A stretch of DNA of 41,223 nucleotides from Pedosphaera parvula Ellin514. Lineage in GTDB: Bacteria; Verrucomicrobiota; Verrucomicrobiia; Limisphaerales; Pedosphaeraceae. This document shows positions 1-41,223 of the stretch, one piece after another. The translations under genes and the position numbers were made by a program. The stretch spans positions 1-41,223 of the forward strand of contig NZ_ABOX02000058.1 of assembly GCF_000172555.1 (NCBI RefSeq), in the 5' to 3' direction. The notes under the pieces are model-generated. The model made no database searches and was not told where the DNA came from. It worked only from the letters and a program-made list of their open reading frames with translations. The first letter of the stretch is position 1, and each line of letters begins with the position of its first letter.

Positions 1-2
1 TG

Positions 3-533
3 GGTTTGGTGGTGTCAGCCCAGGCGCAATTGTTTAATCCTGAGTCAACGGGAGGCGCGTTGATGGGGGCTGGCTTGGGAGCGGCGATCGGCTCGGCGGT
101 GGGGCATGGTCATGCGGGAGAGGGCGCGGCGATTGGAGCTGCGAGTGGATTTTTGGCAGGGAACCTGGCGCATGCGGCGCAGCACGATGGTTATTATAAC
201 GGCGGATATTATGGTGTGAGCTATCACGCTGGTTATGGGTATCACGGGCCTTATTACGGCTACCACGGTTACCGACCTTATTGGGGTGGTTATTATGGTG
301 GATGGCGTGGCGGCTGGGGAGTTTCGCTTTATGGCGGTCCTGATTATTACTCCTATTTCCCGGCGCCGACTTATTACAGCGCCCCTTCCTATTACGAGGC
401 AGCTCCTGTAACACACCAACAACCTGTGCCAGTGCAACAGCAGCAGCCCGCATCACCGCCAACAACAATCATCAACAATTATTATTACACCACGACGCCG
501 ATGAGCAGCGCGAATGGTTTGTTCGGACGTTGA
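3..533 (+). CDS. Exported glycine-zipper, Tyr/Gly-rich protein (5' partial)
   Basis: The reading frame is open to the left edge, so the true start lies outside the window. The visible sequence begins with the end of a signal peptide (L-V-V-S-A-Q-A, probable cleavage after AQA). A glycine-zipper segment follows, with alternating Gly/Ala in motifs such as GAGLGAAIGSAVG, a type that often inserts into or packs against membranes. The middle third is dominated by Tyr-Gly-His repeats (YYGxxG, GYHG, YWGGYYGG), and the C-terminus has a Gln/Pro-rich stretch followed by INNYYY. Such proteins are usually envelope or surface components of unknown function. It lies 56 bp upstream of the LpoB-like gene in the same direction, but a TATAAT box in that gap suggests the next gene has its own promoter. 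No enzymatic motif was seen. Confidence 0.7.
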   Translation, partial: GLVVSAQAQLFNPESTGGALMGAGLGAAIGSAVGHGHAGEGAAIGAASGFLAGNLAHAAQHDGYYNGGYYGVSYHAGYGYHGPYYGYHGYRPYWGGYYGGWRGGWGVSLYGGPDYYSYFPAPTYYSAPSYYEAAPVTHQQPVPVQQQQPASPPTTIINNYYYTTTPMSSANGLFGR

Positions 534-546
534 GCATTAAAACAAG

Positions 547-577
547 TTGAATTTCAGCAAGCAATCCACCATATAAT
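547..577 (+). promoter_or_regulatory. Possible sigma-70 promoter of the LpoB-like gene
   Basis: An exact TATAAT occurs at 572-577, with a weak -35 (TTGAAT, 547-552) 19 bp upstream. The ATG at 590 is only 13 bp from the -10 box, so a transcript starting about 7 bp downstream would be almost leaderless. This agrees with the lack of any Shine-Dalgarno sequence before 590. The call is an inference from base pattern only. Confidence 0.35.
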
Positions 578-589
578 CACCTTTTATTT

Positions 590-1228
590 ATGAACCTAAG
601 TTTTATTAAACAGCATTCTAAATCAGCTTTGGTAATCCTGGCCGCCAGCATGATGGCCGGCTGCGCCTCCTCGGGCGTGCGTAATCCTTCCGGCGTAGCG
701 GTGACGGAGATGCGTCCGGATGAGCGTGGTTTCGTGGCGGGGACGGGCATGGAATCGCAAGACCTGGTGGCGGTAACCGACAAGATGTCGCGGAGTATTT
801 TGGGGATTCCGCAGATTGCGCAGGCGCAAGGAGTGCCGTGCGTGGTGCTGGATCCAGTGAAAAATGAAACGCGGTTCCCGATCAACAAGGACATTTTTCT
901 GACGCGGATTCGGACGCAGCTGAACAGCAAGTCGGCGGGCAAGGTATCATTCCTGGCGCGCGATCGCATGGATGCGTTGCAGAAGGAACGGAACATGAAG
1001 CTGGCTGGCCAGGTGACGGCAAACGCTGATCCGCGCGTGGTGGAATTCAAGGGAGCGGACTATTTCCTGACGGGTTCATTGCAGGGCATGACGACGCGAA
1101 CCAGCGCGGGAACCAGCGATTATATTTTGTATGCGTTCCAGCTCATTGATGCCCGGACGAGCGCGATCGTGTGGGAAGATTCCGCCGAGATCAAGAAGCA
1201 GGGGTTGGAAGACGCGGCGTATCGTTAA
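590..1228 (+). CDS. lpoB: LpoB-like penicillin-binding protein activator lipoprotein
   Basis: This 212-aa lipoprotein has an N-terminal hydrophobic segment ending in a lipobox (M22-A-G-C25). The mature part matches the LpoB pattern: 'PVKNETRFPINKDIFLTRI' near 105-123, then 'ADYFLTGSL', 'YILYAFQLIDARTSAIVWE' and a closing 'EIKKQG..DAAYR'. In E. coli, LpoB (formerly YcfM) is an outer-membrane lipoprotein that spans the periplasm and stimulates PBP1b; a role in peptidoglycan synthesis is inferred here by homology. The next two genes are a COG3014-like lipoprotein and a YcfL homologue, and ycfL also adjoins lpoB in enterobacteria, which supports the call. No Shine-Dalgarno sequence is seen; the start is fixed by the signal peptide. 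Whether the partner is a PBP1b-type enzyme cannot be judged from this window. Confidence 0.82.
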   Translation: MNLSFIKQHSKSALVILAASMMAGCASSGVRNPSGVAVTEMRPDERGFVAGTGMESQDLVAVTDKMSRSILGIPQIAQAQGVPCVVLDPVKNETRFPINKDIFLTRIRTQLNSKSAGKVSFLARDRMDALQKERNMKLAGQVTANADPRVVEFKGADYFLTGSLQGMTTRTSAGTSDYILYAFQLIDARTSAIVWEDSAEIKKQGLEDAAYR

Positions 1229-1261
1229 TTAAACGAGCGCGCGATTCGAAAAATTGACTGC

Positions 1262-2441
1262 ATGAAAAAGTGTTGTTGGGCATGCTTTGCCGCGGTGTCG
1301 CTTTTGATCAGCGGCTGCGCCACAACGGAGCGGCAGGCACCGCTGGCTCTGACGGGTAACATCGCGGTGGATGGTCCAAATGCCATCGCGAATGGGCCGA
1401 AGCGCGACAAAGTCTTGTGGGAATACCGGACGGCGGCGGCGGATTTGCGCAAGGGACAATTCCAGGAGGCCAAGACGATGCTCGACGATGCGTTGCTGAC
1501 GCGCGGCGGCATTTACGGCAAGGACAGATGCGAAGCAGGCGCGTGGTTACTTCCACGAAGAGGCGAAGAAGACGTTCATCGGCGAACCGTATGAACGGGT
1601 GATGGCGTATTATTACCGGGGCATTTTGTATTGGATGGATGGTGAACCGGATAATGCGCGGGCCTGTTTCCGCAGCGCGCAATTGGAGGATTCCGCGGCG
1701 GACGATCAGCAGTATTCAAGTGACTACGTGTTGCTGGATTATCTGGACGGATTGGCATCGGTAAAATTGGCCGGAGATGGCAATGATGCGTTCCAACGGG
1801 CGGAGAGATTGTGCAAGCGTTTTGCGAAGCCGCCACCGTATAACAAGGATGCGAACGTGTTGTTCTTTCTCGAATTCGGTCCCGGCCCGATTAAATATGC
1901 GGGGGGTGAATATGGTGAGGAGTTGCACATTCGCGTGGCCTCTTCACCCGTGCTTGCGGCAGTCATCAAGGTGGATGGCCAGGCGATCCGGGTGGATCCT
2001 TACGATGACCTTGATTTTCAGGCGACGACGCGTGGTGGTCGCGTAATGGATCATGTGTTGGCAAACAAGGCTGTTTTTAAGAGCACGACTGATGCCGTGG
2101 GTAATGCGGCGATTGTAGGCGGATTGATTGCGGCCAGCGCGGATCGGCGAGATCCGGAAATCGGGTTGGGGATTGCGGCGGCTGGATTGATCGCCAAGAT
2201 CGTCTCGGCCAACACGACGCCAAAGGCCGACACGCGCACGTGGGATAATTTGCCGCATTACTTGAGCTTTGCGCAGATGCAGTTGCCGCCGGGTCAGCAC
2301 ACCGCGACGGTTGAGTTCCTGGATCGAAGCGGCCAGCCGATGTCGAATTTGACCAAAACCATAAACATCAATGTCCCCGCAGATAAAAGCGATAAAGTTG
2401 TTTTTGTCAGTGACACTTCCATAACTCCGCAAAATATATGA
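1262..2441 (+). pseudogene. COG3014-like TPR lipoprotein, interrupted by a +1 frameshift near 1526
   Basis: Two reading frames form one protein. The first (1262-1594) starts with a lipoprotein signal (I-S-G-C19) and a helical repeat region ending GGIYGKD at about 1525. The second frame is open well upstream of 1599 and continues as DAKQARGYFHEEAKKTF, then E-P-Y-E-R-V-M-A-Y-Y-Y-R-G, a hallmark of the COG3014 family. Skipping the single A at 1526 joins the frames without loss. The C-terminal half contains a Gly/Ala-rich segment (about 2100-2210) and a beta-rich end. The corrected protein has about 392 residues. COG3014 proteins are uncharacterised TPR-like lipoproteins found beside ycfL and lpoB in gamma-proteobacteria. 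The stop overlaps the ATG of the next gene (ATGA at 2438), so translation is probably coupled. An intact downstream frame makes a sequencing error more likely than decay. Confidence 0.75.
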
Positions 2442-2866
2442 AGAGAACTTTTTTGGCTATCGGCATGCTCGCCACCGCGGCGGCACTCCTGACTGGCTGC
2501 GAAACCACACCGCGCGATACTGGCGCTTATGTTCCCGTGAACACGACCGTGAATGACCTGGAAAATCACACCACAATTGTGTTGATGGACCCGCGCGTGC
2601 AGATATCGGTGACGTGCAGCGGCATTCAGCAACGGACGTTGCCGGATGGACGCCTCGAGGTCACTGCGAATCTGCGCAACCGCGAGAATCGGCGCATTCA
2701 AGTGCAAGCCAGTTGCGTGTTTAAGGATGAACAAGGATTTCCCACCGAAGGCGAGAGCGTTTGGCACAATGTCATTCTGACCGAGAACGGACAAGATGCG
2801 GTGACGTTCACTGCCATGAATACGAAGGCGAAGAAGTATACCATTCGCATTCGTGAAGCTCATTAA
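2438..2866 (+). CDS. ycfL: YcfL/DUF1425 family lipoprotein
   Basis: This 142-aa lipoprotein has lipobox L18-T-G-C21 after a short hydrophobic segment. The mature domain is a single beta-rich unit with the DUF1425 pattern: an early hydrophobic strand with DPRVQISV, then LEVTANLRNRENRRIQVQASCVF, a Phe-Lys-Asp-Glu-Gln-Gly turn and a closing 'T-x-M-N-T-K-A-K-K-Y-T-I-R-I-R'. In E. coli ycfL sits next to lpoB; its function is unknown, and a periplasmic envelope role is assumed from context. The ATG overlaps the stop of the COG3014-like gene by 4 bp, the usual sign of translational coupling. The length is normal for the family. Confidence 0.78.
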   Translation: MKRTFLAIGMLATAAALLTGCETTPRDTGAYVPVNTTVNDLENHTTIVLMDPRVQISVTCSGIQQRTLPDGRLEVTANLRNRENRRIQVQASCVFKDEQGFPTEGESVWHNVILTENGQDAVTFTAMNTKAKKYTIRIREAH

Positions 2867-2897
2867 TAATAAACCGTAGCCAACCAGGGAGTTGATT

Positions 2898-3803
2898 ATG
2901 AAGAAGCAAATTGCAATCAGTTTCGCCGCTGTAACCGCGTTTGCTGTGGCGGTGAGCGCGGAGCAGATCCGTTACGAGAACAAGCCGGTGCCGATTGTGC
3001 CGCCGCCGGTTTATCAGGTTGTGCAAACGCCAATCGCAGCGCCGACAGTGCCAGCCGGCGCTCGCGAGGTTTACGTCTATGATCAGAAGCCACTGCCGGA
3101 CCAACCGGCATTGCTCACGCAGGAGCAAACTCAAGGGATTATTGATTCCTTCCGCACGAATTTCGTGAAGGCAGAAAGCCCGCGTGTATTGATATATGTG
3201 AACCGCGAGTTGGTGGAGGAAAGTTCCGGCATGAAGCTTTCGGGCCATTCCGAGACCATCACCACCACCAAAAATAGTGGCGCAACCACAGGCACAAATA
3301 ACGTTGCTGGAGAAACACAACAGAGCGTTGCGAAAAATAATTATCACCTCAGCACGAAACCGGCGCCGACGTTGGCCGACCGGCAGACAATCCGTGATGT
3401 GGAACGTTTATTTGGGCGTCCGTTACGCGCTGCTGGAGTTGGCTTAGTGGATCAACATGTGGCTGCGCAAAGCATCGGTGACAAACCATTGAGCGCCTTC
3501 ACCACGTCCAGCGGCAGTGAACGTGAAGTCTTGAATCCGATTGCCGATATCGCGGTGGAAGTCCTGATTTCCTCTCGAACCGTCAATGTGCCCGGCATTT
3601 CCGGAAATCAAAACCAAAGTGTCCCTGATATTCAGGCCACAGCCATCCGGCTGAAGGATTCAAAAATCATCGGCCAGGCTTCCACGGCAGACTTATACAA
3701 TCGGGTTGGCCTGGACAATGCCGCGCGGAACTTCGACGTCAATCAAGTCACCGAGGCGACTGCCCTGGCCTTGATGGAAGACATCGCAAATAACGTCAAG
3801 TAA
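2898..3803 (+). CDS. Exported protein of unknown function in the lpoB-like cluster
   Basis: This protein of about 301 aa starts at the ATG at 2898, which has a good AGGGAG site 6-7 bp upstream; the in-frame TTG at 2892 is less likely. It has a signal peptide with probable cleavage after V-S-A (about residue 20). The mature part begins with a Pro-rich linker. It then has an alpha/beta segment with PRVLIYVNRELVEE and a Ser/Thr/Asn-rich low-complexity stretch (about 120-150). The C-terminal domain contains DRQTIRDVERLF and an IAVEVLISSRTV strand. No known family was recognised. It lies 31 bp after the YcfL gene and ends the unit at a strong terminator, so it is probably the last gene of the operon. 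The C-terminal strand pattern weakly recalls LpoB/CsgG-like folds, but I do not assert homology. Confidence 0.7.
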   Translation: MKKQIAISFAAVTAFAVAVSAEQIRYENKPVPIVPPPVYQVVQTPIAAPTVPAGAREVYVYDQKPLPDQPALLTQEQTQGIIDSFRTNFVKAESPRVLIYVNRELVEESSGMKLSGHSETITTTKNSGATTGTNNVAGETQQSVAKNNYHLSTKPAPTLADRQTIRDVERLFGRPLRAAGVGLVDQHVAAQSIGDKPLSAFTTSSGSEREVLNPIADIAVEVLISSRTVNVPGISGNQNQSVPDIQATAIRLKDSKIIGQASTADLYNRVGLDNAARNFDVNQVTEATALALMEDIANNVK

Positions 3804-3823
3804 ACAGGCAATCTTTTTCTCAC

Positions 3824-3852
3824 AAGGGCGGATTTAACGTCCGCCCTTTTTA
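3824..3852 (+). terminator. Rho-independent terminator of the lpoB-like operon
   Basis: A 9-bp perfect stem AAGGGCGGA / TCCGCCCTT (3824-3832 with 3840-3848) with a 7-nt loop runs into a T-rich tail. It starts 21 bp after the stop of the preceding gene. Confidence 0.85.
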
Positions 3853-3949
3853 TTTGCACGCGCCTATCCAGCTCCTCTTCCCGATACAGAAACTCCTCTC
3901 TACATTCCCTTAACATGAAAGGCAGAGAGGAGTGTTATTGAACCTAAAA

Positions 3950-4471
3950 TTACTTCGCGCCCTGATCAATCCAGGCACGAACCAGCCCGACTTGCTCAGC
4001 CGTTAATGGCTTTGGCATGGGGCGATTTCCACCACCGGGGCCGCCTTGAGGAGGTCCGCCTGCAGGTCCGTTCGTTGAGCCGTGCTCAGCACGTTTCTCA
4101 GATCCCGGAGGAGGTCCACCGGGACCACGACCACCCGGCTTCCGCATCGGAGGCATCGCTGTATCTGGATCCAGTCGCGCGATGGCAATTACCAAATCGC
4201 TTTTTTCGCTCTTGCCCGGCACAACCACCTGACCGTCCTTGCTGCCTTTCAAAACTCCTTCCAGGCTGTCCAAACGCAGATCGGCCTTATGCCGCTCCTC
4301 ACCATGGCAACCCAGGCAGGAGCCTTTAAAAATTGACTGAATATCTTTGGCATAGGTCACATCCTTTTGACTCGATGCTGGTGGCAACTTGCTCAAATCC
4401 GGTTCCGCAGCCAGGGCCGATAGACTGACAATCGCCATACCCGCTGTAAGCACGTGCTTGGTTAGTTTCAT
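3950..4471 (-). CDS. Small exported cytochrome c-domain protein (planctomycete-type)
   Basis: This 173-aa protein has a signal peptide (cleavage near A21-A22) and one heme-binding CXXCH motif, C52-L-G-C-H56, preceded by 'YAKDIQSIFKGS'. This is the typical start of the planctomycete cytochrome C domain (PF07635 type), in which 'DI.PI....C..CH' precedes a DLRLD segment, also seen here. A later 'DTAMPP' may supply the axial Met. Between the domain and the closing 'LTAEQVGLVRAWIDQGAK' lies a low-complexity insert rich in Gly, Pro and Arg. It stands alone here, without the usual DUF1553/DUF1549 partner domains, so it is probably a small periplasmic electron carrier, or a family member lacking the partners. 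No clear Shine-Dalgarno site was seen. Confidence 0.8.
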   Translation of the reverse strand: MKLTKHVLTAGMAIVSLSALAAEPDLSKLPPASSQKDVTYAKDIQSIFKGSCLGCHGEERHKADLRLDSLEGVLKGSKDGQVVVPGKSEKSDLVIAIARLDPDTAMPPMRKPGGRGPGGPPPGSEKRAEHGSTNGPAGGPPQGGPGGGNRPMPKPLTAEQVGLVRAWIDQGAK

Positions 4472-4652
4472 AGGTTTTGCAGATCAGTTGTGGTATTAAA
4501 AATTACTTCCCGTTTAAGACCCGGATTGCCAGTTGCGGTTACAAGCAATTTTTGACTGCCGGCAGCCGGAATATGGGCGGTTTTCCTCCCCTGTTGCCAA
4601 CCGATGCCGCCTAGGGCTATTCTGTCATCTATGGGACTATCCAAATCGTTCC

Positions 4653-5603
4653 ATGACTATGCGCTCATTTGAAAGCCTGTCTGAACGAGAAGTGTTGGCA
4701 CTCGCCATTTCCTTGGAAGAGGAGGATGCCCGCATTTACGCTGACTTCGCCGATGGCTTGAAGGAGAACTATCCGGAACAGGCCCAAAAGTTCGATACCA
4801 TGCGCCGCGAAGAAGACGGTCATCGTCATCGCCTCCTGGACCTCTATAAGAGCCGATTCGGAGATCACGTCCCACACTTCCGACGCGAGGACGTCAAAGG
4901 CTTTGTCAACCGCCGCCCGGTCTGGCTGGTTCGTCCGCTGGGCCTCAAAGCCGTTCAAAAAACTGCCGAATCAATGGAAGTCGAAACCCGCCGCTTTTAT
5001 GAAGCTGCCTGCCGCCGCACCAATGATGCCGGCATCCGCCAACTCTTGGGCGACCTTGCCGAAGAGGAACGCAACCACGCTCACACGGCTGAGGAAATAG
5101 GCGCCACGAAGCTTAGCGAAGATGAGTCCGCCCGCAGCAAACGGCTCTTCATTCTGCAGGTGATTCAACCCGGCCTTGCCGGTTTGATGGATGGCTCCGT
5201 CTCCACATTGGCCCCGCTCTTTGCCGCCGCCTTCGCCACGCACAATAGTTGGTCCACTTTTCAGGTCGGTCTTGCGGCAAGCGTCGGAGCGGGTATCAGC
5301 ATGGGCTTCGCTGAAGCACTTTCCGACGACGGATCATTGACCGGCCGCGGACATCCCTGGGCACGTGGTTTTGTCTGCGGGCTTATGACGACACTGGGTG
5401 GCATCGGCCATACTCTACCCTATCTGATTCGAAACGTACACACCGCCACCGGTGTGGCAATCGCTGTAGTGATTGTAGAGCTGAACATCATCGCCTGGAT
5501 TCGTCATAAGTACATGGACACCTCATGGACCTCTGCCATCATACAGGTAGTTTTGGGAGGTTTGCTTGTCTTTCTGGTTGGAATCCTCATCGGCAGCTCA
5601 TAA
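4653..5603 (+). CDS. MbfA-like membrane protein: ferritin-like domain plus VIT1/CCC1-like domain
   Basis: I prefer the ATG at 4653 (316 aa) because [17 protein letters not shown] aligns with the normal start of the family; upstream residues look non-coding. The N-terminal half is a rubrerythrin-like four-helix bundle with di-iron candidates E22-E24, E54-x-x-H57, E109/E111 and E139-x-x-H142. The C-terminal half (about 165-316) has several hydrophobic helices with the glycine-rich '[15 protein letters not shown]' segment of VIT1/CCC1 iron transporters. Proteins with this architecture (membrane-bound ferritin A) export iron and protect against peroxide and iron stress in alpha-proteobacteria. 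That role is inferred here from architecture. The gene is monocistronic and no regulator site was recognised. Confidence 0.82.
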
Positions 5604-5760
5604 TCAATCTTGCTTCGGACACCTCCGCCTGGTGCTACAGGGTCATTTGCCTTCAACCTGCCAACCTACTTGGCGGTACCCCTCCCGAAAAGCCACGGCC
5701 CATAACCTTTTTCAACTTTAATGAAAGATTTCACCTCTTTGCCACGTATTATAAGTAGAG

Positions 5761-6057
5761 ATGAATTCATCCAGCTTTATTACTCCGTCGATACACCCTC
5801 CCGGTGGAACCGGACAAGCCGGACAATTGAAAATCCTGCTTCAGGACAGGCAATCCCGGCTTTATCTGCAGAAAGCGCACCAATGGACCTCCAGTCGTGA
5901 CGAAGCCATGGACTTTCAACACAGTGCCAAAGCCAGTGGTTTCGTCCTCCAAAGCAAAATCCCGAACATGGATATCATCCTTAGCTTCCCCGATTCGAAG
6001 TACGACCTGCGCATTCCCTGCTCCCTGCCCTCATGGAATGCTGTTCAGTCAGGATAA
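5761..6057 (+). CDS. Small unknown protein, paralogue of the 81-aa protein at 19827-20072
   Basis: This 98-aa protein has no signal peptide or membrane segment. From about residue 22 it aligns without gaps to the protein at 19827-20072, with about 23 identities in 66 positions. The pattern is L-Q-D-x3-R-L-Y, a conserved W-T, A-x-D-F, a central F-x-L-x-S, and F-x-D-x-x-Y-D-L near the end. Conservation of the same pattern at two distant sites makes it a real gene. The first 20 residues (Ser/Pro/Gly-rich) are not shared. No function can be assigned. The alternation of hydrophobic strands and one helix suggests a small alpha/beta fold. Confidence 0.65.
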   Translation: MNSSSFITPSIHPPGGTGQAGQLKILLQDRQSRLYLQKAHQWTSSRDEAMDFQHSAKASGFVLQSKIPNMDIILSFPDSKYDLRIPCSLPSWNAVQSG

Positions 6058-6495
6058 TATTTGGCGAGCGCAAAAACTTATTTTGTTTTTAGGCTTCCGA
6101 TCAAGGCGCTACAATTCGGGCCTCCCAGCAATCGTGCTGGTCTTTTGCTTCCACCCTGTCATAGTGCGCCATGAATTGGACATCTGTTTACAAACATTCC
6201 TGGATCGACGATTGCGAGAAATGGTCAAAAGCCCGTCTGCCATTTGAAGTGCGCGATACCCACACCAAGACACCCGAACTGTTCTTTTCCCGCCTCTGCG
6301 AGATTTATAAATTGACCTGGAGAAGGGATGGCAGCACTGCCATCTTCAGCCCTTCTCTTTCGAATTAGCCTTCGTCTCTCTCCATAACTTTTTCAACGCA
6401 TCGCTGCTCAAAGAACCTTATGTGCTCATGTGGAGTCCATAAAGCAGTCGGATTGTACGGCTGGGCTTACAGCATAACTTCAAAACCAGATCCCG
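6058..6495. other. Gene-poor stretch with one weak ORF and a hairpin
   Basis: There is no convincing gene. A 65-aa frame at 6171-6368 (+, starting MNWTSVYKHSW) has no recognised motif, and its last third lies in a strong hairpin, so it is probably spurious, although a small species-specific protein cannot be excluded. Confidence 0.5.
6319..6360. repeat. Bulged hairpin, possible terminator of the convergent genes
   Basis: A perfect 8-bp inner stem GATGGCAG / CTGCCATC (6327-6334 with 6337-6344, 2-nt loop) is extended by GAGAAGG / CCTTCTC across a 6-nt bulge. It lies between a rightward and a leftward gene. There is no long T-run on either side, so its role as a terminator is uncertain. Confidence 0.4.
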
Positions 6496-7569
6496 TCAGG
6501 TGAGCCACTCGGGATGGTGAGCCGTGCCATCGAAAGTTGTGGAGGTTTTGAATAATTCGTATTTGCCCTCCCTGGCCGCCTCGGCAGTTTTGCTAAACAA
6601 CGTTGCAACCTGCTCCTCAGTGAGTGGTTTAAAAGTCCTTACCGCCTCCAGTGCCTGATTCAAAATCTCCATCTTATCCATCCCCGTAATCACCACGGAA
6701 GTGGGTCGGCTGAGAGCAAAGTGCAGGCATTCGATCGGTGTCGCCGTGTGGCTCTTCAGGATCACTCCCCCACCCATCGATTTCATTCCAAGCACTCCAA
6801 TTTGCTCTTTCACGAGCACTGGCAAAACCTGGTTTTCAAAACTGTGAGCGTTCTGGGCATCCATCACATTGATTGGCATCTGCACCGCATCAAAGTGAAA
6901 ATCGTGTTTCTTCGCGGTCTCGAGCATATGCAAATGGATCAGCGGATCCTTGTGACCAGTGAATCCAATGTAGCGCAGCTTGCCGGCCTTTTTCGCGTCC
7001 TGCACGGCTTCCATGGCGCCGCCCTCCTGGAAGACTTTCTCCGGGTCTTCCATGCGGATGATTTCATGAAATTGCAATAGATCCAGATGATCCGTCTGCA
7101 AGCGCTTTAGGCTTTCGTCAATTTGCCTTGCTGCCCCTGCCTTGCTCCGCCCGTCAATCTTCGTCATCAGGAAAACCTTCTGCCGATAACCATCCCTCAA
7201 TCCCATCCCCATCCACTCTTCGCTCTTCCCGTCGTGATAATCCCAACAGTTATCCATGAAAGTAATTCCATGGTCGACGGCACTGCGCAGGATGCGCACC
7301 GATTCCTTTTCATCCTTCGCGCTGCCCAGATGATATCCTCCGAGACCAATGGCGGAAACTCTCTCGCCGGTTTTTCCCAATGTGCGATAAATCATATCGC
7401 CCTTTCGTTCGCCGGGATCAATGGCCCACACGCGCGACCCAAGGGCGCCAACCGCAATACTGGTTACGACGGCCACTTTGAGAAATTCCCGACGGGTCAC
7501 CCCTTCATGAATTTCGAATTTCGCCCGCAAGTCCAGGTCAGCAACTTTTTTGTGATCAAATTCCTTCAT
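6496..7569 (-). CDS. Tat-exported aldo/keto reductase
   Basis: This 357-aa protein starts with a long N-region and a twin-arginine motif, T25-R-R-E-F-L-K31, followed by a hydrophobic segment ending near W-A. It is therefore probably exported folded with its cofactor. The AKR barrel follows, beginning MIYRTLGKTGERVSAIGLGG. The catalytic tetrad is visible: D106 and Y111 in 'DNCWDY', K137 in 'MTKIDGR' and H168 in 'LQFHE'. The C-terminal part has the usual 'MKSMGGG' strand and an NADP-binding-like 'VVITGMDKMEILNQALEAV'. The substrate is unknown. It ends 73 bp before the gene-poor stretch and lies just downstream of the dehydrogenase at 7577-8476 (7-bp gap), so the two are probably co-transcribed. 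Tat-targeted AKRs are common in Verrucomicrobiota and Planctomycetota. Confidence 0.88.
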   Translation of the reverse strand: MKEFDHKKVADLDLRAKFEIHEGVTRREFLKVAVVTSIAVGALGSRVWAIDPGERKGDMIYRTLGKTGERVSAIGLGGYHLGSAKDEKESVRILRSAVDHGITFMDNCWDYHDGKSEEWMGMGLRDGYRQKVFLMTKIDGRSKAGAARQIDESLKRLQTDHLDLLQFHEIIRMEDPEKVFQEGGAMEAVQDAKKAGKLRYIGFTGHKDPLIHLHMLETAKKHDFHFDAVQMPINVMDAQNAHSFENQVLPVLVKEQIGVLGMKSMGGGVILKSHTATPIECLHFALSRPTSVVITGMDKMEILNQALEAVRTFKPLTEEQVATLFSKTAEAAREGKYELFKTSTTFDGTAHHPEWLT

Positions 7570-7576
7570 AAGTTTT

Positions 7577-8476
7577 CTAGTTGTTTGCGTGAATTAATCC
7601 AGCCTCCTCGGCGGCTCCGCGGCCGATGACGGAAAAATCGCAATCGCCCCTGCCCGTGGCGATGAGGCTAAGCATTCGATTGTGCAGGGATTCAGCAAGG
7701 CGCATGGGGGCATCCGCCGATTCACTGCACTGGATCGCAAGCTTCAGGTCTTTGAATGCCAGCTTCAGTTTGAATTGCGGATCATCGTAATGTTGCTCCG
7801 CGAGCAACTTGCCATAATTTCTATAGACAACATCGTCGAACAGATTGTCGCAAAGGGCCTTCATGACTGCATTGCGATCAAGATTTTGCTTTTCAGCAAA
7901 CGTGAGCGCTTCAGCAAACGCCTCGACCGCGCTGAATAGCATAAAATTAGCAGCAAGTTTAACCACGTTCGCAGCACCCGGATCTTCACCACAATCTGCG
8001 ACATTCCTGCCGAGCGTGCGGAGAATGTCAGCCACCCGCTTTTTAGCCTCACTGGCACCGGAGACATAAATACCAAGTTTTCCGGTTGCCGCAGCATCTG
8101 GCCGGCCACTGACCGTCGCCGCAATATAATCACCGCCTGCCTGCCGATGTCGCTGAGCCAGATCGCGGGAGGTGTCCGGGGAAATTGTGCTCATGGAAAG
8201 ATGGAGGCTACCGCTCCCGAAGGAATCACAGAGTCCATGTGATCCCAAAGTCACGTCGCGCAAAGCGGCATCATCAGATAGCATGGTGATTACCATGCTG
8301 CCAGGCTCGGCGGTTTCGGCTGGAAAATTAACCGCCTGGGCACCCAGTTTAAGCAATGGCTCAAGCTTCTCGCGCGTACGGTTATAAACCTTCAGTTTAA
8401 AACCAGCCATCAACATCCTGGTGGCCATCGGTGCGCCCATATTCCCTGTTCCAATAAATCCAATTATTTGGTCCAT
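7577..8476 (-). CDS. 3-hydroxyisobutyrate dehydrogenase-like NAD(P)-dependent oxidoreductase
   Basis: This 299-aa protein belongs to the beta-hydroxyacid dehydrogenase family. The Rossmann motif is G9-T-G-N-M-G14. 'YNRT' at 31-34 places an Arg where NADPH-preferring members carry one. The substrate loop is 'ATVSGRPDAAATGKL' (about 120-134), and the catalytic Lys is K173 in 'ANVVKLAANFM'. The loop differs from the common 'SGG..GA..G.L', with Arg-Pro-Asp in place of Gly-rich residues, so the substrate may not be 3-hydroxyisobutyrate; succinic semialdehyde/glyoxylate reductase-type activity is possible. The C-terminal helical domain is complete. It is cytoplasmic and lies 7 bp upstream of the aldo/keto reductase gene on the same strand. 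Confidence 0.85.
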   Translation of the reverse strand: MDQIIGFIGTGNMGAPMATRMLMAGFKLKVYNRTREKLEPLLKLGAQAVNFPAETAEPGSMVITMLSDDAALRDVTLGSHGLCDSFGSGSLHLSMSTISPDTSRDLAQRHRQAGGDYIAATVSGRPDAAATGKLGIYVSGASEAKKRVADILRTLGRNVADCGEDPGAANVVKLAANFMLFSAVEAFAEALTFAEKQNLDRNAVMKALCDNLFDDVVYRNYGKLLAEQHYDDPQFKLKLAFKDLKLAIQCSESADAPMRLAESLHNRMLSLIATGRGDCDFSVIGRGAAEEAGLIHANN

Positions 8477-8568
8477 ATAACCCCCGCTTCAAAACTATCC
8501 GATGGGACTGGCAGCTTCGCAAGTGGGAGCGAGGGCGGGGGTCCGGGTGACTGCGCCTATCCCCGGGA

Positions 8569-9696
8569 TTAATTGAACCAAACCCTTTGAATGAGCCAGT
8601 AAGCGCCTGCCAGGGAAACAATGGCTGAACAGGCTGGAGCGAAGCGGATGGAGAAAGCAGGCTGGCTTTTCAATTTCCAAATAATGGGCAACACAATGGC
8701 GGCAATGGCCAGTTGGCCCATCTCAACCCCGAGATTGAATGAAAACAGAGGAAGAGCGTAACCGCCGCCATTAGCACCGATGTTCAATTCACGCAAGGCA
8801 GCGGCAAAACCGCATCCATGAATCAAACCAAAGCCAAAGCTCAGCAACCAACGGCGGCGGAGATTATTTCGGCGCAGGATGTTCTCCACACCCACATAGA
8901 CGATGGAAACCGCTATGAGCGGTTCCACGATGCGCGGGGAAATTTGCAGAATATTCAACACGGTGAGCGCCAGGGTAATTGAATGAGCCAGGGTAAAAGC
9001 GGTGATGATTTTTAAGGTCGCCCTTAAATTACCACCCACGATCAGCAAGCCGAGCAGGAAGCAAATGTGATCATACCCGGTCAGGATGTGTTCGACACCG
9101 AGGAAAAGAAAACTGCGAAAGGTTTGGGGATTGGAAACCGGAACCTTTGGAACCGTTGAAGCGACAAGTGTTGGCACTGCGCTTTCCAAAGTGCAGTTGC
9201 TCGCGTCGAGCATGCGTTCAGCAAGAAGTTCCCCATGTTCGCCGCGCAATGCCGCGTATTGACGATGCCCACGGGATAGCCTCGATATTAGAGCGGAGCG
9301 CACGCTCAGGTGTGAGGACCTCTCCCGTGGGAAATTGATAAGGAAATGAATGGCCTGGCTGTTATCTGCCTGTATTTGAATCCCTTCAGGCCGCATCTGT
9401 CCCCCTCCCCAGGTCACCTCGAGGGATTGTTCCGCCAGCTTCCGGAGTTGCGGCTGGGCAGTCTCAAACGTCTGCCGGATTACGTGACCATCCCCGGAGG
9501 CCTCCAACGAAGGCACCAGCAGGCGGACGTCACCCAATGCCATCGAGAGATCGGCATGAAGTGAATCCTCCCGCAACTGCAATGCGACCGCGCTTAATCC
9601 CGGATCGTGGGCTTGGACTGTTAATCTGCAGAGCTGCCAGAGAACAGCCAGACCTGCCAGCCGGAACACTTTGAAAAATGTAAGCGCGTTGATCAT
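8569..9696 (-). CDS. HupE/UreJ-like membrane protein
   Basis: I prefer the start at 9696 (M-I-N-A-L-T-F-F), because the 18 upstream residues back to 9750 look like leader sequence. It has a signal peptide, then 'QAHDPG' at the mature N-terminus and a soluble extracytoplasmic domain of about 170 residues. A six-helix membrane domain follows, with the HupE/UreJ_2 pattern: 'EHILTGYDHICFLLGLL', 'FTLAHSITLAL', 'VEPLIAVSIVYVGVENIL', 'FGLIHGCGFA' and 'FNLGVEMGQL'. Conserved His and Asp in these helices probably bind metal; HupE proteins of other bacteria transport nickel or cobalt, but the metal here is unknown. It is the last gene of the TPR-DUF4331-HupE unit, 13-67 bp after the DUF4331 gene depending on start. 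Confidence 0.82.
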   Translation of the reverse strand: MINALTFFKVFRLAGLAVLWQLCRLTVQAHDPGLSAVALQLREDSLHADLSMALGDVRLLVPSLEASGDGHVIRQTFETAQPQLRKLAEQSLEVTWGGGQMRPEGIQIQADNSQAIHFLINFPRERSSHLSVRSALISRLSRGHRQYAALRGEHGELLAERMLDASNCTLESAVPTLVASTVPKVPVSNPQTFRSFLFLGVEHILTGYDHICFLLGLLIVGGNLRATLKIITAFTLAHSITLALTVLNILQISPRIVEPLIAVSIVYVGVENILRRNNLRRRWLLSFGFGLIHGCGFAAALRELNIGANGGGYALPLFSFNLGVEMGQLAIAAIVLPIIWKLKSQPAFSIRFAPACSAIVSLAGAYWLIQRVWFN

Positions 9697-9763
9697 GGGT
9701 TTGAAATCAACAGTGGGCAAAGGAGATGGCTTTGCCCACTGCAAGTCCACAGCGGCTCAACTG

Positions 9764-11296
9764 TTAAGGAGCTACGCCATGGTGTCCGTGTATGCGCCCG
9801 TTGTTGGGGGTTGGCGCATAAGGGAAGACCTTGTTGAAAGGCACATCGTTATGATCGACGTTGTCCCCAATGACGCTGATTTGACCCGTGCCGTTTGTCC
9901 GGAGATCGCTGACAAGGGAGGTGAGGGCGATGTCAACCACGTCGTCACCGAAGCGGCGGCCATTGGGCCAGCCACCCGCTACGATGCCACCATTAACATT
10001 TGTTTGCAGGGTGCTGAACAGGATGTCATTGCCAAAGATGCTGAGGCGGCTGAAACCGGTATCATCGGCATCGTTATCCCCACCACCGGCGAGGCGGGCG
10101 GGTGGCGTGGAAAGATCCACCTTGATAATATCAGGGATAAAGATGGTGGCAAGATCTGTGCGGTCGTGGAGCAGATTGTCAGGCAGGGTGCTGACAATTG
10201 AACTGAACAATGCTGCCGGCTCGGGATTTAAAGCATATTTGGCAAACGTGCTTTTGTCCACAGTCGGTGCAGTGCGGTTATATCTATCTTTATCCGCCAC
10301 CGCTACAAAAAGTTCATTGAAGAGCGGATTACCCTGACGGGCAACCTGAACGTAACCTCCACTGGCCGTGCTATTCCCATTCACCCCATCTCGCAGCACG
10401 GTCAGTTGACGCCGAAAGTTACTGGCATAAACTCCGACCACCTGTCGATCGCCACCAATATCGTCAACGGGAATATTCAATACAATAGTATGGATATTAA
10501 AGCCGCCCTGGGAATCAATACCCGGAGTGTGGAACTGCAGGAGATCGAAGATGGCCTGGATATCGCCATAAAAGCCGTCATCTCGCTGTCCCGCAAAGGC
10601 GAGGTAACCGCCACCCAACTGAGCAATGCTTTCGAGGGTATAACGATCCAGTTCATTGGTAGTGGTTACGCCCGGTCTTGCGGGATTGTTCCCGTTGTCA
10701 CCCTGATTGTAGAATGGCGTGGCAATACCTTGATTATTGGGCGGAACTATGCCCGAACCCAAAAGGGTGCTGGAGTTGCCATTCTTATTGTCCACTTTGA
10801 AAACCTGATAGGTTTGAATCATGTTCTGATTCGTGTCACCCACATCGTTCACCACACCGAGGAAGGAGTTTAGAATCGTTCCTCTATTTTGATATTGGGT
10901 GTTGAACTTGAACTGATAGGTAATGGTTTTGGTGCCGGTGGCCAGGTCGTTATTCTTGTTGCGAAAGTTGTTGGCGTTCGTTTTGCAGATATGAATGGTA
11001 TACAACACATTATCATCAAAACGAAAGTTGTTTGGCCCTTCGCCAGGTTCCTCGAATGGATACACTGTCAGTGCAACCGTCAGGTATTTGGTGAAGGTCG
11101 GTGCCCCGGTGTCTGTGTTCGTACCTGTTTGAAGCTGGCTGACGAAAGCATAAACGTCCGCCGTATTTGCAGCGGGATCGAGTGTAATCAAGGGCGCGTC
11201 CATATGGCTGCTGGCAAAAGCTGCAGCAGGAATAAAGCTCAACACAGCCAGCGCCATGGCCCGTGCGAACGGTAGTTTAAGGTTGGGGATTCTCAT
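9764..11296 (-). CDS. DUF4331 family exported protein
   Basis: This 510-aa protein has a signal peptide ending A-A-F-A and a mature N-terminus S29-S-H-M-D-A-P, the DUF4331 signature (usually SSHREAP). The pattern continues with 'TADVYAFV' and repeated beta-rich segments. A Gly/Asp/Asn-rich C-terminal region contains 'RLAGGGDNDADDTGFSRLSIFGNDI', and the end matches family members (PYAPTPNNG). The biochemical role of DUF4331 is unknown; proteins are secreted and often encoded beside TPR lipoproteins and HupE/UreJ-like proteins, as here. It has an AGGAACC-type site about 11 nt upstream of its ATG. It lies between the TPR lipoprotein (62-bp gap) and the HupE-like gene. Confidence 0.85.
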   Translation of the reverse strand: MRIPNLKLPFARAMALAVLSFIPAAAFASSHMDAPLITLDPAANTADVYAFVSQLQTGTNTDTGAPTFTKYLTVALTVYPFEEPGEGPNNFRFDDNVLYTIHICKTNANNFRNKNNDLATGTKTITYQFKFNTQYQNRGTILNSFLGVVNDVGDTNQNMIQTYQVFKVDNKNGNSSTLLGSGIVPPNNQGIATPFYNQGDNGNNPARPGVTTTNELDRYTLESIAQLGGGYLAFAGQRDDGFYGDIQAIFDLLQFHTPGIDSQGGFNIHTIVLNIPVDDIGGDRQVVGVYASNFRRQLTVLRDGVNGNSTASGGYVQVARQGNPLFNELFVAVADKDRYNRTAPTVDKSTFAKYALNPEPAALFSSIVSTLPDNLLHDRTDLATIFIPDIIKVDLSTPPARLAGGGDNDADDTGFSRLSIFGNDILFSTLQTNVNGGIVAGGWPNGRRFGDDVVDIALTSLVSDLRTNGTGQISVIGDNVDHNDVPFNKVFPYAPTPNNGRIHGHHGVAP

Positions 11297-11358
11297 GTGA
11301 ACGGTTCCTTTCTTACTTCTGACTTGGTTTTGTTCGGTTATAATATTGCTACAGAGGA

Positions 11359-12795
11359 TTATTTTCCTGTGGCAACAAGCTTACGGTCTGAATCGATGAT
11401 CTGTGGTTCCAAACCCGCCAGATTCAATCCCAGGGCCGTTAGATGGTCGGTTAAATTATCTCTTTCGGAAGGTAGCAGCATTTGTTGATAGCCATGAGCT
11501 TCAATCAGTAACTGCATGGCTTTTTCGGAGTTGCCCCGATTTTCTTCAATAATTCCCGCATGGTAAAACATCCTGGCATCCTGCGTGCCTTCAGCCAGCG
11601 CTGCGTCACTATGAACCGCAGCCTCTTCATATTGGCCGGCGGAAGCCAGCGCCCAGGCGAGTGCATCATGAGATTGCACGTCTCCACGGTTATTAAGTTC
11701 CTCCTGGGCCAGCCGAACGGCTGTGGCAGGATCCTGCTTGGTGGAGGCCAGATAGAGGGAGGCAGTGCGCGGATCAGACGCCGGCCCCATCTGCTTGATC
11801 TGATTTTCCAAAGCCGCATCAGGTTTACCGGTGGCGCGCAGAGCCTCTGCCAATGTCCATTGGTAATCCGGCAATGGATTCAGCGCGACCGCGCGTCTGA
11901 GCGGTTCGATGGCTTCTTCTTCGCGATGATCCGCAAGCAAAAGCCGTCCCTTGGCCAGCAGTGCGGGGGCGTAATCCTTTTGAAATTCGAGTGCCGCTTC
12001 AGAATGTTTTAAGGCATTGTCAATGTTCCCGGCCTGTAGCTGGTAATTGGCCATCCGCGAGTAAACCCACGCTGCCGTTTCAGCATCCTTGGGACTGGTC
12101 GCCTGCACCGCCATTTGCATCACCTCCGTGGCCCCCTGCAAATCACCTTTCAACCAGCGGACATGCGCCACCCGGGCGTACGAATGCAGATCAGGCCGCA
12201 GGTCGATCATTTTTTGGTAAACCTCAATCGCTTCATCCAGTCTGCCCATTTCCATCAATACGTCCCCCAACAATCCGTAATCAAATGAAAGCCCACGCTT
12301 GGCCACCAATTCCCGCGCGATCGGCTCAGCTTCCTTGAAGCGATGCATGCTATCCAGCACGTGACCGCGCAAAAGCAGGGCCGCCAGATTTGTCGGTTCT
12401 TTGTCCGCCATGCATAAGGCACATTGCTCCGCCAGCTTGTAATAGCCCGGATCAAAGGTGCTGCGGGCTTTGGAAACGTAAAGCCAGCCAAGTTTTTCAA
12501 TCGAGACAAAGGCATTGAATCCTCCGGCCTTGATAACTTGCTGGGCTTTGGAAATATCCTGATCCACGCTTGTCGCCCCTTGCGTCGGCAGCAGGATGAT
12601 GCTGCAGGGATCAGGCGTCGCGGCCAACTCGGTGCCATTAACCTGTGCTTGTGGTTTGTTGGTGTTTGCAGGCTGGTCCTTCTCAACTTTGGGCACCTTC
12701 GGCTCACAACCAGTTAAACAAAGGATCGCCGCAACCAGCCCGGAGAAACAACCCACAAACCAGCCAAGCTTCAAAATGCTCTTCTTCTGGTTCAT
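11359..12795 (-). CDS. TPR-repeat lipoprotein
   Basis: I use the ATG at 12795, which has an AGGA site about 8 nt upstream; the TTG at 12798 is the alternative. The protein has 478 residues. The signal anchor ends in lipobox L-T-G-C30. A Pro/Lys/Asn linker follows, then a long array of helical TPR units from about residue 90 to 455, visible in 'AALLLRGHVLDSMHRFKEAEPIARELV', 'GDVLMEMGRLDEAIEVYQKMIDL' and 'HSEAALEFQKDYAPALLAKGRLLL'. TPRs are scaffolds for protein binding. It is the first gene of the TPR-DUF4331-HupE unit and probably tethers or assembles the secreted DUF4331 protein in the periplasm, which is an inference. It is divergent from purS across a 226-bp gap with no recognised promoter. 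Confidence 0.82.
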   Translation of the reverse strand: MNQKKSILKLGWFVGCFSGLVAAILCLTGCEPKVPKVEKDQPANTNKPQAQVNGTELAATPDPCSIILLPTQGATSVDQDISKAQQVIKAGGFNAFVSIEKLGWLYVSKARSTFDPGYYKLAEQCALCMADKEPTNLAALLLRGHVLDSMHRFKEAEPIARELVAKRGLSFDYGLLGDVLMEMGRLDEAIEVYQKMIDLRPDLHSYARVAHVRWLKGDLQGATEVMQMAVQATSPKDAETAAWVYSRMANYQLQAGNIDNALKHSEAALEFQKDYAPALLAKGRLLLADHREEEAIEPLRRAVALNPLPDYQWTLAEALRATGKPDAALENQIKQMGPASDPRTASLYLASTKQDPATAVRLAQEELNNRGDVQSHDALAWALASAGQYEEAAVHSDAALAEGTQDARMFYHAGIIEENRGNSEKAMQLLIEAHGYQQMLLPSERDNLTDHLTALGLNLAGLEPQIIDSDRKLVATGK

Positions 12796-13021
12796 CAAGG
12801 GGTCCTATTTCATTTGAACACACACTTTTTCGCAATCAGGTGAGGACCTACTCCTTGATGGGCAAAACACCCCACTCGCAATTATTTGCGCTTTGCAAAG
12901 GAACGCAATGAACCAGGTTTGATGAGTTTCCGGTCACTCTTTTTCGAAAAGAAATTACTCGCCACCCGGCCTTGCTTTTACCAACATCTCGGCGAACTAT
13001 TCGCAGGGCATTTGCATCGAC

Positions 13022-13258
13022 ATGAAAGCTAAGATTATCATCACGCCAAAAAAGGCCGTTCTTGACCCTCAAGGTAAAACCGTACAAAACGCGCTCGAAC
13101 ACATGGGCTATCAAGGAATTAGCGCGGTTCATGTGGGAAAATATCTGGAAATTGAGGTCGCCGGCGATAAGGAGACCATTCGCAAACAGATCGATGAGGC
13201 ATGTCACAAAATTTTGAGTAATCCGGTGATCGAGGACTATCGCTTTGAGCTGGAATGA
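13022..13258 (+). CDS. purS: Phosphoribosylformylglycinamidine synthase, PurS subunit
   Basis: This 78-aa protein has the PurS pattern: a first strand 'KAKIIITPKKAVLDPQGKTVQNALEHMGY', then 'VHVGKYLEIEV' and a C-terminal helix-strand ending 'NPVIEDYRFELE'. PurS is the small structural subunit of the B. subtilis-type three-part FGAM synthase (PurS-PurQ-PurL), in which it bridges the glutaminase and synthetase. It is followed by purQ at 53 bp and purL, consistent with a complex-encoding operon. There is no clear Shine-Dalgarno site. The length is normal for the family. Confidence 0.92.
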   Translation: MKAKIIITPKKAVLDPQGKTVQNALEHMGYQGISAVHVGKYLEIEVAGDKETIRKQIDEACHKILSNPVIEDYRFELE

Positions 13259-13311
13259 GTCATGTTAAGAGCTTCGGGAAATGCGGTTTTTCCCACATTT
13301 ATGATTAGAAT

Positions 13312-14025
13312 ATGAATTTTGCTGTTCTTCAATTCCCCGCATCGAACTGCGACCAGGACGCCGTGCACGCCCTGCGCAATGTCTTTGGCCATTCTGCCCG
13401 CCTGCTTTGGCACAAGGAAACCTCACTGGGCGATGTCGATGCCGTGCTGATTCCGGGCGGCTTCAGCTATGGCGATTATCTGCGCACCGGTGCCATTGCC
13501 CGTTTCAGCCCGGTGATGCAAGCAGTGCAGACCTTCGCTGCCAATGGCGGCCTGGTGCTTGGCATCTGCAATGGATTCCAAATCCTTTGCGAAGCCGGCC
13601 TGCTTCCCGGCGCACTGATTCGCAATCGTTCGCTCCAGTTTCGCTGTGAGCATGTGTTCGTGAAGACGGTCACGAAGGATTCTCCATTTACGGGCCAGGT
13701 TCCCGACGGCAAGCTGATGCGCATACCGATTGCCCATGGCGAGGGCTGCTATTTTGCGGACGAAGAAACGATTTCCAGGCTTAAGTCAAACAATCAAATT
13801 CTTTGGCAATACGTCAACGACAAGGGCGAGGCGACTGAAGTAGCTAATCCCAACGGCTCCGTCCAGAACATTGCGGGAATTTGCAATGAACGCCGAAACG
13901 TGGCTGGTCTCATGCCTCATCCTGAGCGCGCCTGTGAACCCCTCCTCGGCAGTGCCGATGGACGGCTGATCTTCGAAAGCTTCCTTAATTACCTTCAGAA
14001 CAAAAACGTGGCCAAAGCGGCTTGA
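13312..14025 (+). CDS. purQ: Phosphoribosylformylglycinamidine synthase, PurQ glutaminase subunit
   Basis: This 237-aa class I glutamine amidotransferase domain releases ammonia from glutamine for the PurL reaction. The nucleophile elbow is G-I-C86-N-G-F-Q, and the His-Glu pair is H203-P-E205 in 'MPHPERACEP'. Other family features are 'FPASNCDQD' near the N-terminus and 'PGGFSYGDYLRTGAIA' (oxyanion loop). It is slightly longer than typical PurQ (about 225 aa) because of its C-terminal tail. It is transcribed with purS and purL. A 28-codon frame at 14032-14118 lies between it and purL and is probably meaningless. Confidence 0.94.
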   Translation: MNFAVLQFPASNCDQDAVHALRNVFGHSARLLWHKETSLGDVDAVLIPGGFSYGDYLRTGAIARFSPVMQAVQTFAANGGLVLGICNGFQILCEAGLLPGALIRNRSLQFRCEHVFVKTVTKDSPFTGQVPDGKLMRIPIAHGEGCYFADEETISRLKSNNQILWQYVNDKGEATEVANPNGSVQNIAGICNERRNVAGLMPHPERACEPLLGSADGRLIFESFLNYLQNKNVAKAA

Positions 14026-14133
14026 GCTTCCATGAAAGTAGCAGCCCTTGAGACCTGGTTGCAGGCATATAATTTGTCGAAACCGATTCGCTTTGACGAA
14101 TCGCCAAGTTACGATTGAATACATTTAAAGTGA

Positions 14134-16445
14134 ATGAGCGATCCAGCCATAACACCTGAACTGATCAAACAACACGGCCTCACACCTGATGAATTCGAAC
14201 GCATCAAGGGCATCCTTGGTCGCGAGCCGAATTACACTGAGCTCGGCATCTTCTCCGTGATGTGGAGTGAGCACTGCTCCTACAAAAACAGCCGTCCGTT
14301 GCTGAAAACTTTTCCGACCAAGTCGCCCAAAATTCTCGTAGGTGCAGGCGAAGAGAATGCCGGGATCATCGATATTGGTGACGGCCTGGCGATTGCTTTT
14401 AAAATCGAATCCCACAACCATCCAAGCGCCGTGGAACCTTTCCAAGGCGCAGCCACCGGCGTGGGCGGCATCATCCGCGATATCTTCACCATGGGCGCAC
14501 GCCCGGTCTGTGCGGTGGATTCTCTCCGTTTCGGTGAACTCACTTCACCCGAAGTGCGACGTCTATTCAGCGGGGTTGTTTCCGGAATTGCGCACTACGG
14601 CAACTGCTTCGGCATTCCGACCATTGCCGGTGAAGTTTATTTCGATAAGGTTTACGAGGGAAATCCGCTCGTAAACGCTTTCTGCCTGGGCGTGCTGCGC
14701 CACGATCAGATTGCCCGCGGCGCCGCAAAAGGAATTGGCAACCCGGTATTTTATGTCGGACCCGCGACCGGTCGCGATGGCCTGGCCGGTGCGGCATTTG
14801 CATCCCAGGATTTGACCGAGGAATCAGCGGAGCAACAGCGTGGTGCCGTGCAGGTCGGCGATCCTTTCATGGAAAAGTTGGTGATGGAAGCCTGTCTGGA
14901 ATTGCTCGCCACCGATGCCGTCGCTGGCATTCAGGACATGGGCGCCGCCGGCCTTACCTGTTCCACCTGCGAAACCGCCGCGCGCGCTGGCACGGGCATC
15001 GAAATCGACCTCAGCAAGGTGCCGCAACGCGCCCCCAACATGACGCCTTACGAGATCATGCTCAGCGAATCGCAGGAACGCATGTTGATCATCGTCAAGA
15101 AAGGGCGCGAAGCCGAAGTGCAGCGCATTTTTGATAAGTGGGATTTGCCCTGGGCCGAAATTGGTTTTGTGACCGACAGCAGCCGCATGGTGGTGAAGAA
15201 CCACGGTCAACCGGTTGCGGATATTCCGGCCAGTAAGTTGGCCGATGAAGCACCCATTTATCAGCGCGAATTCAAGGAGCCAGAATATTTGAAGCCCGTG
15301 CGCGCCTTTACGCTGAACGAGGTGCCCGACACGCAGGATGCCGCAGGCAACCTCAAGACTTGCTCGCCTGGCCAACCATTGCCTCGAAGAACTGGGTTTA
15401 TCGCCAATACGATCATATGGTGCGCGATGGCACGGCGGTCCTCCCAGGCTCTGATGCTGCGGTGATTCGTATCAAGACTGATTCCTTGCCGCCGCTAAAA
15501 CCCGGCCTCCAGGAAACTGCGTCCAATGTGGAGAAGTTCATTGCCTTGAAAGTCGATTGCAATGCCGCTTACGTTTATCTCGACCCTTACGAAGGTGCAA
15601 AGACCGTCGTGGCGGAAGTCGCGCGCAATCTGGCCTGCTCGGGTGCGGTGCCGCTCGGTTCAACGGACAATCTGAACTATGGCAATCCGCACAATCAGGA
15701 AATTTTCTGGCAATTGAAAGAATCGGTTCGTGGTCTTGCAGAAGCCTGCCGTGCCTTCAACGCCCCCGTGACGGGTGGCAACGTCAGTCTTTATAATCAA
15801 AATCCGAATGGTCCCATCGATCCCACACCCACGGTGGCAATGGTTGGTCTGGTTGAAAAGCCGGAGCATATCACCACGCAATGGTTCAAGGACGAAGGAA
15901 ACGCCATTATTTTGTTGGGGGATATTGTCGATACCAGCGATCCCCTGCTCGGCCTGGGCGGGTCGGCATATCTGCAACGGATCCACGGCAAAAAGACCGG
16001 CACCCCTCCGCGTTGTAATCTCGACAAGGAAAAGGAACTTCACCTGGGATTGCGATCATTGATTTATTCCGGGGTGGTCAAGAGCGCTCACGATTGTAGC
16101 GATGGCGGTTTGGCCGTGGCTTTGGCGGAATCTTGTATCTCCCAGCAGGTCGCACGCGAAACCCCACGTTTGATCGGTGCGGATATCGATCTTTCAAGCA
16201 TCACTGGGACGCGGTTGGATGCTCTTCTTTTCGGTGAAACCCAGAGCCGGGTGATCATATCAGTGGATAAACACCAAGCGGGCAAGGTCTTGGGACAAGC
16301 CAAAATTCTGGGCATTCCGGCAATAAAAATCGGCTCGGTAGGCGGAACGGCATTGCAAATCAAGACGAGTGGGTACAGCTTGAGCGGTGACTTACGCGAA
16401 TTACATGATCTGTGGTGGAATTCCATTGCCCGTGCAATGGCTTAA
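14134..16445 (+). pseudogene. purL: Phosphoribosylformylglycinamidine synthase PurL, one-base frameshift near 15358
   Basis: The gene is complete at both ends but split into two frames. The first runs from 14134 and is PurL-like up to 'DAAGNLK' at 15357. The second frame is PurL-like from 15360: '[22 protein letters not shown]', a strongly conserved junction in intact PurL. Two bases (AC, 15358-15359) remain between, so one base is missing. The restored length is about 770 residues, close to small-type PurL (about 740). Motifs include '[10 protein letters not shown]' (catalytic His region), '[21 protein letters not shown]' (ATP site) and 'GNVSLYN' plus 'SDGGL' in the C-terminal half. PurL makes FGAM from FGAR, ATP and ammonia. 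As purine synthesis is normally essential and both parts are well preserved, a sequence error is the likelier explanation. Confidence 0.9.
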
Positions 16446-16490
16446 TACCAGAAGTTGAAGCACTTAGAAAACCTGATTCGACCATTATTC

Positions 16491-17951
16491 ATGCAGCACT
16501 ATCCCAAACATTATTGCGGTGTTTTCGGCATTTTTGGCCATCCAAATGCGGCTCAACTTACCTATTATGGGTTGTACGCCTTGCAGCATCGGGGCCAGGA
16601 AAGCGCCGGCATTGTAACGTCCGATAACGGACACTTTAACGAATACAAAGGGATGGGGCTGGTATCGCAAATCTTCAAGGGCGAAGCCCTGAGCGAATTG
16701 ACCGGTAACATGGCGATCGGCCATACGCGTTATTCCACGACCGGTTCTTCGCATATCCGCAATGCGCAACCGCTCACGGGTAATTGCCGATTAGGGCGCA
16801 TCGCCATTGCGCATAACGGCAACCTGACCAATGCAGCCCAGGTGCGCGATGAACTGGAAGCGCAAGGTTTGATGTTTCAAACCACTGTTGACAGCGAAAT
16901 CGTGCTGAACTTGCTGGCCCAACCAACACTCGGCGGTCACGATAACAATTTGATTGAAACTGTCCGCCGCATTGAAGGTGCTTACTCCCTTTGCATTCTA
17001 ACCGAACGCGAACTCATCGGTGTGCGCGACCCACATGGGTTTCGTCCTCTTTCCATTGGCAAGGTGGATGGCGCTTACGTTTTAGCCAGTGAAACCTGCG
17101 CTTTTGATTTGATTCATGCGGAGTTCATCCGCGACGTGGAACCCGGTGAAATCGTGGTAATCGATAAAAACGGCTTGCGTAGCATTAAAGCTTTTCCCGA
17201 GCATCAGCGCCGAGCTTTTTGCATTTTTGAATACGTTTATTTCGCCCGTCCGGACAGCACCATCGCGGACCGCAATGTGTATAAGGTCCGCGTCGAAATG
17301 GGCCGTGAACTCGCCAGGGAACATCCGGTCAAGGCTGACCTTGTGATTCCGGTGCCAGACAGCGGCAACTGCGCCGCCTTGGGATATTCCCTTGAATCCG
17401 GCATTCCGTTTGAGATGGCATTTGTGCGCAACCATTACGTCGGCCGCAGCTTCCTGCAACCATCGCAATTGATTCGCGACTTCGACGTTCGGGTGAAGTT
17501 GAACTTGATTGGCAACCTGGTTAAAGGCAAGCGAGTCATTGTGGTGGATGATTCCATTGTGCGCGGTACAACCAGTAAATCCCGGGTGAATAACCTTAAA
17601 GAAGCAGGTGCCAAGGAAGTGCATGTGATGGTGAGTTGCCCTCCGCATATGAATCCGTGCGTTTACGGCATTGATTTCCCCGATCGCAGCAAACTGATGG
17701 CGGCGAATCATTCATTGGAAGAAATCCGCCAGTATCTTAACGCCGACTCCCTCCACTATCTTTCCCAGGACGGCATGGTAAAGGCCACCGGCCTGCCCAA
17801 AAGCAACTTTTGTATGGCCTGTTACGATGGCAACTATCCCGTGAAATATGATTCCATGGTGGACAAACACATCATGGAACGTCGTGTTGGAAAACCGCAT
17901 GGCTTAGGCGAAGAATTGAAGAAGGAAGAGCTGCAAAAGCAGTTGCTTTAA
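16491..17951 (+). CDS. purF: Amidophosphoribosyltransferase
   Basis: I choose the ATG at 16491 (486 aa) because it places the N-terminal nucleophile as C9 after an 8-residue propeptide (H-Y-C-G-V-F-G-I), as in Bacillus-type PurF; the TTG at 16455 would give an improbable 20-residue pro-segment. The Ntn-glutaminase half has 'YALQHRGQESAGI' and 'TRYSTTGSS'. The phosphoribosyltransferase half has the PRPP loop 'VIVVDDSIVRGTTS'. Cys residues in 'FCIFEYVYF', 'CPPHMNPC' and 'FCMACYDGNYP' fit the [4Fe-4S]-containing class, which is oxygen-sensitive. The enzyme catalyses the first committed step of purine synthesis. It follows purL by 45 bp and ends the purine gene group. Confidence 0.95.
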   Translation: MQHYPKHYCGVFGIFGHPNAAQLTYYGLYALQHRGQESAGIVTSDNGHFNEYKGMGLVSQIFKGEALSELTGNMAIGHTRYSTTGSSHIRNAQPLTGNCRLGRIAIAHNGNLTNAAQVRDELEAQGLMFQTTVDSEIVLNLLAQPTLGGHDNNLIETVRRIEGAYSLCILTERELIGVRDPHGFRPLSIGKVDGAYVLASETCAFDLIHAEFIRDVEPGEIVVIDKNGLRSIKAFPEHQRRAFCIFEYVYFARPDSTIADRNVYKVRVEMGRELAREHPVKADLVIPVPDSGNCAALGYSLESGIPFEMAFVRNHYVGRSFLQPSQLIRDFDVRVKLNLIGNLVKGKRVIVVDDSIVRGTTSKSRVNNLKEAGAKEVHVMVSCPPHMNPCVYGIDFPDRSKLMAANHSLEEIRQYLNADSLHYLSQDGMVKATGLPKSNFCMACYDGNYPVKYDSMVDKHIMERRVGKPHGLGEELKKEELQKQLL

Positions 17952-18039
17952 ACCGATAGGCCCCGACCCTACTTGCACTTTCCTTAGCTTAATTGTACAT
18001 GGTTTATCATGGGCTCAATAGGCCTTTGATCAACCAGCC

Positions 18040-19830
18040 ATGGAAATCGATACAGTAGGCAGGCCCCGTAACGTGGGCTGGGCAAGGGCCGCTGCGCTCA
18101 TATACGGCGATTGGGGCACGAGCAAGGCTTATGTCATTGGTCTGGCTTTATATTCCGTGGGCTTCTCTGCCCTGCCCCATCTGCTCGCAGTTTGTGCGGT
18201 AACCGGATTGGTTGGCATCAATTATATCTGGATTTGCAAACACTTCCCCAATGGCGGTGGAGTCTATACAGCGGCAGGTCTCCATTCCCGGCGATTGGCG
18301 ATGATCGGTGGTTTGCTGTTGCTCGCTGATTATATCGTAACGGCTTCACTGAGCTGTTTGGACGGATTTCATTATCTCGGATTCGATCAGGAAGCGGCAA
18401 AGAAATGGGCCATCACGGCCATTTTCATAATCGGTGCCATCAATTTCTTTGGCCCAAGACATTCCGGTGCCGTGGCGGTTTGGCTGGCGATACCGACCAT
18501 CATGACCGTGGCGGTGCTGATTGCGGCAGGCACGCCCCACCTAAACCATTTTCACCCCGAACCGCCAAAAGAGGGGTTTCTACACAACTGGGTGGCGTTC
18601 GTCGGAATGATCCTCGCGCTATCCGGTGTTGAAGCTGCTGCCAGCAGCACGGGTGTATTGCGCCTGGATCCCGACGCCAGTTTTGATCGTCCCTCGGTTA
18701 ACCGCACTTCACGACGGGCCATTCTCGTCGTAATGGCTGAAGTGGTACTCGGAACTGCCATCCTAAGTGTGCTCGCCATGTGCCTGCCGGACGAAGCCGT
18801 AAAGCATGAAAACGATCTGCTGCGCTACATGGGCGAAGTGTTTATCAGCCAAAAGTTCGGTCTGATTGTAGGCTGGGTTTTCGGCGTGCTGCTGCTCTCC
18901 GCCGTCAATACTGCAATCTCTGGAATGATTTCACTGCTTTATGTAATGGCACGGGACAAGGAGATCCCGGAAACGTTTTCACACTTAAATAATCATGGAG
19001 TTCCGTGGGTGGCGTTGATGATCGCCACCGTGCTGCCGGTCATCGTCTTGAATGTGGATGATTCAGTGACCGGGCTGGCATCGCTCTACGCCATCGGGGT
19101 TGTAGGAGCAATCGTGATCAATATTGGTTCCTGCGCTTTCGCCAAGCAGCGGCTTAAGCTGAAGAATTATGAACAATACACCATGTTTGCCACTTTCATT
19201 TTGTTGGGCCTGATCTGGATCACCATTGCTCTGACAAAACTGACAGCGCTCATTTTCGTAATTGTTATCCTGGTCATCGGGCTGGCGCTCCGGGAAATCA
19301 CCCAGCGCCGGCGGCGGGCCATGCCTGCACCTGCTGTCATTGGAGTTGGTGTTCCGTTGGCGCCGGCACCGATGCCGATAGTAGCTCCTTCTGCCCCCGC
19401 CGAACCCACGCCGTCCTATGAAGGCAGGTTTCTTGGAGAAACAATCCTGGTGGCTGCTCGCGGCTGGACCCCGGCCCTGCAATTCGCCTTGGAAGAAAGC
19501 AAGCTGCGTGATGCGCAATTGCTGGTACTTTTTATTCGCGAAGTAAATATCCAGATCGATCGGCAAGGCGATTGGCGCAACGATTTTCAAGCGCGTGAGT
19601 TATTCAGCCGGGTACTAAGTGAAGCACACGACAGCAAAATCAAGCCCTTGTATACCACGAGCGATTCACCAGCAGATACCATTATTGATATTGCCGCGAC
19701 CTTCGGGGCGGATACTGTGGTGCTGGGCGGCACTCGTCGCGCAACCCTGGTACACATGCTGAAAGGAAATGTGGTGGCACAAGTGGCTTCGAACCTCCCT
19801 GAGTCCATGCACGTGATCGTGATCGGCTAA
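18040..19830 (+). CDS. APC-family amino acid permease fused to a C-terminal universal stress (Usp) domain
   Basis: This 596-aa protein has an N-terminal membrane domain (about 1-430) with roughly 12 hydrophobic helices and the APC hallmark 'YGDWGTSKAYVIGLALY' at the start. After a Pro/Ala-rich linker (about 430-462) comes a Usp domain: 'GETILVAARGWTPALQFALEESKL', 'LVLFIREVNI', and the C-terminal nucleotide-site region 'ADTVVLGGTRRATLVHMLKG' and 'HVIVIG'. Such fusions are known in archaea and bacteria; the Usp domain is thought to regulate transport by binding ATP. The substrate is unknown. Its stop overlaps the stop of the convergent small gene by 3 bp. It lies 88 bp after purF but is not obviously part of that group. 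Confidence 0.88.
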   Translation: MEIDTVGRPRNVGWARAAALIYGDWGTSKAYVIGLALYSVGFSALPHLLAVCAVTGLVGINYIWICKHFPNGGGVYTAAGLHSRRLAMIGGLLLLADYIVTASLSCLDGFHYLGFDQEAAKKWAITAIFIIGAINFFGPRHSGAVAVWLAIPTIMTVAVLIAAGTPHLNHFHPEPPKEGFLHNWVAFVGMILALSGVEAAASSTGVLRLDPDASFDRPSVNRTSRRAILVVMAEVVLGTAILSVLAMCLPDEAVKHENDLLRYMGEVFISQKFGLIVGWVFGVLLLSAVNTAISGMISLLYVMARDKEIPETFSHLNNHGVPWVALMIATVLPVIVLNVDDSVTGLASLYAIGVVGAIVINIGSCAFAKQRLKLKNYEQYTMFATFILLGLIWITIALTKLTALIFVIVILVIGLALREITQRRRRAMPAPAVIGVGVPLAPAPMPIVAPSAPAEPTPSYEGRFLGETILVAARGWTPALQFALEESKLRDAQLLVLFIREVNIQIDRQGDWRNDFQARELFSRVLSEAHDSKIKPLYTTSDSPADTIIDIAATFGADTVVLGGTRRATLVHMLKGNVVAQVASNLPESMHVIVIG

Positions 19831-20072
19831 ACAGGCACTATTTTACCCGCATTTTGATCCATCCTGGCTTTGAATTTAAGGTCGTATTGGGCATCCTCAA
19901 AATGCATCACGATTCCCAACTGAGGCTGCCCGCTTCTTAAAATGAAATCCAAGGCCCTGGTGGTTTGTCCAAAGTCCAAGGCCTTTTCCACGTTCTCAGT
20001 CCAAACGTTCGGGCCGGAGTAATAGAGCCGTGTGAGGTCGTCCTGCAATATTATCTGTACCTGCTTTGCCAT
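19827..20072 (-). CDS. Small unknown protein, paralogue of the 98-aa protein at 5761-6057
   Basis: This 81-aa, probably cytoplasmic protein starts M-A-K-Q-V-Q-I-I-L-Q-D. It shares with its paralogue the pattern L-Q-D-x3-R-L-Y, W-T, A-x-D-F, F-x-L-x-S and F-x-D-x-x-Y-D-L (about 23 identities in 66 gap-free positions). The last 12 residues are unique. The two copies are on opposite strands and about 14 kb apart, with no shared neighbours, so they are not a recent tandem duplication. It overlaps the stop of the permease-Usp gene by 3 bp in tail-to-tail orientation. No function is known. Confidence 0.72.
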   Translation of the reverse strand: MAKQVQIILQDDLTRLYYSGPNVWTENVEKALDFGQTTRALDFILRSGQPQLGIVMHFEDAQYDLKFKARMDQNAGKIVPV

Positions 20073-20213
20073 ACGCTAAAGTTGTGCGCCTTGGACGCTG
20101 GATCAAACGGAAGATGGTTACGTTTAGGTGACGAAAGACAGATTACAATTGAACAGCATGCCTTCCTGAACAGCATGCTCCACATCAAACTCGAATCTTC
20201 AAACCCGGCCATC

Positions 20214-20909
20214 TTACACCGCTTCAAGTCTTTGGATGATTTTTCTCCAATGCGTGCCATGCCAGAATAATTTACCGCACTGGCTGCATTGATAGAACTG
20301 ATCAAGCCATTTCAAGGTGCGTGGCGGAATACGATCGCTGACCGACTCCTTGTCGACCTCCAGCAATTCACCACCACAGGCCATGCAACGCGAGCCACGC
20401 ATCTGCAGGTCAAGCTCCTGAAAAATAAGTGCCAGTTGTTCCAGCATGGTCAGCGTTGGCGGCACCCAAACCGCCGGAATGATACGATCCCGCAGCACGC
20501 GCCTTTCCATCAGCATGCTGTCGGTCGTAAGAATTGTTGCTTTGAGCCGCTGCCCTTCGATTAAAAGATCGTCATCATTTATATCCTGGATCCACACCGC
20601 TTCATAACCAGAAGCTCGGAGCCAACGCGCCAGCCCGCCAAGACCGGCGTCGCATAAGAATCGGGGTATGGCGGGTTGGCCATGGAGCATGGAATCCCGG
20701 CTCTGGTCGTGGCGGACAAAAATACGTAGCGAGTGAAGGGCATGGCCGTATACTTCGGCCAAAGCCTGCGCGGGAGTAATTGCTTTTTCCCTGCTCAGAT
20801 ACCGGGCTCGATCCATCAACCAACGAACCCCTTGATCTGCCTTGCGAGCCCGAAGCTGCACCAAAATCGCGCGGAACTTTGTTTCGTAAGCCTTCCCAAT
20901 ACGGCTCAT
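20214..20909 (-). CDS. Mut7-C (PIN-like) RNase domain protein with zinc ribbon
   Basis: I prefer the ATG at 20909 (231 aa), with M-S-R-I-G-K-A-Y-E-T-K-F at the start; the upstream extension to 20993 is Lys/Trp-rich and looks untranslated. The N-terminal region (about 1-75) is helical and not the ubiquitin-like fold found in some members. The Mut7-C domain begins 'PRFLCDAGLGGLARWLRASGYEA' and continues 'DINDDDLLIEGQRLKATILTTD', with the conserved acidic residues of the PIN-like active site. The C-terminus has a zinc ribbon: 'CMACGGEL' and 'CSQCGKLFWHGTHW'. These proteins are predicted RNases by fold. The adjacent stretch to the NERD gene (about 400 bp) is non-coding. Confidence 0.85.
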   Translation of the reverse strand: MSRIGKAYETKFRAILVQLRARKADQGVRWLMDRARYLSREKAITPAQALAEVYGHALHSLRIFVRHDQSRDSMLHGQPAIPRFLCDAGLGGLARWLRASGYEAVWIQDINDDDLLIEGQRLKATILTTDSMLMERRVLRDRIIPAVWVPPTLTMLEQLALIFQELDLQMRGSRCMACGGELLEVDKESVSDRIPPRTLKWLDQFYQCSQCGKLFWHGTHWRKIIQRLEAV

Positions 20910-21327
20910 ACATTTGTAACTTATTCGTTTTTCTTGGGTTTTAAACAAAAACCATGATCGCCACCGCTTTTTTTGTGTCCATTTTTCACACAAGTGTCCT
21001 CCGCCAAGGAACCCGACTCACGCGACCATTCCCCATATCTAGTGGACATTGAATGATTCCAACCACCAGCCATTGAGGTTGAAAAGAAGTTATTCACAAT
21101 CCGCAATTAACAGCCTATTAGGCATGATAATAGCTATTTGCACCTGTACAGCTCCGTGTGGGTTCACTGAAAAAACACAACGCTTTATGCTGTTTCCGCA
21201 GTGCGTCCGCTGCTTGCGGTAAATGTTAGGAATCTTTCGCGTGGGATCAGCGAGCTGGATTCGATTTGGAATGTGAGTGTCACGCTTGGAAAATGAGTCC
21301 CAAATTACATCAAGCCAAAGCCAAATT
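20910..21327. other. Non-coding stretch between divergent genes
   Basis: About 420 bp between the Mut7-C gene (leftward) and the NERD gene (rightward). It must hold both promoters. I see no hexamer pair, inverted repeat or RNA gene that I could support. Weak in-frame extensions of both genes enter it (to 20993 and from 21277), but their residues do not look like conserved protein. Confidence 0.5.
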
Positions 21328-22194
21328 ATGTTCGCCCAATTCATTCATTCAGTTGCCGCCACACGACCTCTGTGGGCATCTCTCGGTCGTGCAAGGTTCC
21401 TACAGTGGGTGCAAGGTCTGGACACACCCAAACCTCGCGCACAGCAACGCGCCCTCTCTTTGCCAGGCGAATCAACCCACCGGCAACTCCAGGCATTGGA
21501 ATCCCGCATGGTCGATAGCTTCATCGTGGAAGCTGCATTGGTGTGCGTCGTTACTGTCGGCCTGCTGATGGGCCGTGAACCTGGAACGCTACGACCAAAT
21601 CCGGTATGGCTGGTGATTTTTGCGCTTTGTGGAATGGCGGCGTTTGGCTGCGCTCTACGTTTGAAGCGGATGAAAAGGAACCGCCGGACACTATGGCTGG
21701 CTTTCAATGGCGAACGAGTTGTTGGGGAAGCGTTAGCCAGCCTGACAAATCACGGGTATCACGTCTTTCACGATTTACCTCTCACCAAAGACTGGAGCAT
21801 CGATCATATCGTAGTTGGACCTTCAGGTGTTTACGCAGTGGAAACCAAGGTGCGACCGGTTCCTGACCAAAAGGCCGGACCTGTTTCCCGCGAAGTGGTA
21901 TACGATGGCAAGGGGTTGCAGTTCCCTGATCATTATGATGCCAGGCGACTGGCACAAACCAAAGCCCAGGCGGAACGATTGGAAAAGCTCCTCCTAGGCG
22001 CCATCGGAAACATGATTGAAGTCAAACCGGTGCTGACAATTCCGGGATGGTCGGTTCAGTACACTACCGAGGAAGATAAGAGTTTGGTAATGACCCCGAA
22101 AATGTTGCGGGCCGCGATTCTGAACGACAAGGAACCCATCCTGTCTGCTGACCGCATCCAGAAAATCGTCGAGGATCTGGAGCAAAAATATTGA
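21328..22194 (+). CDS. NERD-domain (nuclease-related) membrane protein
   Basis: The ATG at 21328 gives 288 residues; the GTG at 21277 would add 17 without conserved character. The N-terminal part is helical, then two hydrophobic segments (about 65-115) should anchor it in the inner membrane. The cytoplasmic C-terminal part carries the NERD domain: 'GERVVGEALASLTNHGYHVFHDL', 'SIDHIVVGPSGVYAVETK' (acidic and Lys residues of the endonuclease-like core D-x-E-x-K) and a downstream helix with 'ARRLAQTKAQAERLEKLL'. NERD proteins are predicted DNA-processing enzymes; substrate and role are unknown. It is followed by a 185-bp gap and metF on the other strand, tail to tail. Confidence 0.8.
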   Translation: MFAQFIHSVAATRPLWASLGRARFLQWVQGLDTPKPRAQQRALSLPGESTHRQLQALESRMVDSFIVEAALVCVVTVGLLMGREPGTLRPNPVWLVIFALCGMAAFGCALRLKRMKRNRRTLWLAFNGERVVGEALASLTNHGYHVFHDLPLTKDWSIDHIVVGPSGVYAVETKVRPVPDQKAGPVSREVVYDGKGLQFPDHYDARRLAQTKAQAERLEKLLLGAIGNMIEVKPVLTIPGWSVQYTTEEDKSLVMTPKMLRAAILNDKEPILSADRIQKIVEDLEQKY

Positions 22195-22379
22195 CGTTAA
22201 GGCTGGGATGTTTGGTTAATGGTTTTAGCCGGAACTGCGAAGTAAGATTTTCCAGGCTCTCAGGTTTCCCCGTAGGTTGCAAGGCGCACACTCCTGCTTC
22301 AGCCCCGTACTCCACGTCCTCCCAACAAATATCCAGTCAGTGGGAAACGAATCACAACCCTTTTTGCTCTCCGGAATGA

Positions 22380-23291
22380 TCAGTGAGCCAGAGCAAGGTT
22401 TTTCAAAACTTGAATAGTGGAAGGCGCTTTATTCAAGGTGTACATGTGCAGGCCGGGTGCACCTTCGCGAAGGAGTTCGGCGCACTGCTCAGTGGCATAA
22501 TCAATGCCATAAGCAGCAGCAGCTTCGTCGTTGTCAGCCAGCTTTTCCAAACAGGAAACGAGGCGGCTCGGTAATTTGGCCCCACAAAGAGCAGAAATCC
22601 GCTTGATTTGACCAGCGCTCAGGATGGGCAGAATGCCAGGAAAAATCGGGACCGATGCGCCCAATTTTTTCGTCAAGTGATCTCGAAACTCAAAATAATC
22701 CGCGTTATTATAGAAGAGTTGTGTCACTACAAAATCTGCGCCGCAATCGATCTTCTTCTTCAGATGCTCCCAGTCCACATGCTTCCCTTCCTTACAAGCA
22801 ATGTGTCCTTCAGGGAATCCAGCTGTCCCGATTGAAAATCCTCCCAGCTCACGAAGCAGGGCAACCAACTGATGGGAATATTCGAACCCTCCGTCCGTCA
22901 TTTTGAATTCTCCGTTGCCACCGGGGGGATCTCCACGAAGGGCCAGGATGTTTTTAACTCCCAGACTTCGGGCCTGTTCGATAACATCGCGGAGTTGCTC
23001 ACGCGTCGCATTTACGCAGGTGAGATGCAACATGGTTGGCAACTGATGCTCGCGCTGGATGCGATCCACAATCATCAGTGTCTTATCCCGTGTGCCTCCA
23101 CCAGCCCCATAGGTGACAGAGCAAAAATCCGGCTTCAACCGCAGCAATGCCGGAATGGTTTTTTCCAACAATGCACGATCGCCCTCATCAGTTTTCGGAG
23201 GAAAGAACTCGAAAGAGATTACTGGCTGATGAGCATCAGCCTTGGCCGCATAGATGTCGCGGATGAATTGCATTAACTGGCGATTATGCAT
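22380..23291 (-). CDS. metF: Methylenetetrahydrofolate reductase
   Basis: The start at 23291 (MHNRQLMQF) has a GGAG site about 8 nt upstream and gives 303 residues; 23333 is the longer alternative. It is an FAD-dependent TIM barrel with 'VISFEFFPPKTDEGD' (catalytic Glu), 'SVTYGAGGGTRDKT', 'HLTCVNATREQL', 'LALRGDPP' (FAD binding), 'GFPEGH' and 'QLFYNNADYFEF'. It makes 5-methyl-THF for methionine synthesis. It lacks any regulatory domain, as usual in bacteria. It lies 92 bp downstream of the D-2-hydroxyacid dehydrogenase gene on the same strand. No S-adenosylmethionine riboswitch was recognised upstream. Confidence 0.93.
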   Translation of the reverse strand: MHNRQLMQFIRDIYAAKADAHQPVISFEFFPPKTDEGDRALLEKTIPALLRLKPDFCSVTYGAGGGTRDKTLMIVDRIQREHQLPTMLHLTCVNATREQLRDVIEQARSLGVKNILALRGDPPGGNGEFKMTDGGFEYSHQLVALLRELGGFSIGTAGFPEGHIACKEGKHVDWEHLKKKIDCGADFVVTQLFYNNADYFEFRDHLTKKLGASVPIFPGILPILSAGQIKRISALCGAKLPSRLVSCLEKLADNDEAAAAYGIDYATEQCAELLREGAPGLHMYTLNKAPSTIQVLKNLALAH

Positions 23292-23383
23292 AAAACGGCT
23301 CCCGTACCAAGTTCTGAATTTGTAACCTTCCAAACCCTCACTTAAACATTAGCAATCGACAGAGTGTCCGGGCTGTTACCTCG

Positions 23384-24388
23384 CTAGTTTTTCAATTTCG
23401 CACGCAAGTTTGGAGAATTAAACACTTCTGAATTCAAAGGCATTTTAGGTTTTTTCCCGGCCATCAAGTCCAGAACAGCTTGTGCCGTGGCAAGACTGAT
23501 TAATTCACCGGACTCACGGCTGCTGGAAGCTTGATGCGGTGAGAGCAGGAGATTGGGTGTCCGACGAAAAGGGTGATCCACTGGAAGGGGCTCAACGGTA
23601 AAAGCATCCAAAGCTGCTCCAGCAATCCAGCCTTCGTTCAGCGCACGAATCAATGCCTGCTCGTTGACCAAAGGCCCGCGTGCCGCATTGATGAGGTATG
23701 CCGAAGGCTTCATCTTTTGCAATTGGGCCTCTCCAATGAGATCCCGAGTCGAGGACGTGAGTGTCGCGTGGAGAGAAAGATAGTCGCTGCGCTCAAGCAG
23801 TTCGTTGAAGCTGACAAATTGGGTCCCAAATTGATCCGTTCCCATTGGAGGGTGCGGATCGTGAGCTATGAGTTCAAGGCCGAAACCTTTGGCCCTTCTC
23901 GCCACCGCCTGCCCGATGCGACCATAACCCAAAATCCCCAGCGTTTTACCATTCATATCATGGCCCCATGCAGGTTGCCATAAGCCCTTGGACATGGTTT
24001 CGTATCCGTCAATTATTCTGCGGACCAGTGCCAATAGCAGTCCCATGGTGTAATCCGCCACGGATTCATCGGTCATTCCTGGAGTGTAAGTGATGAGGAT
24101 GCCCTCCCTGGTGGCGCTGGTAACATCAATGGCGTCAAATCCAACTCCCCACCGGGAAATCAGCTTGAGCCGTTTTGTCTCGGGAACTGAAAAAACGTCG
24201 GCAGAATACTTTTCAACGCCAGCTATTACGGCGTCGGCGTCTTTAATAATTTTTAGGACGTCTTCGCTCCCTGGCGATCCCAAAATGGCGGAGTTCACGA
24301 CTTCACAGCCTGCCGCTTTCAGCAGAGCAACTGCGTTTTGACCAACCTTTTCAATTGGCGGTGCAGTGATGACAACCTTCCACGACAT
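23384..24388 (-). CDS. D-2-hydroxyacid dehydrogenase (phosphoglycerate dehydrogenase-like)
   Basis: This 334-aa enzyme has the two-domain fold of NAD-dependent D-2-hydroxyacid dehydrogenases. Its NAD motif is G154-Y-G-R-I-G159. The catalytic triad is R237 ('INAARGPLVNE'), E266 ('DAFTVEPLP') and H285 ('LSPHQAS'). 'SRWGVGFDAIDV' near 78-89 resembles the serine-pathway enzymes, but there is no ACT or ASB domain, so it is the short form and could act on phosphoglycerate, glyoxylate or another 2-oxo acid. The last 25 residues are a Lys/Asn-rich tail. It is divergent from the Cys-rich gene at 24477 over 88 bp. Confidence 0.88.
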   Translation of the reverse strand: MSWKVVITAPPIEKVGQNAVALLKAAGCEVVNSAILGSPGSEDVLKIIKDADAVIAGVEKYSADVFSVPETKRLKLISRWGVGFDAIDVTSATREGILITYTPGMTDESVADYTMGLLLALVRRIIDGYETMSKGLWQPAWGHDMNGKTLGILGYGRIGQAVARRAKGFGLELIAHDPHPPMGTDQFGTQFVSFNELLERSDYLSLHATLTSSTRDLIGEAQLQKMKPSAYLINAARGPLVNEQALIRALNEGWIAGAALDAFTVEPLPVDHPFRRTPNLLLSPHQASSSRESGELISLATAQAVLDLMAGKKPKMPLNSEVFNSPNLRAKLKN

Positions 24389-24476
24389 ACATTAAAAATA
24401 AGGGCAGTTCAGGAAAGATCGCAAGTATAGGATGAAAAGGCTCGAAAAACCAGCCTCAATCTGGTAAAGTGTCCAC

Positions 24477-24779
24477 ATGGCCCTGACACGTCATTGTCAC
24501 AAGTGCGGATGGGAATGGAGACTCCCGGGAAACCCCGGGCGAAGCGAATCGTGCCATCGTTGTGGCGCTGACCTGAGGGTCTGCTTGAACTGCGTCAGCT
24601 ACGATGCGCGCGCGGCCCATCAGTGCCGCGACCGCCGGGCCGACCCTGTTCAAGAGAAGCATGTGGGCAATTTCTGCGAATATTTTGATTTCAGTCGCCG
24701 TGACTTCGTGGCCGGAAGTGAAACGAACAGTCGTGAAAATACCGCTCGGGACCAGTTGAAAAAATTGTTGGGCGATTAA
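24477..24779 (+). CDS. Small Cys-rich zinc-ribbon-like protein
   Basis: This 100-aa protein has eight Cys: C7-x-x-C10, C26-x-x-C29, C36-x-x-C39, C50 and C67. The spacing suggests two zinc sites or a zinc ribbon plus an extra knuckle. The core 'CGADLRVCLNCVSYD...QCRD' followed by a short linker and 'NFCEYFDF' matches a conserved but uncharacterised family of small bacterial proteins as I recall it; I cannot name a Pfam entry. Cytoplasmic. A role in nucleic acid or protein binding is only a guess. It is divergent from the dehydrogenase upstream. Confidence 0.72.
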   Translation: MALTRHCHKCGWEWRLPGNPGRSESCHRCGADLRVCLNCVSYDARAAHQCRDRRADPVQEKHVGNFCEYFDFSRRDFVAGSETNSRENTARDQLKKLLGD

Positions 24780-24891
24780 CAAGCCTCCTTCCCTTAGGTT
24801 CAACATTCAAGCCTGCCCGCTTTCCGATCAGGCCCAGGACTTTGAAAAAATTTCCAGCCTCCTGAGACTCCTCCAATGTTTCCATGTGTAC

Positions 24892-24928
24892 AAAAAAGCC
24901 CCCTGTCGGTGGAGGCCCGACAGGGGGT
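24892..24928 (-). terminator. Terminator of the first porin gene (leftward)
   Basis: On the minus strand there is an 11-bp stem CCCCCTGTCGG / CCGACAGGGGG with a 7-nt loop, followed by C and a run of six T (24892-24897 on the plus strand as A). It begins about 13 bp after the stop of the porin gene. The structure is strong and unambiguous. Confidence 0.92.
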
Positions 24929-24940
24929 GAACAGAACTAA

Positions 24941-26182
24941 CTAAAACTTATAGACGAGGTTCGCAATGATTTCGTAAGCATTGCGGCGGCTGCCACCGAG
25001 AGGGTCGGTGACGAGAGTGTTGACATTGGATTCACCGTAAGCTCTGCCGGTGCCATCCGCCTGATGATCCCAACGTGCTTCCAAACGGCTGATCACGTTC
25101 TTCCAGAGATCATATTGCAATGTTCCAGTGAGCGCGAACACCTTGGAAGGCAACCCGGTCACGGCCTGCGATTTGGACTGAGTGAACCACTCAGCACGGC
25201 CATTCAGGCTCATCTTCTCCGTAACCTGATAGGTGGCGTAGAAGCTGGCAGCGTTTGCATAGCCAGAGTTTGGAACTCCGGGCTGTTTGGATACCCCGGC
25301 ATAGTCATAGGCAGCGCCCAACTTCAAGGCCTGGATAGGCGTATTCAAAGTACTGCCAGCATAGAAGCTGGTTTGATTCGCTTTGCCGCCATTGATCGAG
25401 CCGGCATTGAAACCATTGATGATGCCACCATACAAGGTGGAACCAGCAACCCATCCCCAATCTTTGGGAGCAGTAAATGAGGCGGAACCCATGTAAGTCT
25501 TGTAGGATTCAGCTTTCGGACCGCTCGCGAATGGGTTTGCGGTAGGAAAGGCGCGGGAATTGATCACTGGCCCGAATGTATTGGCAATGCCAGCTGAGAA
25601 GCCAAGCATGTCACAGACTTGATAGGAAGCGAGAACACCGGTGTGAGTGGTAGGCTCGATTGTGTAACCGTAGGAACGGGTAAAGTTCGGGTTGTTGCCC
25701 GATTCAAAAACTTCGTATCCAACGATGGTGTCGAACACACCCAGTTTGACGTCCAGTCCGTTACCAATCGGAGCTTTCAAGTCGACGTAGGCTTGCTTGA
25801 TTCCGAAATCTGAACCAACAGTATTACCCAATCCGCTGGATGTGGTATTGAAGAAATTGGCATCGGGCCCAAACAAAAGATCGGTCTTGTAGCCTGCACC
25901 CCAGCCATCAGCAGCATCAGCGGGCTTTTCGAGGGTCAGCTTAACAACGTTAAGATTAAAACCATCCGCCTTGTTCGGAGTGTTAAAGGCATACTTGGGA
26001 TTGTTTAAATTACCCGTTCCCAAATTCCACTGTGCTGAGGTATCAACATACCCGCTCAGCATGGTCGAAGAGAGCGTGGTCATGACTGAGGAGGGTTTTG
26101 CTGCTTCCTCGGCCTGCACGACTGATGCGAGACTGACCACTCCAACGGCGGCTAATCCCAATGTCCATTGATTAAACTTCAT
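24941..26182 (-). CDS. Outer-membrane beta-barrel porin, OmpL-like (BBP2 type), paralogue 1
   Basis: The ATG at 26182 gives 413 residues, with an AGAGGA site 10-12 nt upstream. The signal peptide 'MKFNQWTLGLAAVGVVSLAS' is cleaved after V-Q-A. The mature protein is beta-strand rich with the putative beta-barrel porin-2 pattern: 'LSGYVDTSAQWNLGTG', 'KADGFNLNVVKLTLEKP', 'DFGIKQAYVDLKAPIGNGLD', 'VGYEVFESGNNPNFTRSYGY', and a final strand ending Y-K-F. It shares the signal peptide, domain order and strand sequences with the porin at 26579. Function is presumably passive solute uptake; the solute is unknown. Each porin gene has its own terminator. Confidence 0.88.
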   Translation of the reverse strand: MKFNQWTLGLAAVGVVSLASVVQAEEAAKPSSVMTTLSSTMLSGYVDTSAQWNLGTGNLNNPKYAFNTPNKADGFNLNVVKLTLEKPADAADGWGAGYKTDLLFGPDANFFNTTSSGLGNTVGSDFGIKQAYVDLKAPIGNGLDVKLGVFDTIVGYEVFESGNNPNFTRSYGYTIEPTTHTGVLASYQVCDMLGFSAGIANTFGPVINSRAFPTANPFASGPKAESYKTYMGSASFTAPKDWGWVAGSTLYGGIINGFNAGSINGGKANQTSFYAGSTLNTPIQALKLGAAYDYAGVSKQPGVPNSGYANAASFYATYQVTEKMSLNGRAEWFTQSKSQAVTGLPSKVFALTGTLQYDLWKNVISRLEARWDHQADGTGRAYGESNVNTLVTDPLGGSRRNAYEIIANLVYKF

Positions 26183-26578
26183 CTTTAGGTTCCTCTGGTT
26201 AGTTAGTTTTTTTTGCGTTCTGAGCCAACACCCTTCCACTACCGATTGCATTGAACATCTGGGTGAAACCTTAAACCGATTTAAAGAAGCCGAAATGTTA
26301 CTACTGGCTTCAAATAATCAAGTAACAAAATTGCAATCCCACCAAGGCAATAATCATGCCACAAGGCACAATTGATGTAAGACTCTATAACATGGCCCTT
26401 TACACACTGACAGCCATTCTTCTTCTTCTGGAAAAGCAAGGTCGAAAAGACTCACATTGCCTAAATATCGCCAAAGTCTGTGTGCGAAATTCAGAATCAA
26501 AACAAGCGTGAATTAAGTCTCTTTGATGAGAAAACTCCTCTCGCTTTTCTCGAGAGGAGTTTGTGCAGTTCAATTGAA
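26183..26578. other. Interval between the porins: leader of paralogue 1 and terminator of paralogue 2
   Basis: No gene. Left side (26188-26207): the Shine-Dalgarno region and ten-base motif GTTAGTTAGT (plus strand, 26198-26207) shared with the other porin leader. Right side: the terminator hairpin at 26526-26563. The A/T-rich middle is a plausible place for a leftward promoter, but no clear hexamers stand out. Confidence 0.6.
26526..26563 (-). terminator. Terminator of the second porin gene (leftward)
   Basis: A 12-bp perfect stem AAACTCCTCTCG / CGAGAGGAGTTT (26532-26543 with 26551-26562) with a 7-nt loop. On the minus strand it is followed by a short T-rich tail (TTTTCTC). It starts 16 bp after the stop codon of the upstream porin. 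Confidence 0.85.
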
Positions 26579-27841
26579 TTAGAACTTGTAGATTACGTTT
26601 GCCGCTATGATGTAGGAATTGCGGCGGTTGCCAGTGCTCGCCAATCCAGGCGGCGTATCCGAATTCAGCAAGGGGGTACCAGTTCCGCCGAAGGCAGTGG
26701 AACCATCCAACGCATGATCCCAACGAATTTCCAGTCGGCTGATGACGTTCTTCCAGAGGTCATACTGGACAGTGCCCGTCAGAGCCAGCATTTCGCTCGC
26801 AACACCGAAGTTATTGGCCTGGAAGCCCGAAGCAAGCGACTTCGACATGGTGGCATACTCACCACGAACATGCAGGCTCAGTTTTTCTGTAGCCTGGAAT
26901 GAAGTGTAGAGCGCTACAGCATTTGCATAAGCCGAAGGAGTTGTACCGCCAGCATCGGACTGTTGGCTGATGCCTTCATAATCATACGAGGCACCGACGC
27001 GCAGACCTTGGACAGGTGTTGCAACAGTCGTGCCAACATACAAACTGGTTTGGTTTGCCTGCTGAGCATTGTTGAAACCGTTGATGACACCGCCGTAGAG
27101 TGAAGAACCGGAGATGAATCCCCAATTATCAGGTGCAGTCAAAGCGATTGAACCCATATATGTCTTATAGGATTCAGCTTTGTTGCCGCTCGTAAGAGGA
27201 TTCACAGTCGGGAATGCGCGGCTATTAATAATGGCGGACTCGGTGTTGGCGATGCCAGCAGCCAAGGCAACATTGTTATTAATGCGATAGGTGGACAACA
27301 CACCCGTCTGGGTGGAAGGTTCAAAGGTGTGACCCCAGGAACGGGTGAAGTTCGGGTTATTACCCGCTTCAGTGGATTCATAGCCGATGATGCTATCAAA
27401 TACACCCACCTTGAAATCCAAACCATTACCCACTGGAGCACGCAGAGCAACGTATGCCTGCTTGATGGCAAAGTCGGAAATAGCTACGCCACTAGATGAG
27501 GTGCCAAGACCAAACGGGAAAAGGTTGGCATCAGGTCCGAAAAACAGATCGGCCTTGTAACCAGCAGCCCATTCTGCTTCGTCCAGCGGCTTTTCCAAAG
27601 TAACCTTGACGGCATTGAGATTGAAACCGTCAGCCTTGGTCGAACCACCATATTTATATGCCGGAGCATGGCTGTCACCAGTCCCGATATTCCACTGCAT
27701 TGAGGTGTCCACATATCCACTAAGGACGGTAGACGAGAGAGCGGTCATGACCGTGCTGCTCTTCTCTTCGGCCTGAGCCGCAGATGCGAGGCTTACTGCC
27801 CCGACCGCTGCCAGACCCAATGTCCATTTATTAAACTTCAT
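26579..27841 (-). CDS. Outer-membrane beta-barrel porin, OmpL-like (BBP2 type), paralogue 2
   Basis: This 420-aa protein has the signal peptide 'MKFNKWTLGLAAVGAVSLAS' cleaved after A-Q-A and the same barrel pattern as its neighbour: 'LSGYVDTSMQWNIGTG', 'DGFNLNAVKVTLEKP', 'IGYESTEAGNNPNFTRSWGHTFEP', and a terminal V-I-Y-K-F strand. The start has a strong GGAGG site 6 nt upstream. The two porins are about half identical by eye, including a 'NKAESYKTYMGS' versus 'PKAESYKTYMGS' segment, and probably arose by tandem duplication. The leader carries two stem-loops and a possible promoter (see separate entries). High expression is likely from the strong ribosome site and leader. Confidence 0.88.
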   Translation of the reverse strand: MKFNKWTLGLAAVGAVSLASAAQAEEKSSTVMTALSSTVLSGYVDTSMQWNIGTGDSHAPAYKYGGSTKADGFNLNAVKVTLEKPLDEAEWAAGYKADLFFGPDANLFPFGLGTSSSGVAISDFAIKQAYVALRAPVGNGLDFKVGVFDSIIGYESTEAGNNPNFTRSWGHTFEPSTQTGVLSTYRINNNVALAAGIANTESAIINSRAFPTVNPLTSGNKAESYKTYMGSIALTAPDNWGFISGSSLYGGVINGFNNAQQANQTSLYVGTTVATPVQGLRVGASYDYEGISQQSDAGGTTPSAYANAVALYTSFQATEKLSLHVRGEYATMSKSLASGFQANNFGVASEMLALTGTVQYDLWKNVISRLEIRWDHALDGSTAFGGTGTPLLNSDTPPGLASTGNRRNSYIIAANVIYKF

Positions 27842-28010
27842 TTGGTTCCTCCGATGTTAGTTAGTCTGTTCTGTTTCTTTCTATGCATTTTTGAAGGTAA
27901 ATCCGGTTTACCCTGCACCCCTAAAAGGGTGCATTTCCCGAATAGATAGAAAAAAGTGGACACTTTGACAACAAGTTTTTTTAATATACTTGGCTGATCA
28001 GGCTTGATTT
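27842..28010 (-). promoter_or_regulatory. Leader and promoter region of the second porin gene
   Basis: Reading leftward: TTGTCA (27966-27971 on plus as TGACAA), 17-bp spacer, then TATCTA (27943-27948), a weak sigma-70-like pair. Two inverted repeats follow at once: TGCACCC-6-GGGTGCA (27914-27933) and GGTAAA-5-TTTACC (27896-27912). Then the ACTAACTAAC motif (27856-27865) and the GGAGG site (27848-27852). If the promoter is right, both hairpins lie in the 5' end of the mRNA, where they could stabilise it or serve as an operator. The -10 match is poor. Confidence 0.45.
27896..27933. repeat. Tandem inverted repeats in the porin leader
   Basis: GGTAAA-TCCGG-TTTACC at 27896-27912 and TGCACCC-CTAAAA-GGGTGCA at 27914-27933, only one base apart. 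Both arms are perfect. They could be stem-loops in the mRNA or operator half-sites for a dimeric regulator; the sequence alone cannot decide. Confidence 0.75.
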
Positions 28011-28322
28011 ATGGACAACTTATTTCTCTGCATTCTCATCGGCCTGAGTGTTTTATGCATTTCATTAGGAACGAGAATCTATTCTACTCCCCTTAAACAC
28101 ACTCCGTGTCTAACGATGAGGCAGCATACTTCCAAGGGTGTTGCCGCAATCTTACTTCTCAACTTTAAACTGCAATAAAACACCTTATTATTGAGTTTCT
28201 GCAACCGTTTATGAAGGTGGAACGAGCCTTGCTTATCCTTTTCAACATGATTGGCATCTTTGATTGTTTAAGTTCTGTTCGGCATCGAGGCAGCCAATCG
28301 CAAACCTTAATTTAGGATAATT
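28011..28322. other. Upstream interval of the pilC-like gene
   Basis: This roughly 310-bp stretch has one short frame (28011-28178, +, 55 codons, hydrophobic start MDNLFLCILIGLSVL). It has no Shine-Dalgarno sequence and no recognised motif, so I do not call it a gene. No hairpin or other signal was clear; AGGA about 7 nt before 28323 is the ribosome site of the pilC-like gene. Confidence 0.4.
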
Positions 28323-29534
28323 ATGCCATCGTACGCTTACGTCGCACGCGAGACCTCCACCGGCCGGGAGATTCGCAGCTCTGTTGAAGCCGCCACCGAG
28401 CAGGCTGCCATTAACGCCCTCCTTAACCGCAACCTTCTGGTGGTTTCCATCCAGGAAAAGGTTGGTAAGAAAGGTAAAACCTCCGGAGGCAAGGTCGCGC
28501 TCGCTGACCTGGTAATATTTACCCGCCAACTCGCCACTATGCTGGATGCAGGGTTGGCCATGGTTCAGTCCCTCCAGGCACTGGCCGAACAAACCACCAA
28601 TAAGGTCATGCGCGATGTCATCAAGGATGTTACCGCTCGCGTCGAAGCAGGTGATAGCTTCTCTGAAGCCCTGGTCAAACATCCCAAGGTTTTCAATCGT
28701 CTTTATGTCTGTATGGTCGGTGCCGGGGAAAAAGGCGGATTGCTGTCCGAGATTCTCGCCCGCCTCGCCACCTACCTGGAAAATGCCGCCCGACTGCGCC
28801 GCAAAGTTAAGTCCGCCATGATGTATCCCACAGTCGTGACGTGTGTCGCCATCAGTATCACTATTTTCTTGATGGTCAAAGTAGTGCCGGTTTTCGGTGA
28901 AATCTTTGAAAGTTTTGGCGCCAAGCTCCCTACACCCACCCAATACTTGATCAACGTCAGTCATTTCATGCAGAAATGGGTTGTCCCCCTTTTGATGGGT
29001 GCCGGCGCGACAGTTTATGGTTGGCTCTATTTTATCAAACCAAACCCGGTCGCGAGTTTTGGGATGGCCGCCGTTATCAAACTACCTATCTTCGGCCATA
29101 TTGCTCATAAGATCTGTCTTGCCCGCTTTACCCGCACCTTTTGCTCCCTGATTCGAAGCGGTGTTCCCATTCTCGAAGTATTGCAAATCACCTCCAATAC
29201 AGTTGGCAACGTCGTCATGGAAAAAGCCATCAAGGTCGCCACCACCGATATCGAACGCGGCGAAGGCATCTCTGTGGCCCTCGGCAAACATCCCGTTTTC
29301 CCGGCCATGATCATCCGCATGCTTTCGGCAGGTGAACAGACCGGTAAAATCGATGGAATGATGGAACGTATCTCGGACTTCCTCGATGAGGAAATCGAAA
29401 CGATCCTTGCTGGTTTGACCTCCCTTATCGAACCACTCCTCATCGTATTCCTGGGCGTAATCGTTGGTGGCATCGTGATCTGTATGTTTTTGCCCATCTT
29501 TAAAATGAGCGAAATCGTCAATCCGCACCGCTAA
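28323..29534 (+). CDS. Type II secretion/type IV pilus inner-membrane platform protein (GspF/PilC)
   Basis: This 403-aa protein has the duplicated T2SSF domain. The first copy (about 65-190) has 'FTRQLATMLDAGLAMVQSLQALAEQT' and 'VKHPKVFNRLYVCMVGAGEKGGLLSEIL'. The second (about 265-395) has 'LARFTRTFCSLIRSGVPILEVLQITSNT' and 'VFPAMIIRMLSAGEQTGKIDGMMERI'. Three hydrophobic helices are expected, with the last at the C-terminus ('PLLIVFLGVIVGGIVICMFLPIF'). PilC/GspF recruits the assembly ATPase to the inner membrane. No ATPase or pilin gene is next to it here, so pilus versus secretion cannot be told apart. The NtrC-type regulator follows by 90 bp on the same strand. Confidence 0.9.
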   Translation: MPSYAYVARETSTGREIRSSVEAATEQAAINALLNRNLLVVSIQEKVGKKGKTSGGKVALADLVIFTRQLATMLDAGLAMVQSLQALAEQTTNKVMRDVIKDVTARVEAGDSFSEALVKHPKVFNRLYVCMVGAGEKGGLLSEILARLATYLENAARLRRKVKSAMMYPTVVTCVAISITIFLMVKVVPVFGEIFESFGAKLPTPTQYLINVSHFMQKWVVPLLMGAGATVYGWLYFIKPNPVASFGMAAVIKLPIFGHIAHKICLARFTRTFCSLIRSGVPILEVLQITSNTVGNVVMEKAIKVATTDIERGEGISVALGKHPVFPAMIIRMLSAGEQTGKIDGMMERISDFLDEEIETILAGLTSLIEPLLIVFLGVIVGGIVICMFLPIFKMSEIVNPHR

Positions 29535-29624
29535 AAAATCTCTGGTTAGGTTCCTCAAACGGTGGGCCGGCAGGATGCAACAATCCAGCTTGCCCACCGC
29601 CTCTCTTTTAAATAGCCTGCTTCC

Positions 29625-31133
<1,509 letters not shown>

Positions 31134-31341
31134 TCGCTCTTCAAATCCGCAAATCGCTCCACTTAACTGCACTTCACTACACTCAGATCAAACTAAACAT
31201 TCGCAACTCATTATCACAAAGCCCTTTACACTCCAATCCTTCCTCCACCTTCACCCCTGCACCTGATTCCATCCGCAAACCATTAATCCACAACAGTTTC
31301 TAAACCATCCCCTGCACTTGGCTGGCCTCACAACAAGGAGG

Positions 31342-32640
31342 TCAGAAGTCTACCTTCATCCTGAGACCGAGTACAACCGAGGTCTCGGTACGTCCCAGGA
31401 TGGGCGTGATCACTTGCAGATCAGGCGTGATGTGACACCAAGGCGTCACCCCCACATTGTAGAAGATCTCCACACCACGCTCGTCGCGCACCGGCGTGAT
31501 TACTCGGGCAACATCCTTAAAGTCGCCACTGAACCCCAGGTAATAATACGCCAGGCCGAAGTAGTCCTGCCTCCGGTCGCGGATCGGACTGCTGCCGCCG
31601 ACGCCAAAAATGGCGGACCATTGTATCGGGTTTGGCTTCCCGTCGCTGATGCCGGCATTGCCGAACACGCCCCAATTGCGCGTTTGATCCGTCGGGTCCA
31701 CCCATAGCGCTTGGTCGAATAAGTACGTGACCCACCAGGAACCCCGTTCAAGAGTTGTCGGGGGCAGCCCCGTGGGGATTTGATTCAAAGATTGCTGTTC
31801 CACGATCGCATAGCGCCCGGAACTGTACACTCCCCAGAGGCTCTGGTGTCCCGGCATGCCGAAAAACTTCGTTGGCAGGCTGGCGGTGGGATAAATAATC
31901 GCCCCGTTGTCGAAGGCGTCCTTGAAACCGGTCTCGGTGGCGGCATTGTGGGTGTCATACACGGTGAGCGATAGCACGGGGTAACTTTGGGACAGGATCG
32001 CCGCTCCGGCTCCCAGCGTCGCGTAGTTCATCGTCCGCCCCAGGATCGGGTTCCAAACGAACGCGGCGTTCATGAACCCGGCGTCAAGTCCATGCCCAGG
32101 CATGAACGGCTGCTGCACATTATCAATCGTGTTGATCTTCCCGGCGTACACGAGGAAATTTTCCGAAAGCGCCTGGGTGAACTTGACCGCGGTCAGAGCG
32201 CCCGCGGTCCCGAAAAAGACCGGATGGGCCCGGCCGATATTCACCGGCACGATCGCCCCAGTCTCGGAGTTGACCGAATCGCCATAGACGGCTTCGCCGT
32301 GGAGGGTGAGGAAGAGCCCTGGCCACAACCCCGCCTTCTGGCCGTCCACGTTGAGCCAATAATCACTGCGGCCCCCGAGTTCGGAGTCTTGCTCCAAGCC
32401 GCCCCTGGCAATCCCCTGGTAGTACGCGGTCGCGCTGATGTCGAACGTAAAGCCGTGGTCGCGGAGTTGCTCGCGCACACCGCCCCAATCCCCCGTCAAC
32501 TTCAGCCGGGTGTCCCAGGGACCGCCGAACGGGGGCGGTTGCGGAGTCGCCCCGGCGTCGCCGCTGTTGCCCGCGCGCGCATCGCCGGATGCGAGGCACA
32601 GGACAGCCAGTAATATGTGGATATAACGCAACATGGACAT
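31342..32640 (-). CDS. OprB-family carbohydrate-selective porin
   Basis: The ATG at 32640 (432 aa, M-S-M-L-R-Y-I-H) is preferred over the upstream in-frame start at 32703, which falls in the DUF3237 gene. A signal peptide is cleaved after A-R-A. The mature protein matches OprB: 'RLKLTGDWGGVREQLRDHGFTFDISATAYYQG', 'DYWLNVDGQKAGLWPGLFLTLHGEAVYG', 'LDAGFMNAAFVWNPILGRT', and the C-terminal 'VEIFYNVGVTPWCHITPDLQ' with a last strand ending in Phe. OprB porins let sugars, and related porins other small solutes, cross the outer membrane. It is the last gene of the tyrosinase-fusion operon, 16 bp after the DUF3237 gene. Confidence 0.9.
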   Translation of the reverse strand: MSMLRYIHILLAVLCLASGDARAGNSGDAGATPQPPPFGGPWDTRLKLTGDWGGVREQLRDHGFTFDISATAYYQGIARGGLEQDSELGGRSDYWLNVDGQKAGLWPGLFLTLHGEAVYGDSVNSETGAIVPVNIGRAHPVFFGTAGALTAVKFTQALSENFLVYAGKINTIDNVQQPFMPGHGLDAGFMNAAFVWNPILGRTMNYATLGAGAAILSQSYPVLSLTVYDTHNAATETGFKDAFDNGAIIYPTASLPTKFFGMPGHQSLWGVYSSGRYAIVEQQSLNQIPTGLPPTTLERGSWWVTYLFDQALWVDPTDQTRNWGVFGNAGISDGKPNPIQWSAIFGVGGSSPIRDRRQDYFGLAYYYLGFSGDFKDVARVITPVRDERGVEIFYNVGVTPWCHITPDLQVITPILGRTETSVVLGLRMKVDF

Positions 32641-32656
32641 CTTTCCGGTTGTGAGT

Positions 32657-33109
32657 TCAGGGGGAATACGCGGTAACCTCAATAATTTGCCTGGCGACAT
32701 CAAGGGTCCCGACTCCCCACAACTGAAGTTGGTTCACCCACGTGTACTCGTTTGAAGAAGCAAACAGTGTTATGTTTACGCGGACATCAGCAATCTCGCC
32801 GTCCGGCCGAAGTATGGCCACCCCCTCGCCTTGGGCAGCAATGTTTTGCCCGTCCACCGTCCTGATTGTTTCATGAATGTGCAGCTCAAAGCGGCCATTC
32901 GGGCGGACTAGGACGTAATCAATTCCCTCGACAGCGCCATTGAGCTTGGCGCCGGTCGCTGTGCCTTCGAAAGCGACGTCGAACCTTGTGCCTTCAACTG
33001 GTGGCGCCACTTCCCCGGCCATCAATGCCGCAAAACTGACGCCGTACTCCTTCATGCCGGTGATGTTCAAGCTCACCTTGTATAACTCTCGGACTTCAAT
33101 CGTGCTCAT
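32657..33109 (-). CDS. DUF3237 family protein
   Basis: The ATG at 33109 (150 aa, M-S-T-I-E-V-R-E-L) is preferred; 33136 would add nine residues that overlap the upstream gene. It shows the DUF3237 pattern: a first strand pair 'YKVSLNITGMKEYGVSF', then 'GAVEGIDYVLVRPNGRFELHIHETIRTVDGQNIAAQGEGVAI' (His-rich strand region) and closing 'NEYTWVNQLQLWGVGTLD'. The family is a small lipocalin-like beta-barrel of unknown function, sometimes encoded near aromatic or sugar degradation genes. No signal peptide was seen, so it is probably cytoplasmic, unlike its neighbours. It lies 13 bp after the SMP-30-like gene. Confidence 0.85.
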   Translation of the reverse strand: MSTIEVRELYKVSLNITGMKEYGVSFAALMAGEVAPPVEGTRFDVAFEGTATGAKLNGAVEGIDYVLVRPNGRFELHIHETIRTVDGQNIAAQGEGVAILRPDGEIADVRVNITLFASSNEYTWVNQLQLWGVGTLDVARQIIEVTAYSP

Positions 33110-33122
33110 GACTGCTTCAACC

Positions 33123-34160
33123 TCAGTGGGGAACACTCGGTATGTGCTTCTTGATTTTCGAGACCGTGTGGAGCTTCACCTGGGCCGCCCACGGTCCATC
33201 AACCGTGCGCAGACTCGGGGATGACACGGCGGCAACATCGGCGGAGAGGTTGGTGACCAGCACGTCCTCACCGTGGAAGACAAGACTGTTAGACCAGAGG
33301 AAACCAATGGGCGCGCCGTCTTTGTCAATGCCGCCGAAGTCGCCGAGCTTCGCGATCACCCGGCCTTGCGTCGGCTCGAGCACCATGATCTCGTCGGACT
33401 GATTGCACGCGATCCAGAGGTTGTCGTCCTCATCAATGATGATCCCGTCCGGTCCACCGCCCGCGCGGTTGACGAAGACCTCGGGCGTTCCAGCCTTAAG
33501 CGGCGAGCCGCTCACCGGGATTTTAATAATGGTGTCGTTCGCTGTGTTCGGGACGAACAGCACCGTCTGCTCCTTGTTGAACGCCAGGCCATTTGCGCCG
33601 ATCGCCGGTGGTGGTCTTGTCGGCTTCAAGAGCGGGCTCTTGACCCAGATCTCGCCCGCGCCGCCTTCCGGTCCAACTTTCCAGATCAAGCCCTGGTGGG
33701 CATCGGTGACATACAGATTTCCAGCGTCGTCGAAGGTCAATCCGTCGAGGCCGGGATGCTCGCCGGTGACGGTCATGAACACTGAGGAATCGCCCGTCTT
33801 GGCATCGACAGCGAGGACCTTCGGGTCCTCGTAGTCGATCACGATAAGTTTTCCGTTCTTCGGATGGAAGCGGAGATCTAGCAGCATCCGGCTTGAGCCG
33901 GCAATGTGGACGGTCCGCAGGTACTTGCCGTTAGGGTCAAACACAAGAAGCGTGCCCGGAGTACCTTTTGGCTTGTTCGCCGCCACGGTAACAACGTAGA
34001 CGTTCCCATCGGGACCGAGGCAAATCCCCTCTGGATAGGCCTCACCTGCGGGCAGCGTGGCGAAGCGCTCGACTTTGCCGCGCTCCCAGGCGTGCAGAGG
34101 GATCGGCGTCGCCAGCATCGTCAGCAGCATTAGAAACGTCCTGGCTGTGATCATTCTCAT
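33123..34160 (-). CDS. SMP-30/gluconolactonase-like six-bladed propeller protein, exported
   Basis: The ATG at 34160 (345 aa) has GAGGTG about 5 nt upstream and begins a clear signal peptide (MRMITARTFLMLLTML, cleavage after L-H-A). The mature part shows the repeating blade pattern of the SMP-30/gluconolactonase/LRE family: 'YPEGICLGPDGNVYVV', 'LDLRFHPKNGKLIVIDYE', 'LDGLTFDDAGNLYVTDAH', 'ANGLAFNKEQTVLFVPNTANDTI', 'PDGIIIDEDDNLWIACNQSDEI'. The E at the first blade and N/D residues in 'ANGLAF', 'NTANDT' and 'PDGIIID' are candidate metal ligands for lactonase activity. It could instead be a non-catalytic propeller. It lies 48 bp after the Kelch-tyrosinase gene and is very likely co-transcribed. 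Confidence 0.87.
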   Translation of the reverse strand: MRMITARTFLMLLTMLATPIPLHAWERGKVERFATLPAGEAYPEGICLGPDGNVYVVTVAANKPKGTPGTLLVFDPNGKYLRTVHIAGSSRMLLDLRFHPKNGKLIVIDYEDPKVLAVDAKTGDSSVFMTVTGEHPGLDGLTFDDAGNLYVTDAHQGLIWKVGPEGGAGEIWVKSPLLKPTRPPPAIGANGLAFNKEQTVLFVPNTANDTIIKIPVSGSPLKAGTPEVFVNRAGGGPDGIIIDEDDNLWIACNQSDEIMVLEPTQGRVIAKLGDFGGIDKDGAPIGFLWSNSLVFHGEDVLVTNLSADVAAVSSPSLRTVDGPWAAQVKLHTVSKIKKHIPSVPH

Positions 34161-34208
34161 ATCGCACCTCACAGATTCGTGTTGGTTACGGGGAGAGCAA
34201 ACCCGCAC

Positions 34209-36833
34209 TCATCGGACTGCCACCGCGCTGGTTAACTGCTTTGCTTCCTTCAGCACCAATGCGGGATCATTGAAGGGCTGGTCACTGATGCGCTGCGAGC
34301 GGACCCGGCCCTGCGCATCGATGAGAAAAATCCCGTGCAATGGCTGATTGTCGAAATCGACACACCGGTAGGCCTTGAAAACGTCCAGTTTCGCATCTGA
34401 CAGCAGGGGGAACGGAACGGTGCCTTCTGCCTGCGAATCGGCCTGCGATTTTTTGAGATCTTCAGGCGAATCGGTGCCGATGGCGACCAGATCGATTCCG
34501 CCGTCTGCAAACTCGCGGGCCTGTTTCGCGAAACTCTTGAGCAGCCCCGCGCACCGGACGCAACCAGAGCCTTCGTAGAAAATCAGCACCAGCGGCCGGC
34601 CCCGGTATTTACTAAGCGAGACGGTCTTGCCGGAGCCGTCGGGGAGGTTCCAGGCCGGCGCGGGCGTCGCCACACTGGACGGGGCGTCACTCGCAGGATT
34701 GGCAGGTGAAGCCCGGACGGTCAGGCTGGATTCCGGCTTGGGCGGCTTGGCATAGTTGTCATATTCGTAGCCGAGCTGCGCCGTGCGGTTGCCAGCGCCG
34801 ATTGGCATGTCCACGCGTTTGCCGTTTCTGTCCGCGTAGGTGAACTTCCGATTGAGGAACCTGGGATCGGCTGGATTGCTGTTGCCCAGCCGATTCCAGC
34901 TTTCCCAAATCCGGTCCAGGTTGGCGTGATGGAGATAGAAGATCGGATCACCGCCAACGGTGGAGAAGTCGGCCATATCGCCGCCGAGGGCGATGTGAGT
35001 GAAGAAGTGAGGGTTCTGATCCAGCCGGTTGCAGAACCCAAGGGCGCCGGTCGGCGAGTCGATGTAGAACTTCTCGTTAAGACAGTCCAAACTCAGCCAA
35101 CCCATGACGGGCTTATCGAGCCGCTCCCCGCCATTGACCCAGGGATAGCGAGTGCTGTTAAAGAGCTCGCTGGCCGGATCGCGAAGAGCGAACGGGAGCG
35201 AGAGATCCGCTTCGTTTCCGGTAACGGGGTTCCAGTAGGGCAGCGTAAAATCGTCATCCTGCGACACCTCGCGAATCGTCTGCTCAAACTGATAGAGCAT
35301 CAGGCGATGCCAGGGCCAGATGAACCACTCTTGATATTGTTCCGGGTTATCCGGATTCATCGGGTGGGCCTGACAGCCGTCCCACGTGGCCTCGGCGAGG
35401 GATTGAACACTCGACGGGAGTGAGGCGATGGCGTCCGTCTTGACCTTCATGGATTCCTCCCACATGACCACCGGGTATCCCTTCATCCAGTGCGTATTCC
35501 ACCACCACTGCCACGAATGGGTATCGGATTGGGGCAGCTTCCGCATTAACATGACGGCCCGCGCGTACTTCTGGAGCATCTTCTGGCCTTCGGGACTCTT
35601 GATGTCATAACGGATGCGGACCTTCGTTTGGCCTTGGTCCGACGCCGCCCTGCCCTCGCTCTTGCCGGTCTCGGTCTCGCTCTTGCCGGTCGCGGCGTCA
35701 CTCTTGCCGGTCGCGGCCTCGCTCCTGCCGGTCGCGGCCTCGCTCTTGCCACCAGGTATCTCGAGGATGTCAGTTGACGACGTGTGAACTTCGAGTTTCG
35801 GGTCTTGCATCACCAGCGCCCCGGCAGACTGGATCATCCCGCTGGCCAGGTAGAAGCGATTGCCAATCACCGCGCCGGCAACGCCGTGACGGGGCATCGG
35901 CATGGGGGGCAGCGTCATCCAGGAGTTGATTGCTGGATCGTATGCCTCTATGGCTCGAAACGCGCCGACGAGCGCCCTGGTCGTCACCTCGCCGCCGGCC
36001 ACATAAATCAGGCGTCCGTCGGTACCGCTGGCACCGCCGCTTCGGGCCGTCGGCATCCGTTCCTTCGGGGCGCTCCAGACGTCATTGGCGGGATCGTATT
36101 CCTCGACCGCATCCGTGTTGCTGGCGGACATGATGAATGCGTGGCCGGTGCGGCCGCCGATCACGTAGATCTTGTTGTTGATGGCGGCGGCGAACGTGTG
36201 GTTGCGCGGCACCGCCATCGGCTTGCGGCTCTCCCACTTGTCCGTGGCGGGGTCGTACGCGTCGTTGGCGGCCAGAACGTTACACGGTCCCATGAACGTG
36301 AAGAACGGGGTCTTGGACCCTTCCACGGTCGTGGCGCCGCCGATCACGTAGATCTTGCCGCGCACTTCCACGGCCACCGCGGCTCCGCGCTTGCCGGGAA
36401 GCGGCGCCAGCTCCTTCCAGGAATCGACCGCCGGGTCGTATTCCCAAACGTTGTCGATCGGTTGCCAGGCAGCACCGATGGGCATCGGGCTCTTCTCCGG
36501 GGCGACGAAACCGCCGAACACGTAGATCTTGCCGTTGTAAGCGGCCAGGGCCGGATGGTGCGCCCGCAGCGGCATCGACGTTTTCTTCGTCCATTTGTCG
36601 CCGTCCGCGTCGTACTCGTAGTTGACGCCGCGGGCCTTGCCATCGCCCCAGCCGCTCATCACGTACATCTTCCCGTTGCAGGCAACGCCGTAGTATTCTT
36701 CGTCCGGTTCCGGGAACGGCGCCCCTTTCTTCCAGGGAGATGGCGGCATCTGAGCCAGCCCGGACGTGGTGAAGATCAAGCTGGCTATGATGGCAGCCAG
36801 AATGGCCACGCTCCATGAAGCGCGTTTATTCAT
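34209..36833 (-). CDS. Exported Kelch-tyrosinase-peroxiredoxin fusion protein
   Basis: One intact frame of 874-883 aa encodes three modules. I prefer Met at 36833 (MNKRASWSV, signal peptide, cleavage after L-A-Q); 36860 is the alternative, and residue numbers below count from 36860. Module 1 (about 55-345) is a Kelch propeller with six repeats of the type G-K-I-Y-V-F-G-G (near 63, 110, 168, 229, 283 and 334). A linker of five 7-residue repeats (371-405) follows. Module 2 (about 410-705) is a tyrosinase copper domain: CuA region H448, H457, C496-x-x-H499 and '[12 protein letters not shown]' (H518); CuB region H618-x3-H622 and '[15 protein letters not shown]' (H644/H645). Module 3 (about 735-875) is an AhpC/TSA-like thioredoxin fold with C767-V-R-C770. 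It probably oxidises phenols outside the cytoplasm, with the Cys pair handling peroxide or thiols; this is inferred. Confidence 0.88.
35646..35750 (-). repeat. Five 21-bp in-frame tandem repeats in the fusion linker
   Basis: Five imperfect copies encode [28 protein letters not shown] and GKSEGRA. Copy 1-3 DNA is nearly identical (core CTTGCCGGTCGCGGCCTCG on the plus strand). They form a charged, flexible hinge between Kelch and tyrosinase modules, and as in-frame 21-mers they can change number without breaking the protein. Confidence 0.9.
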
Positions 36834-37483
36834 TTGGATTTCTAACGTTCTAGCTTTCATCGCTCATTATTTGTTCGTTGTTGTTGTCCGTTGTTTGTTT
36901 ATTTGAAGCCTCGTTCCGAGGACGCCCTCCAAAAACGCCAGAGTTTTTGCGCCGCAGATGGCGCACGCATTACTATCAGAGCGGTGCCGTTCTGCGCATC
37001 GCGCGCTGTTCAGTTCCAGAAGCGGAAAGCTGGTTTTCATTCGTCAGGTAATGCACCGCAAAACTTCAAGGTTCGCCAAATTTCCAACCTGGCTTTCATT
37101 GTTTCTTGTTTTGCCGTGTGGTCATTTTCTGACGTCCGAGGAAGCCCTGTCAGAACGATTGAGCCTTGGCGACTGGTATGTTCCTCATTTAGGAACTTTA
37201 TACATACAAATCGTTGTTCTCCTGTGACAACTATCAGGCCAAATCCCTGCTCCGTAAAAGATTTTGCTGTTTGCCTCAGCATATCTCGCAGGCATTGATT
37301 TAGGCGCTATGGAACTGCGTCAATCTGGCCTGTGGAGAGCAGTTGCCGCCCTAGAGACTTGGAAAGAGAATTCAAGATTCCTTGGCCATTTTCTTTGATG
37401 CACCACATTCTCCGCATCAGGTAGGTGGGACAACACCCCAGTTGAAATTATTGCCCCGGTTCCGTCGGCACGGGCGTAGCCAT

Positions 37484-37749
37484 CGCTATACCGAATGCCA
37501 AAAGAAATTTCCGAATGGCAGGAGGGATTTTGATTTGAGGCAAGGCGGAGGCCGCAGGCGCTATCTGAAAGATAGCGACAAGGGCGACAACGCCGCCTCA
37601 AATCAAAAGCACCCTGCAGCCAATGACTAATGAATTTCTTCGCCCCACAGTCATAATTTTTCAGCGTCCACTTTCATAAAACTTTTTACCCTCTTTGATT
37701 CAGTTTCCTTTCCCCATTTCGGAAATTAATTTTGGCATTCGGTATAGTG
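37484..37749. mobile_element. Inverted-repeat-bounded element enclosing a large palindrome (MITE/REP-like)
   Basis: The ends are an imperfect inverted repeat of about 35 bp: 37484-37518 and 37714-37749 share the core TTTTGGCATTCGGTATAG in opposite orientation, with about 30 of 34 bases matching. Near the left end lies the palindrome at 37528-37608. No transposase is encoded, so if mobile, it is non-autonomous. No target duplication could be recognised. It could also be a repeated intergenic (REP-like) sequence rather than a transposable one. Confidence 0.5.
37528..37608. repeat. Large interrupted palindrome with inner hairpin
   Basis: Outer arms TTTTGATTTGAGGC (37528-37541) and GCCTCAAATCAAAA (37595-37608) are a perfect 14-bp inverted repeat. 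Between them sits a second hairpin CGCTATC-TGAAA-GATAGCG (37559-37577). A GC-rich GGCGGAGGCCGC segment lies between outer and inner stem. The shape recalls REP or BIME units, or a structured RNA. Confidence 0.85.
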
Positions 37750-37759
37750 CGCTTGTTCA

Positions 37760-37979
37760 TGCCGCAGATCGCCAGAACGCCCAGCGAGAAAAACAGCTGC
37801 TTAACCCCGCTATAGGCGTCCAGAATCACGAGACAGTCATTGAACTGACCCATCGCTTCTCCTTACGCAAGGGAGCCTTATTCATCCAACACGACTTCCA
37901 ATATATCCTCCGGCCCGGCGGCACAGGGCCGATAGACAACGCGCTGGTGTTAGGTTGCCAATTTGGTATCCACTTCTGA
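37760..37979 (+). pseudogene. C-terminal remnant of an OprB-like porin gene
   Basis: The translated end 'QNHETVIELTHRFSLRKGAL' followed by 'FIQHDFQYILRPGG' and a last strand ending G-I-H-F matches the C-terminal 50-60 residues of OprB porins (E-T-V-I-E-L-x-Y, Q-x-D-x-Q-Y-I, terminal Phe). The rest of the gene (about 350 residues) is absent: upstream of about 37760 lies the inverted-repeat element. The frame ends in a normal stop. It is thus a 3' fragment, perhaps left by deletion or an insertion at 37749. It is not a close copy of the OprB gene at 31342. Confidence 0.6.
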
Positions 37980-38057
37980 ACACCTTGCAGGGAGACCGGC
38001 AAGTGAAGAGATGGATTCAAATCCAAACATTTCGGCGCCGCTTGATTTTTGGCTAAG

Positions 38058-39257
38058 ATGGCGGAGAATGTAGCTTCAAGCAGGAGGAACCTGGCCCAGG
38101 AATCAATGGATGGAGAAGAAAACATTTCACCCGGCTCACGCGTCCGCTTTGAGTTGCTCAAGGAGGGAGAGAACCGGTTTGTTCTTCGGTTGAGCGGGCG
38201 GCTGGATGCGGACTCCACTCCATTCCTCTGGCAGAGATTGCAATCAGCGCTGGTCGTTCCACCCGGAGCCACATTGGAAGTCAACGTGGCTCCTTTGACC
38301 TACAGTGATAGTGCCGGTTTCGCGTTCCTCTACTTGCTAAGCAAAGGCTGCATGACTCCGCAGTCGCAAGTGTCGCTGAACGGGTTGAAGCCCGAATACC
38401 AGAAGGCACTGCAAAATTATTCCATGGAGGATGTCCAAGCCTACCAAGGGGAGCAACCTGTCCGCCAATCTCTCATGGATGAGATCGGGATGGCGGTCAT
38501 AGCCAAGACACTCGAAGTGCGGCAGAAGGTGATCTTTGTAGGTGATGTGATTTCAGGGCTTGGTTACGTTTTGACGCATCCGCGATGGATGCGGCGGAAC
38601 GAAATCGTGCGGATATTCGAAACGGCCGGCGCGAATGCATTGCCTATCGTGTCGCTCATCAGCTTGTTGCTGGGATTGGTCATTGCGTTCGAAGCGGCGC
38701 AGCCGTTCGCGCGTTTTGGCGCGAAAATTTACATCGCCAATCTTATAGGATTGATCATGGTGCGCGAGTTGTCACCAGTTATGACGGCCATCCTGCTCGC
38801 GGGGCGTTCAGGTTCGGCGTTCGCGGCGGAACTCGGCACGATGAAGGTCAACGAAGAGTTGAACGCTCTTGAAACCATCGGGCTCGACCCGATGCGGTTC
38901 CTGGTGGTGCAGCGCATCCTGGCCAGCCTGCTGCTCACTCCGTTGCTGACAATTTATTCCATGGCAACAGGGGTGTTGGGCGGAGTGTTGGTGATGCTTG
39001 GGCTGGGATTCCCTCTTTCCATCGCGTGGCACCAACTCCAGTCCAGCGTGCGGATCAACGACATCGCTTTCGGAATATTGAAGGCTTTTGTGTTCGGGGG
39101 CATTGTCGCGGGAACGGCCTGTCTTCGTGGACTTGAGACAAAATCCGGACCGGCTGCTGTGGGAGAATCCACCACGCGTTCCGTGGTCAGCGGAATTTTA
39201 CTGATCATCATCGCCGATTCAGTCTTCGCCATCCTTAAATTTGTTTTGGAAAAATGA
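38058..39257 (+). CDS. STAS-MlaE fusion: ABC lipid transporter permease
   Basis: Starts at ATG 38058 (399 aa) or, with an AGGA 4 nt before it, ATG 38106 (383 aa); TTG 38049 is less likely. The N-terminal STAS domain (about 25-125) shows 'FVLRLSGRLDADSTPFLWQRL' and 'DSAGFAFLYLLSKG', the MlaB-type fold. The C-terminal MlaE domain has 5-6 hydrophobic helices with 'VGDVISGLGYVLTHP', 'ALPIVSLISLLLGLVIAFEAAQPFARFGAKIYIANLIG' and 'LIMVRELSPVMTAILLAGRSGSAFAAELGTMKVNEE'. MlaB and MlaE are separate proteins in E. coli; here they are fused, a known arrangement in other phyla. The operon mlaE-mlaF-mlaD uses ATGA overlaps and probably moves phospholipids between the membranes. Confidence 0.9.
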   Translation: MAENVASSRRNLAQESMDGEENISPGSRVRFELLKEGENRFVLRLSGRLDADSTPFLWQRLQSALVVPPGATLEVNVAPLTYSDSAGFAFLYLLSKGCMTPQSQVSLNGLKPEYQKALQNYSMEDVQAYQGEQPVRQSLMDEIGMAVIAKTLEVRQKVIFVGDVISGLGYVLTHPRWMRRNEIVRIFETAGANALPIVSLISLLLGLVIAFEAAQPFARFGAKIYIANLIGLIMVRELSPVMTAILLAGRSGSAFAAELGTMKVNEELNALETIGLDPMRFLVVQRILASLLLTPLLTIYSMATGVLGGVLVMLGLGFPLSIAWHQLQSSVRINDIAFGILKAFVFGGIVAGTACLRGLETKSGPAAVGESTTRSVVSGILLIIIADSVFAILKFVLEK

Positions 39258-40012
39258 GCGCATCAGCGGACAACATTATTTCAGTGCGGAACTTGAAGGT
39301 TGGCTACAAGGACCGGGTGATCCTGTCGGGCATCAACTTCGAGGTGCGGCGGGGCGAGGTATTCGCCATCTTGGGTGGCTCGGGTTCCGGGAAGAGCACA
39401 CTGCTCAAAAATATGATCGGATTGTACACGCCAATGGCCGGTGAGGTGTTGATCAATGGAAAGAACATGGTGACTGCCTACGGTGATGAGCGTTTGCGCC
39501 TGTTGCGCAGCTTCGGTGTGCTCTATCAAAGCGGGGCCTTGCTGGGCTCCATGACGGTGCTGGAAAATGTGAAGCTGCCACTGGACGTGTTCACCGATCT
39601 GCCCGAACTTGCCAAGGATTTGATCGCTCTCTCCAAGCTGAGGCAGGTGGATTTGAAGGCATCATCCACGCGCCTGCCGTCCGAATTGAGCGGTGGCATG
39701 GTGAAGCGCGCGGCACTCGCGCGCGCGCTTGTGAACGACCCCGGAATCTTGTTCCTGGACGAGCCTTCCGCCGGGCTCGACCCGATCACTTCCGCGGGAT
39801 TGGATGCATTGTTCAGGAATCTTTCGCGAGGCTGGGGCATCACCTTGGTGATGGTGACGCACGAACTGCCCAGCATTTATGCCGTCGCCGACCGGGTCAT
39901 CCTGCTGGATGCGGAAACAAAAACCATCGTCGCGGAAGGCAATCCGCATGATCTGCGCGACCATGCCACGGAGCCATTGGTGCGGCATTTTTTCCGGAGG
40001 GAAGCCGCATGA
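39254..40012 (+). CDS. MlaF-type ABC transporter ATP-binding protein
   Basis: This 252-aa ABC ATPase starts with an ATG that overlaps the upstream stop (ATGA at 39254). Walker A is G41-G-S-G-S-G-K-S-T49, the signature is L145-S-G-G-M149 (with Met, as in the Mla class), and Walker B is 'ILFLDEPSAGLDP' (about 165-177). 'YQSGALLGSMTVLENVKLPL' is the MlaF-like Q-loop region. It drives the STAS-MlaE permease. Its stop in turn overlaps the mlaD start by 4 bp (ATGA at 40009). Confidence 0.92.
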   Translation: MSASADNIISVRNLKVGYKDRVILSGINFEVRRGEVFAILGGSGSGKSTLLKNMIGLYTPMAGEVLINGKNMVTAYGDERLRLLRSFGVLYQSGALLGSMTVLENVKLPLDVFTDLPELAKDLIALSKLRQVDLKASSTRLPSELSGGMVKRAALARALVNDPGILFLDEPSAGLDPITSAGLDALFRNLSRGWGITLVMVTHELPSIYAVADRVILLDAETKTIVAEGNPHDLRDHATEPLVRHFFRREAA

Positions 40013-40983
40013 GTGCCCGCCCCAACAGTTATAAGATCGGCTTGTTTGTGATCATCGGCCTTGGCGTGCTGATCGCCGGGCTCTTTGCCTTCGGCGCGCG
40101 CGGCTATTTCCAACAACAACGAGTTTTTGAAACTTATGTTACGGGAGAAGTTCAGGGGCTTGCCGTTGGATCGCCGGTGAAACTGCGTGGCGTTACCATC
40201 GGCAAGGTGACTTATATCGGATTCATCTGGAACGAGTATCCACAATATAAGATTGACTATGTGCTCATCAGATTTGAAGTGCCGAAGGAAACGAGCCTGC
40301 TTCCGCCGCCGGACATGAATTTTCAGACGTTGATAGATCGGGAAATTGCGCGAGGACTACGCGCCCGGGTTCAGGGGCAAGGCATCACTGGGTCCAGCAT
40401 TGTTGCTTTGGACTATCTTGATCCCAAGCGCAACCCGCCGTTGCAGGTTCCCTGGACTCCCAAGCATTATTACATTCCCTCCGCACCGGGGCAGTTCACC
40501 GAGGTTGTGGCCTCGATCCAGAAAATTCTGGCGAAGCTTGAAGAACTCAACTTGAGCAACACAGTGGCGCGGGCGGATACACTCATGGAATCCGCCGACC
40601 TCCTGGTCAAGCACGTTGATCGGATGGATTTCGTCGCGCTTGGCACGAATGCAAACGCCTTGGTCGCCGAACTGCGCGACACGAACGTACGATTGCAGGC
40701 GACCCTGAAGGAGGCGCAGGGAGCGATCAAGGACACGGACCTTCCTGCCGTGGGCCGTCGCGCTCAGGAACTTGAGGCGAAGCTCACTGACCTTGGCAAC
40801 GAATTGCAAAAAACAGTAGCCGGCCTGGACACCGGCAGCCTGAATGCAACGCTCGCAAGTGCCCGCGAAGCCATTGCAGGCCTGAACGATTTGATGAGCA
40901 AGCTGAAACAACAACCTTCCTCCCTTATTTTCAGCAAACCGCCTCCACCCGCTAAAAGCGTCGAGACTCCAAAGGCTCAATGA
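40009..40983 (+). CDS. MlaD-type MCE domain protein
   Basis: This 324-aa protein has one N-terminal membrane helix (about 9-29, 'IGLFVIIGLGVLIAGLFAFG') and an MCE domain (about 40-150): 'TYVTGEVQGLAVGSPVKLRGVTIGKVTYIG', then 'IDREIARGLRARVQGQGITGSSIVALDYLD'. The C-terminal half (about 165-305) is a long helical region with heptad-like spacing and ends in a Pro/Lys-rich tail. In Mla systems MCE proteins form hexameric rings or tubes for lipid passage across the periplasm. The long C-terminal helices suggest a needle-like or tube-forming MCE protein rather than the short E. coli MlaD. The stop overlaps the convergent lipoprotein gene by 7 bp. Confidence 0.9.
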   Translation: MSARPNSYKIGLFVIIGLGVLIAGLFAFGARGYFQQQRVFETYVTGEVQGLAVGSPVKLRGVTIGKVTYIGFIWNEYPQYKIDYVLIRFEVPKETSLLPPPDMNFQTLIDREIARGLRARVQGQGITGSSIVALDYLDPKRNPPLQVPWTPKHYYIPSAPGQFTEVVASIQKILAKLEELNLSNTVARADTLMESADLLVKHVDRMDFVALGTNANALVAELRDTNVRLQATLKEAQGAIKDTDLPAVGRRAQELEAKLTDLGNELQKTVAGLDTGSLNATLASAREAIAGLNDLMSKLKQQPSSLIFSKPPPPAKSVETPKAQ

Positions 40984-41223
40984 ACATTTCGCCACTGATC
41001 GCTGGCCGTTAAATCGGCCGTAAATTCCTTCATGATCTCTTGCAATGCCTCGTTCCAACCTGCAACCGTTGCGGCGGCCGTACGTGCTTTCAGTGGAATG
41101 CGCCGGAAATAAGTCTTTTGAAAGACAACATCTCCCCGGTTCCGTCCTGCTTTTTTGAACACCAGGAACCGCATCTCCAGCACTGCCAAGGGATGAACTC
41201 GGTCGCGGAAATCGCCGTAAAGT
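40977..41223 (-). CDS. ABC-type transport auxiliary lipoprotein, C-terminal part (5' partial)
   Basis: The frame is open to the right edge, so the start and any lipobox are outside the window. The visible 82 residues, beginning 'LYGDFRDRVHPLAVLEMRF', match the C-terminal domain of the PqiC/ABC-transport auxiliary lipoprotein family: strand 'AVLEMRFLVFKK', 'VVFQKTYFRRIPLKA' and helix 'VAGWNEALQEIMKEFTADL'. These lipoproteins are partners of MCE transporters. It is on the opposite strand to the mla genes and its stop overlaps that of mlaD by 7 bp, which is unusual because the partner is normally co-directional. It may belong to another MCE system. Confidence 0.7.
   Translation of the reverse strand, partial: LYGDFRDRVHPLAVLEMRFLVFKKAGRNRGDVVFQKTYFRRIPLKARTAAATVAGWNEALQEIMKEFTADLTASDQWRNVH

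Follow-up and report, generated by a model that had tools for sequence, protein, structure and literature searches.

A Kelch propeller, a tyrosinase core and a CxxC redoxin in one predicted exported protein of Pedosphaera parvula Ellin514

What a bacterial tyrosinase might do with a Kelch propeller ahead of its copper core and a redoxin domain behind it is the question raised by one gene of Pedosphaera parvula Ellin514. The gene (34209..36833) encodes 874 aa and lies in a 41,223-nucleotide stretch of contig NZ_ABOX02000058.1, referred to here as the window; the gene, its parts and the three genes that follow it are all on the minus strand. According to the available sections of a review (PMC9454253), bacterial tyrosinases have three general architectures, marked by a caddie protein, a β-rich C-terminal domain or a bare core, besides some that are debated. 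None of architectures I–III accommodates the fusion, which has a Kelch domain before the core and a short linker and a redoxin after it. The first-pass annotation of this DNA supposed that the trio had not been described before, and our literature search agrees, since no description of a Kelch–tyrosinase–redoxin fusion was found in the open papers searched. Neither of two tyrosinase reviews (PMC9454253 and PMC11608171) mentions Kelch in its main text.

The frame is open from the ATG at 36833 to the stop codon at 34209-34211, a length of 874 codons, and an alternative upstream ATG at 36860 gives an 883-aa reading. Pfam matched Kelch_1 (E = 3.7e-37), Tyrosinase (5.9e-22) and AhpC-TSA (1.3e-24) on the fusion protein, all above their cut-offs, which bears out the earlier proposal of three domains in a single intact frame, with tyrosinase and AhpC/TSA domains both found. 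All 15 NCBIfam matches fell below their curated cut-offs.

A scan of genome contigs from 84,980 species with peptide patterns drawn from the tyrosinase part of the fusion gave 11 pattern matches, of which four were confirmed as relatives; because the patterns came from one protein, more distant fusions may be missed. L056, from a Planctomycetaceae metagenome-assembled genome (MAG), carries all three domains in the same order within one 913-codon frame, and is 64.6% identical to the fusion over 912 columns. In L059 (Acidobacteria MAG), the contig end falls inside the tyrosinase, which is followed by AhpC-TSA in the same frame. L057 (Rokubacteria MAG; 751 codons) and L058 (Acidobacteria gp2 MAG; 783 codons) each encode Kelch and tyrosinase domains, stop in the linker, and have no redoxin. 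Among 21 tyrosinase ORFs, the Kelch profile was matched only by those of the window, L056, L057 and L058, and the redoxin profile only by those of the window and L056 (L059 not being in this set). Neither profile had a match in the 17 tyrosinase ORFs tested outside the fusion clade, and a Pfam scan of three ordinary tyrosinase ORFs found neither domain.

The fusion is also rare among the genomes related to its hosts. The 320 genomes of the window's order include nine that match the tyrosinase part (E of 0.001 or better), and only the window's own does so strongly; the other eight gave local matches with 30-48% identity and E values of 6.9e-11 or weaker. A sample of the window's phylum gave 6 matching genomes out of 387, again strongly only in its own. 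For the relatives, the counts were 18/396 in the phylum of L058, 1/95 in the phylum of L057, and 12/346 in the order of L056, with a best tyrosinase E value of 1.4e-34 outside the four known loci. For the window's phylum (387), the L058 phylum (396) and the L056 order (346), the best five or six candidates per genome were scored.

That assembly or binning had joined separate genes is hardly credible, even though the four relatives are MAG contigs and the assembly that contains the window comprises 102 contigs. Both domain junctions recur in L056 and one each in L059, L057 and L058, so that the Kelch–tyrosinase junction is found in three other MAGs and the tyrosinase–redoxin junction in two, which makes misassembly an unreasonable explanation. 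Mismatches between the window and L056 amount to 22, 20 and 41% at codon positions 1, 2 and 3, respectively (872 codons), a pattern that looks as expected for a selected protein with coding-type conservation along the frame, and two neighbouring genes are common to the window and L056. Misassembly, which the earlier reading had named among the findings that would overturn it, was therefore rejected. Taken from sequence comparison, the fusion is a real, rare and recurring architecture within a known enzyme family.

The protein begins with a likely Sec-type signal peptide (residues 1-26; 36756..36833), identified by eye and similar in L056 and L057, both of whose proteins align with the fusion from the 36833 ATG onwards. 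Judged by its N-terminal hydrophobic stretch ending in LAQ, the fusion is probably exported. The Kelch domain follows (residues about 27-345; 35799..36755), as indicated by Pfam, PDB-type matches and a structural model. Six Kelch repeats were counted by eye, and the Kelch part of the predicted model matches the six-bladed SAKe6 designs and Keap1, confirming the six-bladed propeller proposed in the first reading. The AlphaFold model of the full fusion is confident in the Kelch part only (mean pLDDT of 43.8 for the whole protein). While the six-bladed Kelch fold is common to both, the propeller of the fusion, unlike those of Keap1 and SAKe6, is bacterial, exported by its sequence, and joined to an oxidase. 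A linker (35635..35760) containing a 21-nt tandem repeat (7 aa, GKSEAAT-like) leads from the propeller to the tyrosinase.

The tyrosinase core (residues about 405-700; 34734..35621) was delimited by Pfam and alignment, and its PF00264 match scores 79.5 bits against a gathering cut-off of 22.6. It ends in LGYEYD, which we take to be the Y-x-Y motif that closes tyrosinase cores. Alignment assigns H448 (35490..35492), H490 (35364..35366) and H509 (in PWHR; 35307..35309) as putative CuA ligands 1, 2 and 3, H609-x3-H613 (34995..35009) as putative CuB ligands 1 and 2, and one of the pair H635-H636 (34926..34931) as putative CuB ligand 3. Together with the Pfam match, these six type-3 copper histidines uphold the binuclear copper site claimed at the outset. 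H490 lies in C487-Q-A-H, followed by a longer loop and then W-P-W-H, and C487, the cysteine considered for a Cys–His thioether at CuA ligand 2, is spaced from it as C-x-x-H rather than C-x-H. The possibility that CuA ligand 2 is missing was rejected: the usual spacing would put this ligand nine residues ahead of the WH histidine, where the window has Tyr, but in aligned relatives the loop that follows C-Q-x-H is longer, and H490 is the likely ligand. Of the 22 tyrosinase rows in the alignment, the window among them, 20 have all six copper histidines; the exceptions are L059, whose sequence starts beyond CuA ligand 2, and L103, a distant row with Arg in that column. Outside the fusion clade, 16 of 17 tyrosinases have the same His at all six places.

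In a tree of 21 tyrosinase rows, built after removal of L103, the five fusion-type cores form a single clade (100/100), which groups with rhizobial tyrosinases (94/92, not starred); within it, the window lies outside the other four (83/77, not starred). The nearest cores outside the clade are those of rhizobial plasmid tyrosinases (Bradyrhizobium WP_176540850.1 and Sinorhizobium WP_339073275.1; 33-38% identity), which carry C-Q-x-H like the fusion, with loops of differing length, but have neither Kelch nor redoxin. Tyrosinases of architecture II of PMC9454253, such as vsTyr of V. spinosum, share the PF00264 core, the six copper histidines and HxxxH with the fusion. They also share a cysteine close to CuA ligand 2 and the core-ending Y-x-Y motif, whereas the fusion has its C-x-x-H at CuA ligand 2 ahead of a longer loop, and its Kelch and redoxin domains in place of a β-rich C-terminal domain, which was not found. 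The accessible part of PMC10526336 gives vsTyr a Tat signal, in contrast to the Sec-like signal, by eye, of the fusion. Pfam gave no caddie family for the neighbouring window genes that were scanned.

The C-terminal domain is an AhpC/TSA-fold redoxin (residues 721-874; 34212..34673), identified by alignments and by a Pfam match over residues 722-846 (86.9 bits against a cut-off of 26). The AhpC/TSA-like fold with a CVRC motif given in the first-pass annotation thus stands, but its numbering, C767/C770, belongs to the 883-aa reading and becomes C758/C761 in the 874-aa protein. Compared with solved structures, the domain has its best profile matches in peroxiredoxins, and C758-V-R-C761 (34551..34562) occupies their T-x-x-C position: the peroxidatic Cys is aligned with Cys761, the Thr with Cys758, and the Arg with His833 (in PLHG; 34335..34337). 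The CxxC of ResA aligns with the C758/C761 pair too, although whole-domain scores are higher for peroxiredoxins than for ResA (68 vs. 52 bits in one search and 72 vs. 65 in another). The peroxiredoxin triad consists of Cys, Thr/Ser and Arg (PMC8300647, in the part available), and in Prx-like proteins the residue at that Thr/Ser place, three before the nucleophile, is Thr in 71.7% and Ser in 16.3% (PMC2757866, likewise). All three fusion redoxins carry Cys758 at the Thr column and His833 at the Arg column, and a canonical peroxiredoxin was rejected on this ground. Alignment with both peroxiredoxins and ResA, with the triad replaced, indicates that the third domain is a peroxiredoxin fold bearing a thioredoxin-like CxxC.

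Two further redoxin families were compared. The SelL-related redox proteins have UxxU or CxxC instead of T-x-x-C; their model NF040769 (SelL_rel_redox) gave only a weak match to the fusion (25.2 bits, E = 1.1e-5), far below its curated cut-off of 120 bits. His833 was also considered against the metal-binding His of Sco proteins, whose position we presumed. The Sco copper chaperone was rejected, C758-V-R-C761 being CxxC and not CxxxC, a motif restricted to Sco-type proteins in the available part of PMC2757866. A third cysteine, C824 (34362..34364), is Cys in all three fusion redoxins and Ala in 18 of 18 related domains among the matches listed. AlphaFold modelled the redoxin alone with a mean pLDDT of 41.4.

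The closest relatives of the redoxin within the window's order are C-terminal domains of long proteins, exported as judged by eye. Among the matches listed, at least 18 such ORFs (mostly about 800 codons) occur in 20 fetched stretches, six of them scanned in Pfam; their redoxins are 44-54% identical to that of the fusion and share its CxxC and PLHG, but the N-terminal parts are different, Ala replaces Cys824, and G-C-x-H-C (18 of 18 among the matches listed) stands against C-x-R-C in the three fusions. P-L-H-G is retained in all 21 redoxins (the three fusions and the 18 related among the matches listed), and a further such domain in the genome of L056 (L151) has C-x-H-C, Ala and P-L-H-A. The redoxin alignment and tree used 13 of the 18 related redoxins fetched, leaving out five; CxxC and H833 are invariant in all 16 aligned sequences, and the fusion redoxins form one clade (100/99). 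The long proteins (L026-L042 and L045) make up a widespread family, mostly of about 800 aa, with the CxHC redoxin at the C-terminus, the N-terminal pattern GHSxHG[ED]xFN[EQ]GPRQ in five of the five printed, and weak TPR matches in three of the six scanned.

The genomes of the redoxin-less L057 and L058 contain 14 redoxin matches with one in-frame TGA, among the matches listed. Four of the 14 were examined (L149, L150, L152 and L153) and are probable selenoproteins with the TGA at the active site. With TGA read as Sec, L149 and L153 have UxxC, which points to a redox-active Cys758 position in the CxxC proteins of this fold; L150 and L152 have U at the Cys761 column, by alignment the ordinary peroxidatic position.

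We give an even chance to the proposal that the fusion is an exported type-3 copper phenol oxidase of new architecture, in which the redoxin is no peroxidase but acts as a dithiol, holding either the copper site or protein thiols in the reduced state. Its Kelch propeller sits N-terminal to the copper core, and its CxxC redoxin takes the C-terminal place where other long bacterial tyrosinases carry a β-rich shielding domain. The tyrosinase would oxidise soil phenolics to quinones outside the cytoplasm, the propeller would bind substrate or a partner and may shield the core, and the redoxin would work through its C758/C761 dithiol, reducing met Cu(II) to Cu(I), or disulfides, or quinones. The presence of L057 and L058, which do without a redoxin, speaks for this domain being an accessory that the oxidase cannot require in all hosts. 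The peroxide removal put forward in the first-pass annotation, with the redoxin as a working peroxidase that disposes of peroxide (or quinone) made by the oxidase, was not sustained and appears unlikely, given that the peroxiredoxin triad is gone, with Cys758 and His833 in place of the Thr (or Ser) and Arg usual in that family. What argues for it is the AhpC-TSA match itself, the alignment of C761 with the peroxidatic Cys of the best PDB profile matches, and a di-haem cytochrome c peroxidase gene (CCP_MauG; L058:7083-8165) that starts 23 nt after the stop of the L058 fusion, which has no redoxin. Three points count against the dithiol reading: the whole-domain score is nearer to peroxiredoxins than to ResA, the redoxin is absent from L057 and L058, and a peroxidase gene beside a fusion lacking the redoxin would fit a peroxide role. 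Nevertheless, a thiol–disulfide or copper-reducing role fits the residues better than a peroxidase, and a redox or copper-handling accessory seems the better hypothesis than a peroxidase partner.

Copper handling could also take the form of loading, with Cys758, Cys761, Cys824 and His833 passing Cu(I) to the tyrosinase in place of a caddie. The fusion-specific Cys824, the invariant His833, the lack of a shielding domain between core and redoxin, and the HMBD heavy-metal-binding protein encoded by the next gene in L059 make this possible; but the motif is not that of Sco, L057 and L058 have no redoxin to load copper with, and the HMBD protein is unmatched in the window and in the L056, L057 and L058 stretches, and we consider loading quite unlikely. 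Very unlikely is a purely structural role, in which propeller and redoxin serve only to cover the oxidase or hold it in place, with no catalysis by the redoxin. It would accord with the caddie or C-terminal shielding domains of known bacterial tyrosinases (PMC9454253, available sections) and with the dispensability of the redoxin in L057 and L058, but not with the invariance of CxxC and His in three fusion and 13 related redoxins.

A bolder reading, which we regard as doubtful, is a tyrosinase that services itself, its dithiol redoxin with Cys824 and His833 reducing or loading the copper site of its own chain. If so, the fusion would add a fourth class to the bacterial tyrosinase architectures, one whose catalysis could begin with no caddie, shielding domain or outside reductant. 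The available part of PMC9454253 states that the in vivo activation of bacterial tyrosinases lacks experimental data, and a tyrosinase with its own redox module would make this question testable through Cys variants of a single protein; it is also a possible starting point for phenol-oxidising biocatalysts that work without added reductant. Control of wetland carbon storage by bacterial tyrosinases, through removal of phenolics, has been proposed (PMC9454253 and PMC8375020, in the parts available), and the MAG that contains L056, the complete relative, is titled as palsa.

In the window, the fusion is followed after 48 nt by an SGL (SMP-30/gluconolactonase-like) gene (33123..34160; start chosen by eye), 13 nt further by a DUF3237 gene (32657..33109), and then by an OprB-family porin gene (31342..32640; start chosen by eye among ATGs at 32700, 32640 and 32634), all three assigned by Pfam. 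Downstream of the fusion, L056 has DUF3237 (74% identical) and SGL (74.6%) genes in swapped order relative to the window. L057 and L059 encode OprD porins that are 82-84% alike, in L059 after the HMBD gene; these belong to a different porin family from the OprB of the window. SGL and OprB have no match in the L057, L058 and L059 stretches. The neighbour sets of the window and the four relatives therefore differ, with none common to all. The T2SSF/sigma-54 and Mla blocks that flank the locus also occur in related genomes, G001 and G005, where they lie on separate contigs. Six stretches around the flanking genes in relatives, queried with the fusion, SGL and OprB proteins, gave no match. GC content is 0.60-0.62 for the fusion, SGL and porin genes, 0.55 for DUF3237, and 0.51-0.585 for 12 other window genes. 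The simplest reading of these sequence data is horizontal transfer of the fusion locus, in which the gene would move between soil bacteria at least partly with the SGL, DUF3237 and porin genes; the differing MAG phyla of the relatives could partly be binning errors.

Scans of the window for tRNA and Rfam families found none. Sigma-54 activators, 60.5% alike over 332 aa, are encoded some kilobases upstream of the fusion in L056 (L056:1397-2974) and L058 (L058:825-1970). In L057, a gene near the contig end encodes a GAF-domain protein (L057:6935-7882). Elsewhere in the window, two adjoining BBP2 outer-membrane porin genes (24941-26251 and 26579-27841) have similar 5′ ends and appear to be a tandem duplication. 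About 650 bp upstream of the fusion lies a 262-bp MITE-like element (37486-37747) with 30-nt terminal inverted repeats. The genome contains 94 pieces that match it, and by our count about 35 of these extend over some 220 bases or more.
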